Position numbers and translations under genes: made by a program | Shown: positions 1-64,000 of the stretch, piece after piece | Position numbering within the stretch: position 1 is the first letter of the stretch | Layout: each line of letters begins with the position of its first letter | Notes under the pieces: model-generated | What the model was told of the DNA's origin: nothing | What the model saw: only the letters and a program-made list of their open reading frames with translations | Databases searched by the model: none | Origin: Hyphococcus sp. | GTDB taxonomy: Bacteria > Pseudomonadota > Alphaproteobacteria > Caulobacterales > Parvularculaceae | Length of the DNA: 64,000 bases | Assembly (NCBI GenBank): GCA_028289605.1 | Contig: JANQON010000016.1 | Coordinates: forward strand, 62,001 to 126,000 | Direction: 5' to 3'

Positions 1-2
1 CG

Positions 3-2087
<2,085 letters not shown>

Positions 2088-2119
2088 ATGGCGCAGGACT
2101 GGCTGCGCTCAAGTTGATT

Positions 2120-2155
2120 GCGAATAGCGACGAAGTCGGATTTGTCGCCATTCGC
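2120..2155 (+). terminator. hairpin downstream of katG
   Basis: GCGAAT-a-GCGAC and GTCGC-c-ATTCGC form an 11-bp interrupted stem 33 bases after the katG stop. No clear T-tract follows, so termination strength is uncertain. Confidence 0.4.
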
Positions 2156-2194
2156 TGAATGTTTGCCGCACATTCTTATCGACCCATCAAGAAT

Positions 2195-2212
2195 TTGATC
2201 GTTCATGATCAA
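2195..2212. promoter_or_regulatory. inverted repeat upstream of dienelactone hydrolase gene
   Basis: TTGATC-N6-GATCAA is a perfect 6-bp inverted repeat about 90 bases upstream of the next start codon. It is a plausible operator, but no regulator can be assigned. Confidence 0.25.
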
Positions 2213-2302
2213 GCGCGCCGGAGTCAAATGCTGAAAAACGCTATTGCTTCCTGAACCGCGCCGTTTGACACTTGCGACGAAGATCAAACCGGAAGAGCCG
2301 AC

Positions 2303-3202
2303 ATGTGTGACCAAACCACCGAGCGCGAGCTAGACGCATACCTGAAAAAGAAATCGCTGACGCGGCGTCGCTTCGCCGCCGGCGCGTCCGCAGTCGTAGC
2401 CTTCGGCGGCGTTACGTCTGCCGCCATCGCCGCGCAGAAATATGCAAGCGGCGACCTGTCCGAGACAAACGTTAGGGTCACTACCCCCGACGGCGCCGCG
2501 GATTCCCTGTTCATTCACCCGAGTGAAGGCGCTCATCCGGCGGTTATTTTCTGGCCTGACATTCACGGTGTCCGGCCCGCATTTTTCGATATGGCCCGTC
2601 GCCTTGCGACAGCCGGCTACAGCGTTCTCGCGGTCAACCCTTATTATCGCACGCATGCGGGTCAGCTTTTCTTTGACGGCATGTCGATACGCGATCCCGG
2701 CGCCCGCGACCTTGTCGGGCCGCATGATTCTGCGCTCTCGCCGGAAACCGTCGTCACTGACGCCAAGGCCCTCGTTGCATGGCTGGATCAACAGCCTGGA
2801 GTCGATAGCGCTCGCGGCGTTGGCGCGGTCGGTTTCTGCATGACAGGGTCATGGACATTGCGCGCCGCCGCAGCCGTCCCGGCACGGATTAAAGCTCCCT
2901 GTTCATTCCATGGCGGCGGACTGGTCACAGACGACCCCGACAGCCCGCATTTGCTGGCGAGCAGAATTTCGGGCGGCGTGTTGATCGCCATCGCCGAGAA
3001 TGATCATGAACGCCAGCCGGAGGCTGAAGGCGCGCTCATCGCGGCGTTCGACGCTGCAGGGGTTCCGGCAGAGATCGAAGTGTACGAGGACGCCATGCAT
3101 GGCTGGGTGCCGACCGATTCTCGCGCTCATCATCCCGAACAATCCGAACGCGCTTGGGAGCGGATGCTCGCGCTTTTTGAAGCACAGCTCGGCGCGGATT
3201 AG
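2303..3202 (+). CDS. Tat-exported dienelactone hydrolase family protein
   Basis: An alpha/beta-hydrolase of the dienelactone hydrolase family, 299 aa. The N-terminus carries a twin-arginine signal (SLTRRRFAAGASAVVAFGG, about residues 19-37), implying export in folded form. The family triad is visible: nucleophile Cys in VGFCMTGSW (a GxCxG elbow instead of GxSxG), an Asp in IAENDHERQ and the His in EDAMHGW. A GGAAGAG ribosome-binding site lies 7 bases before the ATG. The substrate is unknown; members cleave lactones or small esters. It follows katG in the same direction but is separated by 215 bases with a hairpin, so it is probably an independent unit. Confidence 0.88.
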   Translation: MCDQTTERELDAYLKKKSLTRRRFAAGASAVVAFGGVTSAAIAAQKYASGDLSETNVRVTTPDGAADSLFIHPSEGAHPAVIFWPDIHGVRPAFFDMARRLATAGYSVLAVNPYYRTHAGQLFFDGMSIRDPGARDLVGPHDSALSPETVVTDAKALVAWLDQQPGVDSARGVGAVGFCMTGSWTLRAAAAVPARIKAPCSFHGGGLVTDDPDSPHLLASRISGGVLIAIAENDHERQPEAEGALIAAFDAAGVPAEIEVYEDAMHGWVPTDSRAHHPEQSERAWERMLALFEAQLGAD

Positions 3203-3257
3203 GGCGGGACGCTTGTGCTTCGCAGTGCGAGCGTTACCGCGGCGGCGTTCGAAGCGA

Positions 3258-4028
3258 CTATTCCGGCTCGGCGGCGACAACATAGTTGCGACCGCAACGT
3301 AACGCGCCTTCGGCGCTAATGATTTCAAGCGCTTCGGCGCGCAAGGCTTCGCCGCGCTCGCTGAGCGCTTGCGCCAACGCGCGGTCGTTCAGCGACTTAA
3401 GCCCGGGCGCGCACATATCAATCTGCGCGTTGACGAACCGTGCTCTATGTCGAATGGCGAAGCGCTTAACCTTGCGCACCACAAAGCCCGCGCGATGCAA
3501 ATGATCCGTAACCCATGGCGAGGGATACTCGCGATACGGCCTTCCGCCGGACAGTAAAATGCAGGCGTCGCGAAAGCGACCGATCTCCCAGACCAGTCGC
3601 TCCACTCGGTTCTCGGGACGTGCGGCGGGTACGTAAGGCTCAAGTCCCGTCACATAGAACGCGCTGCGCACCAATGGGCGCAAGCGCGAGAACAAATAAG
3701 GCTGGAAAAATGGCGCAAATCCCTCAATCGCGCCAAGGAGATAGTCAGCAAGCGCCGTATCATAGATCTCGTCTTTCAGCAGTTGGGCGTCGGCCCAATT
3801 GCCCAAAAGAATTCGATCCTGCGGCCGTTGCTCCACTGTGATCGCGTTGCGCACGCGGGCGGCTTCGCCGGCTGATCCGGTCACGGCCGTCCAACGGTCT
3901 GTAGGAAGCCCTGCAATCCAGCGAATGGAATTGACGCCTGTTCCTGCATCGAGCACGGCGCCCCAAGGGCGTTCGCCGTGCAAGCGCTCAATATAACGAA
4001 ACAGCGCCGAGTGTTTTCGTTCCGTCAC
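3258..4028 (-). CDS. class I SAM-dependent methyltransferase-like protein
   Basis: A 256-aa protein with a GTG start preceded by GAGG. Residues about 24-32 read VLDAGTGVN, the glycine-rich SAM-binding motif I of Rossmann-fold methyltransferases. The region LKDEIYDTALADYLLGAIEGF corresponds to the motif IV area, with Asp and Tyr/Leu positions typical of small-molecule methyltransferases. The substrate is not deducible. It converges with the hydrolase gene and is tail-to-head with sodC (49-base gap), so it could be weakly co-transcribed downstream of nothing visible. The annotation is at fold level only. Confidence 0.65.
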   Translation of the reverse strand: MTERKHSALFRYIERLHGERPWGAVLDAGTGVNSIRWIAGLPTDRWTAVTGSAGEAARVRNAITVEQRPQDRILLGNWADAQLLKDEIYDTALADYLLGAIEGFAPFFQPYLFSRLRPLVRSAFYVTGLEPYVPAARPENRVERLVWEIGRFRDACILLSGGRPYREYPSPWVTDHLHRAGFVVRKVKRFAIRHRARFVNAQIDMCAPGLKSLNDRALAQALSERGEALRAEALEIISAEGALRCGRNYVVAAEPE

Positions 4029-4076
4029 AGATGACGCCTCACGTCTTGTGCTCAGCCAAGTCGTCGACGTCGCGCG

Positions 4077-4628
4077 TTACTTGTTTGCCGACGGTTTGAT
4101 CACGCCGCAAGCGATGCGTCCGCCGGAGCCGCCGATGGGCTGCGTGACGTGATCGTCTTCATTGGTATGGATCATCAGGGTCGAACCGTCCTCATCAAGG
4201 ATCGCGCCGTCGCCTCGGTCCAACATCAGAAGGTTGGTGTAAAGCTCCACTTCAACCGTCCCGTCTTCTGCAACGATCAGGTTAGGCAGGTTGCCGGCAT
4301 GCGGCCCCTCCGGATGCAGAAAGCCGTGCGGCAAACCCTTCGGCATAATGTGGCCGCCGGCGTCGGCGAAACTCTCCAGCGGCGTGCACGAGCCCACTGC
4401 GTGGAAGTGCATGCCGTGCTTTCCCGGCGGCAGGTCGCGGGCCGATAACGTCATGAGAACGCCGCGCGGACCCTGCACCAGGTGAAGCGAACCGATCTCT
4501 TCTCCGGCGTTGTTGACGATCGCCGCGCGGGCCTCCGCCGAAATCGCCGGCTCCGGGTCAGTCCCTGCATAAGCGTTGGTGAAGGCGGCCGCCGCCGCGC
4601 CTGCGACAGCCATTCGGATTAGAAACAC
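4077..4628 (-). CDS. sodC: superoxide dismutase [Cu-Zn]
   Basis: A periplasmic Cu/Zn superoxide dismutase, about 183 aa. The GTG at 4628 is chosen because GGGAGG sits 6 bases upstream and the next residues (MFLIRMAVAGAAAAAFTNAYAG) form a signal peptide; the longer frame upstream overlaps the preceding gene. Metal-ligand motifs are visible: GMHFHAVGSC (Cu His pair and the disulfide Cys), GGHIMPKGLPHGF and HPEGPHAGNLPN (bridging and Zn His), LMLDRGDGAILDEDGSTLMIHTNEDDH, and the closing GGSGGRIACGVI with the second disulfide Cys. The ribosome-binding site overlaps the stop codon of the MerC-like gene, so the two are translationally linked in a zinc-related operon. Confidence 0.95.
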   Translation of the reverse strand: MFLIRMAVAGAAAAAFTNAYAGTDPEPAISAEARAAIVNNAGEEIGSLHLVQGPRGVLMTLSARDLPPGKHGMHFHAVGSCTPLESFADAGGHIMPKGLPHGFLHPEGPHAGNLPNLIVAEDGTVEVELYTNLLMLDRGDGAILDEDGSTLMIHTNEDDHVTQPIGGSGGRIACGVIKPSANK

Positions 4629-4638
4629 GTCAACCTCC

Positions 4639-5022
4639 CTACCGCCGAAGTTTACTGGCCGGAGTCGTGTGCGCCCAACGCCACGTATGGGCGAAAGCCA
4701 GCAGTATGGCGCCAATCGTTGTGAGCTGTGTTTCTAGATCATGAAGCGCTTCTACAAAAGCCGCTGCGATCAAAAGTGAAAGGCCGATGATAGCGGGGAT
4801 GATGAACGAAAAGCGCACGCTGCTTTTTTGATGACGGGCGATGGCGAGGACGGTTACGGGCAGGGCGATCAGGACCAGTAGTTTATGAATCCATTCCGCC
4901 TCCGCCAACACGCCCGCCAGGGGAAGGAACGCGCTGACAACCGGCAACGCGAGGCAGTGGATGAGGCACATGAACGACAATCCGACGGCGGCCCCGTCCA
5001 AAGAGGGTGCGTTGGCTTTCAT
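4639..5022 (-). CDS. MerC-domain small membrane protein
   Basis: A 127-aa protein with four predicted membrane helices. The first helix contains SFMCLIHCLALPVV, the Cys-containing pair motif typical of MerC-domain proteins, which bind or move metal ions across the inner membrane. The ATG at 5022 is preferred over the GTG at 5031 because AAAGGG is at suitable spacing. The gene sits between a COG0523 GTPase and sodC and across from zur, so a role in zinc (or copper) handling is inferred rather than mercury resistance; no other mer genes are present. Confidence 0.75.
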   Translation of the reverse strand: MKANAPSLDGAAVGLSFMCLIHCLALPVVSAFLPLAGVLAEAEWIHKLLVLIALPVTVLAIARHQKSSVRFSFIIPAIIGLSLLIAAAFVEALHDLETQLTTIGAILLAFAHTWRWAHTTPASKLRR

Positions 5023-5107
5023 CACGCCCACCCTTTAAGGCGCGTCATACGGGAACGCAGAATTGTAAATTGACTGTACATGAGATCTTCCTGAACAAAT
5101 CACCCAA

Positions 5108-6334
5108 TCAAGCGGCGGCCTCCGCCCGGCGCCAGAGCGGAAACGGGTCCGGCAGATCCGGCGGCGTATCCGGCGAGTATGCGTTCTCCTCAGGCAGCAG
5201 GGCTGCGTCAAGACGGGCCTTAAGAAGGGGCCAGTCGATCCCCGCGCCGATAAAAACGATTTCCTGTCGGCGGTCGCCGAACGGCTCTTGCCAATGATGC
5301 GACATATAAGCGTCGATCCCGTCGCCCGCCGGCCATCGTTCGCGCGGCACGCTCGCCCACCATGTGCCGAGCGGCGAAACGCTGGAAAGGGCGCCCGCCA
5401 GCGAATACTCCACAACCCATTCCGGCCGCGTTGCGATCCAAAAATGGCCCTTGGCGCGGATCACGCCGGGCAAAGAGCCGCTTAGCACCGCGTGGATCTC
5501 TTTCGGCTGAAACGGACGGCGCGCGCGGTAGACATAAGAGGCGACGCCGTATTCCTCCGTTTCCGGGACATGATCGGCGTATCCGTATAGCTCCTTCGCC
5601 CACATCGGATGCTCATGCGCTTTCTCGAAGTCGAACAGGCCGGTGTCGAGGATCGCGTCCGCGGGCACATCCGAATAGTTGGTCTCAATAATCCGCACGT
5701 CCGCATTGAGACTCCGGATGATCTTTCGGGCGGCGTCAACCTGGTCGGGGCGTGCGTCGTCGACCTTGTTCAGGATGACAATATCGGCGAACTCGATCTG
5801 ATCCGTCAGCAGGTGTACGAGGGTGCGCTCATCTTCGTCGCCCATGACCTCGCCGCGATCGCGCAAAAAATCGTGGCTCGAGTAGTCCTTGAGCAAGTTC
5901 ACCGCGTCAACCACGGTCACCATGGTGTCGATCCGCGCTACGTCGGACAGGCTCTCGCCATCGGCGTCGCGGAAATCGAATGTGGCTGCAACGGGCAATG
6001 GTTCCGAAATTCCCGTCGATTCAATCAGCAAGTAGTCAAACCGGCCTTCGCCTGCGAGCCTTCTCACTTCGGCGAGCAGGTCATCCCGCAACGTGCAGCA
6101 GATGCATCCATTCGACATCTCAACAAGGGTTTCGTCCGTTCGGCTGAGTTCGGCGCCGGCGCGCACAAGGTCGGCGTCAATGTTGACCTCGGACATATCG
6201 TTGACGATTACGGCGACCCGGCGCCCCTCCCGGTTGTTCAAGACGCGATTGAGCAAAGTCGTTTTGCCCGCGCCGAGAAATCCCGAGAGGACAGTCACAG
6301 GAAGCCGCTGTTCCATCGTTGCATCTATTGTCAT
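5108..6334 (-). CDS. COG0523 G3E GTPase, putative zinc metallochaperone
   Basis: A 408-aa CobW/COG0523 GTPase of the kind that delivers zinc to client proteins. Walker A is [14 protein letters not shown] near residue 17-30. The metal-binding CxCC motif [12 protein letters not shown] follows about residue 75, then the ESTGISEP switch and the NKVD guanine-specificity motif. The C-terminal CobW_C domain is present (residues about 260-400). The start at 6334 keeps the G-domain at the usual distance; an internal ATG at 6316 is possible. It is the first gene of the leftward zinc operon and is divergent from zur, a typical arrangement of Zur-regulated chaperones. Confidence 0.92.
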
Positions 6335-6438
6335 TGGAGTTCCGCTGGGGGTTGCGCTAAAAGAGGCTTGCCGCAGCCAATAGTACTTTGTATCATCAAA
6401 CGCAACAATATATCATCGGTGCAGTCACGGTCTCGCAC
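6335..6438. promoter_or_regulatory. divergent promoter region between COG0523 GTPase and zur
   Basis: This 104-base A+T-richer spacer (about 6380-6420) must hold promoters for both the leftward zinc operon and the rightward zur operon. A Zur box would be expected here, but no clean palindrome of the known alphaproteobacterial type is visible; the imperfect GTATCAT...ATATATC pair is the best candidate. Confidence 0.35.
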
Positions 6439-6918
6439 ATGCCGCGTTCCGAACGCCATTTAGCAAATACGCAGTCGCCGGCGCATTGCGACGTCGACGA
6501 GGCGATCGCCGCGTGTCGCTTGCGCGGCGCGCAGATGACGCCGTTGCGGCAAGCGGTGTTGTCGGCGCTCTGGTCCGCTGACCGGCCCCTCGGCGCTTAT
6601 GATTTGCGCGATCGGCTCGCCGAAGAATGCGGCCGCCAGATTGCCGCGCCGAGCATTTATCGAACGCTCGACTTTCTATGCGAACAGGGCGTCGCCGCCC
6701 GCATCGAGAGTCTCAACGCCTATGTCGCTTGCGTCCACTCTGACCACGATCACGCCTGCGTTTTTCTGGTGTGCGAATCATGCGGCGACGCTGTCGAGAT
6801 CGAAAATCAGCAAGTGGAGCAGTTGATCAACGAGGATGCAAAGCGCCTCGGCTTTGTTGTGAAACATCGTGTCCTTGAACTGTCAGGCTTCTGCGCGCCG
6901 TGTCAGGAAACGTCATGA
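6439..6918 (+). CDS. zur: Fur-family regulator, Zur type
   Basis: A 159-aa Fur-family repressor. The winged-helix domain spans residues about 20-85 (MTPLRQAVLSALW, YRTLDFLCEQGVAARI). The C-terminal dimer domain carries HSDHDHACVFLVCESCG and ends FCAPCQ, giving two CxxC pairs for structural zinc as in Zur proteins. The assignment as Zur rather than Fur rests on the neighbours: a COG0523 chaperone, sodC, and a TonB receptor with Asp/His loops. The ATG at 6439 is preferred; an upstream TTG frame to 6388 lacks a ribosome-binding site. Its stop overlaps the next start (ATGA), indicating an operon. Confidence 0.88.
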   Translation: MPRSERHLANTQSPAHCDVDEAIAACRLRGAQMTPLRQAVLSALWSADRPLGAYDLRDRLAEECGRQIAAPSIYRTLDFLCEQGVAARIESLNAYVACVHSDHDHACVFLVCESCGDAVEIENQQVEQLINEDAKRLGFVVKHRVLELSGFCAPCQETS

Positions 6919-7211
6919 GCATTTCAAGGCACCTGGCGCTCGCAATATTGCTCGCTTCTGCGCAAGCGATGTTCGCGGCCCATGCTTCTGTCTTCGCGGG
7001 CAAAGCCGACCACGATCATGAACGCCATGCGTGTCAGATCTGCATTCTTGCAGATCGAACTGACGACGCGTTGCCGTCGGTTCAGAAGTGTTGTGCCGCA
7101 TCCGCCGACTTTGCGCCGCATTCCAGCGCGTTCGCGAAAGACGTGGTTTCAAAGAAAATTATCCGCTCGCCGGAATCGCGAGCGCCGCCTCTCCACCTGA
7201 GCACTCACTAG
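6915..7211 (+). CDS. small secreted Cys/His protein (DUF2946-like)
   Basis: A 98-aa protein whose ATG overlaps the zur stop (ATGA). It begins with a signal peptide (LALAILLASAQAMFAAHA) and then has HDHERHACQICILAD, a His/Cys cluster like that of DUF2946-type periplasmic or membrane-associated proteins encoded beside metal-related TonB receptors. A second Cys pair (QKCCAAS) follows. The context suggests periplasmic zinc binding or receptor support; this function is inferred, not shown. Confidence 0.6.
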   Translation: MSISRHLALAILLASAQAMFAAHASVFAGKADHDHERHACQICILADRTDDALPSVQKCCAASADFAPHSSAFAKDVVSKKIIRSPESRAPPLHLSTH

Positions 7212-7287
7212 ATACTGCTTTGACTGCAAAGCGTTGCTTTTGACGCGCCGTCCTGTCCGGCGCTTTGTTCTGTTTTTTGGAGGGGTT

Positions 7288-9468
7288 ATGCAAACCTATA
7301 GGAATATCATTTCGGCCAGCGCATCCGCGTTCGCCATTTCATGCGCGCTCTGCGGCGCTGCAAACGCAGAAGACGTCGAACGGGACCAGATCATCGTCAC
7401 CGCCTCGCCGCTCGAACGCACCGTCGACGAAACCATTATCGGTACGTCGGTCGTGGACAAGGAAGAGCTCGCGAGGAACTTCCAGAACACCGTTGCGGAA
7501 GCCATTGCGCGGGAGCCGGGGATCTCAACGACCTATTTCGGCGCCGCCGCCAGCCGCCCGATTATTCGCGGCCTCGGCGATGACCGCATCAGCGTTCTCG
7601 ACAACGGCATCGGCGCCATCGACGCCAGTGTAACGAGCCCTGATCACGCGGTTGCGATCGATCCTGCGTCCGCTGACCAGGTCGAAATTGTCCGCGGCAC
7701 GTCGATGTTGCTCTATGGCTCGTCTGCGGCAGGCGGCGTCGTCAACGTCATTTCCGGGCGCATTCCGACCGAAGTCCCGGAAGATGATATTGACGTATCG
7801 GCGACGCTCGGCCTCAGCACCGCTGACAGCGGTTTCGACGGGGCGGGCGCTTTCGACGTGAAAGTCGGCGACCTCGGCGGCGGCGCCGTCGTCCTCCACG
7901 CCGACGGCTTCTATCGCGAAGCGGACGACTATGACATTCCGGGTTTTGCAGAGTCGGCCATTCTGCGCGCGCTCGAAGACGACGACGATGATGACGACGA
8001 CCATGACGATGACGACGAAGCCTTCGGTACGGCCGAAAACACCTTCTTCGAAACCCATGGCGTGTCGGGCGGCATGTCGTGGGTCGGCGAGAATGGGTAT
8101 TTCGGCGTTTCCGGCACCGTGATCAACAGCGAATACGGCCTGCCCGGCGGCCATGAACATGGCCATGACGACGACGACGATGACGCTGAGGAAGAAGAAG
8201 GCGGCTTTATCGACCTCCAGCAGCGCCGCATCGATGTCGCCGGCGAGTACCGTTTCGACGGCGGCTGGCTGGAGAAAGCAACCGTGCGCGCCGGCTTTGC
8301 AGACTACGAGCACGCGGAGTTCGAAGGGCCTGACGAAATCGGCACTGTCTTCTCCAACGAAGGCGTGGAAGCCCGCATCGAGCTGGTCAACCGGGAAAAG
8401 GACTTTCTCGGAGGCACCCTGCGCGGCGCCCAGGGCGTTCAGTTACGATTCTCTGAGTTTTCCGCGATCGGCGAAGAAGCCTTCGTGCCGCCCGCCGACA
8501 CGAGCCAGTACGGTTTCTTCGCGCTAAAAGAATTGTCGCTCGGCAAACTCCGTTTGGAGCTTGGCGGTCGCTATGAACATACTGAGCATGAAGTCCAGGA
8601 CAGCGACTTTGACGGCTTGGTTCCGTCCGGCTTCTCCACCAGCTTTGACGGCTTCTCTGTCTCCGGCGGCGTTGGCTACCAGGCGACCGAAGAGATCTTT
8701 ATGGGCGTTACCGGCTTCCGCACAGAGCGCGCGCCCTACTCAACAGAGCTCTTTGCGAACGGACCGCACCTCGCCACCGACGCCTTCGAGATCGGCGATC
8801 CAACGCTGGAAGAAGAAGTCGGCGCCGGCGTTGAGGGCACCGTGCGCTATGTGAACGAGCGTCTGCGCCTTGCGGTAAATGGTTTCTATACCTCTTATCA
8901 GGACTTTGTCATTCTGGATGAGACGGGTCAGTTTGCCCTTGAAGACGAAATCACCGAGACCTTCATTATTGTGGATATGCTCGCCGATGACGAAGAAGGC
9001 CTGCCGGTCTTTCAGTTCCTGCAGGATGACGTAGACTTCTACGGCTTTGAAGCGGAGGCTGAGGCCGAGTTGTTCCGTACAGGCGGTCTCAACTTTTTCG
9101 GCGACGCTGGCGTCGACTATGTCCGCGCCACCCGAGACGGCGGACTTGACGAAGACCTGCCGCGGATCCCGCCGCTCTCTGCGGTATTCGGACTTGAGGC
9201 GCGTCATGAACTTGGCGACCTTCGTTTCGAGGTAGAGGTCGTGTCTGAACAAGACGACGTTTCGGCGTTTGAATTGCCGACGGAGGGGTATGAGTTGTTC
9301 AATCTCTACGCCACATTCCGCCCAATGGGCCCAGAGAGTCCGATTGCAGTTCGGATGTCGGCGACGAACCTCACCGACGAGGAGGCGCGCATCCATTCGT
9401 CCTTCCTCAAGGATATCTTGCCGGTCCGCGGGAGGAATTTCCGCATTGCGGTTTCGGCGGACTTCTAA
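7288..9468 (+). CDS. TonB-dependent receptor, ZnuD-like
   Basis: A 726-aa outer-membrane TonB-dependent receptor. The ATG at 7288 is chosen for the GGAGGGG site directly upstream and the following signal peptide ending CGAANA. The TonB box region (DQIIVTASP), plug (AEAIAREPGISTTYFG, RPIIRGLGDDRISVLDNG, EIVRGTSMLLYGSSAAGGVVNV) and a C-terminal barrel ending in aromatic SADF are clear. Two extracellular-loop-like stretches are extraordinarily acidic with His: LEDDDDDDDDHDDDDEAFG (near 7973-8020) and GGHEHGHDDDDDDAEEEEGG (near 8144-8202). Such metal-binding loops are known in the zinc receptor ZnuD. Position after zur supports zinc import. A perfect terminator follows. Confidence 0.9.
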   Translation: MQTYRNIISASASAFAISCALCGAANAEDVERDQIIVTASPLERTVDETIIGTSVVDKEELARNFQNTVAEAIAREPGISTTYFGAAASRPIIRGLGDDRISVLDNGIGAIDASVTSPDHAVAIDPASADQVEIVRGTSMLLYGSSAAGGVVNVISGRIPTEVPEDDIDVSATLGLSTADSGFDGAGAFDVKVGDLGGGAVVLHADGFYREADDYDIPGFAESAILRALEDDDDDDDDHDDDDEAFGTAENTFFETHGVSGGMSWVGENGYFGVSGTVINSEYGLPGGHEHGHDDDDDDAEEEEGGFIDLQQRRIDVAGEYRFDGGWLEKATVRAGFADYEHAEFEGPDEIGTVFSNEGVEARIELVNREKDFLGGTLRGAQGVQLRFSEFSAIGEEAFVPPADTSQYGFFALKELSLGKLRLELGGRYEHTEHEVQDSDFDGLVPSGFSTSFDGFSVSGGVGYQATEEIFMGVTGFRTERAPYSTELFANGPHLATDAFEIGDPTLEEEVGAGVEGTVRYVNERLRLAVNGFYTSYQDFVILDETGQFALEDEITETFIIVDMLADDEEGLPVFQFLQDDVDFYGFEAEAEAELFRTGGLNFFGDAGVDYVRATRDGGLDEDLPRIPPLSAVFGLEARHELGDLRFEVEVVSEQDDVSAFELPTEGYELFNLYATFRPMGPESPIAVRMSATNLTDEEARIHSSFLKDILPVRGRNFRIAVSADF

Positions 9469-9474
9469 GGAACC

Positions 9475-9506
9475 ATAGGCGGCGCTTATTCCTAAGCGCC
9501 GCCTAT
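9475..9506. terminator. perfect 14-bp terminator hairpin after TonB receptor
   Basis: ATAGGCGGCGCTTA-ttcc-TAAGCGCCGCCTAT is a perfect stem with a 4-base loop, 6 bases after the receptor stop and followed by a T-rich run. It lies between convergent genes and may act in both directions. Confidence 0.8.
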
Positions 9507-9538
9507 TCCTTTCCGCCACAGGCGCCTAATTTGCGCAT

Positions 9539-11164
9539 TTATTGCGGCGCGTTCCAAACGAACGCTGTGTATGCCGGAATCATAATCGCATCGGGTGATT
9601 CCTGATCTTCCAAAACGCCCAATATCTGATCGCCCACCATTGAAGAAACGGATGCCGGCAGTTTCGCTGGTTGTCCCGAAAAGTTGAAGGCCACAATCGC
9701 AGCGTCGCCTTCTTCGATACGTCGTTCAATGACGAGTAGGTCGCGGCTTTGAGCAACGACGTTAGTATCTCCCGATGCGAGCGCGGGATGAGCGGCCCTC
9801 AGGGATGATAGCTCCCGATAGTATTGCAGCAGGGAATTCGCGTCCTTTTCCTGCTCCTGTACGGAACGCCCGTCGCCTGCACGATTGCTGTCGGCGATTG
9901 GATAAGCGTCCGCGGGCTCGCGATACCATAATGCATGGCCGGGCGAATCTGCGGCCGGCGACCATCGAAAGGCCTGTCGTACTGGGATATCTCTGGCATC
10001 GTCACCGGACCCCTTCAACACATCCGCCTCTGCGCCTTCCACTTTGGCGCCTGTCATCCCAATTTCCTGTCCATAATAGATGATTGGGGTCCATCCGATC
10101 AAAAGGTTGACCGCAGCACCAAGTTTCAACACTGCGGGCTGGTCAGCAAAGGCGTGAGCGAACCGGTCTGTGTCGTGGTTTTCTATGAACACGAATTGAT
10201 TCTTGCCATCGGTGATAATTGTATTGGTATTTTGAATTGCAGTCGCCAGCGCCTCAGCGTCCAAATCGTTGACGCCGTTCCAAATTGGAAACCCAAAGAC
10301 TTTGTCTGCGCCGCCTGCCGTTAAGAAGTCTTCGCCGTACCCCCAGTCATATTGTTCCGCGACGATATCGATATCCGGCCGCTTGGCGCGCAGTTCATCA
10401 AAAATCGGCCGCCAAAACCGTTGAAAGAGTCCCGTCAGCACGCCGGCATTGTCGAGGTCGTCCATCATGTGGTCGATTCGAAAGCCGTCGACGCCGTCGG
10501 CATAGTCGCCGTCGCCATTGGGATCCATCCAGAACAGAAGATATTCGGCAAAATAATCCCGGACCTCCGGGTCCAGCATGTTTACCGTGTAGATGTGCTG
10601 CTTCTGGTTCGGCCACACATCAAACTCTGTCTTTCCAAACAAAGTCGCTATCGGCTCGGTGTTGGAGTCATCACTGTAGAGTACGAAATTGCGATACGTG
10701 GAAGATGGATTTTCGAAAGAAGATGTGAACCATTCGTGATGTCCGCTCACATATTGAATTTCCTGATCGAGATAGATCGCCATGTCGCGCCGGTGCAGTT
10801 CGGCAACCAGATCTCGGTACGCATCCATATCTCCGAACTCGGCATCGATGCCGTAAAAATCGTCCGCGAAGTAATTGTGGTAGAATTGCGAGGGATAGAG
10901 CGGCGTTAAAAGAATACCTGTAACGCCCACGCTCTGCAGGTAATCAAGTTTTTCAGTGATGCCGCGAAGATCGCCTTGCCGGTCCCCGTTCGAATCGTGA
11001 AAGCTGCGCACAAATATATGATAAAACAGCGGTGCGGACGTCGTATCGTTTGCGGAATCGCTTCTTGTGTTTTCGGATTCGGCTACCTGCACCGGCTTGT
11101 CTACGCATGCACACAAGCCGAAGGAAAGCAGAAACGCGCAAGCAATAGATCGACCAGCTCTCAC
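9539..11164 (-). CDS. GH13 alpha-amylase family lipoprotein
   Basis: A 541-aa glycoside hydrolase family 13 protein with a lipoprotein signal (FLLSFGLCACVDK, lipobox LCAC), so it is probably membrane-anchored in the periplasm. The TIM-barrel motifs are present: the region I equivalent, VDGFRIDHMMDD with the nucleophile Asp, DIVAEQYDWG with the acid/base Glu, and FIENHDTDRFA with the transition-state Asp. N-terminal LFYHIFVRSFHDSNGDRQGDLRGI is typical of maltodextrin- or trehalose-type GH13 enzymes. The GTG start at 11164 lies 3 bases after the P450 stop, with GGAG inside the last P450 codons, so the pair is co-translated. Confidence 0.88.
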   Translation of the reverse strand: MRAGRSIACAFLLSFGLCACVDKPVQVAESENTRSDSANDTTSAPLFYHIFVRSFHDSNGDRQGDLRGITEKLDYLQSVGVTGILLTPLYPSQFYHNYFADDFYGIDAEFGDMDAYRDLVAELHRRDMAIYLDQEIQYVSGHHEWFTSSFENPSSTYRNFVLYSDDSNTEPIATLFGKTEFDVWPNQKQHIYTVNMLDPEVRDYFAEYLLFWMDPNGDGDYADGVDGFRIDHMMDDLDNAGVLTGLFQRFWRPIFDELRAKRPDIDIVAEQYDWGYGEDFLTAGGADKVFGFPIWNGVNDLDAEALATAIQNTNTIITDGKNQFVFIENHDTDRFAHAFADQPAVLKLGAAVNLLIGWTPIIYYGQEIGMTGAKVEGAEADVLKGSGDDARDIPVRQAFRWSPAADSPGHALWYREPADAYPIADSNRAGDGRSVQEQEKDANSLLQYYRELSSLRAAHPALASGDTNVVAQSRDLLVIERRIEEGDAAIVAFNFSGQPAKLPASVSSMVGDQILGVLEDQESPDAIMIPAYTAFVWNAPQ

Positions 11165-11167
11165 GTG

Positions 11168-12310
11168 TCACTCCATAGTTTTGTTTAGCAAACTGATCGA
11201 AGCCGCAAGGAGCTTGAACCCGACTTGTCGTTTCAGCGAACCGAATGTCTCGAGGTTAGCGATCTCCTCCTCGACCTTAATGCTTGCGACATGCCCGGAT
11301 AGATTTCGAATGAGCGATCTGAGAATGGCTCGCGCTTGCGGCGCGCCGAGGCAAGCATGATGCCCGCTGCCAAATCCAACATGCGGATTGGGAGATCGCG
11401 CAAGATCGATTGCTTCCGCAGACTGAAAAACGTTAGGGTCATAATTCGCGGCTGCCCAACAAAGCGACACCCGGCTTCCCGGATTGTCCTCACCGCGATT
11501 CACCCTTCCGATATGCGTTAAGGGTGAAATCACGCGGATAAATTCTTCTACCGCCATGTTGATGGATTTTTGATCGGACGCGGCAGATGACACGTGTTCT
11601 GGAAACTGCGCGAAGTAGCTCATCACGACGCTAATTGCATTTATGACAGTATCACGACCTCCGGCGAAGACCAGGTTGGATATGCCCAATTTCTCTTCCG
11701 CGCTGAGGGGGCGGCCATCAATTTCCATTTGATTCAGAGCGGCGAAAAAATTGTGCGCATCCTGTGACGTCTCCGCCGCTTGAATTGCGCCAACAAGATA
11801 ATCTTCGAGCACGGTGCCTTTCTGTTCGGAGTCCGCTCCGTCGCGGAAGACATGCGTACCCCAACCAATCCACGTCTCTGCTTCTGTCTCGGGAACGCCG
11901 AGCATATAGGTCAGCGCGCGCGACTGAATTGGTAATGCAAAGTCCCGAACCACATCGAATAACGGCCGCTTGGCGCAGTCTGAAATCAATTCGACAATCA
12001 GAGAATCAATGCGGGCGACGTAGTGGGCTTCCATTGGACGGCGGAAGAACGGTTCGATGAGAGACCGATATCTTCTGTGGTCGGGCGGATCAGTCTCGAT
12101 CGGCAACTGCCGGACGCTTCGCTCCCGCTCTTCAGATGGAATGGGTACGCGGAACGGAGCGTCTGAACTGTATGTTCGCCAGTCTTTCGCGGCGCCGCGG
12201 ACGGCCTTGTAGGACAAGAGCATTGGAATGATCTCATCACCGACGGTCAATTCGAAGGCGTCGTCGCGATCACGCGCTGACTTAAAAGCGTCGAGGACTC
12301 GGAAGGGCAT
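11168..12310 (-). CDS. cytochrome P450
   Basis: A 380-aa bacterial class I cytochrome P450, a soluble heme monooxygenase that needs a separate ferredoxin and reductase (none seen nearby). The heme-binding loop is VGFGSGHHACLGAPQAR, matching FGxGxHxCxG with the axial Cys. The K-helix ExxR is in VEEFIRVISP, and the I-helix oxygen-binding segment is FAGGRDTVINAI. It also shows ETDPPDHRRYR, the C-helix region common in CYP families of proteobacteria. The substrate is unknown. It is followed after 3 bases by a GH13 lipoprotein gene, an unusual partner. Confidence 0.93.
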   Translation of the reverse strand: MPFRVLDAFKSARDRDDAFELTVGDEIIPMLLSYKAVRGAAKDWRTYSSDAPFRVPIPSEERERSVRQLPIETDPPDHRRYRSLIEPFFRRPMEAHYVARIDSLIVELISDCAKRPLFDVVRDFALPIQSRALTYMLGVPETEAETWIGWGTHVFRDGADSEQKGTVLEDYLVGAIQAAETSQDAHNFFAALNQMEIDGRPLSAEEKLGISNLVFAGGRDTVINAISVVMSYFAQFPEHVSSAASDQKSINMAVEEFIRVISPLTHIGRVNRGEDNPGSRVSLCWAAANYDPNVFQSAEAIDLARSPNPHVGFGSGHHACLGAPQARAILRSLIRNLSGHVASIKVEEEIANLETFGSLKRQVGFKLLAASISLLNKTME

Positions 12311-12514
12311 GCGCTGATCCTCCAGTCGTCAAAATATTCACACCCAGACCAAAATCACAAATATCTGCAAAGCCGGCAATCAAGCGCGCAGGATCGTTTT
12401 TGAACCTTGGACAGGTTGATGGGCTTATGATGATTTCTTTCCCATGACGCGTAAATGAAAAAAAGTGCAAATTTTCCCTGGGGAGAGCGCGTCCCGGACT
12501 ATACGCGTTTCAAC

Positions 12515-13786
12515 TCAGAGCCTCCCTACCAACGCCAAAACAGTAAATGCAGAAACAACTGCGTCCCTCTCAGCTTCAAGGCGAGAGACCCTTGCATTCG
12601 CCAGTTCAAGCTCTGCGTCCAGAACGTCCAGCCTTGTTCTCCGGTTCGCTTCCGCTTCGCGGACAACCCCATCGCGGCTTTGCAGGGCGGCTTGCACCTG
12701 GCCCTGGCGCGCCTGAATGGATGCAAGTGCGGCCCGTCGGGCCGCCCAACTATCGATGACGGCCTGTCTTACGTCTCTTCGGGTTTGTTCCAGTTGAAAT
12801 TTCGCAGCCCGAGCCCTGTGCTTGGCGGCTCGCGTCTGCGCACGATTCGTTCCGCCGTTAAACAGATCCATAGATACGTTCAGAAACACCCCGTAACTTT
12901 CCGTATCGCCCGTAAATTGCGCCACAACCTGATCAGCCGCAGTCGAGGCTTCGGCGGAAATTGAAACCTGCGGCAGCGACCGGCCCCGCGCTTCCCTGAC
13001 GGCAAATTGCGCAGCATCGGCAGTCTGTCGCTGTGCGCTGAGTATCGGCCCTTCCTTTTCCGCCAGCCACACAGCCTCTTCCAAGTCTGCAGGCAGAGCA
13101 TCAGGCAGCACCGGTAGCTCCAAATGCGATGGCGGCGTGCGTCCGAAAACCCTTACGAAGTCCTCTTCCGCGGATCGCAGCACGCTTTCCGCGTTGACCC
13201 GGTCGGCGGTTGCCGCCGCAAAACGAGACTCTGACTGAAGCACATCGGTTTTTGTGGCGAAACCGGCTTCAAACCGCGAGCGCGATTCTTCCAGGCGCTG
13301 CTCAATGATGTCTTCGTTCTGCCGGCGAACGTCCAGAACGCCTCTCGCCTGAACCAGATTGGCCATTGCCGTTGCGCCAGCAAGAATGACATTCTGGCGC
13401 GTCGCTGTTTCAGAGGACTTCGCGGCGCCGGCGTTGGACTTGGCTGCGTTGATTGCGCCCGATAAAACACCAGACGTGAACACCGCCTGTTGGAGGGTCG
13501 CTCGAACCGCCATCGGGTCGGTAACCTGGTCGAAACTCTGATCCTGCCCAATCGCGGGAGCCGTAAAGGACTGATCCAGGCGGCCAAGCTGGCCCTCAAC
13601 GCGCAACTGCGGCAACCGTCCTCCGCGCGCCGCCGATAGATCTCCGCGCGCCGCTTCCGTCAGCGCCTCCGCGGCGGCCAGTTCGGGATTTTGGGACAGT
13701 AAATCATAGAGGTCGTTGTCTGCATCGGCCTGCGCCGCCGTTGCGGAACACAACACGGCGGACGACATGATCAAGAACTTACGCAT
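12515..13786 (-). CDS. TolC-family outer membrane efflux protein
   Basis: A 423-aa outer-membrane channel of an RND tripartite pump. The start at 13786 is set by the signal peptide MRKFLIMSSAVLCSATAAQA; longer frames read back into the RND gene. The sequence holds two similar TolC repeats of long coiled-coil helices (SRFEAGFATKTDVLQSESRFAAA; RTRLDVLDAELELANARVSRLEAERD), with the conserved T-DVL-E pattern. Its start codon overlaps the end of the RND permease gene by 8 bases, so translation is coupled. It is the last gene of the MFP-RND-TolC operon. Confidence 0.92.
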   Translation of the reverse strand: MRKFLIMSSAVLCSATAAQADADNDLYDLLSQNPELAAAEALTEAARGDLSAARGGRLPQLRVEGQLGRLDQSFTAPAIGQDQSFDQVTDPMAVRATLQQAVFTSGVLSGAINAAKSNAGAAKSSETATRQNVILAGATAMANLVQARGVLDVRRQNEDIIEQRLEESRSRFEAGFATKTDVLQSESRFAAATADRVNAESVLRSAEEDFVRVFGRTPPSHLELPVLPDALPADLEEAVWLAEKEGPILSAQRQTADAAQFAVREARGRSLPQVSISAEASTAADQVVAQFTGDTESYGVFLNVSMDLFNGGTNRAQTRAAKHRARAAKFQLEQTRRDVRQAVIDSWAARRAALASIQARQGQVQAALQSRDGVVREAEANRRTRLDVLDAELELANARVSRLEAERDAVVSAFTVLALVGRL

Positions 13787-16700
13787 ATGACGGCTCCATA
13801 TCTGCGATAGAGTTATCTGTTTTGTCTCCGCTCCTCGTCCGATTGAGCAAAATAAACATCTGCGGGACAAAAAAGAACGAAATGACCGTAGACAGAACAA
13901 CACCTCCGGCGATCGCCGTGGCGAAGGGCGGCCAAAATCCTCCATCCGACAAAATCAACGGCAAGAAACCGGCGAATGTCGTCAATGTCGTTGACGTAAT
14001 GTGTCGCGACGTCTCGAGCACGACCCGTTTGACGGCTTCCCGGTCGCCGGCCATTGCGTCTTTGTCGCCTTTCAGGCCAGACAAAATGATAATGGCGGCG
14101 TTGATGGCCACGCCCATGAGTCCCATCAATGCAACAATAGGTTGGAATCCGAACGGATATCCAAAGATCGTCAAACTCAACATGCCGAGGCCCATGGACA
14201 GGCCGGCGACCATGAAAACAATCATGCTGAGGCGGAATGAATTGAAGCTCAAAACAACGACGGCAACCGTCGCAACAACGATAAGGCCGACCGAGGCAAG
14301 CAGGTTACCAACCGCATCTGACCGCGCTTCCGCATCGCCGCCGAACTCAACGCGATATCCAGGCGGCATTTGAAAGCCTTGCTGGTCGGCCAGCTTGTTG
14401 AATGCGGCGACCACATTTGAGGCCAGCGCGTCGCTTCTGATAAATCCGGTCACCGTGTTGACGCGTTCGCCGTCGTACCGAGTGATCGCCGCAGCCGACG
14501 GCCGCAGTTCCAGATCGCCAAGGCCGGTAATCGGCGTCGCCGGCACGCCGGACGCCGTTCGTTGCAGGCCGGCTTGGAGGGCCGGATTTGTTATCGAAAG
14601 CGACTCGATTTCCGTCATGTCGCGCCGCGACTTTTCATCCAGTCGGACGACGACGTCGATTTCTTCCTCGCCTTCGACAATTGAGCCGCCCTGGGCGCCC
14701 TGCAGTTTTGCCGATAGCCCGTCTGCGACTTGCGCGAGGGTCAATCCGGCCTGCAACGCGTCGTCCTCGTCAGCCGTTAGCCAAAGCTTTGGTTCCCCGC
14801 CCGAGATGCTGGCGAAAGAAATCGTGACATCTGGAATCTGGGCCAGGATTCCGCGAGCCTCTTCGCCAAGGCGTTGCAGCGTGTTGAGGTCGCGGCCAAA
14901 AATACGCAGCTCAAATGGCGCCGCCGTCGGCGGGCCCTGTGCGAGCGCGCGGACGAGCACTTGCGCATTCGGCAACGCCTCGCTCAGTTCCTGTTGCAGC
15001 TCATTTTGCAGGTCCTTCATCTCATCAAGCGATGTCGCCGTCACCATGGCTTCAGCGAAATCCTTGGCGCCGTCCTGATTCATAGACAGATTGTAGTAAA
15101 AGGACGGAACTGAATTGCCGATAAACCACTCAGCGCTCACAACGCGATCGTCGGCTTCCAGAATAACGTCTGCTTTTTCCGCAGCTTCTCGCGTCGCCGT
15201 TAAGCTGGACTGCGGCGACATCCGCAATTCCACGTGAAACTGGTTACGATCCGCTTCCGGAAAAAATTGGGTCGGTAGTGTTGTCACGCCTATGAAGCCC
15301 AAGAGGGGCAGGACAAGCGCCGCCATCACCGACAGACGAGGCGATCCGAGACTCAATCCCAACAACCATTTGAATGGGCCGGCGACCGCAGGGACCGAAA
15401 TGCCCTGAGAGGGCCGCTTCCCGCCGTCTCGCGCAAAAAATCGTCCGGCGAGTCCGGCAATGACTGTCATCGCGAGGACATAAGATGAAAGCAATGCGAT
15501 GATAACGCTGTCAGCGATCGCGCCGACAAACTCCCCGGCGCCGCCTGGCAATAGGCTGATCGGCAGGAAGGCGAAGACCGTCGTAAGCGTTGAACTGAGG
15601 AGGGGCAGCCACAACCGCTCGACAGATTTTGCGACAGCCTCGCGCGGGGACAAGCCCGCTGTCAGTCGCCGCGTAACTGCATCGCAAACCACAATGGCCG
15701 AGTCCACAAGCAGTCCCAAGGCGACAATGAGACCGGTGATCGACATTTGATGAATTGGGATGCCGAAGAAATTCATGAAGGTCAGCGCCAGCAGCGTGGT
15801 CAGCGGAATAGCGAACGTCACCAGCATCGCCGATTTGGGGCCCAGCGTGAAAAAGAGAATGAGAACGACCAGGCTAATGCCAATCAACAGATTTGTGATC
15901 AACGATCGAAAGCGTTCATTGGCATATTCAGCCTGGTTGAAGATGATGCGTTGTTCGATGCCGGCGCTGATCGTTGTTTCAAACTCGCCGAGCTCGTCGA
16001 CAAGCGAGGCGGACCAATCGGCCACGCGCAGGCCGGGTTCCATTCGCGCGCCGACAACGATAGCCGGCCGCCCATCGACGATTGCAAGCTCGGAAAGCGG
16101 ATCCTTCAGCGATCGTTCGATATCCGCGACGTCACCGAGTTGAACTGTTGCGCCGCTGGCGCCGGTCTGCAGCGGCACGCGCCGTAAGCGATCCAGCGTA
16201 TCAAGCTCGCCTTCGACTTCGAGTGTGTATTGAGCGGCGTCACCGAAAAACTGCCCAGCGGCGCCTTTCACGTCGGCGGCTGCGATGTTCGTCGCGATTT
16301 GCCGTTCGCTCAGGCCCAGCGCCTGCGCGACGTCGTTAGGCAAGGTAACGGCGATTTCTTCTGGAGAGGCCCCGTGAATACCGACATACTCCGCGCCGGG
16401 AAAATTTCGTAATCGGGACTGAAGTTCTTCAGCCGTACGTTTCAAGATCAAAAGATTGGGATCGCTCGTCGCATTCCAGATGAGGGCCGTCAACACCGTG
16501 TATGCGTCTTCGTTCCGATCGTCGATAAACTGTGAGTCCCCCGCTGCAGCGGGTAATTCGCTTCTTGCATCGTCAACGGCGTCTCTGACCCGGGCGAGCG
16601 GCTCGGCGGGCTCGACAATTTGATCGCGAAGGATGATCGTTATCGACGAAAGACCAGTGCGCGACGTCGACTGAATGGTGTCGATTTCGGCGATGCTTTG

Positions 16701-16907
16701 CAGTTCGTCTTCGATTGGCTGTGTCACCAATCGTTCCACCAATTCGGCGCTGGCGCCGGGCAGGGGCGTCAAAATCGTCGCAACGCGGCTCGTGACCCGC
16801 GGGTCTTCGGTTTGCGGCATTGTCAGGACGGCGGCAACGCCGCCCACAATCACCAGCGTGACGACGAGGATAAGCGCGCGGACGTTGTCGTAGAGGATCG
16901 TTTTCAT
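13779..16907 (-). CDS. RND efflux permease (AcrB/MexF family)
   Basis: A 1042-aa inner-membrane RND transporter that uses proton motive force to extrude substrates. It has the family layout: TM1 at residues about 10-30, a large periplasmic porter domain, TM2-7 (VVLILFFTLGPKSAM, ALGLLVDSAIVVCDAVTRR with the proton-relay Asp in TM4), a second periplasmic domain and TM8-12 (LMGLMGVAINAAIIILSGLK). TM4 shows GLLVDSAIVV, with one acidic residue where AcrB has the DD pair. The ATG overlaps the stop of the adaptor gene (ATGA). Substrates are unknown; drug or solvent export is likely given the TetR neighbour. Confidence 0.93.
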   Translation of the reverse strand: MKTILYDNVRALILVVTLVIVGGVAAVLTMPQTEDPRVTSRVATILTPLPGASAELVERLVTQPIEDELQSIAEIDTIQSTSRTGLSSITIILRDQIVEPAEPLARVRDAVDDARSELPAAAGDSQFIDDRNEDAYTVLTALIWNATSDPNLLILKRTAEELQSRLRNFPGAEYVGIHGASPEEIAVTLPNDVAQALGLSERQIATNIAAADVKGAAGQFFGDAAQYTLEVEGELDTLDRLRRVPLQTGASGATVQLGDVADIERSLKDPLSELAIVDGRPAIVVGARMEPGLRVADWSASLVDELGEFETTISAGIEQRIIFNQAEYANERFRSLITNLLIGISLVVLILFFTLGPKSAMLVTFAIPLTTLLALTFMNFFGIPIHQMSITGLIVALGLLVDSAIVVCDAVTRRLTAGLSPREAVAKSVERLWLPLLSSTLTTVFAFLPISLLPGGAGEFVGAIADSVIIALLSSYVLAMTVIAGLAGRFFARDGGKRPSQGISVPAVAGPFKWLLGLSLGSPRLSVMAALVLPLLGFIGVTTLPTQFFPEADRNQFHVELRMSPQSSLTATREAAEKADVILEADDRVVSAEWFIGNSVPSFYYNLSMNQDGAKDFAEAMVTATSLDEMKDLQNELQQELSEALPNAQVLVRALAQGPPTAAPFELRIFGRDLNTLQRLGEEARGILAQIPDVTISFASISGGEPKLWLTADEDDALQAGLTLAQVADGLSAKLQGAQGGSIVEGEEEIDVVVRLDEKSRRDMTEIESLSITNPALQAGLQRTASGVPATPITGLGDLELRPSAAAITRYDGERVNTVTGFIRSDALASNVVAAFNKLADQQGFQMPPGYRVEFGGDAEARSDAVGNLLASVGLIVVATVAVVVLSFNSFRLSMIVFMVAGLSMGLGMLSLTIFGYPFGFQPIVALMGLMGVAINAAIIILSGLKGDKDAMAGDREAVKRVVLETSRHITSTTLTTFAGFLPLILSDGGFWPPFATAIAGGVVLSTVISFFFVPQMFILLNRTRSGDKTDNSIADMEPSYA

Positions 16908-18109
16908 TGAGGCTCTCCGGACGGGGACGCAAGAGAGCGTGTCGAAGAGCCGCTTGCGCCCAGCGAAGCAACGTCGACTTCGTCCACGACGCGTACTTGC
17001 TGACCAGGCACGAAGCGAAATGGCGCTGCTGCGACAACTTGATCGCCGTCCTCAATGGTTCCGCGAATGAATACGCGTTCATTGCCGATGTGAATGACTT
17101 CGACGTCTTTTCTAACAATCTCGCCGAGGCCGCCTTCAATGTTCTGGACGACATATACCGACCACAAACCGCGATAGCTTTCGGTCAACGCAAGCGCCGG
17201 CGCCCAGGCGCCGCGAGTGCGCCGTTCTTCTTCAAGCTGTAACCTCACAAGTCCGCCGGGAATGAATCCTGGGTCCTCGGTAATTTCCAACCGTATAGGG
17301 ACTGTCTGGGTTGCAAGTTCGACCTCGTCGCCAATCCCCTTGACCTGCGCCTGTGCGATTAAATCTCGGGTCGAGACTTCAAACTGATCTCCTATGGCGA
17401 TATTGCGGGCAAAGCGCGCGGGCACGCCGATGAGCGCTTCAAGACTGCCTTGCTCGTTAAGACGCACCACTGGTTGGCCGGCGGAAACGGTTACGCCGGA
17501 GTCAAGATAGCGTCCGACAATGATCCCGCTGAATGGCGCTTTCAATGCGGCGTCGCTCCGGTCGACCCGAGCATTCTCGATACTCCTGCTCAACTGCCTT
17601 ACACGTGCGCGCAACCCGTCGCGCTCCGCGGTAACATCGTCGAGATCCTGGCGCGTCGCGAAGCCGTCGCTAAAAAGGTCTTGGGTGCGCTCAAGCGTTG
17701 CTTCCGCCCGTCTCAATGACGCGCTGGCTTCCGCTCGCGCCGCCTCCAATTCACTCGTTCTGAGATCAAGGCGTTCCGGGTCCAGCCGCGCAAGGTCGTC
17801 GCCCTCTTCCACGCGATCGCCGACCTCCACAAGAACCTCGGCGATTTCGCCGCCGACCTGGAAGCCTACGTCAGAAACCTGGGCGGCGTTGATCCGGCCT
17901 GGAAACCTGCGGGAGGCGCGATAGCTATCCTGAAAGGCGATCCTGGCGGTGGCCACAGGCAGCGCCGTGGCAGCTTCCTCAGCGGCGGCGTTGATGAGCA
18001 ACATGTTCCTGCCGAAGAAAACCCCTGAGAAAATCACAACGGCCAACACGGCCAACCAAATCATGCGTTTAAGCATCCACGTGGATAGTCTTGTCAGGGC
18101 GTTCGTCAT
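16904..18109 (-). CDS. RND periplasmic adaptor (HlyD/MFP family)
   Basis: A 401-aa membrane fusion protein linking the RND pump to the TolC channel. The ATG at 18109 is preferred over an upstream start because an AGGAGCCGGAGAG region precedes it and the N-terminus MTNALTRLSTWMLKRMIWLAVLAVVIFSGVFF is one membrane anchor. Domains in order: lipoyl half (GEIAEVLVEVGDRVEEGDDLARLDPE), helical hairpin (ATLERTQDLFSDGFATRQDLDDV), lipoyl second half (LKAPFSGIIVGRYLDSGVTVSAGQPVV), beta-barrel and membrane-proximal domains. First gene of the operon; operator-like repeat 54 bases upstream. Confidence 0.92.
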   Translation of the reverse strand: MTNALTRLSTWMLKRMIWLAVLAVVIFSGVFFGRNMLLINAAAEEAATALPVATARIAFQDSYRASRRFPGRINAAQVSDVGFQVGGEIAEVLVEVGDRVEEGDDLARLDPERLDLRTSELEAARAEASASLRRAEATLERTQDLFSDGFATRQDLDDVTAERDGLRARVRQLSRSIENARVDRSDAALKAPFSGIIVGRYLDSGVTVSAGQPVVRLNEQGSLEALIGVPARFARNIAIGDQFEVSTRDLIAQAQVKGIGDEVELATQTVPIRLEITEDPGFIPGGLVRLQLEEERRTRGAWAPALALTESYRGLWSVYVVQNIEGGLGEIVRKDVEVIHIGNERVFIRGTIEDGDQVVAAAPFRFVPGQQVRVVDEVDVASLGASGSSTRSLASPSGEPQ

Positions 18110-18162
18110 TTTGCTCTCCGGCTCCTTATTCGACAGCGCCAACGGTCGAAATAAATGGGTAG

Positions 18163-18184
18163 TGAGATTATTTGACAAATCTCA
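18163..18184. promoter_or_regulatory. candidate TetR operator between efflux operon and tetR
   Basis: TGAGATT-N8-AATCTCA is a perfect 7-bp inverted repeat, 54 bases before the adaptor gene and 64 before tetR. A TTGACA (18172-18177, + strand) lies inside it and could be the -35 of tetR, so binding would block both promoters. Confidence 0.6.
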
Positions 18185-18247
18185 TACGTCATGCAATACG
18201 GAGACGCCAGACCGTTGGATCTGTTTTTTTGTGAAAGGATTGTGACG

Positions 18248-18844
18248 TTGCCCAGGCCGGCGCTTAGCGAAGCGGAAACGCGGGAACTCATCCTGTCTGA
18301 AGCTTATTCTCTGTTTAAAGAGATCGGGTATAGAAAGACCACGATCGGCGATATCGCCAAGGCTTGCGGCTTCAGTCCGGCCAATGTCCACAAGCATTTT
18401 GGGACAAAGTCCGACATTAATCAGGCTATCGCCAGCGTCATGATGGATGAAAAAATCAGTGAGGCCAAAAAAGCGGTTGCCAAGCGGCGCAGTCCGTCAA
18501 TGAAACTGCGCGTATTTGTAGCAACGATCTATGAAAGCACGCTGGAGAGCTTTCGCCACGACAAAAGGGTTTTTGAAACACTGTCCTCCGCGGCTGAAGA
18601 AAAGTGGGAAGTCGTTAGAAATTATCGGCTCACGCTCAAAGGGATGTTAACCGACATTATCAGAGAAGGCTGCGAAGCAGGCGAGTTTACGTCACCGAAC
18701 ATAGGCCGAACAGCAGATGCTATCCATATGTCATTGATTGCGGTTTTCCACCCCGCAAATATTGTGGAGATGCTTGACGAGCCGGACGCAGCGGATGTCG
18801 ATACGATCACGGACTTTCTGCTTGCCGGCCTTCGAGCAAATTAG
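18248..18844 (+). CDS. TetR-family transcriptional regulator
   Basis: A 198-aa TetR-type repressor. The HTH is seen in RKTTIGDIAKACGFSPANVHKHFGTKSDI (residues about 33-61), the signature TetR DNA-binding segment. The TTG at 18248 is preferred since AAGGA lies 8 bases upstream; a GTG at 18242 is too close to that site. The C-terminal ligand domain ends with a poorly conserved helical bundle. Divergent orientation from the MFP-RND-TolC operon, with an inverted repeat in the shared 138-base spacer, indicates it represses the pump and itself, with release by a pump substrate. Confidence 0.9.
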   Translation: MPRPALSEAETRELILSEAYSLFKEIGYRKTTIGDIAKACGFSPANVHKHFGTKSDINQAIASVMMDEKISEAKKAVAKRRSPSMKLRVFVATIYESTLESFRHDKRVFETLSSAAEEKWEVVRNYRLTLKGMLTDIIREGCEAGEFTSPNIGRTADAIHMSLIAVFHPANIVEMLDEPDAADVDTITDFLLAGLRAN

Positions 18845-18905
18845 TCGCGAAAGGGCGGGGGAACGCAAGAAAAGAGTGTCCGGCGCAATACTAGTATTTG
18901 GCGCC

Positions 18906-19868
18906 CTAGATTTGTTCCAGCATCGCGTCACGCAGTTTGGACGCACTCAAAAACGCAGCCTCGACACGAGACCCAAGACACCAGTCGCCGCAGGCGGCCA
19001 ATTGATGATGCTCGTCGAGAAGGAAGGGCGTCCCTGCGGTTACGGACGTTGACGCATATCGCCAACGATGCAGCGCTGCGTGCGTCGCATGAGACAGGTC
19101 GGCCTGACACAGTTTGGATGCTTCGCTGATCAGCAGTGCTTCGATGTCCTCGCGCGGCTCTTCCAGGTGAGCTTCAGCCCAGTCGTTGCTCGATTGGATG
19201 ACGATCGAAGCGGGGGATTCGCGGCCGGGTTTTGCTGAATTGAGCGCCATCCAACCGACAGGCGAGTCGCCAATGCGCGCCGCGGTCCACGGCATCACCG
19301 GCGCATGCTCAAAACCGAGCATCAGGGAAAAGCATCCCTGCATGCTGACGCTTTGAAGCGCGTCGCGCCCCTTGAGCGGTTCCGGCAAAAGCGCAGCGGT
19401 TTGGGGCGCCGGGGCAGTGCTAACGATCCAATCAAACGGCCCATGTGTTTGTGCATTGGAATCGCGAAGCGTCCATTGGTCGCCGGTCTTAATGATCTGT
19501 TCAATGTGCGTTGTGAGGCGTATGTCCAAGCCGGAGGCGAGGGACTTGCACATGGCGTTCATGCCCGGCGCAGCAACGAACATCTCTCGGCCAGCAGGCT
19601 GCGCGCCGTTCAGGGACGCAACGGATACGGGCCAAGGCGCAATCGTCCCGGTGTCGACAAACGACTCAATGCCTTTTTGAAATTCGCCCGTTTTGGCGGT
19701 GAAGTATTGCGCGCCATGGTCGAATTGGAACGCGCCGGCGCGCCGCGTCGCCATGCGCCCGCCGACGCCTCGCGATTTTTCGAAAACCCAAACGTTCGCC
19801 CGGGGCTTTAAGCCTGCCGCCAAGGTCAATCCGGAAAGACCGGCGCCAATTATCGCAATGCTTGTCAT
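18906..19868 (-). CDS. renalase-like FAD-dependent oxidoreductase
   Basis: A 320-aa flavoprotein. The N-terminal dinucleotide fold IAIIGAGLSGLTLAAGL (GxGxxG, residues about 5-21) is followed by FEKSRGVGGRMATRR and FDHGAQYFTAK, the motif that defines the renalase-like branch of the NAD(P)/FAD amine-oxidase family. The C-terminus has ACGDWCLGSRVEAAFLSASKL, the second FAD contact. Human renalase oxidises dihydronicotinamide isomers; the bacterial role is not fixed. Its ATG overlaps the stop of the photolyase gene (ATGA), a pairing often seen in marine proteobacteria. Confidence 0.85.
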   Translation of the reverse strand: MTSIAIIGAGLSGLTLAAGLKPRANVWVFEKSRGVGGRMATRRAGAFQFDHGAQYFTAKTGEFQKGIESFVDTGTIAPWPVSVASLNGAQPAGREMFVAAPGMNAMCKSLASGLDIRLTTHIEQIIKTGDQWTLRDSNAQTHGPFDWIVSTAPAPQTAALLPEPLKGRDALQSVSMQGCFSLMLGFEHAPVMPWTAARIGDSPVGWMALNSAKPGRESPASIVIQSSNDWAEAHLEEPREDIEALLISEASKLCQADLSHATHAALHRWRYASTSVTAGTPFLLDEHHQLAACGDWCLGSRVEAAFLSASKLRDAMLEQI

Positions 19869-21382
19869 CGATCACCCTTGTCCAACGCGGTAAGAATGCG
19901 CGTTGCACTATCACGGTATTGTTGCTGTTTGTCTTCACTCATCCTGTCCCAGGTGCGATACATTTGCGCCATGCGCGGATTTCCCTGAAGCTTGTCGCGG
20001 TTGCGTTCCAAAAAGTCCCAATAGAGCGGATTGAACGGACAGGCGTCATCCCCGGTCTTCTGCTTGACGTCGAAGCGGCATGTTTTGCAGTGGTTCGACA
20101 TCTTGTGAATGTAATTGCCGCTGGCGGCGTATGGCTTTGAGCCCAACACGCCGCCGTCTGCAAACTGACTCATGCCGAGCGTATTGGGCAGTTCGACCCA
20201 TTCATAGGCGTCGGCATAGACGGCGAGATACCATTCGTGGACCGCTTTTGGATCGACGCCTGCGAGCAACGCAAAATTGCCGGTCACCATCAAGCGCTGA
20301 ATGTGGTGGGCGTACGCCTCTTCTTTCGTTTGGGTAACCGCCGCGCGAAGACAGGCCATGTCGGTGTCGCCAGTCCAATAGAACTCGGGCAGCGGACGCG
20401 TATCGCCGAAGAAATTCTCGTCAACATAGTCCGGCATTTTCAGCCAATAGATTCCGCGCACAAACTCGCGCCAGCCGATAATCTGGCGGATGAAACCCTC
20501 GGCGGCGTTGAGCGGAACGTCGCCTTTTCGAAAGGCTTCTTCTGCGCGCTGACAGACAGTCAGCGGATCCAGCAATCCGGCATTAATGTAGAGCGAAAGA
20601 ACCGAGTGAAAAAGAAACTTCTCGTCCTCCAGCATGGCGTCCTGAAAGTCGCCGAAATTGGGCAAGGCGTATTCGAGGAAGCGATCGAGCGCTTCTTCGG
20701 CATGGGCCCGCGTGACGCCAAACCAGAACGGATTGAGATCGCCGAAGTGGCCGGCAAAACGCTCAGCGACAAGCGCCAACACGTCTTCGGTAATCGTATC
20801 CGGCTCAACGCGAAATGGCGATGGAAAGACCAAGTCCGCATTCGCTGCTTTGCGGTTCTCCGCGTCAAAGTTCCACTTGCCGCCGGCCGGTTGGTCGCCC
20901 TCCATCAACAGCCCGGTTTTGCGCCGCATCTCTCGATAGAAATATTCCATACGCAATTGCTTTCGCCCGTCAGCCCATGTTTGGAACTCTTTGTGCGAAC
21001 AGATGAACCGGTCATCTTCAACGATGTCGACCAACACGCCAAATGCGTCTTGACATGCGTCCATCGCCGCCCGAACGCGCCATTCCCCCGGTTCGGTCAC
21101 GATCAGTCGATTGGGCCTCAGCCGCTTTATCGCGCGCTCAACTTCGCCGGTGAAACTTCCCGCATTCTCCGGATCGTTAAGTTTGACATAGTCAACAGTC
21201 CACCCGGCGCCGCGCAGCTCATCTGCGAAGTGGCGCATGGCCGAAAAGAGAAAAGCGATCTTCTTCTTATGGTGGCGGACATAGGTCGCTTCTTGTTCCA
21301 CTTCGACCATCAACACCCGGTCGTTTTTCCGGTCTGCGTTTTGGAGCGAAGAGATAGACGCAGAGAGCTGGTCCCCGAGCAC
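19865..21382 (-). CDS. iron-sulfur bacterial (6-4) photolyase / cryptochrome (PhrB-like)
   Basis: A 505-aa member of the FeS-BCP cryptochrome/photolyase family (Agrobacterium PhrB type), which repairs (6-4) photoproducts or senses light. Seen: LGDQLS at the N-terminus, the FAD-binding region (GWREFVRGIYWLKMPDY, NTLGMSQFADGGVLGSKPYAASGNYIHKMS) and the four Cys for a [4Fe-4S] cluster (one in DMACLRAAV, then HCKTCRF and DDACPFN). The start is unclear: GTG at 21382 has no ribosome-binding site and the family usually begins about six residues earlier. In that frame an ATA codon (21400-21398) sits 5 bases after GGAGA and would give MSNLVLVLGDQLS. Confidence 0.9.
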   Translation of the reverse strand: MLGDQLSASISSLQNADRKNDRVLMVEVEQEATYVRHHKKKIAFLFSAMRHFADELRGAGWTVDYVKLNDPENAGSFTGEVERAIKRLRPNRLIVTEPGEWRVRAAMDACQDAFGVLVDIVEDDRFICSHKEFQTWADGRKQLRMEYFYREMRRKTGLLMEGDQPAGGKWNFDAENRKAANADLVFPSPFRVEPDTITEDVLALVAERFAGHFGDLNPFWFGVTRAHAEEALDRFLEYALPNFGDFQDAMLEDEKFLFHSVLSLYINAGLLDPLTVCQRAEEAFRKGDVPLNAAEGFIRQIIGWREFVRGIYWLKMPDYVDENFFGDTRPLPEFYWTGDTDMACLRAAVTQTKEEAYAHHIQRLMVTGNFALLAGVDPKAVHEWYLAVYADAYEWVELPNTLGMSQFADGGVLGSKPYAASGNYIHKMSNHCKTCRFDVKQKTGDDACPFNPLYWDFLERNRDKLQGNPRMAQMYRTWDRMSEDKQQQYRDSATRILTALDKGDR

Positions 21383-21639
21383 TAAAACCAGGTTGCTTAT
21401 TGTCGTCTCCCGTAATTGCTCACATCGAAGCCCCGTCTAACCGCCGCAGAAATCGACGTTGATTAATACGCGCCAGCGCGCCAAAGGATCAGTGTTGCGA
21501 CGGTCCGCGTCCCCGGGATCGTTTCGAATGCGATGGTGGGTATGCGGTAATGAGAGGCATTCTCAAGTGAGCTAAATACTGAACCGCTTCTGAGGCGCGT
21601 GCGTAAAGATCATCGCAGCTACGCAGAAGGGAGCAAGTG

Positions 21640-21936
21640 ATGAAAGACGCATTCGGCGTCATTATGGACGGCGAGAAGAATGCGCTGTCCGGGCTGCCCC
21701 GCGTGCAACGGTTCCAGGTGATGACATATCTCGGAATCATGTGGTCGACCGTGTTCACGTTCGGCGTCGGGTATTGGGCAATGTACGGCCAACTGGTCCT
21801 GTTGCATGTCCTGGTTGCGCTGGGCGTCGCTTTCACGGGATCGACTTTTATCGGCGCCAAGCGATTGTCGCATCGCGACGTGATCAAGCGCAAAGATGGA
21901 ACACCAATGTACGACGATATTTGGGGAGCCCCTTGA
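21640..21936 (+). CDS. small two-TM membrane protein, unknown
   Basis: A 98-aa protein not recognised as a named family. The ATG at 21640 has AAGGGAG 6 bases upstream. Two hydrophobic helices are visible (YLGIMWSTVFTFGVGYWAMYG and LVLLHVLVALGVAFTGSTFIG), flanked by a soluble N-terminal stretch and a basic C-terminal tail (AKRLSHRDVIKRKDGTPMYDDIWG). Its TGA overlaps the ATG of the following Cys-rich ORF (TGATG), so the two are co-translated. Location in the inner membrane is inferred. Confidence 0.65.
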   Translation: MKDAFGVIMDGEKNALSGLPRVQRFQVMTYLGIMWSTVFTFGVGYWAMYGQLVLLHVLVALGVAFTGSTFIGAKRLSHRDVIKRKDGTPMYDDIWGAP

Positions 21937-22199
21937 TGCTAAAGCAATCTGATTTCGAACTGAACCGGGCGTGGGAGACAACATCATGCACGTCCTGCCG
22001 CTTTTTCAGCGACGCCAATTCGCAGTGCCGGCGGAACGCGCCGTCGCCGCAAGGTCATCGTCAAATTATCCAGTGGCCAATTGTCAAGCCGGATGACTGG
22101 TGCGGGGAGTATAAATACGCCAGCGTCTATCGGCAGATCGATCTGTTTGAGTCGGATGCCGCGGAGAGCGTCGAGGAACGCGTTCTGAATGACCTTTGA
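21936..22199 (+). CDS. small four-Cys protein, putative metal binding
   Basis: An 87-aa ORF beginning at the ATG that overlaps the preceding stop; longer frames upstream are shadows of that gene. It has SCTSCRFFSDANSQCRRNAPSP and WPIVKPDDWCGEY: four Cys spaced as CxxC...C...C with a WP/WCGE signature. This pattern recurs in small conserved proteins of unknown function and suggests a zinc or iron-sulfur site. No catalytic motif is seen. Confidence 0.65.
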   Translation: MLKQSDFELNRAWETTSCTSCRFFSDANSQCRRNAPSPQGHRQIIQWPIVKPDDWCGEYKYASVYRQIDLFESDAAESVEERVLNDL

Positions 22200-22275
22200 T
22201 TTTAGGGGATGAAACAACGCCGCTGTGACAGGTGCAACGCGCCGTCAGTGCTTCGCGATTTTTCTGGAGACTCAA

Positions 22276-22479
22276 ATGTCCGAAATCACCCATGGCTTGG
22301 TCGACTATGCAGGTCGTTTGTTCAGCAGCAGCGAACATGCATCCGCCATTGATCTCGCAAAGGGGCGCGGATGGATCGACGAAAACGGCGATCCGACGGC
22401 TTTAGGGCGCGTCATCTCTACCGCCTTTATCGACCGACAAACATCGCATGGGTGGCGTCCCGACCGAACCGCCGCCTAG
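22276..22479 (+). CDS. small hypothetical protein
   Basis: A 67-aa ORF (starts MSEITHGLVDYAGRLF) preceded by TGGAGA at 8-base spacing. No signal peptide, membrane helix or known motif is visible; the sequence is soluble and mixed charge (AKGRGWIDENGDPTALGRVISTAF). The frame reads well in the local codon usage. It lies just before the response regulator gene. Confidence 0.55.
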   Translation: MSEITHGLVDYAGRLFSSSEHASAIDLAKGRGWIDENGDPTALGRVISTAFIDRQTSHGWRPDRTAA

Positions 22480-22552
22480 CGGGCGATGCGCCAACAGACG
22501 GCGCGCGCTGTCCCATTGTCGCATTGTCGCATTGTTGAAGAGTTAGTTTCCC

Positions 22553-23128
22553 ATGTCCAAGACACTTTTGATCGTTGACGATGACTCTGATCTGGTTCGA
22601 ATGCTCGAACGGACCATGACGAAACGCGGGTTCACCGCAAAAACGGCAACGAGTTGTATGGACGCATCCGCGAGGATCAGCGCCGAATCGTTCGACTTCG
22701 CGATCGTTGATCTGCGTTTGGCCGATGGCGAAGGCTTGTCCGTTATTAACGAAATCCATGACGCGAACCCAAACTGCAAAATCGTTCTATTGAGCGGCTA
22801 CGCCAACATCCCCTCCGCCGTCGCCGCAATTAAAGCCGGCGCGATCGATTGCCTGCCGAAACCGTGTGATGCAGACGACATAGAGAATGCGCTGCTTGCG
22901 GGCGTACGCGCCAAGCCGGAGTCGCCGCAAAAGTCGATTGATCCGGACGCCATCCGGATGGCGCATATCCTGAACACGTTTCGTCAATCAGGGGGCAACA
23001 TCTCCCATACAGCGCGACGGTTGGGAATGCATCGACGCACCCTGCAACGCATCCTTTCCAAGATGGATACGTCGCGGGACTTCGACTTCCGTGACGTGGT
23101 CGAAACGGAAAAAGAGATTATCGCTTGA
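22553..23128 (+). CDS. ActR/RegA-family response regulator
   Basis: A 191-aa two-component response regulator of the RegA/PrrA/ActR class, which controls redox-responsive genes in alphaproteobacteria. The receiver has the acidic pair VDDDS, the phosphoacceptor Asp in FAIVDLRLADGEG, LLSGYAN and the conserved Lys in CLPKPCDADD. The C-terminal FIS-like HTH is GGNISHTARRLGMHRRTLQRILSK (residues about 144-167), nearly the family consensus. Unusually, no RegB/PrrB kinase or SenC gene is adjacent, so it is an orphan here or a paralogue. Three copies of CATTGTCG/CATTGTTG sit just upstream. Confidence 0.9.
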   Translation: MSKTLLIVDDDSDLVRMLERTMTKRGFTAKTATSCMDASARISAESFDFAIVDLRLADGEGLSVINEIHDANPNCKIVLLSGYANIPSAVAAIKAGAIDCLPKPCDADDIENALLAGVRAKPESPQKSIDPDAIRMAHILNTFRQSGGNISHTARRLGMHRRTLQRILSKMDTSRDFDFRDVVETEKEIIA

Positions 23129-23467
23129 GCCCTAAGCGCCAAGCCGGGTGAGCGTCGCACCCCAGGGCCTCTGCGGATGGGGTCCACATTGCCCGGCGCC
23201 ATGAACCATCCGTCTTTCTTTAGCGGTATGTCCTAGTCTCCAAATCTTTATTAGTTGTCCGGGAACGGCTTGTTCGCGCCATGCGCTCTAGAAACCGCCG
23301 AGCAACACGCTTGCGCCCCAGGGCGCGACAATACCGACGGCGCCGCGGCGACATCGATGGCGACGTTTCGCCGCCGCCAATGGAAAGAATTGTCATTTTG
23401 GCGATTTCTTGTTTCGTACTTGAGCTTAGTCAAATACCCGACTCGCGTCTTTCGGCAGCATGACGAT
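23129..23467. other. intergenic, 339 bases
   Basis: An in-frame extension of the downstream esterase reaches 23255, but its translation is Arg/Ala-rich and unlike a protein N-terminus. No RNA gene or repeat is visible. A promoter for the esterase operon is expected here. Confidence 0.4.
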
Positions 23468-25186
23468 GTGAAGAATTGGGTTCTCATATTTGTTGCCTTG
23501 GCGGGCGTCGCCTGCAGCCGTGATCAGGTTGATCCGCCTGTGGCGGACACCGAGACGGTGCGTGTCATCAAACAAGGGCAAATAATCGGCTTTGTCGCAG
23601 AAAACGGCGCGCATGTTTGGCGCGGCGTTCCTTTTGCAGCGTCCACAGCAGGAGAAAACCGATGGCGAGCGCCGCAGCAAGCTGCGGCTTGGGACGATTT
23701 ACGCGAAACGCTCCAGTTCGCGGAACGCTGCACTCAGATGACGAATTCTTTTGATGCCGACGAGGGATTGAAGCCCGGGCAAGTCGTTGGTTCCGAAGAT
23801 TGCCTGGCGGTCAATGTGTTCGCACCGGCGAATGCGCAAAGAGCAAATCTGCCTGTGATGGTTTGGATCCACGGCGGCGGCAATGTCTGGGGCAAGTCAA
23901 GCGACTATGATGGATCTCGTCTTGCTAAGAACGAAAACGTAATTGTCGTCGCAGTGCAATATCGGCTCGGCCCGCTTGGTTGGTTCGCTCACAGAGGATT
24001 ACGAGCAGATGCAATTGATTCGCGTGACGCTGCGGCCAGTTTTGCTATTTTGGATCTCATTGCTTCACTCGAATGGGTTAGAGAGAACATCGTTGCGTTC
24101 GGAGGCGATCCAGAGAATGTGACAATTTTTGGCGAAAGCGCAGGCGGCCACAATGTTGCTGCGCTGTTGGCGTCGCCGCTTTCCGAAGGGCTTTTCCATC
24201 AAGCGATCATTCAATCAGGGTTTTTCGACAGCGTCTCGCTTGCAGAGGCGCAAGGCGATGAAGGCGCTCGGGCCAATCCGTCAAATCTGATTGCAGAGAA
24301 GCTGAGCGCGACGACAGCCGACGACCTTCGCGCTTTGCCGGTCGACACGTTGTTGCGCGCATATAACGATGACGGCGCCGGATTTGTGGATGTGCCGCGC
24401 ATGATTCAAGACGGCGTCGCGCTTCCGAAAACGCCGCTCCGGGCGGCGTTTGAAGATCTTGAAGCGTTTCATGATGTTCCCATCATTACCGGCGTCAACC
24501 GTGATGAAATGAAGCTCTTCTATTCTGGGGACGAACGGTTCACCAAGAAGCGCTTTTGGTTTTTCATCTCGCCGCGCGACAAAGACTTCTATGAAGCCAT
24601 CTCGGAATATGTTTCACGGGCTTGGCGCGTTCGCGCTGTCGACGAACCGATTTCCAAGATGATCGCGGCAGGTCATGACCGAGCCTATGCTTATCGGTTT
24701 GATTGGGATGATAGCGGACGTTTTCTGTTGATGGATTTTCGGACGTTGTTCGGCGCATCCCATGGATTCGAAATCCCGTTCTTGTTCAATTCTTTTACGG
24801 GGTTTGGATTGGCCAATGACACAATCTTCAGCAAGGAAACGGAATCAGACCGACAAAAGCTGAGCCGCGCCATGGGGCACTACTGGGGGTCTTTCGCCAG
24901 GGATGGGGCGCCGACCTCGATGACGGCGCCCGCCTGGCCAACTTACGGACGCCAAGCCAGCCTATTAACCTTCGACACGGAAAACGACGGCGGCATCAGT
25001 ATTCTCCGCGGTGCGGATAGTTTCGATGCAATTGAGAGAGACTTAATCGAGAATGCGCGCCTTAGCCACGAGGAAAGGTGTCTGATCATTGAAGAAATTG
25101 GCGAATGGACGTGGCTTTATGATGAGCCTCCCTATGAAAAGATGCTTTCGGCGGCCGGATGCGATGCTACGGTAGCGCGGGAGTAA
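23468..25186 (+). CDS. type B carboxylesterase, probable lipoprotein
   Basis: A carboxylesterase/para-nitrobenzyl esterase of about 572 aa. The GTG at 23468 is chosen because it gives a signal sequence ending VALAGVACSRD, a plausible lipobox; the ribosome-binding site is weak and a longer frame to 23255 exists, so the start is tentative. The nucleophile elbow FGESAGGHN, the oxyanion loop IHGGGNVWG, and GASHGFEIPFLF with the catalytic His are all visible, along with SEDCLAVNVFAP typical of this fold. An MBL hydrolase and a DUF998 protein follow at 5 and -8 bases, forming an operon of likely ester/lactone catabolism. Confidence 0.88.
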   Translation: MKNWVLIFVALAGVACSRDQVDPPVADTETVRVIKQGQIIGFVAENGAHVWRGVPFAASTAGENRWRAPQQAAAWDDLRETLQFAERCTQMTNSFDADEGLKPGQVVGSEDCLAVNVFAPANAQRANLPVMVWIHGGGNVWGKSSDYDGSRLAKNENVIVVAVQYRLGPLGWFAHRGLRADAIDSRDAAASFAILDLIASLEWVRENIVAFGGDPENVTIFGESAGGHNVAALLASPLSEGLFHQAIIQSGFFDSVSLAEAQGDEGARANPSNLIAEKLSATTADDLRALPVDTLLRAYNDDGAGFVDVPRMIQDGVALPKTPLRAAFEDLEAFHDVPIITGVNRDEMKLFYSGDERFTKKRFWFFISPRDKDFYEAISEYVSRAWRVRAVDEPISKMIAAGHDRAYAYRFDWDDSGRFLLMDFRTLFGASHGFEIPFLFNSFTGFGLANDTIFSKETESDRQKLSRAMGHYWGSFARDGAPTSMTAPAWPTYGRQASLLTFDTENDGGISILRGADSFDAIERDLIENARLSHEERCLIIEEIGEWTWLYDEPPYEKMLSAAGCDATVARE

Positions 25187-25191
25187 TCAAT

Positions 25192-26079
25192 ATGGATACT
25201 CAGCAAGCCACCAATACCGGTCCGGCTGTCAAAGCATTGCAAGTTGTCACAACAGGGTGGGCTGAGCAGCATAAGGAACATCGTTACGGTAGTTGGATGC
25301 CGCGATTATTATGGGTGCTGACGTCTAGGAGCTGGGTGCGGTTGCCCATCAATGCGTTTCTCATTCATCACCGCGACGGGGTCGTTCTTTTCGACACCGG
25401 TCTTGATCCGGCGATTGCAACAAATCCGAATTACATTTCACAAGCCATTGGGCGAATTCTTGTGCGTCGAATCTTCCGATGGAGCATCTCTGAGGGCGAC
25501 GCATTGAAGTATCAACTCCAATCCGTCGGCGTCTCGCCCAGTCAAGTTACGAAAGCGGTTATTTCCCACCTCCATTTCGACCATGTCGGCGGAATTGCAG
25601 ACGTGCAAGATGCCGAGCTCATCGTGAGCGAACGCGAATGGGCGCAGCTTTCCGAACCCCACCCCGAGCGAGAATGGATTCTGCGCGAGCATATCGAAAT
25701 ACCCGGCGCCAAATGGAGGCCGATTGCGTTTGATCAGACCGCCGACCCGATACTCGAGCGCTTCGGCGGGGCGTATGATGTAATGAGGGATGGCGCCGTT
25801 GTTCTCTTTCCAACGCCCGGGCATACGCCAGGATCTCTCTCCATGTTGGTGCGATCGGACGGACTGCCTCCAATTCTGCTTATAGGAGACCTGGCCTACG
25901 AACCGAACCTTATCTTCGAGGACAAGGTTCCCGGGACCGGCGACGCCAAAACGCTGCGTGAAAGCTACGCAAAGATTCGCGCATTGAAGGAAGACTTGCC
26001 GGATCTCGTCGTTCTGGCGTCTCATGATCCAGCGGCCAGTGCAATCCTTGGCCGAACCTTCGGCGAACAAAATGCATGA
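25192..26079 (+). CDS. MBL-fold hydrolase, AHL-lactonase-like
   Basis: A 295-aa metallo-beta-lactamase-fold hydrolase. Zinc ligands are seen in ISHLHFDHVGG (HxHxDH), PTPGHTPGS and LASHDP, with NAFLIHHRDGVVLFDTGLD near the N-terminus as in the N-acyl-homoserine lactonase group. The ATG at 25192 follows GGGAG by 8 bases. Lactone hydrolysis is plausible but unproven; the family also includes other esterases and glyoxalases. It is 5 bases after the carboxylesterase and overlaps the DUF998 gene by 8 bases. Confidence 0.82.
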   Translation: MDTQQATNTGPAVKALQVVTTGWAEQHKEHRYGSWMPRLLWVLTSRSWVRLPINAFLIHHRDGVVLFDTGLDPAIATNPNYISQAIGRILVRRIFRWSISEGDALKYQLQSVGVSPSQVTKAVISHLHFDHVGGIADVQDAELIVSEREWAQLSEPHPEREWILREHIEIPGAKWRPIAFDQTADPILERFGGAYDVMRDGAVVLFPTPGHTPGSLSMLVRSDGLPPILLIGDLAYEPNLIFEDKVPGTGDAKTLRESYAKIRALKEDLPDLVVLASHDPAASAILGRTFGEQNA

Positions 26080-26749
26080 GGGCGTGCGCAATCGCCTTTG
26101 CATTGCGGCCGGAATGCTTGCGCTGCCCTTTTACCTCGCGCTTATTCTCGTCCTTGGCGCGCTTGAACCGGGATACAGCCATCTCACCATGACCATGAGC
26201 GCTCTTGGCGGCGTTCCGGGCGCCCGCGGCATGGCGTTCAATATTGGTGTCGCCGCCACCGGCGCGCTCATCATCGCATTCGCGATGGGACTGCGCCGAC
26301 GGCTTCCTCCCGGATGGCCGACGCAGGTCGGGACAATCTGTCTTGTCGTTGGCGGCGCCGGGTTCATCGGCGCAGCCCTTTTTCATTGCAATCCGGGCTG
26401 CGTGAATGTGCTGAAAGCGCCGACTTTTGTCGGTCGGGCGCACATGATCATGGCGCTCGCGGGCGGCATGTTTTCAGCGTTCGCGCCTTTTTTCTTCTGG
26501 GCGTCCATGCGCGGCGACGATCGCTGGCGGTCTTTCGCGGCGCCGACGCTGATGGCTGGCATTCTCGCCAACCTGCCCGGCGGCGTCTTCTGGATCACAA
26601 TCGCAACCGGCCATCGCCTTTACGCCATCGAAGGATTGATCCAACGATTGGGCTTTATCTTCGTACTGATCTGGATCGCACTTGCAGCGACTCGCCTTTC
26701 ACAATACGCGCGTCACAACACTGAGAACAGCCCGAGCAATGTCGCGTGA
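26072..26749 (+). CDS. DUF998-family membrane protein
   Basis: A 225-aa protein with six or seven predicted membrane helices, matching DUF998 in layout: TM1 (IAAGMLALPFYLALILVLGAL), the loop EPGYSHLTMTMSALGG, and further helices ending FIFVLIWIALAATRLS. The loop motif (Ser-x-Leu-Gly after a PGY) is characteristic. No function is known for the family. The ATG overlaps the preceding hydrolase stop region, so it is the last gene of the esterase operon. Confidence 0.75.
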   Translation: MHEGVRNRLCIAAGMLALPFYLALILVLGALEPGYSHLTMTMSALGGVPGARGMAFNIGVAATGALIIAFAMGLRRRLPPGWPTQVGTICLVVGGAGFIGAALFHCNPGCVNVLKAPTFVGRAHMIMALAGGMFSAFAPFFFWASMRGDDRWRSFAAPTLMAGILANLPGGVFWITIATGHRLYAIEGLIQRLGFIFVLIWIALAATRLSQYARHNTENSPSNVA

Positions 26750-26831
26750 GTCTCTTACGTCCCTCGTGGAATGTGTCGACGTTGCTGTGGTGTTTGCTTT
26801 CATTCCTGCGCCGACCCCGCCGTTCGCGCGT

Positions 26832-26879
26832 TGGCGATCGCAACCATTCACGCAAAACGGGATTTGGTTTCACCAGTAA
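26832..26879 (-). pseudogene. fragment of an RlaP-like nucleotidyltransferase gene
   Basis: On the minus strand this reads LLVKPNPVLREWLRSP. The intact RlaP-like gene at 42904-43707 reads LLVKPNPVLLEWLRSP at 43381-43428. The two stretches agree at 39 of 48 bases and 15 of 16 residues. Flanking sequence shows no further similarity by eye, so this is a short relic or captured fragment. Confidence 0.5.
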
Positions 26880-26961
26880 CGGGCGCGCAACGGATTCCAA
26901 CCCCGCGTCCGTACTGACGCCCAGTGATCTCGGGGCGATACGCGGAACGATTAACGGCGCA

Positions 26962-27216
26962 CTATCTCGAAGCTGAAAGCGCGCGCTTGATCTCGCCAAG
27001 CCTGTCATAGGTGCGAAATGCAAGAATAGCGCGCTCAAAAACAACACGAACCAGCAGCGGACCAAGCGTTATCGAAAAAATCCAGGCCCAGTTTTCCAGC
27101 GTGATCAACACATATGTTCCGTATATCACGCCCCCAATGCCGGCCCAGAACAAGAGTTGAAGAACGACGGGCGACACCATCGATCGAAACGTCAGGATAT
27201 CAACAACGGTTTTCAT
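26962..27216 (-). CDS. small DUF4282-like membrane protein
   Basis: An 84-aa protein starting at ATG 27216 after GAGGAGGC. Two hydrophobic segments (MVSPVVLQLLFWAGIGGVIYGTYVLI and WAWIFSITLGPLLVRVVFE) with RVxFE at the end of the second resemble the DUF4282 family. The C-terminal tail (LGEIKRALSASR) is soluble. Function is unknown; it stands alone between convergent and divergent neighbours. Confidence 0.6.
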   Translation of the reverse strand: MKTVVDILTFRSMVSPVVLQLLFWAGIGGVIYGTYVLITLENWAWIFSITLGPLLVRVVFERAILAFRTYDRLGEIKRALSASR

Positions 27217-27509
27217 GTTCGCCTCCTCAGCGTTGACCATGCGACGCGTTGCGCGCCCCCGGTTTATCCTTTGCCGAAAGGGATAGCTCCGGACGCCGTC
27301 AGCACAAACCCTATCCCGGCCTCGCAGGGCGGGCCTCGCCGCGCCGTCTCTTTTGAGTTCGCAGCGGGAATGAGCGGCGAACAAATTTCCTTTGCCGGTT
27401 CTGTCGAATTATAAGTGCAACGCGCTTGCACCGAGTTTTCAAAACCGATCGCCGCGCGCTCGCAGAAGACTGCAGACATTGTATAGCGCTTCATCCGACG
27501 CGGGATGCA

Positions 27510-28583
27510 TCAGGTCGGCGTGTTCCACTCTACGCTGTCGGGATCGAAACCCATCGCGATCATGCGCTCTCGCCAGCGCTTCTGCGCAAGGGCCTGCATA
27601 TCCTCGACCTTGTCGAGCTCGTCGGTGATCTCAAAACCGATCACGGTTTCGAGGACGTCTTCCAGCGTCACAATGCCTTGCATGGTCCCATATTCATCAA
27701 CCACGAGGGCGATGTGGGTCTTCTCCTGCGCCAGCCGGTCAAATGCATCAAGCGCCGTCGCCATGTTGGGCAGTACGAGAAACGGTCTTTTGAAATCCGC
27801 AAGACAGGCGTCGAAATCATCCCTGGCTTGCGCGATCAGCAAGTCGGTTTTCAGCACATAGGAGGAAATGTCGTCAGCCGCGCCGTCTTGCACCGGAATG
27901 CGTGAGAACGGCTGTTCAGCGTGTTCGGCGAAGAACTCCTTTACCTTCAGATTTCCCGGGACGGAAAACACCACCGGCCGGGGGGTCATGATGTCGCGCA
28001 CGGAAAGGCGAGCGAGCTTCATCGAATTGTCGATGATTTTGTGTTCTCGCGTGTTCAAGGTCCCTTCACGCGACCCGATCTCCGCCATGGCCTGCATCTC
28101 TTCGCGGCTGAAGACGCCCTTTTTGGAACCGGTGCGGGAAAGCAGGCGCGTTAAACGTTCAGACAAGAACACGATCGGATACAGCGCACGCGTCAGCCAC
28201 AGAATCAGAACGCCGAATGTCGGCGCCAATGCTTGCCAGTAGGTTGCGCCCAGCGTTTTCGGGATGATTTCGGATAGCACCAGAACCAGAAAGGTGAGGA
28301 TCGCAGAGGCGACGCCAAGATATTCGCTGCCAAAGACGACGGTCGTTTGCGCGCCTACGCCCGCAGCCCCGACCGTGTGCGCGATCGTGTTGGCGGTGAG
28401 AATGGCGGCGAGCGGTCGGTCGAGATTTTCGCGAAGCTTCGCCAGTGTTCGCGCGCCGCGTTTTCCTTCCAGTTCAAGGGCGGTGACATAGGACGGGCGA
28501 ACGGAAAGCAGCACGGCTTCGGCGATCGAACAGAAAAAGGATACGCCGATCGCCAGCACCAGGAATAGAATCAGCAGGGTCAT
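27510..28583 (-). CDS. CNNM/CorC (HlyC) family transporter-associated protein
   Basis: A 357-aa protein with an N-terminal CNNM transmembrane domain (residues about 1-190; FFCSIAEAVLLSVRPSYVTALE, SEIIPKTLGATYW) and a C-terminal CBS pair (RDIMTPRPVVFSVPGN; MQGIVTLEDVLETVIGFEITDE). These proteins are linked to Mg/Co efflux or magnesium homeostasis. The usual CorC_HlyC C-terminal domain is missing: the protein ends soon after the second CBS motif, slightly short for the family. It is a single-gene unit. Confidence 0.88.
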   Translation of the reverse strand: MTLLILFLVLAIGVSFFCSIAEAVLLSVRPSYVTALELEGKRGARTLAKLRENLDRPLAAILTANTIAHTVGAAGVGAQTTVVFGSEYLGVASAILTFLVLVLSEIIPKTLGATYWQALAPTFGVLILWLTRALYPIVFLSERLTRLLSRTGSKKGVFSREEMQAMAEIGSREGTLNTREHKIIDNSMKLARLSVRDIMTPRPVVFSVPGNLKVKEFFAEHAEQPFSRIPVQDGAADDISSYVLKTDLLIAQARDDFDACLADFKRPFLVLPNMATALDAFDRLAQEKTHIALVVDEYGTMQGIVTLEDVLETVIGFEITDELDKVEDMQALAQKRWRERMIAMGFDPDSVEWNTPT

Positions 28584-28699
28584 GCAGCCCTATATATAGC
28601 AGCTGACCCGCGCTCGGAAAACCTTTCGTCTCCGCTATTTGCAACTGGGCGCCCCTGACAAGGTCCGGGTCAGCGCGGAGAAGCGGGCCTCGAACCGCA

Positions 28700-28996
28700 G
28701 ACGGACTAAGCGCCGTATTTCCAAAGGCGAAGAAGAAAGCGGGCGCTCTGGAGCTTCGCTTCCACGATCTCCGAGGCTGTGCGGTCACTTGTCTGTGCAC
28801 GGAGGGCTTATCCGATCTGGACGTCGCCGATATCGTGGGGCGGGGCAAAGCAAGCGTGCGCCGGATCAAGAAGCGCTGTGTCAGCCGCCAATCCGTCGCG
28901 AGTGCGTTCACCGGCGGGCTCAAAAGAGCAAAAAAAGGGTTCGAACGCTGCAAACGGTTCAAACCGCGCGCGAGCTGTGGAAAACTGCTTCAATAG
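28700..28996 (+). pseudogene. decayed tyrosine recombinase, C-terminal remnant
   Basis: The frame from 28700 to the TAG at 28996 reads AVFPKAKKKAGALELRFHDLRGCAVTCLCTEG, which contains the box II HxxR motif (HDLRG) of phage-type integrases and the next helix. Where the family has a catalytic His/Tyr (GHS..., ...HYL) this copy has VGRGKASVRRIKKRC, so active-site residues are lost. No N-terminal or core-binding domain is present upstream. It is a relic of an integrated element. Confidence 0.65.
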
Positions 28997-29009
28997 TATC
29001 AGGATTTAG

Positions 29010-29045
29010 TGGCGCACCGTAAACGACAGAAGTGTGAACTGGCGG
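29010..29045 (+). repeat. 36-bp dispersed repeat, copy A
   Basis: TGGCGCACCGTAAACGACAG... matches copy C at 32 of 36 bases. It starts 13 bases after the stop of the tyrosine recombinase remnant and reads openly as WRTVNDRSVNWR. A GTTGAGTTT/AAACTCAAC hairpin follows at 29059-29088. Confidence 0.7.
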
Positions 29046-29134
29046 ATGGTGTTTAGTTGTTGAGTTTCCTGACTTCAGAAAACTCAACGCCATTGCAAGA
29101 CCAAACAAGCGCTTCGTGTCAGTTTGCGGCCCGG

Positions 29135-30397
29135 CTAGGTTACAGGGCGCATAAAAGTCAAATTGTTGATCGTCTTGTCTGCTTCACGATGCACAGCGGC
29201 GTCTACTTTGGGGCGCTTTGTTCCTTTGCCTTTACGATGGGGGCGGCGCGGTCCCTTTCGACTATTGCCAGATGTTGCTTTTTCGCTTTTTGAGCCGCCG
29301 AAGCGCTCGCCGGTCAAGCGCTCTATTGCGCGTAACTCGGCACGCTCTTCAGGGCTGCAAAATGAAATCGACGTTCCTGTTGCGCCGGCGCGCGCGGTTC
29401 GACCGATCCGGTGGACATAAGTTTCGGGCACGTTCGGCAGATCGAAATTGATAACGTGAGAGACGCCCTGAATATCAATGCCGCGCGCTGCTATGTCGGT
29501 TGCAACAAGAATGCGGGTGTCGCCGGACTTAAAGGCTTTTAATGCGCGTTCGCGCTGTCCCTGACTTCGGTTTCCATGAATCGCCTGCGCCGAAAGTCCG
29601 GCGCCATTCAGATTCTTTACGATCTTGTCGGCGCCATGCTTAGTGCGTGAAAAAACAAGACCGCTCGTAAAGGCCTCGCCGCGTGCAATTTTCGTCAAAG
29701 CGCCGATCTTTTCCTGTTTGGTGATGAACATGACTGACTGATCGATCTTCGGCGGCGCTTGGCGCTTCATTTCCACACGGACGGGATCGCGCAGGAGACT
29801 CTTTGCAAGGCGTTCTATCTCACGCGGCATCGTCGCTGAGAAGAATAGGCTCTGGCGAGCTTTGGGCAGTTTTGCCGTGATGGCGCGGATCGCGTGAATG
29901 AAGCCCATGTCCAGCATCTGGTCGACTTCGTCGAGGACAAAGTACTCTACAGCATCGAGCGAAACCGCGCCCTGCTTCATAAGATCTACAAGCCGGCCTG
30001 GCGTGGCGATGAGAATATCAACACCCCTGCGGATCAGGTTTTTCTGTTTGTTGATGGGCGCGCCGCCGATCACAAGGCCGGCGCGCAACCGGGCGCCTGC
30101 GCCATAAGCGCAAATACGATCTCTTACTTGGCCGGCAAGCTCCCGGGTCGGCGTAAGGATTAACGCGCGTGGGTGAAACGCTCTCGCTTTGCGCGGGTTT
30201 TCTATAAGTTGGTGCAAGAGCGGCAATGTGAAGGCCGCCGTCTTGCCGGAGCCCGTCTGGGCGATGCCCAAGAGGTCTTGGCCTTTAAGAAGAGCGGGAA
30301 TGGCCGCGGCCTGAATTGGCGTTGGGTTTTCGTGGCCTTCTTGGATGAGAGCGGTGAGAATCGGCTTTGCAAGGCCGAGTTCATGGAATGTCGTCAC
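29135..30397 (-). CDS. DEAD-box RNA helicase (RhlE-like)
   Basis: A 420-aa RNA helicase. The GTG at 30397 is preferred (MTTFHELGLAKPILTAL matches the Q-motif region; the longer frame upstream is Arg-rich). Motifs in order: AQTGSGKTA, PTRELAGQV, ATPGRLVD, VLDEVDQML, FSATMP, RGIDIQGVSHVINFD, HRIGRTARAG. Motif II is DEVD rather than DEAD. The C-terminus is basic (GNSRKGPRRPHRKGKGTKRPKVD), a usual RNA-binding tail of RhlE-like helicases. It diverges from the cold-shock cluster, consistent with a cold or ribosome-assembly role. Confidence 0.9.
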   Translation of the reverse strand: MTTFHELGLAKPILTALIQEGHENPTPIQAAAIPALLKGQDLLGIAQTGSGKTAAFTLPLLHQLIENPRKARAFHPRALILTPTRELAGQVRDRICAYGAGARLRAGLVIGGAPINKQKNLIRRGVDILIATPGRLVDLMKQGAVSLDAVEYFVLDEVDQMLDMGFIHAIRAITAKLPKARQSLFFSATMPREIERLAKSLLRDPVRVEMKRQAPPKIDQSVMFITKQEKIGALTKIARGEAFTSGLVFSRTKHGADKIVKNLNGAGLSAQAIHGNRSQGQRERALKAFKSGDTRILVATDIAARGIDIQGVSHVINFDLPNVPETYVHRIGRTARAGATGTSISFCSPEERAELRAIERLTGERFGGSKSEKATSGNSRKGPRRPHRKGKGTKRPKVDAAVHREADKTINNLTFMRPVT

Positions 30398-30783
30398 AAA
30401 AAATCTTTCTGGGCGCAGCGCCCGCCGCCTCAACGAAGCGCGCGAGAATTGCGTCCGGGTTCCAATACGAGGACCCGCGTGTCTGGGCGCCCAATTGTTA
30501 GGGAAAATGGCCGAAGGGAGGCACAATCGCCATGAGGGCGGCTCCCGCTACACGCGGCCGAAGGGCCGCATATGGCGCAGCCCGGGGTTAATAGCAAGTG
30601 AAGGCGACAATAATTCGACGATCTCGCGTCCTCGCGCCGCCCGGTCTAACGTTAATAAACGCAGAAAATGCTTGTAATCGCAGCATAGAGCGCCCACGTT
30701 GCGACCGCGCCATGATTGAAGGCCGTCTATTAGGCCTCTGAAGCAAGCTTCTTATTCCCCTCCAAACATCGGCAGCATCCTCT
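30398..30783. other. intergenic region between helicase and cold-shock gene
   Basis: About 390 bases with no convincing ORF. It must contain divergent promoters for the helicase and the csp cluster; the csp mRNA probably has a long 5' leader ending in the palindrome at 30784. No tRNA or known ncRNA was recognised. Confidence 0.4.
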
Positions 30784-30806
30784 GCGCACAGAAAGTTTCT
30801 GTGCGC
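30784..30806. promoter_or_regulatory. perfect 23-base palindrome in csp leader
   Basis: GCGCACAGAAA-g-TTTCTGTGCGC is perfectly symmetric and lies 27 bases upstream of the csp start. It could be an operator or a strong 5'-leader hairpin acting as a cold-responsive RNA switch. It has no following T-tract, so a terminator is less likely. Confidence 0.55.
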
Positions 30807-30833
30807 TCACTCCTGTTTGAAAGGAAATACGAA

Positions 30834-31040
30834 ATGGCGAACGGCACTGTAAAATGGTATAATCCACAAAAAGGATTTGGCTTCATCGCGCCAGAAGACG
30901 GCGGCAAGGACGTTTTTGTCCACGCCACGGCGCTTGAAGCAGCTGGCATCCGCGGGCTGGATGACGGCCAACAGGTCTCATACGAATTGCAGGAAGAGCG
31001 CGGCAAAATCTCCGCGGCGCAACTCAAAATCAACAGCTAA
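30834..31040 (+). CDS. CspA-family cold-shock protein
   Basis: A 68-aa nucleic-acid chaperone of one OB-fold. RNP1 (KGFGFIAPEDGG) and RNP2 (DVFVHATAL) are intact and TVKWYNPQKGFGF is canonical. AAGGAAA lies 7 bases upstream of the ATG. Cold-shock proteins melt RNA secondary structure to keep translation going in the cold. It leads a rightward cluster with two small charged proteins and IF-1. Confidence 0.96.
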   Translation: MANGTVKWYNPQKGFGFIAPEDGGKDVFVHATALEAAGIRGLDDGQQVSYELQEERGKISAAQLKINS

Positions 31041-31123
31041 GCTGATTGATCGGCGCAAGGCGCATGTCGCGCCATGCGCCGGTCCGGCTGACACCAATTC
31101 CCATCGCTCCAAGGAGGCGTCGA

Positions 31124-31306
31124 ATGATCCGCGACCGACAAGCAAGGCAGGAGCACGCTCAAGCCGCAGCGATGAGTGAGCTTGATGCGCTTGCCGCGCA
31201 AAAACGTGAGCAAACAGACAAACTTCGTAAATTGCGCCTGCAAAAGGAAGCAATAGACGCCTCCAGCTTTAAAAAATGGCGAGAACGGAATTCCTCAGCC
31301 AAATAA
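31124..31306 (+). CDS. small charged coiled-coil protein (first of two paralogues)
   Basis: A 60-aa ORF with a perfect AAGGAGG 6 bases before the ATG. It is rich in Gln, Arg, Lys and Ala and predicted wholly helical: SELDALAAQKREQTDKLRKLRLQKEAIDA. The KLRxLRLxKEA motif is shared with the next ORF, so the two are tandem paralogues. No annotated function; RNA or ribosome binding is a guess from charge and company. Confidence 0.7.
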   Translation: MIRDRQARQEHAQAAAMSELDALAAQKREQTDKLRKLRLQKEAIDASSFKKWRERNSSAK

Positions 31307-31323
31307 CATCGAAAGGCAATTCT

Positions 31324-31545
31324 TTGACCGAAAAGGGAACCGCGGCGGAGCGAAAGATTTTTCGCGACATGGACAAGAAAGCGGCTTTGTCGGAAGTGGA
31401 ACAGCTACGCAACGCGACGCTGGAAAAGACCGCGAAATTGCGCGCGTTGCGCCTTGAAAAAGAGGCGGCCGAACGCGCTGAACAAGCCAATAATCCCCTA
31501 AAGGCCCAAAGGAAAAGACCTGCAGAAAAGAAACGGTCTTATTGA
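31324..31545 (+). CDS. small charged coiled-coil protein (second paralogue)
   Basis: A 73-aa ORF if read from the TTG at 31324, which has GAAAGG 8 bases upstream; an ATG at 31276 would overlap the previous gene by 31 bases. It contains [32 protein letters not shown], aligning with the first paralogue over about 30 residues, and a basic tail ([14 protein letters not shown]). Its TGA overlaps the infA ATG (TGATG), so IF-1 synthesis is coupled to it. Confidence 0.65.
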
Positions 31546-31826
31546 TGGCGAAAGAAGAACTGCTTGAATTTGACGGCGATGTTACCGAGGCGCTGCCTGA
31601 CGGGAACTATCGCGTAAAGCTGGAAAATGGACATGAGATACTAGCTTACGCAGGCGGCAAGATGCGTAAGCATCGTATCAAGACCCTCGCTGGCGATCGC
31701 GTCACCGTCGAAATGTCCGCTTACGATCTGACAAAGGGACGCATTACCTTTCGCCACAAACCGGAAGGCGCGAGCTCCGCCTCGCCGAAGAAAAGAAATG
31801 TTTATCGGCCGCGCGGACGTCGCTAG
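31545..31826 (+). CDS. infA: translation initiation factor IF-1 (C-terminally extended)
   Basis: A 93-aa S1/OB-fold protein matching IF-1: [60 protein letters not shown] is the full core. Usual IF-1 is about 72 aa; the extra 20 residues are a basic tail ([21 protein letters not shown]). It binds the ribosomal A site in initiation. Being in a cold-shock operon with tail extension, it may be a second, stress-specific IF-1 rather than the housekeeping copy; a search of the rest of the genome would tell. Confidence 0.9.
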
Positions 31827-31865
31827 TTCTCATTTAAAAAGTGATTCAACCGAACATTGGTTTTG

Positions 31866-31945
31866 TATCAAACCCTCAGAATTTAGCGCACCGTAAGCGA
31901 CAAAAGTGCGAACCGGCGGTTGGCGCTAAATCGTCGGCTTTGATA
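31866..31945. repeat. 36-bp repeat copy B inside nested inverted repeats
   Basis: Copy B (31884-31919) matches copy C at 33 of 36 bases. It is enclosed by ATTTAGCGC (31881-31889) with GCGCTAAAT (31923-31931), and farther out TATCAAA (31866-31872) with TTTGATA (31939-31945). The region up to 32081 has only a short broken frame that I do not recognise. Confidence 0.65.
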
Positions 31946-32081
31946 CCTTGCCCAATATCGCGACGCTGTTGCAAATGGGTGGTGTCGCTCACCAGTAAGA
32001 ACTATCCGCTCGCCACCTTTCTCAAGGCGCATCCGAGGGCAGCGATGCGAAATTCAATGCGATGCGTTCAAGAAAGCCGGC

Positions 32082-33449
32082 TCACTCATGAGTTGCTTTC
32101 AGTCGATAAAATGTCGCCTGAACGTAGTCGTCCGGTTCACCCGTCTTATTTTGATTATAGACGCCGGCCTTAAAGTACATGTAGTCGTCTTCGACGCCAT
32201 ACCCGCTGTTTGTCATATCAATTGTTGTTTCAGCGAGTACAGCGCCGTCCTTGCTAATGGCAACGTAAAGAAAATTGCCGCGCGCGTCGATCTTGTATGA
32301 GAATTTCTCGTTTAGCTGAATGCCGTTTTCTGGATTCTCAGCGCTTGTCGCGCGCGATCCGATAAGTTCGTAATAGAGATCGTCCGGTTCGCCGATGCGT
32401 TCGTGAGCGGCGTAGATTGCGCCATGGGTGTTATTTGGAAGTTTGCGATAATAGAGGCGAATAGGCTCGTCGTCTTTCGCGTGAATTTGCCCGATGATCA
32501 CCCGGCCAGTTTCGTTGGGCTCACCGGTCGTTGTAACGTGGTTGATGGCCAAAGTTGCTTCAAGAACACCATCTACGGCGCCAGCGTCCCTTTGGGCTTT
32601 CTCCGGCGCGCTTGAAAAGACCCAGTTATTCTTGTTCGGTGTTCCGTCGTCCGTTTTTGTCCGGATGGATTTGTCGCCGCGCCGAAGCATTTCGCGCAGT
32701 TCCGTACGCGTGAAGGAAGTATTTTTGGATGTTTTGAATCCTTTCACTGGGCATCTGAACACCATGCCGCCATCTGCCGCCGTGTAAAAGAAGCGTTCGT
32801 CCTGATATCCTTGGGCGAGTTCGATCTCATAAACTGAATCGGCCGTTCCTGAATTGTCGTTGTCGGTCGGCACCGAAAGGTACCAGCCCAGTAGGTCGAA
32901 GTTTTCGCCGGGCGCCAGGTCTGGCGACAATCCTGTGCCGCCGCTGCTCTTAGAAATAACGTTCGTGCTGACCTTTTGATCACCCTGAACACCTAGACGT
33001 TCCAGCACGAGGTCGTCATAACGCCCCTCAGCGCTGTTGTGCCCAACAAAGATCATGGCTGTATCAGAACCATCAGTGTTGAACGCTACAGAAATTTGTC
33101 GCCAATTCCGGGCTTTACCCTTGCGATCAAAATAAATTCGCGGCCCAACTTGCACACCGAGAACAGCCGCGCCTTTGTATCGCGCAGACAATTCGTAATG
33201 CGAATTGGGTTCAACCGAGACATATTGTTGGGCGAGGCCGCCGGCGCCGGAAATTTTCAAAGATTTCTCGCCTGAATTGGCGTCGCCCGAGATCGCAACG
33301 TCAGTGTCCGTGTCCTGCGAAATAGCCCATCCCGTATAGTCTTCTTCAAATCCAGGATTTACGAGCTCCGCTGCGCCGGCCGGCGTAAGAGTCGCCGCAT
33401 AGAAAAATTGAACTACCACGGACCAACGGACAGTTTTTTTGCTGATCAT
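32082..33449 (-). CDS. alginate lyase, PL7 family with N-terminal CBM-like domain
   Basis: A 455-aa secreted polysaccharide lyase. A signal peptide (VVVQFFYAATLTPAGAA) is followed by a jelly-roll carbohydrate-binding-like module (ELVNPGFEEDYTGWAIS to about residue 150) and a PL7 catalytic domain. The three PL7 signature regions are RTELREMLRRGD, IIGQIHAKDDEP and YMYFKAGVYNQN; QIH (not QVH) is associated with activity on guluronate-containing blocks. AAAGGAAAGGA precedes the ATG. It is likely exported to the periplasm or outside and depolymerises alginate by beta-elimination, feeding the TonB receptor nearby. Confidence 0.92.
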   Translation of the reverse strand: MISKKTVRWSVVVQFFYAATLTPAGAAELVNPGFEEDYTGWAISQDTDTDVAISGDANSGEKSLKISGAGGLAQQYVSVEPNSHYELSARYKGAAVLGVQVGPRIYFDRKGKARNWRQISVAFNTDGSDTAMIFVGHNSAEGRYDDLVLERLGVQGDQKVSTNVISKSSGGTGLSPDLAPGENFDLLGWYLSVPTDNDNSGTADSVYEIELAQGYQDERFFYTAADGGMVFRCPVKGFKTSKNTSFTRTELREMLRRGDKSIRTKTDDGTPNKNNWVFSSAPEKAQRDAGAVDGVLEATLAINHVTTTGEPNETGRVIIGQIHAKDDEPIRLYYRKLPNNTHGAIYAAHERIGEPDDLYYELIGSRATSAENPENGIQLNEKFSYKIDARGNFLYVAISKDGAVLAETTIDMTNSGYGVEDDYMYFKAGVYNQNKTGEPDDYVQATFYRLKATHE

Positions 33450-33499
33450 TATTGTGTCCTTTCCTTTCGGCTGCGCTGCGATGCAATTGCGCGGACTCT

Positions 33500-34780
33500 C
33501 TATCGGAACGGATACCCGACATGGGTGTTCGTCAGTTCATAGATTGTCACCTGCGCAATTTCGGCCGGGTCGGCTGTATTGTTGACATGGTAGGCGCCGA
33601 CCTTGAAATACATAAAGTCGTTCAGAACATCATAGCCGCTCGCCGACATATCGATGTCCGTAAACCCCACGATATTGCCCATATCGTCATAGATATTGAC
33701 CGTCAAAAAATTTCCATCGGCAATGATTTCGTAGGTAAATCGCTCATTCAGCTCGAAACCATCGGTCGGATTCGAGGCGCTGTTGGAGCTGTCGCCGATG
33801 ATTTCGAACCGAACGTCAGCGCCGCCGGAAATCTCGTGGTCGGCATAGATCACGCCGCGAGAATTTGACGGCAGTTTCCGATAGTAGAGCCTGATGGGTT
33901 CATCGCTTTTCGCGTGAATTTGGCCAATGATAATGCGGCCGACCTGTCCGCTACTGCCGGTCGTGGTCACGTTATTGACGGCCATGGTGACCCGCAGCGC
34001 GCCGTCGACGCCGCCGGCGTCGGCTTGTGCCGCCGCCGGCTGGCTGGACAAGGCCCAATTGTTTCCATTGGGAATATCGCCTGCGCCGCGCGTGCTGATG
34101 CTTGTGTCGCCGCGGCGAAGCATTTCCCTCAGCTCCGTTCGTGTGAAGCTGGCGCTTGGCGTCGTCGCGCCGACTACCGGCGCCATCATAACGAGCCCGC
34201 CATCATGGCCGGTATAAAAAAAATCACTTTCGTACGCGTCGGCGAGTTCGCGCTCGCCTATCGTATCGCTGGAGCCGAAAAAGTTGCCGTTTGAATCAAT
34301 CGGCAAGTCCAATTTCCAGTCTATCAATTCAAAATTACCGGATGGCGGCAAGCGAGCTTTTAGCGCCGCTTCGGTAATTGTAACTTGAAGGTCAAAACTG
34401 CTGACCGCGCCGTCATTGTCTTCCGCTTCGAACGTGAGCTCGTAAGCGTTGTTGCCGTCGGAGTCCGACGGAGACGCGAAAACGAGTCGAACCGGAAGCG
34501 ATAGTTCGCCAGTCGCTCCGTCGAACGCGAATGAACCGGCGTCATGCGTGTTGGTCATTTCCAGGCGGCTGATCGATCCATCAGTATCTGTCGCCGTCAG
34601 GGTGAATATGACGCCAAGCGCGTTTTCATCGGTCGTCACCGAATTTGCCGACGAAAAGCTCGGCGGCGCATTTGGCGCCGGAGCCGCTACAGGGGCCGGT
34701 GCAGTCGCCGGCGCGCCCCCGTCGCTGCATGAAGCAATCGTCGCAAAAAACAAACTCGGCCAGATGAAACGCAACGCCAT
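33500..34780 (-). CDS. alginate lyase lipoprotein, PL7 with cadherin-like domain
   Basis: A 426-aa PL7 lyase paralogous to the gene downstream. The ATG at 34780 has GGGGAAAA upstream and begins a lipoprotein signal (SLFFATIASCSDGG). A Pro/Ala linker and a cadherin-like domain follow (SVTTDENALGVIFTLTATDTDGSISRLEM; residues about 45-150), then the catalytic domain with RTELREMLRRGD, IIGQIHAKSDEP and YMYFKVGAYHVN. QIH is retained, and GAYHVN replaces GVYNQ in the third region. Surface anchoring is likely. The 50-base gap to the next lyase indicates an operon. Confidence 0.92.
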   Translation of the reverse strand: MALRFIWPSLFFATIASCSDGGAPATAPAPVAAPAPNAPPSFSSANSVTTDENALGVIFTLTATDTDGSISRLEMTNTHDAGSFAFDGATGELSLPVRLVFASPSDSDGNNAYELTFEAEDNDGAVSSFDLQVTITEAALKARLPPSGNFELIDWKLDLPIDSNGNFFGSSDTIGERELADAYESDFFYTGHDGGLVMMAPVVGATTPSASFTRTELREMLRRGDTSISTRGAGDIPNGNNWALSSQPAAAQADAGGVDGALRVTMAVNNVTTTGSSGQVGRIIIGQIHAKSDEPIRLYYRKLPSNSRGVIYADHEISGGADVRFEIIGDSSNSASNPTDGFELNERFTYEIIADGNFLTVNIYDDMGNIVGFTDIDMSASGYDVLNDFMYFKVGAYHVNNTADPAEIAQVTIYELTNTHVGYPFR

Positions 34781-35180
34781 CGTTTTCCCCGATATCCCGG
34801 AATTGGTTCTCGGCGTATTTAGACACATTATTAAAAATTGGTCTAGGAAAATGGAGTGTGCAAGTCGCGTTTGACGGCGCAGGAGCCGACGCTCTCGAAT
34901 ACACCGCTTTTTGACCCGTCTCCGGCAGCGAAAACCCCAGCGGTTCTCCCATTTCCGACCGTCCATTTCGCCTGAAGCAGCGCGGTAGTGAGCGGTATCC
35001 ATCAGTTCGTACTGTTCTTGACGAGCGCGCAAGAGTCACAAAAATGCAGCTATCAAGAAAAAAAACAGACCAATAAATCCAAATTGGTCAATATGATTGG
35101 TTGACATTTACTTAGTCCGAAGGGCAACCTCGCTCAAAAGGGCCAAGAAGCTCGTCGTGGGGCATGTGGAGGATACGATA
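34781..35180. promoter_or_regulatory. divergent regulatory region of the alginate locus
   Basis: This 400-base spacer between the lyase operon and the autotransporter holds GACCAAT-N8-ATTGGTC (35068-35089), a further ATTGGTT (35095-35101), and AAATTGGTC at 34835-34843. The AAATTGGT half-site is that of hexuronate-type GntR regulators (UxuR/ExuR consensus). A TTGACA is at 35101-35106. No gene is supported here; the long frame across it is an antisense-free extension of the lyase. Confidence 0.45.
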
Positions 35181-38147
35181 ATGTCAAAAGTTACTATCGG
35201 TGCGTCCGAATTCGCGGCTCACCCTCATTGTATTTCTCACAAGAAAAAATTGACGCTGATGTCGTCAGCCGCACTAGCGGCTTTTGCTTTTGCGCCGGTT
35301 GCGCATGCGCAGATCGAAATTGTGGACGATACGCCTGTTGTTAATCCGGGCGGCCAAACGGTCAACGCCGCGGCGGGCGTAACGCAAACTGTCAATTCGG
35401 GCGACAATATCGAACTGGAGGACAATACAAATGACAACACGGTCATCACCAACTCCGGCGCGCTCGTCAACAATGACGATAGCGACGAAGACAACGTCGT
35501 TTTCATCGATAACTCCGAAGACGACATTTCAATTACAAACAACGCATCGGGCGTTATGGAAGGCGTCAACGGCGTTATCTTCATGGAAGGCGATGGGCTG
35601 ACGCTGGTCAATGACGGGCTTATCCAGGGTGTCGGAAATGCCGACGAGGGCGTCATCTATTTCGACCGCGACACCGACAGCACGCTTCACACACTGACGA
35701 ACAATGGAACGATTACGAACCTAGCTGTAGGCTCTCTTCGAAATGATGGCGTAACGGCTACCACTGAGGGCGGCGGACCTACAATTGGCATTGACGCTTT
35801 GCTCGACACGACAACGATCACGATAATCAACACAGGCACGATCTCTAATCAAGACACAACGGATTCAGACTCGGACGCTATCAACTTCAACGGCGATCCA
35901 GGCAGCACAGGTGGTATGGATCGCGGGTGCCTTGAAGATTCTGGCGCCACCGTTCTTTGTCAGTTTCAAGTCGATATCACTAATTCGGGCACGATCTCCA
36001 CAGCGCGGGACAATGGCAGCAACGCGGGCATCCGTATTGAACAAGATGCTGTTGTTTCCGGCACAATCACGAATGAAATCGGCGGTGCAATCATCGGCGC
36101 CCGTAACGGCGTCAATGTAAACGGCGCGCACGCTGACCATAATCTGACCATCAATAATGCTGGAACGATTGAAGGAACGTCCGGCTCTGGTCTCGTTATT
36201 ACCGGCGCCGGCGTAACGCTGAACAATCAGGCAGGCGGCGTCATAACGGGCGGCAATGAGGGGCTCCTCATTGAAGGTACAACGATCAGCATCGATATCG
36301 GTCCGTCAACAACGTCTGGCGTTGCGGTTGCGGCGATTAACAACACATTTGTTAATGCTGGAACGATCAGCGGAAGCAATGCGTCGGTCGACGCCTCTGG
36401 TGCTGGCGAAGGCATTACTTTCGAACAACAGGGCGGCGCGCTGACTGGCGATTTCTTGGGATCAGCCGGCTTCACCGATCAGCTAAACTTTACCACTGCT
36501 GATTTTACGATGACGCACGACATCTTGCAGGGCGTGAATGTATTTGTTGCAGGCAGTGCTGACTTGATTGTCAGCGGCGCGCGCACGATTGACGGCGACC
36601 TTGTTTCCGACGGCGAGCTTTCGTTTGTGCTGGGATCAGACAGTTTGAATGTCGCCGGCGATGTAACGTTGAACGCCGGCAGCCTTGTCAATGTTGCCGA
36701 CACCAACGGACAAATTTCCGCTGTTGGTGATCAGTTCACACTCATTACAGCGGGCGGCGCGCTAACCAATAATGCAACGCTCGCAGTGACCGATTCAAGT
36801 TTCCTGCTTGATTTTGTCGTCGTTGGCGGATCCCCGAATAACCTCGTCGTGGAGGCGACGATGTCGGGATCTCCACCGCCGCCTCCGCCGCCACCGCCGC
36901 CGGGACCACCGCCGCCTCCGCCGCCACCGCCGCCTCCGCCGCCGCCGCCGCCTCCGCCGCCGCCACCGCCGCCGGGGCCGGCAGGCACGTTGTTCACGTC
37001 GTCGAATGCGAACGTTCAGTCATTTGGCAATTCCATTGTGGCCGCGTTTAACGACGGCGAGTTCGATGCGGATGTGTTTGCAAGCTTGGCGGCCATTCCG
37101 GATGAAGAGACCTTCATCGATGCGACGGAATCGTTGCTCCCCGATCTTTCTAATGGCGGCGCAATCCAAGTTTTCGAAACCGTCGACGGTGTCGGGCGCA
37201 TAATTAATCGGCGCATTTCTAATGCGATGGGCCCGTCGGCTTCGATTCAGTCCAGCGCCCGCTTGGCTGCAGCGCAAAATGTTGCAACGGACGCGTCCGC
37301 CGCTCAGCAGCGGTACTATTCGGCGCAGTCTGGCCCGTGGGTAAACGGATCCTATCGCATTGGTGAACAAAGCAACACGAATGCTTCGGGACCGTCTTCC
37401 GGTTACAGCGCCAATGCCTATTCGGTCGCAATCGGTTATGATCACGCAATTGACGGCCGAACACTTATTGGTCTGTCTGGAAGCTATTCGAGCGTGGACG
37501 TCGATCTTGAACGTGCAGCTTCCGATGAGCTTGAATTGGAAGTCTTCCAGGTTGCCGCTTACGCCGCGCGGCGCATGAACAATTTGTTCCTGAACGGTCA
37601 GGTTGGGTATGCGTTCGGCGATGTCAGCGCAATGCGCAACAGCGCGCTCGGGCTGGTAACCAGCGAATATGATGTCAGCGGCATTAACGTGCAGGCGAAC
37701 GCAAGTTACGACCTTTTCCCAGATGACAGGGGCTATCTTGCGCCGATGGCTGGTCTTCATTTCGGCTCTTACTCAACGGACGATTACGTTGAGCAGGGCG
37801 GGTTGAACCTGGCCGTTGAGATGGACCGGACCGACTTCCTCGAACTCAAGGGCGGCGTAATACTCGGCCGCGACATAGACATGGATGATGGCGGCGTTCT
37901 CGATATACATGGATACGCCGCCTACGTCACCGATGTGACGGGTCAGGCAACCAACATCATAGCGAATTTCGGTTCTCAGTCGGTTGGTCTGCAAGGGCTC
38001 GAAAGCGACGATCAGCGCGCCGAAATTGGCGCTGGTTTTAACTGGCATACCGCTGGCGGAATTATCGTTGGCGCCGAACTCGATGGCGAGCTTGGACCGA
38101 ACTATTCGTCGGTAGGCGGATCGGTTCGTGTGAAATTCCGGTTTTAA
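35181..38147 (+). CDS. large autotransporter with beta-helix passenger
   Basis: A 988-aa type V secretion protein. The ATG at 35181 has GGAGGA at 8-base spacing; the long signal (KKKLTLMSSAALAAFAFAPVAHAQ) is the extended type seen in autotransporters. Residues about 45-560 are repeats of NxGxI / ITNSGTI type (TNNGTITN, NAGTIEGTSGSGLVITGAG), a right-handed beta-helix passenger. A Pro-only linker of about 35 residues (36871-36979) leads to the 12-strand beta domain (PSSGYSANAYSVAIGYDHAID ... VRVKFRF, with terminal Phe). Passenger function is unknown; adhesion to polysaccharide surfaces fits the alginate context. Confidence 0.88.
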   Translation: MSKVTIGASEFAAHPHCISHKKKLTLMSSAALAAFAFAPVAHAQIEIVDDTPVVNPGGQTVNAAAGVTQTVNSGDNIELEDNTNDNTVITNSGALVNNDDSDEDNVVFIDNSEDDISITNNASGVMEGVNGVIFMEGDGLTLVNDGLIQGVGNADEGVIYFDRDTDSTLHTLTNNGTITNLAVGSLRNDGVTATTEGGGPTIGIDALLDTTTITIINTGTISNQDTTDSDSDAINFNGDPGSTGGMDRGCLEDSGATVLCQFQVDITNSGTISTARDNGSNAGIRIEQDAVVSGTITNEIGGAIIGARNGVNVNGAHADHNLTINNAGTIEGTSGSGLVITGAGVTLNNQAGGVITGGNEGLLIEGTTISIDIGPSTTSGVAVAAINNTFVNAGTISGSNASVDASGAGEGITFEQQGGALTGDFLGSAGFTDQLNFTTADFTMTHDILQGVNVFVAGSADLIVSGARTIDGDLVSDGELSFVLGSDSLNVAGDVTLNAGSLVNVADTNGQISAVGDQFTLITAGGALTNNATLAVTDSSFLLDFVVVGGSPNNLVVEATMSGSPPPPPPPPPPGPPPPPPPPPPPPPPPPPPPPPPPGPAGTLFTSSNANVQSFGNSIVAAFNDGEFDADVFASLAAIPDEETFIDATESLLPDLSNGGAIQVFETVDGVGRIINRRISNAMGPSASIQSSARLAAAQNVATDASAAQQRYYSAQSGPWVNGSYRIGEQSNTNASGPSSGYSANAYSVAIGYDHAIDGRTLIGLSGSYSSVDVDLERAASDELELEVFQVAAYAARRMNNLFLNGQVGYAFGDVSAMRNSALGLVTSEYDVSGINVQANASYDLFPDDRGYLAPMAGLHFGSYSTDDYVEQGGLNLAVEMDRTDFLELKGGVILGRDIDMDDGGVLDIHGYAAYVTDVTGQATNIIANFGSQSVGLQGLESDDQRAEIGAGFNWHTAGGIIVGAELDGELGPNYSSVGGSVRVKFRF

Positions 38148-38232
38148 GTCGCGGCAAGCCGCGCATTGTCGAATGTCGCGCGGCCTGCCCTGTTGATTGA
38201 GTAATTCAAAAAGACGCCAAGGGAGGGGTCAC

Positions 38233-41200
38233 ATGAAAACGCAAACAAAGCACGCAATTGACGCGCCAACGAAAATGAGAGTCGGTAAGCTAAAGGGATT
38301 GCTCCTTTCTTCAGTGATATTGCCAGGCGCGGTGCTCACTGGCGCTGTCGCCCATGCGCAAGACACGGGTGCGCAGGAAGGCGAAGACGTCATCGTCGTT
38401 CAAGGCAGCCGGCGCATTGTGCAGGATGCGATCGATCTGAAGCGAAATTCGACGCAGATTGTTGATGGTCTTTCCGCCGATGAAATTGGCGACCTTCCGG
38501 CTCTTTCTATTGGTGAGGCGCTTGAAAACATAACGGGCGTCGCCTCTCATCGCGAGAATGGAGGGGCAACAGAAGTGTCGATCCGGGGCCTTGGTCCATA
38601 TCTTTCATCAACAGTGGTGAACGGACGTGCGGCGACGAATGGTTCGGGCGACCGTTCGGTGAATTTTTCCCAGTTTCCGTCGGAAATGGTGAACAAGCTC
38701 GCCGTATTCAAAACGCAGGATGCGAGCCAGATCGAAGGCGGCGTGGCCGGACAGATTCAGCTTGAAACAATCAAGCCGCTCGATTTCGGCAAGCGCCGTT
38801 TTCAATTTGAGGCCAAAGGCAATGTGAATCCGGATCAGCTCAACCAGGTCGATACGCTGGCGGGCGACATCGGTTATCGGCTCACCAGCAGCTATACCGA
38901 CCAGTTTGACATCGGAGGCGGAGAGCTTGGGTTCTCGATCGGGGCGCAGCGTAGCTATATCTCTCAGCCGGAAGCAGAGAGCCGTCAAACAAGTTCGACA
39001 AGTAACTCACGCCCAGCTTGTGTTATCAGCGATGGTTTGGATCAGTACACCGATCAAACGTTTGGTGGTACGTTTACAGGGTTCTCCAACAATCCGGAAA
39101 CAGAAGATCGCGGCGACGATGATTGTGATGATTTCAATGATCGTCGCAATCCTGATAACCTGATTCAGCGTGGCTCGGATACCGAGGGTTTCGATACGGC
39201 AATCGATCCGTTGACCGGACAAGCCATTGATGCAGGTACGCCGTTTGCTTTTGCCCCGTCTCAACGTCACTTCCGTCAGAACGATACGCTTGACGAGCGT
39301 GACGCCATTTTTGGAGCGGTGCAGTGGCGTCCGAATGATCGCACCGAAGTCAACTTTGATATGCAGTGGTCAGAGCGTACTCAGTCTGAGCTCCGCAATG
39401 ACTTAACTTTTAACGGCGGGCGTCGAAACGACACGTCACTGAATATCGGGCCGGGCGGAACTACAACGACATTAGATTCGCTTGTTCTGACGCCCAACGG
39501 CGGCATTCTCAGAGGGATCACCGACAACACGATCGAAATTCAGGGCGGCGACTTTGAGCGCAAAGAAAGATATGTCGGCGGCGGTTTGAATATCGCCTAT
39601 GACGTAACCGACCGCCTGACGCTTTCTGCCGATATTGCGTATTCTGACACCGAGCGGACAGAGTTCGCAAAAGAGTTCCGCATCCAATCGAACATTTCGC
39701 CTGTTATCCTATTCGATCGCACTGACGGCCGGAATGTGCCTCAATATACGCTTTTTGATGAAGAGTTTGACGTAAACGATCACTCTCTTTTTGTCGATCG
39801 CTTGCGTGTGCGGATAGACAATGACCGCTTCCGCGATAACTCTATCTTGTCCGGGCGTTTCGACGCCAGTTACGAAGTCGACAACGGCTTTTTCACGACA
39901 GCTTCAGCCGGCGTACGCTGGGCTGAGCAGGACTATCTGGAACTGGTTGGCGGCTTCGACTCCGGCGATCCCTTCAACGTCAATTCGGGCCGCTTCTCCT
40001 TCGAAATCGAAGACAATACCGACCTGAACATCAATAACCGGCAGGTCGTAGACGGAGACGGCACGGCGACGACAGGCCTGGCGTCTCAATGGGTCGATAT
40101 AATCGCAGATGTAAATCTCGCATGTCAGACCGAGTTTCCGGAGAGCAATTTCCTCAGCAGCCAGCGAGACGGCGAACTGGTCACCAACGTTGCTGATGAT
40201 GGCACGGTGCTCAGTGCAACCAGCAGCTTCGCCACGTTTGACGCGGGATGTGTTGCTGATACGGCCGTTGCCTCACTGAACGCGATCCTGGGCGACATCA
40301 ATCTGGCGATTGCCGACCGAGGTGACGTTGATGGGGTCCTTGGGGCGCTTAGCAGTGGCATTCCGTCCCTCGAAGAAGTCAACAGCCGGACGATTGATGT
40401 ACAGGAAGTCACTCACGCTTTCTACGCAATGACCGGCTACGAAACGTCCATCGGCGATTTCCCGGTATCCGGAAGCATTGGCGTTCGCGTAGTGCACACG
40501 GAAGTTGATGCGACCGGTTATCGTCCATCGCTTACAGTCAACCAAACCGGTGGCGTCTTTACGATCGCCGAAGGCGACCTCGCGCCCGTAAGCTTGTCGC
40601 ACGACTACACATCGGTTTTACCCAGCGCGAACGCGATCATCGAAATTGATGATGACAAGCTTGTGCGTCTCGGTGTCTTCCGGGCGTTATCGCGCCCCGA
40701 TCCGGCGGATATGGGTTTCGCCCGCAATGTCAACGTGATTGGGGACGATGAGGACGCGACCGAGCTTGAAGGTCTCATTCAAAACATAACGGCAACGGGT
40801 AACCCTGCGATTGATCCGCTGATGTCATGGAATTTCGACGCTGGCGTTGAATGGTATCCGAATGAAGATTCCATCCTTGCTGTAAGTGCTTACTACAAGA
40901 TTTTCCAGGGCGGATTCTCGAACGTCATTGTCAACGAGACCTACGAGCTCAATGGCGTTCCTGTTGAGTTCCCGGTTGCTGTTCAGCAGACGAATGAAGA
41001 CACGAGCAACTTGTTTGGTGTCGAAGTTACGGCGGCGCACCGTTTCAGCTACCTGCCGGGCATTCTGAGCGGTTTGGGTGCGAAAATCAGTTACAACTAC
41101 GTGTATTCCGACTTTGAGTTTGAGGACAGCCGTTATGGCGATCTCTTCCAGACGCAGCTGGATGGCGCTATTGTTCAGACGAATGAGGGCATTATTGCGC

Positions 41201-41529
41201 CTGGCGGTTTGCCCGGTCTTTCCGAGAACACGTTGTCGGCGCAGGTTTACTATCAGATCGGCGATCTTGACCTTCAGGTGAACTACAAATACCGCGACAG
41301 CTACTTCCAACCCTTCGTATCTGACGGAACGCGGCTGCGCTATGTCGGCGATGTTGGCGTCTGGGAAGCGCGAGCGTCCTACTATGTAACGGACAGTGTT
41401 CGGTTGTCGGCTGAAGCGATCAACCTGTTCAGTGAGCCAAAAGAACAATTCGCGTTCGTTGAAGATGACCTCTACGAAGTCAACGACTATGGTCCGCGAT
41501 TGTTCTTCGGTGTTCGCGGGCGGTTCTGA
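38233..41529 (+). CDS. TonB-dependent receptor, alginate/oligosaccharide type
   Basis: A 1098-aa outer-membrane receptor. The ATG at 38233 follows GGGAGGGG. A signal peptide ends VAHAQD, then the TonB-box-like EDVIVVQGSRR and the plug with EIGDLPALSIGEALENITGVA and REGG-like NGGATEVSIRGLGPYLSSTVVNGR, the TIGR01782 pattern of Caulobacter/sphingomonad/Xanthomonas carbohydrate receptors. The barrel ends LFFGVRGRF. No FecI/FecR or SusD partner is present. With two PL7 lyases nearby, uptake of alginate oligosaccharides is the likely role. Confidence 0.88.
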   Translation: MKTQTKHAIDAPTKMRVGKLKGLLLSSVILPGAVLTGAVAHAQDTGAQEGEDVIVVQGSRRIVQDAIDLKRNSTQIVDGLSADEIGDLPALSIGEALENITGVASHRENGGATEVSIRGLGPYLSSTVVNGRAATNGSGDRSVNFSQFPSEMVNKLAVFKTQDASQIEGGVAGQIQLETIKPLDFGKRRFQFEAKGNVNPDQLNQVDTLAGDIGYRLTSSYTDQFDIGGGELGFSIGAQRSYISQPEAESRQTSSTSNSRPACVISDGLDQYTDQTFGGTFTGFSNNPETEDRGDDDCDDFNDRRNPDNLIQRGSDTEGFDTAIDPLTGQAIDAGTPFAFAPSQRHFRQNDTLDERDAIFGAVQWRPNDRTEVNFDMQWSERTQSELRNDLTFNGGRRNDTSLNIGPGGTTTTLDSLVLTPNGGILRGITDNTIEIQGGDFERKERYVGGGLNIAYDVTDRLTLSADIAYSDTERTEFAKEFRIQSNISPVILFDRTDGRNVPQYTLFDEEFDVNDHSLFVDRLRVRIDNDRFRDNSILSGRFDASYEVDNGFFTTASAGVRWAEQDYLELVGGFDSGDPFNVNSGRFSFEIEDNTDLNINNRQVVDGDGTATTGLASQWVDIIADVNLACQTEFPESNFLSSQRDGELVTNVADDGTVLSATSSFATFDAGCVADTAVASLNAILGDINLAIADRGDVDGVLGALSSGIPSLEEVNSRTIDVQEVTHAFYAMTGYETSIGDFPVSGSIGVRVVHTEVDATGYRPSLTVNQTGGVFTIAEGDLAPVSLSHDYTSVLPSANAIIEIDDDKLVRLGVFRALSRPDPADMGFARNVNVIGDDEDATELEGLIQNITATGNPAIDPLMSWNFDAGVEWYPNEDSILAVSAYYKIFQGGFSNVIVNETYELNGVPVEFPVAVQQTNEDTSNLFGVEVTAAHRFSYLPGILSGLGAKISYNYVYSDFEFEDSRYGDLFQTQLDGAIVQTNEGIIAPGGLPGLSENTLSAQVYYQIGDLDLQVNYKYRDSYFQPFVSDGTRLRYVGDVGVWEARASYYVTDSVRLSAEAINLFSEPKEQFAFVEDDLYEVNDYGPRLFFGVRGRF

Positions 41530-41986
41530 ACCGTGACGATTGGGTTGGTTGATTCCAGGCTCTAAGGTCTGGATCAACCCGTTCCACGGTCCGCCTGCGA
41601 TGCCTACCGTCGGCAGGCGCCGGCGTAATCGTGACATCAAGCGGCAAAGGTGTTTCAGCAAGTTCTTGTCGGTGTTTTGAGCGCCCGGCGAATGCTGTGT
41701 TCAATGCTCGAGCGATTGCGACCGAAAAGAACGATGACGACGCGTAGGGGCGGTCATTCACGTACTGATCAAGCAGGCCGTCTCCCTTGCTTCTACCTCG
41801 GACCAGCCCGACCGGATCAACATCCAGTGTCATCGCGAATGTACAGCGCTCGTCGCTCGCTTCCGGATAGACCATCACGGCTTTTCCGAAAGCAAGGTCT
41901 ACGGCATGCATGTTCTCGGGGTTTTTATGAAGAAGATACCCGAGATCAGTCGACGGTTGATGATCTGTCGAAATGGTGAGGAGCAT
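41480..41986 (-). pseudogene. hen1: truncated Hen1, N-terminal domain only
   Basis: The first about 115 residues match the N-terminal ligase-activating domain of bacterial Hen1 (3'-terminal RNA ribose 2'-O-methyltransferase): DLGYLLHKNPENMHAVDLAFGKAVMVYPEA, TLDVDPVGLVRGR, GLLDQYVNDRPY, SSFFSVAIARALNTAFAGRS, TPLPLDV. Homology stops near 41635 and the frame then runs out-of-family (Arg/Pro-rich) into the antisense of the TonB receptor end. The methyltransferase domain (about 250 residues) is absent and no Pnkp gene is in the window. It is the last gene of the RNA-repair-type cluster, 5 bases after its neighbour. Confidence 0.85.
41542..41580. terminator. hairpin after TonB receptor
   Basis: GGGTTGGTTGATTCCAG and CTGGATCAACCC form a stem (one bulge) 13 bases after the receptor stop. 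It lacks a T-tract. It also lies in the region where the truncated Hen1 frame runs out. Confidence 0.45.
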
Positions 41987-41991
41987 GTTGT

Positions 41992-42888
41992 CTATTCGAT
42001 CGTATAATCGTCATCAATAACTGCACCTGCCGCCAGCATTGCTGGAGACACGCCTGGTTGGTCAAAATTTCGAAGAACCCTCGCGAGGTTCGCCGGGCGT
42101 ACGAATTCACGAGGCCAAAGGCAGCCGGAATCGTCGATGGCATGATAGAACTCTGAAAAAATGCGATTGAGCGCGCGCATTTCGTAAAGCCGGCCTGATT
42201 TCTTGGGGCCCAGCCTTAAACCAAGGACGCTTTTTTGAGCGAGCTCGTCCCAATGGATATAAATCGAATCACATGGAGGAATCACCGTTGGGATACCGTC
42301 TGGCCAGACTACTCCAGTAGAAAAGTTTCCGCCGGCTTCAAACACAAACATGGTTGGAAAAAACACATCTTCGTTTGTTTCCGCCTCACGATCTTTCTTT
42401 TGAAAGTTCCAGCGCCATAAAACCTCCAATTTTTCCGAGGGCATCAGCTTGGGTGTAAATCCGTGATTCTCCCCCATTGATTTCACCGCCCAACGGCTAT
42501 GCTTTGAAAAGCTTGCAACAAATTTCTTGTCGTCAAAAGCGACAAAGTCATCTTCCGACTCCTGTGGATCACACACTTCAAGTCCGAATCGATTGGCAAA
42601 CTGTTGAATCTCCAATGCACATTCTACAGCGAAGAATTTGGGTCTTAGGTAGTTCAGAAGAACCACGGCGAAAACTGAGCGTTTCGTGTCGGGCGCGTCT
42701 GCGGGATCGAAAACGCTGCCGAATTCGACAATGAAGTAGACGCCGGTATCCTTATTCTCGTACATGGCCTGGCTATCGTTTATATTTTCGGGATCATAGT
42801 TCGTCCTGTTCATGAACCATTCCTGCACGTCACGAATATTCGGGACGGTTTCGATCTCTTTTGATGCAAACCAAAGATCAAAGCTCAT
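41992..42888 (-). CDS. conserved hypothetical in RNA-repair cluster
   Basis: A 298-aa protein I do not recognise. GAGGAA precedes the ATG. It is soluble, acidic and Trp/Phe-rich (MSFDLWFASKEIETVPNIRDVQEWFMNRTNY; RSVFAVVLLNYLRPKFFAVECALEIQQFANRFGLEV), with a DPQ(E) segment and no signal peptide or membrane helix. The central LEVLWRWNFQKKDREAE and IYIHWDELAQKS show alternating hydrophobics of a beta-rich fold. It lies between the RlaP-like gene (15 bases) and the Hen1 relic (5 bases), so co-transcription is likely. Confidence 0.75.
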   Translation of the reverse strand: MSFDLWFASKEIETVPNIRDVQEWFMNRTNYDPENINDSQAMYENKDTGVYFIVEFGSVFDPADAPDTKRSVFAVVLLNYLRPKFFAVECALEIQQFANRFGLEVCDPQESEDDFVAFDDKKFVASFSKHSRWAVKSMGENHGFTPKLMPSEKLEVLWRWNFQKKDREAETNEDVFFPTMFVFEAGGNFSTGVVWPDGIPTVIPPCDSIYIHWDELAQKSVLGLRLGPKKSGRLYEMRALNRIFSEFYHAIDDSGCLWPREFVRPANLARVLRNFDQPGVSPAMLAAGAVIDDDYTIE

Positions 42889-42903
42889 GGGTTCCTCAAG
42901 CTC

Positions 42904-43707
42904 TCAAGGCCGATTGCTGAGAAGGTAACGGAACAAATCGTTCGCCTCGCCAATCAAATCCGCGCTAGGCGCAGAAAGCTCGCTCGCTGCACTTTTTGCT
43001 GCATCGATCTCTTGCTCTATCAACGCATCAAGCGCCGCGTGGCGCGGACCTGCGCCAAGCTCTTTTGTTTTGGCTTTCTTCTCCAGAAGCACGTCAAGGA
43101 ATTCCGACACTTTGTTGGGCAACTTTACGCCCGCACGAAGCTCTGTAAGGTTCATCGGCACTGGCTTTTCGGTGTGGGTGCGCAACCACATCAGTGCCAG
43201 TACGGGCCTCAGTGAGTAAAAATACTTCTTGAGCTTTACTTCCTCCTCGTCTGCGATGAAACGGGAATATTGGGACTCGGCCAGATGCAAGTAATGATAG
43301 CTGCTAGGACGCTGATGCGCCGTCTTCTCGCCAAGCGCAGCGATTTTTTCCATTGCCTGTTCGTCGGCGCGATAGACAATTGGCGAACGCAACCATTCCA
43401 ACAAGACGGGGTTAGGTTTCACTAGCAACTGGAGCGCCTTCTTTAGGTCCCAGCCATTGATATCGAGGTCTCCTTCGATAGGCAGCTCGATCACATCTCG
43501 CCGTGCGTCGATCGACAGATACCAGTCTTTTTCGCGCACATAGACGAAGCGCACATCATAATCGGAGTCTGGGGAGGGAAATCCCCATGCGCGACTACCA
43601 GATTCAATCGCAAACAGTATGCGCACACTTTCGTTCTGTTCGACCGCGTCGAGGCGACCGTCGATCAGTGCGCGCATATCACTTGGTATAGCTGGTGTTG
43701 AAGTCAT
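42904..43707 (-). CDS. nucleotidyltransferase of the RlaP (PF10127-like) family
   Basis: A 267-aa Pol-beta-superfamily nucleotidyltransferase. The catalytic motif is ESGSRAWGFPSPDSDYDVRFVY (residues 35-56; GS...D49-x-D51), then a third acidic site near DINGWDLKKALQLL. LLVKPNPVLLEWLRSPIVY is the conserved helix of this family. RlaP proteins are named as RNA-ligase-associated nucleotidyltransferases, proposed to add or mend nucleotides at broken RNA ends; here rtcB is in the same operon. The ATG at 43707 is preferred over a TTG at 43737. A relic of a related gene is at 26832-26879. Confidence 0.87.
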   Translation of the reverse strand: MTSTPAIPSDMRALIDGRLDAVEQNESVRILFAIESGSRAWGFPSPDSDYDVRFVYVREKDWYLSIDARRDVIELPIEGDLDINGWDLKKALQLLVKPNPVLLEWLRSPIVYRADEQAMEKIAALGEKTAHQRPSSYHYLHLAESQYSRFIADEEEVKLKKYFYSLRPVLALMWLRTHTEKPVPMNLTELRAGVKLPNKVSEFLDVLLEKKAKTKELGAGPRHAALDALIEQEIDAAKSAASELSAPSADLIGEANDLFRYLLSNRP

Positions 43708-43744
43708 CGCGTTTCGTTTTTCGATACTACTGTTCAAAGTGCTG

Positions 43745-44410
43745 TTATCGCCGAGGGCGAATTTCGAACACCGTTCTTACAGCGCCGGCAATCCTGATGT
43801 CCCCAGGGTTTATCGATTCCAGGACGTCGCTTTCATCAATAATCGCTTGCGGATGCCCTTCATGCAGTCCGTGCGGACGGTTTGCAGCTTCAAGCCAATC
43901 GGGGTTTACATCCTCGATATGCAAGATGTTCCCGACATCGGCGTCTGCGGCGTCACAGTAGACCGTGGCCTTTTCCCGGGCAGCTTCAATGGCTAATCGT
44001 CGTGCTTCGGCGCGGAACTCTTTAAGCTTGCTGGTCTGGAAATCGACCGACTGCACCGAGTTGACTCCCGCCTCAATCGCCCCGGTCACCACCCGTTCGA
44101 CATCATCAAGCGTTTTCAATATTACTCGATAAGATATACGGGCTTGGTACCCGACGAGTTTTTGGGTTTGCCAGTTTCTGCTTTCTTGCAAAGCGATAAG
44201 GGACGTATTGACGTCGCCGTTCTCCAAATTTTTAAGGAAAGCCAATACATGTTCTGACGCGGCCCTTGTTTTCTCAAAAGCCCTTTTAGCCGCCGTTTCG
44301 GTGACCTCCACAGACATTGAAATAATCGCCATATCAGGTCTTGCGCGAACAATACCTGAGCCGAATGTTGTGACGCCAACCGGCGCGACGATTGATTGAT
44401 TGTTCAACAT
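43745..44410 (-). CDS. SIMPL-domain protein (cytoplasmic type)
   Basis: A 221-aa SIMPL domain protein. The ATG at 44410 follows AAGGGAAG. It begins VTTFGSGIVRARPDMAIISMSVEVTETAAKRAFEKTRAA, the typical first SIMPL strand-helix unit, then YQARISYRVILKTLDDVERVVTGAIEAGVNSVQSVDFQTSK and AARLAIEAAREKATVYCDAADADVGNILHIED. Unlike most SIMPL proteins it has no signal peptide or membrane helix, so it stays in the cytoplasm. SIMPL proteins bind partners in signalling; linkage here to RNA-repair genes is by operon position. Confidence 0.85.
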   Translation of the reverse strand: MLNNQSIVAPVGVTTFGSGIVRARPDMAIISMSVEVTETAAKRAFEKTRAASEHVLAFLKNLENGDVNTSLIALQESRNWQTQKLVGYQARISYRVILKTLDDVERVVTGAIEAGVNSVQSVDFQTSKLKEFRAEARRLAIEAAREKATVYCDAADADVGNILHIEDVNPDWLEAANRPHGLHEGHPQAIIDESDVLESINPGDIRIAGAVRTVFEIRPRR

Positions 44411-44462
44411 TGTCGAACTTCCCTTCTTGTATCGAACATATACTCTATTCTCTTTAGCCATT

Positions 44463-45197
44463 TTAGTCCGGAGCGGTGTTTTGGAGGCCGAATAAAGAGA
44501 GCCCCGCCGCCGATAGTTGCGCCTTTGAATAGGCATGACGCTTGCCTGGCCAGACAGGTTGGCGGGTTAGCTTGTCATACGTAAAGTCGGTCGGTTTAGC
44601 GGTCGTGCGTTTGCGAAATTTGATTTCGTACCAAATCCCGCCAATGCAGTGCAGCTCGGTATTGCGATCGATCCGCCGAATATTCGGATCGGCGGCGTAT
44701 CGGTCTTCGCGACGTTTTCGCCAATGTGGGGTCGGGTCAATGCGCATTTTCTTCCAAAGCTTGTCGCTCCGCTTCAAAATACCGTCATGGGGATCGACAT
44801 AAAGCGGCTGACGCCAGGGCGCGTCGCTCATGCGTCCGCCCGGCCATTCATTGCCGTTCATCCATTCGCCCTTACGACCTATGGCGACTTTGGTGACAAC
44901 AAAGTCTTGCAAGTGATCGCGAACATGTTGTTTTACAGTGTTGTCGGCATCGAGATTCTCGCAAATTTCTGAATACACCTTGCTCCACGGGCGTCCTGCG
45001 TGTTTCATCAGATACCGTTTCAGGGGCGCAAGGTTTTCGTTGAGCCATTTTGACTTCGTGCGATTGAGCGTGCGAAAGCGCTTCATGCCGACGCGTGACG
45101 GCAAGTCGTCCTCGCCGGCTAGACGAGCGCGATTGACGCGGAAATCCGCACCTCGGCGCGGCCGCTCCACAATCACTTTGAACATGTCCTTACGCAT
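44463..45197 (-). CDS. conserved hypothetical, RtcB-cluster protein
   Basis: A 244-aa basic protein; the ATG at 45197 overlaps the end of the upstream gene by 8 bases and is preceded by GGAGGCG. It opens MRKDMFKVIVERPRRG and contains MKRFRTLNRTKSKWLNENLAPLKRYLMKHAGRPWSKVYSEICENL, then QHVRDHLQDFVV and IGGIWYEIKFRK. From memory, similar proteins occur beside rtcB in other bacteria, without a known function. High Arg/Lys/Trp content fits RNA binding, but no domain is recognised. Confidence 0.75.
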   Translation of the reverse strand: MRKDMFKVIVERPRRGADFRVNRARLAGEDDLPSRVGMKRFRTLNRTKSKWLNENLAPLKRYLMKHAGRPWSKVYSEICENLDADNTVKQHVRDHLQDFVVTKVAIGRKGEWMNGNEWPGGRMSDAPWRQPLYVDPHDGILKRSDKLWKKMRIDPTPHWRKRREDRYAADPNIRRIDRNTELHCIGGIWYEIKFRKRTTAKPTDFTYDKLTRQPVWPGKRHAYSKAQLSAAGLSLFGLQNTAPD

Positions 45198-45579
45198 TTT
45201 CGCCTCCGTCGGCGTGCGCGCCCTCAGAGCGCACGCCGTTTCTGTATTCCGCAACCAATTCAATTCGTCCGCTAATATGACGATTGAATTCTTCCAATTC
45301 CTCGGCCGGAACCCAGAGTTCCTGACAATCTTTTCCGCCAGCTGGTTGTTCCGGAAACCGAGATGCATAGGCGTCGTCGATATAGAACCGGACAACAAAG
45401 CCGACGTATTCGTGATCCTCACGCACCGAGTTCCAGTCGCAAGCGATCTTTTCCGCATACTCGAAAGAAAGCACCGGATAAAAGATCGGCTGTTCTGGCA
45501 GGCGCGGCGGGAAGGCACGCATGCCAGATGCTTCGATCTTCGCCAATTCGTTTCGCCCAACGGGCCGCCAGAGTTTCAT
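45190..45579 (-). CDS. ADP-ribosylation/crystallin-J1-like small protein
   Basis: A 129-aa protein with GGGGAGAT before the ATG. It begins MKLWRPVGRNELAKIEASGMRAFPPRLPEQPIFYPVLS and continues CQELWVPAEELEEFNRHI; proteins of this kind are labelled ADP-ribosylation/crystallin J1 in databases, as I recall, though no ADP-ribosylhydrolase active site is visible here. The FYPV..EYA and WVPAEEL blocks are the conserved parts. It sits between rtcB and the unknown 244-aa gene; it could be a sensor or toxin-like partner. Confidence 0.68.
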   Translation of the reverse strand: MKLWRPVGRNELAKIEASGMRAFPPRLPEQPIFYPVLSFEYAEKIACDWNSVREDHEYVGFVVRFYIDDAYASRFPEQPAGGKDCQELWVPAEELEEFNRHISGRIELVAEYRNGVRSEGAHADGGENA

Positions 45580-45610
45580 CTCTAAATCTCCCCAAATTCC
45601 TTTCTTGGGA

Positions 45611-45706
45611 CCGGCGGCCCTAAGTCACCGCCGGCCCCCATGCGAGGGAAGGCGGCGGATTCCGCCTTTCCCTTTGAGGCTTGAAAAGGTCCACCGGACC
45701 TTTTCA
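45611..45706. repeat. three consecutive hairpins in the rtcB downstream spacer
   Basis: CCGGCGG/CCGCCGG (45611-45634), GGGAAGGCGG/CCGCC-TT-t-CCC (45646-45672) and TGAAAAGGTCC/GGACCTTTTCA (45682-45706) follow one another in a 147-base spacer. None has a T-tract on the transcribed strand, so they look like mRNA-stabilising or processing structures rather than terminators. Confidence 0.65.
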
Positions 45707-45726
45707 CCGGCTTCGCCGATCGCCTC

Positions 45727-46962
45727 TCAGCCTTTCACGCAAACCACCTGCTTCAGCGTGTGAACGATCTCCACAAGGTCAGTTTGCGCCGCCATAACGG
45801 CGTCGATGTCTTTGTAGGCGCCGGGCGTCTCATCAATGACGCCGCGGTCCTTCCGACATTCAACGCCTTCCGTGGCGCGCCGGTGGTCGGCGAGCGTGAA
45901 CGACTGCTTTGCTGCCGTTCGGCTCATCTTCCGGCCGGCGCCGTGCGAGCATGAGCAAAAAGATTGCTCATTGCCTTTACCGCGGACGATATAGGACTTC
46001 GCGCCCATGGAGCCGGGAATAATCCCAAGCTCGCCATCGCCGGCGCGCACCGCGCCTTTCCGCGTCACCCAGACATCCGCGCCGAAATGCCGCTCCCTGG
46101 CCACGTAGTTGTGGTGGCAGTTCACGGCTTCCTTCTCGATGCGGAATTTTCGCAAGGGCTTCGGCAAGTGATCACGCAGCGCCTTCAGAAGGCGCTCCAT
46201 CATCACTTCACGGTTGGCGCGGGCGAAGTCCTGCGCCCAAAGGACGGCTTCGACATAATCGTCGAACAGGTCTTCACCTTCCTCGAACCAGGAAAGGTCT
46301 TTATCCGGCAGCCCTATCCCACGCTTGATCAACGCTTCACGCGCCTCCGAGATAAAGTACGTTCCGATCCGATTGCCGACGCCGCGCGATCCTGAGTGAA
46401 GCATCACCCAGACCCGGTTCGCCTCATCAAGGCAAAGCTCGATGAAGTGGTTGCCGGTGCCGAGCGACCCTAAATGGATCACGTAGTTCGCGCCGCGGAT
46501 CTTCGGGTGTTTGGACTCGATCGTATCGAGACGATCGGCCAATCCCGACTCTACGAAACGCGATGCGATCGCCGTCGGCACGCCGTCTTTCCAACCGTCT
46601 TTCGGTCCGACGCCGCCGTGGGGCACCGTCTTTTCAATAACCGTACGGATGGGCGCTAGATTGTCAGGCAACTGATCAGCCGTCAGGCTGGTGCGCATGG
46701 CCATCATGCCGCAACCAATGTCGACGCCGACCGCAGCAGGAATGATCGCATCTTTCGTTGCGATCACTGACCCAACCGTCGCGCCGCGCCCATAGTGAAC
46801 GTCGGGCATCGCGGCCACGTGACTATGAATGAACGGCAGCCTTGCAACATTGCCAAGCTGACGACGCGCAGCATCCTCCACCGGCACGCCTTTGACCCAG
46901 GCTTTCACCGGGGCGCCGCCCGTTTCCATCAGTTCAAACGCTTCTTCTTCCAACTCCGCCAT
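45727..46962 (-). CDS. rtcB: RNA-splicing ligase RtcB
   Basis: A 411-aa GTP- and Mn-dependent RNA ligase that joins 2',3'-cyclic phosphate (via 3'-phosphate) to 5'-OH ends. The ATG at 46962 follows AGGAGGAG; the longer frame upstream is across a terminator. Active-site motifs: PDVHYGRGATVGSV, GVDIGCGMM (D81, C84), HLGSLGTGNHFIEL, LHSGSRGVG, CHHNYV, GSMGAKSYIVRG and CSHGAGRKMSR with the guanylated His. It is long and complete. It is preceded by a leader with a possible attenuator and followed by repair-associated genes, in place of the E. coli rtcBA/RtcR setup. Confidence 0.96.
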   Translation of the reverse strand: MAELEEEAFELMETGGAPVKAWVKGVPVEDAARRQLGNVARLPFIHSHVAAMPDVHYGRGATVGSVIATKDAIIPAAVGVDIGCGMMAMRTSLTADQLPDNLAPIRTVIEKTVPHGGVGPKDGWKDGVPTAIASRFVESGLADRLDTIESKHPKIRGANYVIHLGSLGTGNHFIELCLDEANRVWVMLHSGSRGVGNRIGTYFISEAREALIKRGIGLPDKDLSWFEEGEDLFDDYVEAVLWAQDFARANREVMMERLLKALRDHLPKPLRKFRIEKEAVNCHHNYVARERHFGADVWVTRKGAVRAGDGELGIIPGSMGAKSYIVRGKGNEQSFCSCSHGAGRKMSRTAAKQSFTLADHRRATEGVECRKDRGVIDETPGAYKDIDAVMAAQTDLVEIVHTLKQVVCVKG

Positions 46963-47007
46963 TTTCTCCTCCTTTAGCTGGCGGCTCAAATCCTTGAATT
47001 CGGCAAC

Positions 47008-47039
47008 AAAAAACCCTCCGAGGCGTCGCCTGGAGGGTT
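47008..47039 (-). terminator. intrinsic terminator/attenuator in rtcB leader
   Basis: On the minus strand AACCCTCC-AGGCG-a-CGCCT-c-GGAGGGTT is an almost unbroken 13-bp stem followed directly by TTTTTT. It ends 45 bases before the rtcB start codon and 34 bases after the 47-codon ORF. It should stop transcription unless an antiterminator forms. Confidence 0.75.
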
Positions 47040-47073
47040 CAAACATCCGTTGCCGGATCGAATGCGGTTCAAC

Positions 47074-47217
47074 TTACCGCATGTCAGGGAAACCCTCCTG
47101 TTTGCGCTCATAATCAAACCCGAGCGCGCGCGAGTTTTCGGGCCGCAGATTCTGCAGCTCTAGCGCGGTCATCGTCTCATTATGGCTCATCTTTGCAGCC
47201 GGTTTCATCTCATTCAT
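47074..47217 (-). CDS. 47-codon leader ORF upstream of rtcB
   Basis: Minus-strand ORF from ATG 47217 to TAA 47074 reads MNEMKPAAKMSHNETMTALELQNLRPENSRALGF... It has no strong Shine-Dalgarno but is spaced from a promoter-like TTGACA and fits between it and the intrinsic terminator. Composition is protein-like, not low complexity. It may be a real small protein or a leader peptide whose translation controls the attenuator. Confidence 0.45.
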   Translation of the reverse strand: MNEMKPAAKMSHNETMTALELQNLRPENSRALGFDYERKQEGFPDMR

Positions 47218-47252
47218 CCATTAGTTCGCGCAGATTACGCGTGGCGCGGTGA

Positions 47253-47278
47253 CATATACTCATTTTGAAATTTGTCAA
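47253..47278 (-). promoter_or_regulatory. sigma70-like promoter of rtcB cluster
   Basis: Minus strand TTGACA (47278-47273) with TATATG/TATGTC about 14-16 bases on. It sits about 36 bases before the leader ORF. No sigma54 TGGC-N8-TTGC site as in E. coli rtcBA is visible. Confidence 0.4.
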
Positions 47279-47723
47279 TTAGTTTTTTGAAATGCAGCAT
47301 ATGCATGAACTTCGACAAAACTGTTTGTGTTGGCGGGACGTTCCTCAATTGCTTTCATCCGCCGCAACCTTTGCGCCTCTCGCAAGTTCATTTTATCTTC
47401 AAAAACGGATTTAAGTTTTCCGAAGAAAGATCTGCGAACCCTGCGCAGCTTTCACTACTGTGTGGCAGGCGTCAGAAAAAAGAAAAGGAAACAACAGAAA
47501 GAGTGGAAAAGGAAACTGCGAGTTTGGTTCAATGCGGGAATTAAAAATTAACGCGATTCAGGATTGATTTCAGAAATACGTTTATCTGCGAATTAGGAGG
47601 AACGCTCTCGTGCGCAAAAAAATCGTTTGTGGGGCTTTGTTCAGCTTGCTTTTGCGCGAACGAGGAGAAACGCGCCCTAAGCGCCGAGCGGCGAGCTTAC
47701 AGGTCCGATTATCGCGCTGACGG
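47279..47723. other. intergenic, 445 bases
   Basis: A+T-rich with no supported gene; the frames at 47272-47551 are low-complexity Lys/Glu ends without ribosome-binding sites. It forms the boundary between the RNA-repair island and the recombinase remnant. Confidence 0.4.
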
Positions 47724-48238
47724 ATGAAAGCTGCTGAACAGCGCGGAGATAAGACGAAGAAGAAACCGGTCATCGACGCAAAAGCCGCCGAAACAGTCAA
47801 ATTGGTCTTCAAGCTATTTCTTGAAGGTGATGGCGCCGCCGGGCCGCTTGGCGTCAAACATATTGCAAAGTGGTTGAATGCCCGCGGATATAAAACACCT
47901 ACAGGAAAAGCGTTCTATACGAGCCGTGTCCGCGCGGTCCTGATCAGCGAAACCCATGCAAGAACAGCATTGTTCAATCGCAAAGACACAAAGACGGACG
48001 AAATACTGCCACGTCACGAGTGGATTCCATACGCGGTTCCGCAAATCTAAAGCGACGTCGCATACAAGCGCCGGCCGATTTAAAGAAACAACATACCCGC
48101 GCATTCGTCTCTGAAATCATCGTCGGTAAGTCTGAAATTGTGATCTCAGGACCCAAAAATGCACTCGCAGAAGCTATCGCGGGCGAGCCGCTAACACACC
48201 TTGCCGCCGCTTCAGGACCGGTTCGCAGTTTGGCATAG
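47724..48238 (+). pseudogene. decayed serine recombinase
   Basis: The first part (47724-48050) reads AAETVKLVFKLFLEGDGAAGPLGVKHIAKWLNARGYKTPTGKAF, the recombinase domain of large serine recombinases. A frame change then occurs around 48048-48080, and the second part (to 48238) reads KKQHTRAFVSEIIVGKSEIVISGPKNALAEAIAG, the C-terminal end. The resolvase catalytic domain is absent upstream. The disrupted frame and missing domain show a pseudogene. Confidence 0.75.
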
Positions 48239-48241
48239 GAA

Positions 48242-48277
48242 TGGCGCACCGTAAGCGATAAAAGTGCGAACTGGCGG
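48242..48277 (+). repeat. 36-bp dispersed repeat, copy C
   Basis: TGGCGCACCGTAAGCGATAA... starts 3 bases after the stop of the serine recombinase remnant. It reads WRTVSDKSANWR. Copies A, B and D match it at 32, 33 and 28 of 36 positions. Confidence 0.75.
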
Positions 48278-48596
48278 CTATCGTTATCCTATTGATTGCT
48301 TATCAGTTGCGAGCACGAACTTTCTGCTGGTCAAATCCAGAATTCGATCTGGGGCGTTCCCATGAGGTGGTTCCCAGTTTGGTAGAGGATTAGGGAGTTC
48401 TTGAATTCTCGGCCCGAATTTCAGTTTGTATAATATTGTTATAAGCAATAAGCAGAAGAAATTTTATTGGCAAAGGCGCATATCTACTCCTTGACTTTTT
48501 TTCTTAATCCGGGACACTACATAATTCTTATCGTGTGTTTACTGCGCTGAGAATGTATATTTCGTTGCTTGCCAAATATTGAAGCGGGGGTGCAAC
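48278..48596. other. intergenic, 319 bases
   Basis: A+T-rich; contains TATAAT at 48429-48434 as a possible -10 for the next gene and the 16-mer GCCCGAATTTCAGTTT (48412-48427), repeated at 49540-49555. No gene is supported. Confidence 0.4.
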
Positions 48597-49178
48597 GTGA
48601 GCAAGGATAACAAATACACCGGCAATCCCTATGAGGACGACCCAGGAAAGGGCTTCGTGCCAGTAAAAGGGTACCATCCACCCGCCGGTAGCCAAGCTGA
48701 AAGCATCGCCAAACAAGAAGAGCGAGCAGCGGAAACTGCTCGGCGTCAAGCGCAAGAAGACATGCAAAGAGCTGCGGACGCGCAGCTTGCGCGCGATAGA
48801 GCTTCTGCAGTTCGGCGCGAAGAGGAGGAGAGAAAACAACGCGCGAAACGCGAAGAACAACAAAGAAAAATGCGTGCGAAACGTGAAGAAGAAGATAGAA
48901 TAAGAAAGGATAAGGCCGCCCAGAAAAAGGCGCTCTCGAACAAAAGCGCCAAAAGCGTTCAACAATCAAGCGAGGGAAACCCAATGGATACGCTGATAAC
49001 ATTGGCTGGGGGTGGTGGCGGCTTGTACTTGGCCTATCTTGCGGACGTGGCTGGAATGGGCTTGTTAGTTTCGGCAGCGATTGGCGCAGGCATCGCATAT
49101 CTTCTGAGAGGCGTCATAAAAGGTTTGCTTGTTATCGCGATCTTGCTTTTCATTGCTGCCCAATTTTTCGGTTCTTGA
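48597..49178 (+). CDS. coiled-coil membrane protein, unknown
   Basis: A 193-aa protein read from GTG 48597 after GCGGGGG. Residues about 35-125 are an almost continuous charged helix (KQEERAAETARRQAQEDMQRAADAQ, EEEERKQRAKREEQQRKMRAKREEED), a coiled coil like TolA or filament-type proteins. The C-terminus has two hydrophobic segments (GLYLAYLADVAGMGLLVSAAIGAGIAYLL and IKGLLVIAILLFIAAQFFGS) for an inner-membrane anchor. It looks unlike its neighbours and is in the accessory region; the function is unknown. Confidence 0.65.
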   Translation: MSKDNKYTGNPYEDDPGKGFVPVKGYHPPAGSQAESIAKQEERAAETARRQAQEDMQRAADAQLARDRASAVRREEEERKQRAKREEQQRKMRAKREEEDRIRKDKAAQKKALSNKSAKSVQQSSEGNPMDTLITLAGGGGGLYLAYLADVAGMGLLVSAAIGAGIAYLLRGVIKGLLVIAILLFIAAQFFGS

Positions 49179-49679
49179 CAGAAGATTTGAATTATCTGTA
49201 CCCGCTCGCTGATGGAAAACAGACATAAAGCTACGCGTATCGTTCGATTGCAAGCGCTCGATTTAATATGAACTCTCCAATGATTCGTGTAAGCGAAGCG
49301 TGATGCGCCATTCATACTGAAAGGGCGCGTTACGCCCGCATTCCAGTTGACTGCACTGCTGTTGAGCAACCGCATTTGCTAGCTACACGCAAAAACCGGC
49401 GAAACGTTACACTTCCAAAGTGCTCGAGCTGCGATCCGTTTCTGGGAGGCGGTAGCATCAATTTGAGCATTTTTTTGCCCCTGTTTGGTCGCAACAAGAA
49501 CACCCGCATCTAGCTCTGAACGGAATGGTCTGTCGAGCCGCCCGAATTTCAGTTTTTGGAGGTAGCGCAGGTGATTATTTTGAGAAGTGGTCGACTATAC
49601 TATCAAAAACAAAAATAGTCATCTATATATTAGCCATCGTGTTGTGTTTAACTTCGCAATTGAAAGTGGGAGAGAGTTC
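49179..49679. other. intergenic, 501 bases
   Basis: No gene with a ribosome-binding site is visible; frames are short. It contains the second GCCCGAATTTCAGTTT (49540-49555), which precedes the next gene by 125 bases. Confidence 0.4.
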
Positions 49680-50468
49680 ATGGGCGAGCAAGAAAAAGAT
49701 AGGCTTGAATTTCAAAAGATGCTGATAGATGACCTATCACAGCACCGAAGTTACATTCAGCAACTCTATCGAAATGCAGCTATCATAGTAGGGGTTGGGC
49801 TTGGTGTTGTGGGCACTGCCGCAGTCTTTGTTTTGGGTGATACCTTAGAAAAAGCTGTGGCTGCATTTGGAATAGACGGCGCCATTGATACTGCACTCGA
49901 GAAAAAGTTTGATGTTGCGACCACAAACCTGACAAATCGCGCAACTGAGCAAGCGTCAGCTATTCTAGTCGATATTGAAGAACAAGCAGTTGAGGCAGCG
50001 GCTTCTGCGATGCGAGACTTTGTGGCTCGCGAATTTGACACACAGGCAAAAGAGGCAATTAACCGACAAGCGGTGCTCATAGGTTCCGAAACAATTGATC
50101 AAACGGTTGCTCGGTTAGCAATTCCTTCGAGCGCGATACTGTCGTTTGCGCTGTCAGATAAATGTCCAGACGGATGGAAAGAATATGAACCCGCTTACGG
50201 GCGCTTTATTCGTGGTATCGACCTCGGTACGGAAAACACTGATCCGGAAGGAAAGCGGAGCGCGGGATCGATTCAGGGTGACTCGATTATTGCTCACGCT
50301 CACAGTTTTAGCTATCGGGCGTTTGGGCATGACTTAAACGACGGCGGATTGCCCAACAAGTCAGAAGACAATGATGGTCGCCCCATCAGTTCAACAACGT
50401 CCGATTTCGGTGCCGCTGAAACTCGACCTAAAAATGTGGCGCTTCTGTTCTGTCAACAAGCGGGATAG
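49680..50468 (+). CDS. membrane-anchored protein with phage tail-collar-like C-terminus
   Basis: A 262-aa protein from ATG 49680 with GGGAGAGAG upstream. A membrane helix (AAIIVGVGLGVVGTAAVFVLGDTL, residues about 37-60) follows a short cytoplasmic N-terminus, then a long alpha-helical stalk (TTNLTNRATEQASAILVDIEEQAVEAAASAM). The C-terminal 85 residues (CPDGWKEYEPAYGRFIRGID, GSIQGDSIIAHAHSF, ETRPKNVALLFCQ) are the tail-fibre/collar tip fold of phages. A phage-derived tip on a membrane stalk is unusual; it may be an adhesin or an anti-phage decoy. Confidence 0.7.
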   Translation: MGEQEKDRLEFQKMLIDDLSQHRSYIQQLYRNAAIIVGVGLGVVGTAAVFVLGDTLEKAVAAFGIDGAIDTALEKKFDVATTNLTNRATEQASAILVDIEEQAVEAAASAMRDFVAREFDTQAKEAINRQAVLIGSETIDQTVARLAIPSSAILSFALSDKCPDGWKEYEPAYGRFIRGIDLGTENTDPEGKRSAGSIQGDSIIAHAHSFSYRAFGHDLNDGGLPNKSEDNDGRPISSTTSDFGAAETRPKNVALLFCQQAG

Positions 50469-50514
50469 TTACCTTGCAGCGAAGCCCAACTCAGTTTGCG
50501 TTTTGGCGAGGGAG

Positions 50515-50550
50515 TGGCGCGCAATTAGCGAAAAAAGTGCAAACCAGCGG
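50515..50550 (+). repeat. 36-bp dispersed repeat, copy D
   Basis: TGGCGCGCAATTAGCGAAAA... matches copy C at 28 of 36 bases but reads WRAISEKSANQR, a conservative version of the same peptide. It lies 216 bases upstream of the DpdA-like gene and 46 after the tail-collar-like gene. Confidence 0.6.
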
Positions 50551-50766
50551 GTACCGTGAAGGATTTGATCCTTGCTAAGACCTAAGGCGGCAACGGCTTT
50601 TCCCCCTTGCGGCCGTAAACTATCCAGTAGCACAAATTGGACCAGTTCCAATACGAGCGGCGTTAGTGTCAGACTGCGTGTTTCTGTGGAAAACTTTTGA
50701 AGTCGAATTTTCTTAGAAACAAGATTATGAATCATTTAAATATTACTGAAATACCTAGGATCAACG

Positions 50767-52518
50767 ATGTCCGAATTGCTGGTGCTCGGCTGCTCTAGCC
50801 GCAAGACGAAAACGCCGGGCGAGACCCCGGCAGTGCATCGCTATGATGGCCCCCTCTATCAGGATTTTCGTACGCGCCTGCGCACCCACTACTGGCCCGG
50901 CGACCTCGACGTTGCTGTCCTCTCGGCTGAATACGGTATGATCGGCGCGCTCACTGACATCGCCGACTATGACCGACGAATGACGACGGAACGTGCCAGC
51001 GAGCTCGCACCGGCGATCAGCGAAGAGGCGGCGTCCTGGCTGGGCACTTATGACCGCATCAATCTATGTCTTGGCAAAGACTATCTCGCCGCTCTGCCGG
51101 CCACATATCTTGAGCAATCCGGCAAAGTGGACCTCTTCAAAGGCCCGATTGGCATCAAGCGCCAGCAACTCGGCGCCTATCTTCGATCAATTGATGCGAT
51201 AGAGCGCGAAGCGTTCAGCGCGCAGCCAAAGGGACGGCTTCAGTATTTTCTGCCAGACTGGGACGATCTCATTGACCCTGATTTCGATTTCATCGCCGAT
51301 CAGTTTTCCGGCCCGAAATCCGAACGCGCCGATATCCATTGCGCGCGGTTGATGCGGCCATTCAAGATCGCCGACGGGATTCTCGTCAGCCTCGCGCAGA
51401 AACGCGAAGCCAAGGGACCGCTAAAATATGTGGGCGGGCTTGAGTCGCGGACCATGCGCCCGATTGACCTGAGAGCCCATTACGGGCTCAATCGAACACA
51501 AGCGCTCTTCGGCGATTGCGGCGCATTTTCTTATGTAGACGAAGACAAACCGCCGATCAGCGTCGATTACGCGGTCAGCCTCTACGACCTCTATAACTTT
51601 GATTTCGGTGCCAGCGTCGATCATATTCCGGTGCCGGTCATCCGCGTCGGAAACGAGAAAGTGGAGCTGACGAAGCGCCAACGACAGCGGCGCGTCAAAA
51701 TCACTGTTGAAAACGCCGCCGGATTTCTTGAGGCAACAAAGCGCCGTAAGGCGAGCTTCGTTCCGGTCGGAACAGTTCAGGGTCTAAGCACAGATCAGTA
51801 TGTCGAGAACGCTAATCTCTACGCCTCGATGGGCTACCGGCGGATCGCGCTTGGCGGATTGGTCCCGCTGCCCGACGATGTTGTCTTCGATATCGTCTCA
51901 TCAACAATGGCTTCGCTGAGACAACGAAAGAACCCGCCCGATGTTCACCTCTTCGGCGTGTTCAGGCCGAAACTGCAGGCGAAGTTTCGAGGACTAGGCG
52001 TGACCAGCTTCGACAGCGCTACTTACTTCCGCAAAGCATGGCTTCGTTCGGAGCAAAACTATTTGGCCGAGAATGGTTCTTGGTATGCTGCGATCCGCGT
52101 GCCAATGACATCGGACGGGCGCACACGGAATACGCTCCTCAAAGCGGGGCATGACCTGGACAAACTGGCGGCTCTAGAAGCGGCTGCACTTGAAGCCCTG
52201 CATCGGTATGCGAAGCGCCGCGTATCGTTGAAGGCGACATTATCCGCCGTCATTGAGTATGACAGCAAGCTTGATCGCTCAAGCGAAGACAGGTCCAAAG
52301 TCGCTGCACGCTACGAGCGCACGCTAAAGGATCGTCCATGGGAGCATTGCCCGTGCCCAATCTGCAAGAAATCGGGAATCGACGTATTGATCTTCCGCGG
52401 GTCGAACCGAAACAAGCGTAGAGGAACGCACAACACTTGGCGCTTATACCAAGTGACACGCACCGCCAAGCGCATGTCATTTGAGGCGGCGTTAGGTAAC
52501 GAGACGAAGAACCAATAA
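50767..52518 (+). CDS. dpdA: DpdA-like transglycosylase (TGT family) with N-terminal DUF6884-like domain
   Basis: A 583-aa tRNA-guanine-transglycosylase-family enzyme of the DpdA type, which swaps guanine in DNA for a 7-deazaguanine (preQ0). Residues 1-145 resemble DUF6884 (LLVLGCSSRKTKTPG). The TGT barrel follows: FGDCGAFSYV (D250), ASVDHIP (D285), PVGTVQGLST, ALGGLVPLP, HLFGVFR and SFDSATYFR, whose D416 corresponds to the nucleophile Asp. The zinc site is CPCPICKKSG with His in RRGTHNT (CxCx2Cx22H). RGSNRNKRRGTHN is typical of DpdA. It starts the DpdA-helicase-nuclease-QueD module. Confidence 0.85.
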   Translation: MSELLVLGCSSRKTKTPGETPAVHRYDGPLYQDFRTRLRTHYWPGDLDVAVLSAEYGMIGALTDIADYDRRMTTERASELAPAISEEAASWLGTYDRINLCLGKDYLAALPATYLEQSGKVDLFKGPIGIKRQQLGAYLRSIDAIEREAFSAQPKGRLQYFLPDWDDLIDPDFDFIADQFSGPKSERADIHCARLMRPFKIADGILVSLAQKREAKGPLKYVGGLESRTMRPIDLRAHYGLNRTQALFGDCGAFSYVDEDKPPISVDYAVSLYDLYNFDFGASVDHIPVPVIRVGNEKVELTKRQRQRRVKITVENAAGFLEATKRRKASFVPVGTVQGLSTDQYVENANLYASMGYRRIALGGLVPLPDDVVFDIVSSTMASLRQRKNPPDVHLFGVFRPKLQAKFRGLGVTSFDSATYFRKAWLRSEQNYLAENGSWYAAIRVPMTSDGRTRNTLLKAGHDLDKLAALEAAALEALHRYAKRRVSLKATLSAVIEYDSKLDRSSEDRSKVAARYERTLKDRPWEHCPCPICKKSGIDVLIFRGSNRNKRRGTHNTWRLYQVTRTAKRMSFEAALGNETKNQ

Positions 52519-52592
52519 CCACAGGCCTGCTAACTATCCGCCGCGGGCGTCAATCTTTGGTGAAAAATTTAGCGGGCGGCCCGTACCGATGA

Positions 52593-55106
52593 ATGACAGG
52601 GCCAGCCCGAACGGAGAAAGATCAATTGAGTTGGACATGCACACGGGAGACTTTTTCTGAAATAGCTCCAGCCGTCTGTGGTGTGACGGTAGACGCTGCC
52701 GTTGCAGGTGATCCAAATCGTGAAGATCCTAATCAGAAATCGATAATTTCAGCGCCCTTGAATGAATCGCTGTTTGTGATTGCCGGGCCGGGAAGCGGCA
52801 AAACGACATCCGCCGCGCTAAGGCTGTTGAAGCTTGTGTATGTCGACGGTGTCGAACCCGATGCTGTCTTTGCGACGACATTTACCAGAAAAGCGGCCGC
52901 CGAGTTGAGGTCGAGGATCATTTCTTGGGGTGAAGGGATGCGGGATGCTCTGAATACCAGAGAACCAACGCGTCGAGATGATTTCGATGCGCTGGACCTC
53001 AATAAAATGATGATCGGCACACTCGACAGTCTAGCGCAAGAAGTCCTGAATGATCATAAGCGCGCAGGCGATCCACGGCCGGCGCCAGTGGAAGAACATA
53101 TCCTCAAATCGCTTCTCCTTACACAAGGGATTTTCCCCTCATCGATCAGCCGTACCCACCGGCGTGCAGACGATCATGCGACAGGACAGTTTCTACGAAA
53201 TTTTTATGGCCGCGAATGGAGTTCGGACCCAGGGCGCGCGACGGCTTTGGTCGAGATTCGACAGCGCCTCCAAAATGACCGAGTAGACCAAGGGCAGCTT
53301 CTGGCGGGACTTCAAGGATCGCCAGATCATCAACCGGTACGAGCGATTCTAAATGTCGTGAACGGATTCGACGACTTTATGCGTGATGCCCAAATCTATG
53401 ATTTTTCGTCGATCAATATCACGTTCCTTGAACGGCTGGCGAATAATACGCTTGAAGACTTCTTGACAAATATAAAATTCGTTCTTGTCGATGAATATCA
53501 AGATACGAATTACTCACAAGAGTCGGTATATTTTCAACTTGCACAGGCAGCGGCTCGCAATGGCGGCTCAATAACCGTTGTGGGTGATGACGATCAGTCT
53601 CTGTACCGGTTTCGAGGTGCGACTGTTGAGTTATTTGCTGGTTTTGAAAACCGCATCCACAATCGAATTGGCGTAACTCCGCGTCGTGTAGCATTGAACC
53701 GGAGCTACCGTTCAACGACAGACATTGTCGACTTTGTAAATCAGTATTCTGTGCTTGATCCTGGTTACCAAGCAGCGCGCGTGTTGAACAAACCACCGCT
53801 TATCCATGGCGACGCCAACACTCAGCGATTTCCAATTTTTGGGATCTTTAGAGACAGTGAACAGGCGGTCGCCGAAGCAATTGCGCAATTCACGGCCCGG
53901 TTAGTGTCTGGACAGACGATCTCGGTTCGATCTGGAGGCATCAACCACAACCTTCGTCTTGATCCCGCCGACGGGTCGGCAGGCGATATAGCGGTGTTGA
54001 CGTATTCAACAGGCGAATATGGCGACCGTAAACCTGACGGCAGACCAGGACGAGAGCGATTTCCACTCAAGCTTCGTGACGCCCTCGAACAGCAAACACC
54101 GCCAGTCTCCATTTTTAATCCTAGAGGTCGTCCACTACGTGACATTCCTTCGGTACAAGAACTGTTGGGAAATATTCTTGATTGTCTCGACCCAGATGGT
54201 CTTGCGCTTGACCGTATTCAGGAACGCTACGATGAAAATGGTGACTTCAGTCCGAGATATGTTCAGAACGCGACGACGCTTTCCGAATGGCGAAATGTCG
54301 CGAGAGGAACTCGCGACTCTCGGTCCCCGGAACTTGCAAGATTCGTAGAAAATTGGGGGATACGTACGCCAACACGACGGATCACGGCAAGGCGCGCCCG
54401 GGTCTCGCTAAATGATATTATCTTTAAGTTAATCAAGTGGCTGCCGAGCTATCAGACAGATATTGAGCATTTGGCTTGGCTCGAGGCTGTTCAACGTGCA
54501 GTGACGGCATCAGCGGTCCTGCAGGGCTTTGCTGGTGATGTCTTATTTGTGCCCAATCAATTTGATGATGAGTTATCAATTAGAAGCGTCATGCACGCCT
54601 ATCAGCGCGTACTCTTTCCGATTGCAGAGGACCTTATAGAGGTCAGCGAAGATGCCTTGGAAACATTGCCACGCGACCGTCTCAACATCATGACGATCCA
54701 TCAATCTAAGGGTTTGGAATTTCCTATTACTATAGTTGATATCGGAGCTGCGATGCAGGACTTGCGCTGGATGCGACCGCGATCTCGCTTTCCAACCGGA
54801 CCCGATACCGTCCATAAGCTAGAGTCGTATTTTCGGCCGTACTGTGACATCGGCCTACCAGCCCGGGATGGATTAGATCGTGCGTTTGACGACCTAGTCA
54901 GGAACTACTTCGTCGCGTTTAGTAGAGCACAAGACGTATTGATTTTAGCGGGGCACACGAAATGCGTTCGCCGTCCGCGAGGGAATGCAAAGCCAGGTCA
55001 ACACGTCGGTGCGGGTTGGTGCCGTCCTGACAATCGAAATCCAGACGGGTCTTGGCCCTGGGAGGGGATGGGCCATCTCGTGTTGATAGAGGATTCCCAC
55101 CTATGA
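52593..55106 (+). CDS. UvrD/Rep-type SF1 helicase
   Basis: An 837-aa ATP-dependent superfamily 1A DNA helicase. Walker A is VIAGPGSGKTT (residues 62-72). FTRKAAAELRSRI is motif Ia, VLVDEYQDTN motif II, GDDDQSLYRFRGA motif III, LNRSYRST motif IV, MTIHQSKGLEFP motif V and YFVAFSRAQDVLIL motif VI. The start at 52593 is tentative. Its stop overlaps the nuclease start (ATGA), so the two make an AddAB- or RecB-like processing pair. It is coupled behind dpdA at 74 bases, so DNA handling linked to modified or unmodified sites is inferred. Confidence 0.88.
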   Translation: MTGPARTEKDQLSWTCTRETFSEIAPAVCGVTVDAAVAGDPNREDPNQKSIISAPLNESLFVIAGPGSGKTTSAALRLLKLVYVDGVEPDAVFATTFTRKAAAELRSRIISWGEGMRDALNTREPTRRDDFDALDLNKMMIGTLDSLAQEVLNDHKRAGDPRPAPVEEHILKSLLLTQGIFPSSISRTHRRADDHATGQFLRNFYGREWSSDPGRATALVEIRQRLQNDRVDQGQLLAGLQGSPDHQPVRAILNVVNGFDDFMRDAQIYDFSSINITFLERLANNTLEDFLTNIKFVLVDEYQDTNYSQESVYFQLAQAAARNGGSITVVGDDDQSLYRFRGATVELFAGFENRIHNRIGVTPRRVALNRSYRSTTDIVDFVNQYSVLDPGYQAARVLNKPPLIHGDANTQRFPIFGIFRDSEQAVAEAIAQFTARLVSGQTISVRSGGINHNLRLDPADGSAGDIAVLTYSTGEYGDRKPDGRPGRERFPLKLRDALEQQTPPVSIFNPRGRPLRDIPSVQELLGNILDCLDPDGLALDRIQERYDENGDFSPRYVQNATTLSEWRNVARGTRDSRSPELARFVENWGIRTPTRRITARRARVSLNDIIFKLIKWLPSYQTDIEHLAWLEAVQRAVTASAVLQGFAGDVLFVPNQFDDELSIRSVMHAYQRVLFPIAEDLIEVSEDALETLPRDRLNIMTIHQSKGLEFPITIVDIGAAMQDLRWMRPRSRFPTGPDTVHKLESYFRPYCDIGLPARDGLDRAFDDLVRNYFVAFSRAQDVLILAGHTKCVRRPRGNAKPGQHVGAGWCRPDNRNPDGSWPWEGMGHLVLIEDSHL

Positions 55107-56311
55107 CGCTGCATGTGAGAAGTCCTGATCATAAGATACCCGAATACAGCCTGACCGGCGATCTGTTGTCTTATCTAAAGTGCCCCCTGCAGTATCGGAT
55201 GTATAATCGTGGCAAGCTTCCGCCATCTGTGCCCGTTCAACAATGGTTTGGCGAGTTTATTCACGGGTGCATGGAAGAAGCTTATGCGCGATGGCTGGAT
55301 GAGGATTGGGGAGACTTCCCACGCACATTCCCATGGAATTGGGACGAACACCTTCGATCCATAGAACTCGCAATTTTTAATCGCTTATTGGCGCGAGGAC
55401 TGCCGCCGCCTCCCGGTCTACTTTACCAACTTGAGCGGCGCGAATACGAGAACGCAACCGAAGATGATCGTGGTATCGCAAGCAAACGGCTTGAAGTAGC
55501 GGTCAATTCGTGGGGCTCGCATTTGTTTCCGCTCATAGAAAAAGCGGAAGTGCGTTTACTCGGGTCAGTCGCTATGCCTCCGGCGACACAGTTTCGAGCG
55601 ACACGATTTTCGGTCACGGGCATCGTCGATGTTTTGAGTTCCGTTCGGCTACGAGAGGCACCGGGCAATAACATCATTATCCGTCGCTTACGTGAAAACC
55701 CGCGCATTCGAGAAGCGATGGACCAAAGCGCAGAACCCTTCGATATCATCATTGACTATAAAGGCATGCGGCGTCCGCCGATTTCCGATCCCTCATGGGA
55801 GCACCAAGCTTGGCAAATCCAAATGTATGCTTGGTTGCGGAGACGTCAGGAACCAAACCGGCGTGTTCTGGCGGGCGTTTTACTATATTTGAACGAATTG
55901 CTTCCGTCCCGAACGGATATGGAACTGCTTGCGCATGATGTCGGGGAAGAAGATACCGACGTCATGCCGAACGCGGTCGATATCCAGCAGATCACGCAAT
56001 ACATGTCGCCAACGCAGCGTCCGGATGACATCATCCTCGAAGAGGAAAAACTGCCAGCGGAACGTGCTCTTACCATGCCATTCAGGGAGGACCGGAGTTT
56101 TCGCCTTGTCGAAGTGGACGACGCTTCACTTCAGCGTTCGGTTACAGAATTCACTGGCGTCGTGTCAGAAATCGAAACCGCCGTTCAAACTGAAATACAA
56201 AGCAGTGATGCGCGTAACGGCTGGACGCCTCGGCGCGATGACAGAACCTGTGTTGCCTGTGATTTCAAATATCATTGTCCGGAGCGCGGGGATGATCCAA
56301 AAATACCTTAG
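55103..56311 (+). CDS. PD-(D/E)XK nuclease, Cas4/AddB-like with Fe-S cysteines
   Basis: A 402-aa nuclease of the RecB/Cas4 branch. The N-terminal motif is TGDLLSYLKCPLQYRMYN (C27), then GEFIHGCMEEA (H54), TGIVDVLSSV, FDIIIDYKGMRR (the D...DYK core) and WQIQMYAWLRR. The C-terminal Cys cluster CVACDFKYHCPERG with C27 would form a 4Fe-4S cluster. The ATG overlaps the helicase stop. It probably cuts or trims DNA with the helicase and is the effector candidate of the module. Confidence 0.85.
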   Translation: MTLHVRSPDHKIPEYSLTGDLLSYLKCPLQYRMYNRGKLPPSVPVQQWFGEFIHGCMEEAYARWLDEDWGDFPRTFPWNWDEHLRSIELAIFNRLLARGLPPPPGLLYQLERREYENATEDDRGIASKRLEVAVNSWGSHLFPLIEKAEVRLLGSVAMPPATQFRATRFSVTGIVDVLSSVRLREAPGNNIIIRRLRENPRIREAMDQSAEPFDIIIDYKGMRRPPISDPSWEHQAWQIQMYAWLRRRQEPNRRVLAGVLLYLNELLPSRTDMELLAHDVGEEDTDVMPNAVDIQQITQYMSPTQRPDDIILEEEKLPAERALTMPFREDRSFRLVEVDDASLQRSVTEFTGVVSEIETAVQTEIQSSDARNGWTPRRDDRTCVACDFKYHCPERGDDPKIP

Positions 56312-56364
56312 CCAATCCTTGATCATTTCCAACGGTATTCGACACACTTCCGAGGTTATATACT

Positions 56365-56940
56365 ATGGAGCTTAATTTTACGCGCCGGTTTTCAATGGCC
56401 CATAGGTTGCTGCAGAGCGGATCAGAAAAGTGCGAAGTACCACACGGACACAATGAACTTGTCACAGCGCGGCTTGCCTATATCGGTGCGCAACCGCTTA
56501 GCCCTGAGTCTAATATCGCTGCTGACTTTACCGATCTCAAAACGGATTGGCATCGCTGGATCGACAAAAGCGTCGACCATGCCTTCCAGTTGGGACTTGA
56601 CGATCCATTAATCGGCTACTTCAAAATCCACGAGCCGCAGCATCTGTCGCGGATATTGGTTACGCCTGGCGATCCCTCAACGGAATGCCTTGCGGCGTTG
56701 CTTTTGTGCAAGTATCAGTGTTTCCTCGCGGCCGTAGACGCACCGTTTGAAGTCTCGTCCATCGAATTGGTCGAAACGCCAACAAATACCGTCGAAATCA
56801 ATAAAACAGACCTTGCGTTGTTTCCGGCACTGTCTAGCGATGGATGGTGGAGACGTCCCGACATGTCGATCAACGATTTCGAACTTGAGAATAATCAGGC
56901 GGCGTCCCGGAGCGAAAAGGCGTCTTTGACGTCCGCATAA
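56365..56940 (+). CDS. QueD-like 6-pyruvoyl/6-carboxytetrahydropterin synthase family protein
   Basis: A 191-aa QueD/PTPS-fold protein. Zinc ligands are FSMAHRL (H13) and CEVPHGHN (H27, H29), the catalytic Cys is C23 and the catalytic Asp-His pair is VDHAF (D71-H72). QueD makes 6-carboxytetrahydropterin in preQ0 synthesis. QueC, QueE and FolE are not nearby. Its presence 53 bases after the nuclease gene ties the module to 7-deazaguanine chemistry. It is longer than typical QueD (about 120 aa) due to insertions and a C-terminal tail; its 3' end overlaps the convergent HAD gene by 46 bases. Confidence 0.85.
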   Translation: MELNFTRRFSMAHRLLQSGSEKCEVPHGHNELVTARLAYIGAQPLSPESNIAADFTDLKTDWHRWIDKSVDHAFQLGLDDPLIGYFKIHEPQHLSRILVTPGDPSTECLAALLLCKYQCFLAAVDAPFEVSSIELVETPTNTVEINKTDLALFPALSSDGWWRRPDMSINDFELENNQAASRSEKASLTSA

Positions 56941-57602
56941 GACTTTATGACGCGATCAGCATCTTGAGCACCAAGTTCGAATTCCCATGAGGGCCGGAAG
57001 CCGCCAGGAAAGTAGAGAGTGGTGAACCCCGCTTCTTTCGCCGGCGTGATGTCCCGATCAAGTTGATCGCCAACGCAAACCCTTGGGCAGGCGTCGCCGC
57101 TTCGTTGGTAGAGATCGTTGAAGAACGCGCGGTTCTTTCGCCCAATTACAAGATCCGAAACGAGCGCATCCAACTTGTGCGTATCTAGATTATCGCGCAG
57201 CCGATCCTCTCGGCCTTCGCTGGCGACGATGATCTCGACGCCCGCGTCGTTCAGCCATTTTAGCGTCGCTCGAACTCCGTTTCTCAGTCTCGGCTTTTGA
57301 GCCAGCACGTCGAAATAGGATGCAACGATTTCATCGATCAGCTTGTCGCTCAACGCTGCAGCGCCAAGTGCATCGACCAGCGCCTGTACCAGCAGAACCG
57401 GCGGATACTTGAGTCCGGCCTCATGTCGTCGCGCAATGTCCTGGTCAAACTGGCGCACGAAAGCGAGACGGTCCCGGCGATCGGTGTTGGCGCCGACGCT
57501 AGCTTCGACCTGTTCGAGAATCGCGAGTTGGGCGTCCGCGAACACTTTGTTCGTGTCCCAGAGGGTGTTGTCGGCGTCAGTGACGAGGAATCCCTGTGCC
57601 AT
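56895..57602 (-). CDS. HAD-superfamily hydrolase
   Basis: A 235-aa haloacid dehalogenase-like phosphatase. Motif I is VTDADNTLWDT (DxDxT), motif II IIVASEGRED, motif III the Lys in IGRKNRAFF and motif IV CVGDQLDRDITPA. The cap is helical (residues about 20-105). The substrate is unknown; nucleotide or sugar phosphates are typical. The GTG/ATG start at 57602 is 3 bases after the neighbouring unknown gene's stop, so they are an operon pair convergent with queD. Confidence 0.85.
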   Translation of the reverse strand: MAQGFLVTDADNTLWDTNKVFADAQLAILEQVEASVGANTDRRDRLAFVRQFDQDIARRHEAGLKYPPVLLVQALVDALGAAALSDKLIDEIVASYFDVLAQKPRLRNGVRATLKWLNDAGVEIIVASEGREDRLRDNLDTHKLDALVSDLVIGRKNRAFFNDLYQRSGDACPRVCVGDQLDRDITPAKEAGFTTLYFPGGFRPSWEFELGAQDADRVIKSYADVKDAFSLRDAA

Positions 57603-57605
57603 GGC

Positions 57606-58685
57606 CTAACGCTCATAGATGGCGAGGACGTTCATGTCAGTCCCCGATTTTAGCGTCGCCACCACCCGGCATCCATATTTGTATCCCCGGTGTACGAAAT
57701 TATAGCCAAAGACGCCGGCATGGGCCTTGCCCGCGGGAACGACGTGCAAGTGACCCGTTGATCCGTCGTCGTCGAAGAGAACTCGAAAATCGATCCACCC
57801 GATACGGCCGGGGCTGCACGCTTTTTCCAGTTCCTGCATGGCTACGCGCGATTTGAAGTTCTGGCTCACGGCGCCCCAATAAGCGGCACGCTTGTCTTTG
57901 TCATTGTCGTCATAGCGTGGCGTCGGGTTTTTCGAAGCCAAGAGTTTTTGGTCGAGCGCCGGGAAAATCGGCCGAAAGTCACCGTCCTCCATCTCTGCAA
58001 CAGTCGGAAAGAGCGGTGCACCCTTGCGAATGTTGACGAACACAAGCGGCCGGGGCGGTGAGTTAAGCAGCTTGTCGAGCTGTTCCGCCGCTAACTCGCC
58101 TTCGAAGTTGGAGAACTGACCCCCGGGTACATCGACAAAGAGAAGGCGTTCGGGAAACTCGGATAGATATTCCACGACCAGATCATTGATCTTCCGTTCG
58201 CTACTTTCGACCGGTTTGCCTTTGACGACATTGCTCTCTTCGTTCTCTCCTGTCCGCGCAATGCTGCCCTCCAATGCAGCTTTCGCTTTGAGCTTTGGGC
58301 CAAGCCAATCAATCAGATTAGGGAGCTTAAATTCAGCCTCGCCTTCCGCTTTGGCGACTCCTTCCAGCGCGGTCGTTACCCTTTTAAAGCTAGTTTTCTC
58401 GACATATTTCTCTTCAAATTCTGGCCAAACAACAGCGTCATGGATGCGTCGAACGAGATCGTCATCAACGAATAATGACGCATCCGTGATCCACCAGAGC
58501 CGGCCGAGATTTTGCGATCTTTCTTCTACATCCAAGGCAGAGTCCTCCATCTTAAGCAGGCTAGCATTTTTTGAACGGGCAGCCCAAGCTTTTAGAGCGA
58601 TTCTGATCACCGGTTTTGCTCGCGCGGTGGATTTTCGGATGAATGGGCAAAGCGGACTTTTGTTTTTCAAAGTGAACCTGTTCAT
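57606..58685 (-). CDS. conserved hypothetical, operon partner of HAD hydrolase
   Basis: A protein of up to 359 aa that I do not recognise. The reliable part begins near LGRLWWITDASLFVDDDLVRRIHDAV (about residue 60); the first 45 residues before an internal ATG (58550) are Lys/Arg-rich and may not be translated. Other visible segments: EYLSEFPERLLFVDVPGGQFSNFEGEL, RPLVFVNIRKGAPLFPTV and TGHLHVVPAGKAHAGVFGYNFVHRGYKYG, a mixed alpha/beta pattern. No signal or membrane helix is seen. Confidence 0.65.
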   Translation of the reverse strand: MNRFTLKNKSPLCPFIRKSTARAKPVIRIALKAWAARSKNASLLKMEDSALDVEERSQNLGRLWWITDASLFVDDDLVRRIHDAVVWPEFEEKYVEKTSFKRVTTALEGVAKAEGEAEFKLPNLIDWLGPKLKAKAALEGSIARTGENEESNVVKGKPVESSERKINDLVVEYLSEFPERLLFVDVPGGQFSNFEGELAAEQLDKLLNSPPRPLVFVNIRKGAPLFPTVAEMEDGDFRPIFPALDQKLLASKNPTPRYDDNDKDKRAAYWGAVSQNFKSRVAMQELEKACSPGRIGWIDFRVLFDDDGSTGHLHVVPAGKAHAGVFGYNFVHRGYKYGCRVVATLKSGTDMNVLAIYER

Positions 58686-59072
58686 TGAGGTACGATGCCA
58701 TCGTGTATGCTGACCGAAACCAAGAACGTCACAGGTTTAGTGATTACGAACCCTGATGTGTAGAAATGCGATGGCCGCCAAAGTGAACTTCAGCATTATA
58801 CAATTGACCAGTGAAGCAAGCGAGAAAACAATTCCTACTCTGCGGCTCCACGCCCGCAATGGGGTGACGGGCCTGAGCTATTGAGCAAACTCGCGCGTAA
58901 TTCCGTTGCTAAACCAGCACGTATGATCAAAAATGCAACTGCCAACTTTGGATCATATCGATTGAATATAGGGAGTCATTCGATTTGCAAGATATTCAGT
59001 CGATACCTTCCTTCACACCAAATATGCTCGTCCACACCGTAGTCGTAGAAAACCGGCAGAAACATATGCGCT
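58686..59072. other. intergenic, 387 bases, divergent promoters
   Basis: A+T-rich spacer between the leftward unknown/HAD pair and the rightward TrmB-like gene. No ORF, repeat or hairpin stands out. Confidence 0.35.
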
Positions 59073-60188
59073 ATGGCTAAATCAACCTCTAAGAATGACG
59101 AGCTAGTCTTACGTTTGCGAGCCTATGGATTGCCGGTGCCGGCCAGCGAGTTATATGTTTTTTTGCTAACACAAGGCGCATCAACGCGTCAGAAGATCCT
59201 AAGAAGCCGAGTAGTCGCCTTCGACGAAATTCAGCCAAGCCTTTTCTTATTGTCGCACTTGTTTCTTGTGGCGAAGCAACAGTTTCGCGAAAAGGAGCGG
59301 TACTACGCTGTAGATCCGCAGATCGCATGGAAATGGCAAGAGTTTAGACAGGTCTGGGATGTTTTAAAGGAAATTGTGCCCACGGGCTCCAAACCTGCAT
59401 TCAAGGACGCGAAAGACGAACGCAGGGTCTCAATCATTAGGGACATTCGAGAACGAACGTCGGACTTCTTTGAACGAAGCCCCTTCAGTTGTGTTCGCGG
59501 GGGTAGAGGAAGGCCGCAATTCGACGAGGGCGATTATGCTCACGTGTGCGCAGAAGCAATCTCTTTGGCGTCGAAGCGCTTTGTGGCGGTTGATCGTCCA
59601 CCCAATGATACTGCGTCGCTACCAATTTTTTGGTCAGCGATCACGGAAAGAAGGAAAAACGGCGTTTTCTATGACCGGGTAGTCTCGATAGAAGAGGCTT
59701 TCCATCATGGTTTAGATATTGTTGAGCGAGACGTTAATGACATTGGTATCGACATATATTTTGCAGACCACAAGCTTTTTAAAAACACTTACTACGTGGT
59801 CGACGACTACTGCGCGATCATTAGAAATGAGGACCGGAGCGATCAAATTGTGAGTCGTATCACATACGACAAAGGCAAGATTCAACGACTACTTAGACAC
59901 GCTACTCAGCTCCAAGGCCAATGTGTGCACGCAAGACAGCTAATTGATTCCCTGCGATCATACGCGGCAAAACGCATTTCAGAACTGCCTAATCTCACGG
60001 TCGAGGAACGCGACTCCATCAGCAAGATCATTTCAATGGGTAAGTTTGCAGATTTGAGGGGCGCGAGCGATGATCTGCTTGCTTCACTGGTTGCAAGAAA
60101 GCTCGTTGCACCTCTGGATGAAGGTTTTTCGCTGAACATCAAGAGTCACAGGGGGCAAGGTCTAACCTGGTTGCCGTCTTATCAGTGA
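59073..60188 (+). CDS. TrmB-like HTH protein
   Basis: A 371-aa protein. The N-terminus (VLRLRAYGLPVPASELYVFLLTQGASTRQKILR, residues about 12-44) resembles the winged helix of TrmB-like regulators, with a following coiled segment. The C-terminal part has ERRKNGVFYDRVVSIEEAFHHGLDI and VVDDYCAIIRNED, reminiscent of the PLD-like sensor of that family. It is a transcription regulator candidate for the converging operon it overlaps by 27 bases, or for the divergent pair. The assignment is tentative. Confidence 0.5.
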   Translation: MAKSTSKNDELVLRLRAYGLPVPASELYVFLLTQGASTRQKILRSRVVAFDEIQPSLFLLSHLFLVAKQQFREKERYYAVDPQIAWKWQEFRQVWDVLKEIVPTGSKPAFKDAKDERRVSIIRDIRERTSDFFERSPFSCVRGGRGRPQFDEGDYAHVCAEAISLASKRFVAVDRPPNDTASLPIFWSAITERRKNGVFYDRVVSIEEAFHHGLDIVERDVNDIGIDIYFADHKLFKNTYYVVDDYCAIIRNEDRSDQIVSRITYDKGKIQRLLRHATQLQGQCVHARQLIDSLRSYAAKRISELPNLTVEERDSISKIISMGKFADLRGASDDLLASLVARKLVAPLDEGFSLNIKSHRGQGLTWLPSYQ

Positions 60189-61127
60189 TATTTGGGTGCA
60201 AAATGACACCAGCAGTGCGAATGCGGCAGCGACACGCAGCACTGTGTCCCAATCAAAACCGACCAAGAAAATAGTAATAGCCAAAAGAGGACCGACCCAG
60301 TGTCCAATCTCTTCCGCGAGATCCATCTCAGCCTCGGGGCCGCCCAATCTGTGGATGCAGTAAACCGTCCCTCCTCCTAGCCCAGTCGCGACCCACAAGA
60401 TAGTCGAATAGCCATTGGCGGTATCGCTTGACATTAGCAACAAAACTGCGGCGACGAACACATGCCCCAACGACAACGTCCTCGAGTAGTTTACTTTCCC
60501 AAAGATGGGTTCGACTGCCAAGTAAATGATCCATCCTGCGGCGAACGCTGCACCGACAGCCGCCAGCGGGATATTGTCTTTCTCGTGCAGGATCCACGCT
60601 ATCCCATAGGCGTATAGGAAGTAATGGATTTGATGAAACACCATAACTGTCGACATAAAAGACCACTGGCGCTTTTTTACAGGTTGTCGCTTTTTGAGCA
60701 TTCGAAAATTACTATGGGCTCCTAGCAAGATTGCACATAGTATCCATCCGAACAGCGCTATACCAGGGATATAGAAGAGTCCTCCAACAACAAATCCAAG
60801 AACACGATACGTCCGTTTTGTCAGTACTCTGGACCCATCCTGGTAATGCCCGCGAACATATTGAAGGTTTTGCGCAAGCGAAGCAAACACCGGTGCGAGA
60901 TATAATCCACTGTTGAGTAGAACGGCTGCAAGGACAAAAGATAATTCGAACAGTCTTTGACAGACCGGATACGGTCTCGCGTATTTGGCGAGCGCATTTC
61001 CTATTTGCCATGAGAAGCCATACAAGAGGCCAAGCCAGGGCAAGCCCTCGGCTATGCTCAATGCAAGTACAAGCGCTCCACACTCGAAGATGCCAGTACA
61101 AAGCGACAGGAGCAGGTACCTGTTCAC
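60162..61127 (-). CDS. multi-pass membrane protein, possible transporter
   Basis: A 321-aa protein with about ten hydrophobic segments (LLLSLCTGIFECGALVLALSI, GLYLAPVFASLAQ, VLGFVVGGLFYIPGIALFGWILCAILLGA, VGAAFAAGWIIYLAV, ...FALLVSFCTQISLI). It resembles half-size MFS/permease proteins but no motif fixes the family. Its start overlaps the end of the phosphoribosyltransferase gene (ATGA), making it the last gene of the radical SAM operon. Export of the operon's product is a reasonable guess. Confidence 0.6.
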   Translation of the reverse strand: MNRYLLLSLCTGIFECGALVLALSIAEGLPWLGLLYGFSWQIGNALAKYARPYPVCQRLFELSFVLAAVLLNSGLYLAPVFASLAQNLQYVRGHYQDGSRVLTKRTYRVLGFVVGGLFYIPGIALFGWILCAILLGAHSNFRMLKKRQPVKKRQWSFMSTVMVFHQIHYFLYAYGIAWILHEKDNIPLAAVGAAFAAGWIIYLAVEPIFGKVNYSRTLSLGHVFVAAVLLLMSSDTANGYSTILWVATGLGGGTVYCIHRLGGPEAEMDLAEEIGHWVGPLLAITIFLVGFDWDTVLRVAAAFALLVSFCTQISLIRRQPG

Positions 61128-61798
61128 ACCGTCCTCTTGGCAACCCCAAAGGCGGCGCTGTCAAGTTCAGCCCAATTTGGATGTTCAGGGGTCCAGCCTC
61201 CTTCAATAAATTCTCTGATCAGTTGGCGTACTCGCTCTGAGAAAACGCCAACGTTAGCGGCTGCGTCCAGAAGTTCGGAATAGGTTCCGCAATAGCCAAA
61301 GACTCTTTCATCTTCGCGCCAGTGAGATGGCGAAAGTTCGCGCATATCGATTATCGAGTAGTACCCAACGACCTCTCCGCCCTGACGCCTCACGTTTTCT
61401 TCGAACCCACGGATTGATTGCCCAGTCCAGATTGCGTCCTCAATGACAACGACCTTACAGCCATCGACATCTGCCCCCCGAGTTCCAGGCTCATCTTTGA
61501 CGTGACCTTTGTAACCGGCTTTACGAGCGTACGCGAACTTGAACCCGTCGTTTATCGCCATTGACGCTGCGAGAGGTACACCAGCACTTTCGGCGCCAAC
61601 AACTACCTCCGCTGCGACGCTTTTTGCGAATTTGGAAGCGTGTTTGGAAATCTCAAGCCAAACTTCTTTCTCGGCATAGATGTTCTCGAGAAAGATCGGC
61701 TTAAATGGAAGAAGAACCTCGCCATCGAACTCCGTGATGCCGGGCTGGAACATGTTCTCTACTGAAGCAATCGCTTCCACAAGCATAAATCGATCCAT
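61124..61798 (-). CDS. orotate phosphoribosyltransferase-like PRTase
   Basis: A 224-aa phosphoribosyltransferase. The PRPP-binding loop KVVVIEDAIWTGQSIRG spans residues 115-131 and VVVGAESAGVPLAASMA (about 66-82) matches the OPRT nucleotide site. A flexible catalytic loop may be KAGYKGHVKDEPGTRGAD. The start is either ATG 61798 or TTG 61807. It differs from housekeeping pyrE by company: two radical SAM genes and a membrane protein. It may attach ribose-5-phosphate to a modified base or heterocycle. Confidence 0.8.
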   Translation of the reverse strand: MDRFMLVEAIASVENMFQPGITEFDGEVLLPFKPIFLENIYAEKEVWLEISKHASKFAKSVAAEVVVGAESAGVPLAASMAINDGFKFAYARKAGYKGHVKDEPGTRGADVDGCKVVVIEDAIWTGQSIRGFEENVRRQGGEVVGYYSIIDMRELSPSHWREDERVFGYCGTYSELLDAAANVGVFSERVRQLIREFIEGGWTPEHPNWAELDSAAFGVAKRTV

Positions 61799-61812
61799 TT
61801 TACCCAAGCACC

Positions 61813-62757
61813 TTACTTCGAGTCGTGATACAGTACTTCATTCAAGCGTAGGCGAAGGCCATGTTTTTCAAGCAATTCAGGAATGATAGCCTGCAATTCC
61901 TCGCGATGTTCTTTGTGCTTTGCGCCGTTGTACAGATCCTGAATCTCGCTGGAAGTCTTAGCGATCTGTGGATTGAGACGTTCCTGAATATACTTCTTCA
62001 TGTTGATGTGCTCAACGAATACGGTTTGCACTCCCGTATCTGCGATGGCGGCGAAGAGATCATTGAGTTCATCATGCGCGAATTTAAAGTGTGGAAGTAA
62101 AGGGCCGACAAAGGCATAGGTATTGACTCCCGCATCATGCAATCTACTCAACGTGTTCAGCCGTCGGGTCGCATGAGGTGCTCGTAGTTCCAAGAACCTG
62201 CTGATTTTATCGCTAGTTGTTGTGATCGTCATTCCGACTGTTGCGTTCTTTATCGACGACAGGTGATCCAGATCGCGAAGAACCAAAGGTGACTTGGTCA
62301 GAACCTCAAAGCGTCCCTCGAATTCAGAGGAAGCGACAACTTCAAGTATGCCGCGTGCCAGTTCATACTTTTTCTCAACACCTTGATAGGCGTCCGTCAC
62401 GGAACTCATCAAAAGAGTGGGGTGCCCACCTTTTGCGATAATCTTCGGAAAGTCTTTTTTGAAAAGGTCAACAGCATTTGTCTTCACCGAGACATAGTTG
62501 CCCCATTCCGAGATGTCTTCGCCGATGTATTTTCCCATGAAGCTGGCGTAGCAATAAACACAGCCGAACTCGCACCCGGTGTAAGGATTAACAACGTAGT
62601 CCGCGTCTGGCAGCTTTGATGGAACAATAATTGATTTGGCTTCAACTTCGGTCAGCCGCATTTTTTTGACCTTTCTTGATTTCGCACCGTTCGTGCTTGT
62701 ACGGTAGGCGGCGAGAGTGGCCGAGTACCTATCCTTGACGGTGGTTCCGCCGATCAT
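61813..62757 (-). CDS. SPL-family radical SAM protein
   Basis: A 314-aa radical SAM enzyme. The 4Fe-4S motif GCEFGCVYCYASF has C62, C66 and C69 (CxxxCxxC), and YVVNPYTGCEFGCVYC with VLTKSPLVLRDLDHL fits the spore-photoproduct-lyase-like group. It lacks the SPL C-terminal lyase Cys as far as I can see, so it is not assigned as DNA repair. The ATG overlaps the stop of the upstream radical SAM gene (62754-62757). Confidence 0.82.
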   Translation of the reverse strand: MIGGTTVKDRYSATLAAYRTSTNGAKSRKVKKMRLTEVEAKSIIVPSKLPDADYVVNPYTGCEFGCVYCYASFMGKYIGEDISEWGNYVSVKTNAVDLFKKDFPKIIAKGGHPTLLMSSVTDAYQGVEKKYELARGILEVVASSEFEGRFEVLTKSPLVLRDLDHLSSIKNATVGMTITTTSDKISRFLELRAPHATRRLNTLSRLHDAGVNTYAFVGPLLPHFKFAHDELNDLFAAIADTGVQTVFVEHINMKKYIQERLNPQIAKTSSEIQDLYNGAKHKEHREELQAIIPELLEKHGLRLRLNEVLYHDSK

Positions 62758-63893
62758 TCTGCTGCAACCTTTGACGCGCTATAATGGCTTGCATACAGCG
62801 GGTCACTTATGTCGAACGGGCGATCTTCGACCCGATTACGTTTTGAGTTGAGCGCCGCAAAAATTTTGCACTGACCAAAGTTCTCATTTGACCGTTTCAT
62901 GAAGGATTGCGCCTTGTTGGTCGACAACAGATCCCCAAGCGTATTTTTTGCAAGATTGCCAAGCGTCCAAAAATCATTGAGTGCCTTGCCATGCTCGTTC
63001 ATTGCCCACGGCGAAGCCAATAGAGTTCCGTCAGCCATGAGGCCAAACGATTCTACACCAAGGTCACATGGATTTTCGTGGGGTGCTTCGGCCAGACCTT
63101 CTTGAACCTCGATGTTTCGAAGAGCGCATTGAAGTTTAACTGCCGGGCCATTCACGCTCTGCTCAAGCTCGCGAAACTTTGTAATGGCGAAGACATACTC
63201 TTCGCGTGTCGGAACGTGTTCCGGTTCAAGCTTGCCACGACCGACCGGGAACTGACGCATGATCAGCAGTTTGTCGACCCCTTCATCTGCGAGACGCATG
63301 TAGAGACGCTCCATATGGTCAGCATTGATGGCTGACCGTGCGAGAGGAAACTCTGCCCGTACTGAAACTCCTGTGGCTTTAATCTTGCGCGCAAGCAGCA
63401 GATTTAGATCCGCGTATCCGTTGGAACGAACTTCCGCGTCGTCTGGGGAGGCGGCGTTGAACGTAAAGTTGAACTCGCTAATGCACCCTGCCACTCCCTC
63501 AAGATCCTCGGGAATGTTCATGCCAGTGATAGTCAGTGTGACATTCTCGCGGCCCAACTTTTCGGCGTACGCCTCAAGCAGTGCGCGGCCATCTGGAACA
63601 ATCAGCGCATCTCCGCCTGACACATCCACACGCACATTGAAGTCACCAAGGTGCTCGATAACCTTCAGCTTTTGGCTGAAATAAAGCTCTTCACCTGTGG
63701 CTTGAAGCTGACGTTGGGCCGCAGCATACCGACATTCGCCAGGTACCGTTGCAAGCGGTTGGTGCGATCTCAGGTCGGGGCTCCAAAGCTTCGAAGCAGT
63801 AGCCCAAACCGCAGCGACACAGCACTCAGGGCAGTTAAATCCACAAACACGCGTGTGATTATGGATTAGGTCAATCTTTTTTGGCATCATCAT
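62754..63893 (-). CDS. radical SAM protein, MoaA-like N-terminus
   Basis: A 379-aa radical SAM enzyme starting at one of three tandem ATGs (63893, 63890, 63887) after GGAGAAG. The cluster is VCGFNCPECC (C17, C21, C24). VDVSGGDALIVPDGRALLE is the SAM-binding GGE-like motif (GGDA). Later Cys in CALRNIEVQ, NPCDLGVESF and FGQCKIFAAL could bind a second cluster (SPASM-like). Substrate unknown. It is the first gene of a tight four-gene operon: rSAM, SPL-rSAM, PRTase, membrane protein. Confidence 0.82.
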   Translation of the reverse strand: MMMPKKIDLIHNHTRVCGFNCPECCVAAVWATASKLWSPDLRSHQPLATVPGECRYAAAQRQLQATGEELYFSQKLKVIEHLGDFNVRVDVSGGDALIVPDGRALLEAYAEKLGRENVTLTITGMNIPEDLEGVAGCISEFNFTFNAASPDDAEVRSNGYADLNLLLARKIKATGVSVRAEFPLARSAINADHMERLYMRLADEGVDKLLIMRQFPVGRGKLEPEHVPTREEYVFAITKFRELEQSVNGPAVKLQCALRNIEVQEGLAEAPHENPCDLGVESFGLMADGTLLASPWAMNEHGKALNDFWTLGNLAKNTLGDLLSTNKAQSFMKRSNENFGQCKIFAALNSKRNRVEDRPFDISDPLYASHYSASKVAAE

Positions 63894-63952
63894 GATCGAT
63901 CTTCTCCATTTTAAATGTGAGATCGGTCAGGCTGTTCACAACCCCGAAAAAC

Positions 63953-63996
63953 AAAAAAGGCCCCGAACCACTCTGTGCAAGTGGTTCGAGGCCTTT
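63953..63996. terminator. intrinsic terminator upstream of radical SAM operon
   Basis: GGCCcCGAACCACT and AGTGGTTCGaGGCC form a 14-bp stem (one mismatch) with loop 63973-63979. T6 on the minus strand (63958-63953) marks it as the end of a leftward transcript from the right; TTT on the plus strand allows weak bidirectional action. Confidence 0.8.
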
Positions 63997-64000
63997 CTGC

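Follow-up and report, generated by a model that had tools for sequence, protein, structure and literature searches.

Gene content of the locus

The analyzed window is a stretch of 64,000 nucleotides (G000:C10:62001-126000) from a host genome of 4.29 Mb in 19 contigs. Four genes encoding a DpdA protein, a helicase, a nuclease and a QueD paralogue follow one another in it and face a convergent gene for a HAD-family hydrolase (Table 1). A preliminary description of this DNA had called the first four, and all four reading frames proved to be open where it had placed them. It had overlooked the DUF6884 domain on DpdA and the convergent HAD gene. The helicase stop and the nuclease start overlap in an ATGA at 55103-55106, and the HAD gene overlaps the end of queD by 46 bases.

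Table 1. Genes and domains of the locus, numbered from the first base of the window
Feature	Position	Strand	Remarks
DpdA (N-terminal fusion)	50767-52518	+	583 aa; ORF open
DUF6884/DpdC-like N-terminal domain of the DpdA protein (predicted), residues 1-150	50767..51216	+	weak Pfam match, iterated HMM
DpdA transglycosylase domain, residues 158-583	51238..52518	+	NF041059, 7ui4
SF1 UvrD/AddA-type helicase	52593-55106	+	837 aa; PF00580
PD-(D/E)XK nuclease, AddB/Cas4 type	55103-56311	+	402 aa from the overlapping ATG; PF12705
QueD/PTPS paralogue, accessory	56365-56940	+	191 aa; PF01242
HAD-family hydrolase, convergent with queD	56895-57602	-	rhizobial dpd operons end with homologues

The transglycosylase domain of DpdA

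In profile searches, the DpdA protein matched NCBIfam NF041059 over residues 158-563 (E value of 5.7e-105) and the PADLOC profile for DpdA (E value of 4.4e-100). The sole close sequence in the PDB was 7ui4, a DNA-guanine transglycosylase that inserts preQ0 (E value of 5.8e-71, query residues 156-562). When the two were aligned, 7ui4 had the same residues at D250, D285 and D416, which we take to be the catalytic aspartates, and at the C-x-C-x2-C...H motif, presumably the zinc site, in agreement with the DpdA-like transglycosylase recognized originally. An AlphaFold2 model built from a 13-row alignment (pLDDT 80) also had 7ui4 as its best PDB match (E value of 1.8e-32, TM 0.55 by query length), the next fold matches being tRNA enzymes at an E value of 9.7e-11 or worse. 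The general Tgt model TIGR00449 reached 18.3 bits on DpdA against a cut-off of 47.6 and was not passed. Scanning viral records with DpdA as a single-sequence query gave no useful outcome.

A predicted DpdC-like domain fused to DpdA

Residues 1-150 of the DpdA protein gave weak matches to DUF6884 and YaaA. With Pfam DUF6884, the match covered residues 1-154 and scored 25.8 bits (E value of 1.3e-5), under the curated threshold of 30. Two DUF6884 motifs, CxxxK and LSAxxG, have been described (PMC11701544), and in our alignment both are retained in the N-terminal domain, the first as CSSRK. Domain relationships were then traced with an HMM iterated over the ORFs of the collected loci (L numbers below). 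The iterated HMM linked the window domain to the DpdC genes of L005, L006 and L009 and to their L010 counterpart (E values of 5e-7 to 1e-17). PADLOC labels the L005, L006 and L009 genes DpdC (1.3e-63 to 6e-142), and its DpdC profile also matches domains of L004 (4e-11) and L014 (7e-7); the window's own N-terminal domain had no direct match to it. The L014 protein matches DUF5591 as well, under the cut-off (4e-5); this is an ArcS domain. Comparison of DpdC with PDB sequences gave no useful outcome. By these profile relationships, the N-terminal domain is a predicted member of the DpdC superfamily, and the window protein a DpdC-like/DpdA fusion.

The placement of the domain varies among loci. 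It is N-terminal on DpdA in the window and in L004, L007, L008, L082, L091, L097 and L107, and C-terminal in L098-L100 and L108-L111; Pfam was used to check the fused domain in two of the L097-L100 and L107-L111 proteins. In L011, L014, L072, L075, L023 and L090, the iterated HMM found a standalone DUF6884 protein just upstream of the helicase. Fusions at either end thus tie DUF6884 to DpdA.

An AddAB-like helicase-nuclease pair

The helicase matched PF00580 (UvrD-helicase, E value of 6.6e-45), and its GPGxGK, DExQD and GDDDQ stretches are invariant in all 12 aligned helicases. No nuclease domain match was found in its 837 residues, and the addA_Gpos model missed its cut-off (119.3 bits vs 707.65). 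The nuclease matched PF12705 (PDDEXK_1, E value of 5.8e-12), and C27, C383, C386, C392, D176, D218 and K220 are invariant in 22 aligned rows; the cas4 model TIGR00372 missed its cut-off here (17.4 bits vs 65). The UvrD-type helicase and PD-(D/E)XK nuclease joined by an ATGA overlap, as first described, are therefore borne out. A structure model of the nuclease (pLDDT 82) was closest to AddB (4cei_B, E value of 4.1e-6), with an AddA chain (E value of 1.2e-4) also matched, both at a TM of 0.4 or less by query length, and it matched the Cas4-family protein ACE1 with an E value of 1.7e-4 and a TM of 0.64 by target length. A search of phage records with the nuclease gave no useful outcome. We regard the two proteins as a split AddAB-like pair, predicted to form a complex because their genes are adjacent.

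QueD and the HAD hydrolase

The fourth gene was correctly named a QueD homologue (PF01242 PTPS, E value of 7.5e-16; phrog_2389, E value of 2.5e-19). The preliminary description had also made it part of the module; as a core member it was rejected, because QueD matches among the collected loci are limited to L005, L006, L008 and L010 and the host carries another, better-scoring queD together with queC on contig C18. Neither comparison of the window QueD with PDB sequences nor BLAST against the ORFs of the C18 queD locus gave a useful outcome.

The HAD protein is 36% identical to its counterpart in L006 and 39% to that in L005, and it has a match in L010 too. Five plasmid records contain matches, four of them with dpdA within 7 kb, and the gene lies near dpdA in Bradyrhizobium, Rhizobium, Agrobacterium vitis and Sinorhizobium americanum; the Sinorhizobium fredii HAD record contains no dpdA within 23 kb around the HAD gene. 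A small gene, PycTM-like by PADLOC in L005, precedes HAD in the four dpdA-linked plasmid records. The window's orf359 (57606-58685) was considered as its homologue and rejected, the two not being homologous.

The pair is a recurrent partner of DpdA

A survey starting from the nuclease covered 72,556 plasmid records and, in addition, genome contigs. Three of the plasmid records matched, and all three have an adjoining helicase and dpdA within about 10 kb. For the genome contigs, the best 80 of 160 nuclease relatives were used; most came from Methanobrevibacter and its kin, whose fetched stretches lacked DpdA. DpdA was searched for in 39 of these 80 genomes, namely all 16 labeled as non-Methanobacteriales and 23 others that include three horse-gut archaea. 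Methanovirga and Methanorudis we take to belong to the Methanobacteriales.

DpdA was found in 12 of the 16 non-Methanobacteriales genomes from the best 80 of 160 (L010, L011, L012, L014, L017, L018, L020, L027, L072, L075, L081 and L082). As L072 and L075 have near-identical scores and may be one species, the 16 amount to perhaps 15 independent genomes. One of the 12, L012, has only a truncated piece under the cut-off. DpdA was not found in L013, L023, L048 and L070, all MAG-like, and the 23 other genomes gave none or only weak matches under the cut-off. The L023 contig stops immediately past the nuclease. DpdA and the pair were fetched as one locus in 9 of the 12 genomes. In L017 and L020, DpdA sits on separate contigs and has pair genes of its own next to it there (L098-L100). 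In L027, it shares a contig with the pair at a distance of about 24 kb, provided that the two records have the same orientation. By comparison, DpdA was present in 3/398 genomes of the window's phylum and 1/149 nearer relatives, with the window genome in both counts; different taxa are compared here, and the contrast with 12/16 is descriptive.

The neighborhood survey called for in the preliminary description had a positive outcome, with DpdA and the pair occurring together in several archaeal groups as well as in Alphaproteobacteria, Chloroflexota, one cyanobacterium and one Bacteroidota MAG. This recurrence is consistent with a module for modification and restriction. A second survey started from DpdA, with a profile built from eight pair-linked DpdA proteins. 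Seeds included, it matched 3 viral contigs and 5/400, 1/292 and 5/344 genomes in the phyla of L011, L072 and L014, respectively. The seeds G530, G533, G562 and L104 (the same as L091) were set aside, as were L112 and L113, which have a broken or partial TGT and lack the pair. Among the eight remaining intact DpdA loci, the pair lies within 10 kb in five (L105, L106, L108, L109 and L110, of which L108 and L110 are close kin and the L105 contig was also found by the nuclease scan, as L090) and was not seen within 10 kb in three (L103, L107 and L111). It is strongly diverged in L105 and L109, as it is in L098 and L100. L103 is a virus-like contig carrying DUF6884 and DpdA; it is 13 kb long, which makes the missing pair weak evidence. 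The helicase-nuclease pair is thus a recurrent partner of DpdA. That the pair always needs DpdA was rejected, since nuclease genomes without DpdA were found: in Methanobacteriales the nuclease, mostly with the helicase, occurs without it.

The DpdA tree comprised 19 rows, with L007 left out (a 29-aa piece only) and L100 forming a long branch. Most rows had been collected via the nuclease, and their grouping is not independent of that sampling. Six DpdA proteins with DpdB in the operon or genome form one side of the tree (support 100/99). The window DpdA falls in an eight-row group (97/96) in which all eight genes are beside a helicase and seven have the nuclease in view too; in L099, a member of this group, the contig ends inside the helicase. 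The nearest relatives of the two window proteins differ: DpdA is sister to that of L091, and the nuclease to that of Bradyrhizobium mercantei. The writer and the degrader therefore seem to reassort. The four Methanobacteriales rows supplied to the nuclease tree fell together in one nested clade (100/99; rooted by midpoint only).

Presence and possible replacement of classical dpd genes

The preliminary description had stated that none of dpdB to dpdK is visible. As far as PADLOC matches go this stands, the profiles giving DpdA and none of DpdB to DpdK among 8 window proteins (for the helicase, among the best 25 of 50 matches), but it missed the predicted DpdC-superfamily domain at the DpdA N terminus. 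At genome scale, the DpdB profile had no match in the window's own genome in a search with three strong positive controls (G322, G248 and G529); elsewhere it was weak in G1486 (1.5e-4) and gave none in the other 11 of the 16 genomes. DpdJ was searched for in 17 genomes, with G322 and G248 as two positive controls, and was not found in the window's own genome or in G529, G530, G533, G536, G537 and G890. It was near full length in G322, G248, G565, G546 and G895 and partial in G562, G1506, G1486, G1395 and G1476. The pair and DpdJ are not strictly exclusive, since G565 (L082) and G546 (L027) carry both. In addition, DpdJ-like helicase matches lie near DpdA and the pair in three genomes of G533's phylum. 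The gene set is real and recurrent, and we read it as a Dpd-type variant without DpdB.

In Rhizobium WYJ-E13 and Bradyrhizobium 41S5, the pair lies upstream of dpdC-dpdB-dpdA-dpdB-queE-queD-queC-...-HAD, and neither DpdJ nor DpdD was matched in the pair-bearing Bradyrhizobium and Rhizobium records. A. vitis shares this dpd operon; dpdD, dpdK and dpdJ lie downstream of it there, and the nuclease search gave no match. In S. americanum, the operon is accompanied by neither the pair nor dpdD/K/J in 25 kb. The pair may replace dpdD/K/J in these loci; this would not be a swap at one site, because dpdD/K/J are downstream in A. vitis and the pair is upstream in the rhizobia. Of 17 plasmid dpdA records, 10 matched DpdJ, 3 the pair, none both and 4 neither, and the chance of no overlap is about 35/680 by hand arithmetic. 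Among the DpdJ matches, 4/10 are near full length, the other 6 covering 31-53% of the query at 25-28% identity. DpdD matched five of the plasmid records, none with the pair.

Proposed function and alternatives

We favor, with a little better than even confidence, a restriction-modification variant of the Dpd type whose effector is split and AddAB-like, a function read from gene context. DpdA would replace guanines of the host's own DNA with preQ0 from the host route, whose output the second QueD might raise. The DpdC-like domain joined to DpdA may act in cis on the inserted base, converting the nitrile to the amide (dADG), or may instead grip the DNA. The UvrD-type helicase and the Fe-S PD-(D/E)XK nuclease would assemble into a split AddAB-like complex. 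Unmarked DNA would be unwound and degraded by it, a task that falls to DpdD-K in classical islands. DNA as the substrate, chemistry by the N-terminal domain, complex formation and restriction of unmarked DNA are all predictions of this restriction-modification reading. If it is right, the locus is a compact Dpd variant with a predicted effector of two proteins, and the discrimination of deazaguanine-marked from unmarked DNA could be studied with these two rather than with the dpdD-K set. It would also mean that a DpdB-free form of DpdA is spread over bacteria and archaea with a common helicase-nuclease partner.

The strongest competitor, in our view unlikely but to be taken seriously, is that the pair is an AddAB-like machine for repair or resection, dealing with breaks or intermediates of base exchange, the locus being one of modification without restriction. 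The closeness of the nuclease model to AddAB chains speaks for it, as does the occurrence of the pair without DpdA in Methanobacteriales, where L026 and L055 share downstream neighbors by eye, and the DUF6884 and DpdA of the virus-like contig L103, which stand without the pair. That only 4 of the 10 plasmid DpdJ matches are near full length somewhat weakens the restriction reading and raises this one. On the other hand, DpdA with the pair has a sporadic distribution in the phylum that does not resemble that of a repair pair, either the pair or dpdD/K/J can accompany the rhizobial dpd operons, and the four Methanobacteriales rows of the nuclease tree make up one nested clade (midpoint rooting only).

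A further and more novel reading, which we consider unlikely, is that the deazaguanine mark serves as a chemical, genome-wide Chi for the split AddAB-like motor. The motor would load on DNA ends, unwind and degrade, and be switched off or turned back at marked bases written by the DpdC-DpdA fusion, such that only unmarked (foreign) linear DNA would be destroyed.

We consider it improbable that the system is of a mark-and-destroy or Type IV-like kind, in which DpdA would put its mark on invading DNA, or the target of the pair would be phage DNA carrying deazaguanine. The co-occurrence of the pair with DpdA would fit, and phages with deazaguanine DNA exist (PMC6884629), but if DpdA is constitutive, the DNA of the host itself would be marked, and the dpd cluster of S. 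Montevideo reportedly restricts unmodified DNA (PMC5567051). Most improbable of all is a transglycosylase acting on RNA amid unrelated island genes: DpdA is of the TGT superfamily and exceeds the Pfam TGT cut-off (30.5 vs 26.3 bits, over 121/357 positions), but its similarity to the DNA-acting 7ui4 far exceeds that to any tRNA enzyme, a separate full-length Tgt is encoded on host contig C14 (514.7 bits), and DNA helicase-nuclease partners recur across many phyla.

Relationship to known systems

The window locus resembles classical Dpd islands (dpdA-dpdK) in having a DpdA with a conserved active site, a predicted DpdC-superfamily domain and a nearby preQ0 gene, and shares a HAD gene with the rhizobial dpd operons. 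It departs from the classical islands in that neither DpdB nor DpdJ was matched in its genome, its DpdC-like domain is fused to DpdA, and it has a UvrD/AddB-type pair. The GATOR-GC survey of dpd islands required dpdA and dpdB (PMC11888242). Other Dpd hybrids, BRIGADE and BRC, similarly join deazaguanine modification to other effectors; these rely on YprA helicases, or on HerA/FtsK and PglZ (PMC12458937, PMC12839542), whereas the window genome has no match to DpdJ, of the YprA family.

The locus had been proposed as possibly undescribed, which is only partly sustained. The 2017 phage 9g paper mentions a helicase and a Cas4-like nuclease adjoining tgt genes as data not shown, lists Cas4-like nucleases among the most frequent nucleases near tgt genes, and proposes that the phage helicase and Cas4-like pair may act in restriction (PMC5567051). 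These are genes of the same kinds as the window pair, with the same guess at restriction, and the M. aeolicus and D. thermolithotrophum loci named there may well contain it. As to the combination, our literature search, incomplete in coverage and no ground for calling it unpublished, found no report of a DpdC-DpdA fusion with a UvrD/AddB-type pair. Identity with the pair of phage 9g itself was rejected for the part searched, since no homologue was present among ORFs of at least 100 aa in the first 50,000 of its 56,702 bases; the 9g helicase is annotated as SF2, whereas that of the window is SF1.

UvrD-Cas4 fusions in R-M loci (PMC5704561) likewise place a UvrD helicase and a PF12705 nuclease beside DNA-modification genes. 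They are set apart from the window pair as mostly single proteins with Mod/Res or Dcm/Vsr, and the main text of that paper does not contain the terms "queuine" or "tRNA-guanine". AddAB shares with the window pair an SF1 motor and the AddB-type nuclease fold, but in the window the motor and the nuclease are separate, shorter proteins. Overall, the effector of this Dpd-type variant looks like a split AddAB.

Helicase-nuclease pairs and DpdA in other loci

In the Methanobacteriales loci (among L015 to L089 of the collected loci), the nuclease was present, accompanied in most by the helicase. DpdA was not matched within these nuclease loci and exceeded the cut-off in none of the searched Methanobacteriales genomes carrying the nuclease.

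The virus-like contig IMGVR_UViG_3300002925_000073 (L103) encodes DpdA and a standalone DUF6884 protein, and the pair was not found on the whole contig (13 kb). It is possible that the mark alone serves for self-protection here. The 86-kb contig IMGVR_UViG_3300006094_000039, the source of both L090 and L105, carries two distinct pairs of helicase and nuclease. Immediately upstream of each pair lies a DUF6884 gene or a piece of one, and DpdA adjoins one of the two pairs.

An additional TGT-like protein of ~300 amino acids, adjoining DpdA or the pair, was observed in eight loci; in L004 and L007 its gene is flanked by DEAD helicases, one on each side.

Flanks of the module in the window

The serine recombinase fragment to the left of the module may be a scar left at the edge of an island. 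Third-position GC was 0.41 to 0.65 for window genes from 48.5 kb onward, compared with 0.52 to 0.73 for genes left of there.

In the cluster beyond the HAD gene, one protein had no family match and a membrane-like start. The cluster also gave matches to a phosphoribosyltransferase (1.5e-8) and a radical SAM protein (1.2e-11; SPL similarity weak at 1.4e-5, under the cut-off); a further radical SAM match, at 0.0023, was weak and fell under the cut-off.

Coordinates of features in the window and in collected loci
Feature	Location	Strand	Match
Serine recombinase fragment, 108 aa	window 47724-48050	+	PF07508, E 8.2e-10
293-aa protein, phage tail-collar-like part at C terminus	window 49587-50468	+	phrog_523, E 1.7e-8
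Cluster beyond HAD gene, four proteins listed	window 60162-63893	-	profile matches for three of the four
PycTM-like 2TM gene between queC and HAD, Bradyrhizobium dpd operon	L005:16990-17769		PADLOC, E 7.5e-7
Short TGT-like protein	L004:6159-7082		
Short TGT-like protein	L007:6190-7137		
Short TGT-like protein	L048:11484-12392		
Short TGT-like protein	L070:6442-7413		
Short TGT-like protein	L082:17734-18654		
Short TGT-like protein	L097:10592-11491		
Short TGT-like protein	L106:8068-8982		
Short TGT-like protein	L107:15390-16403
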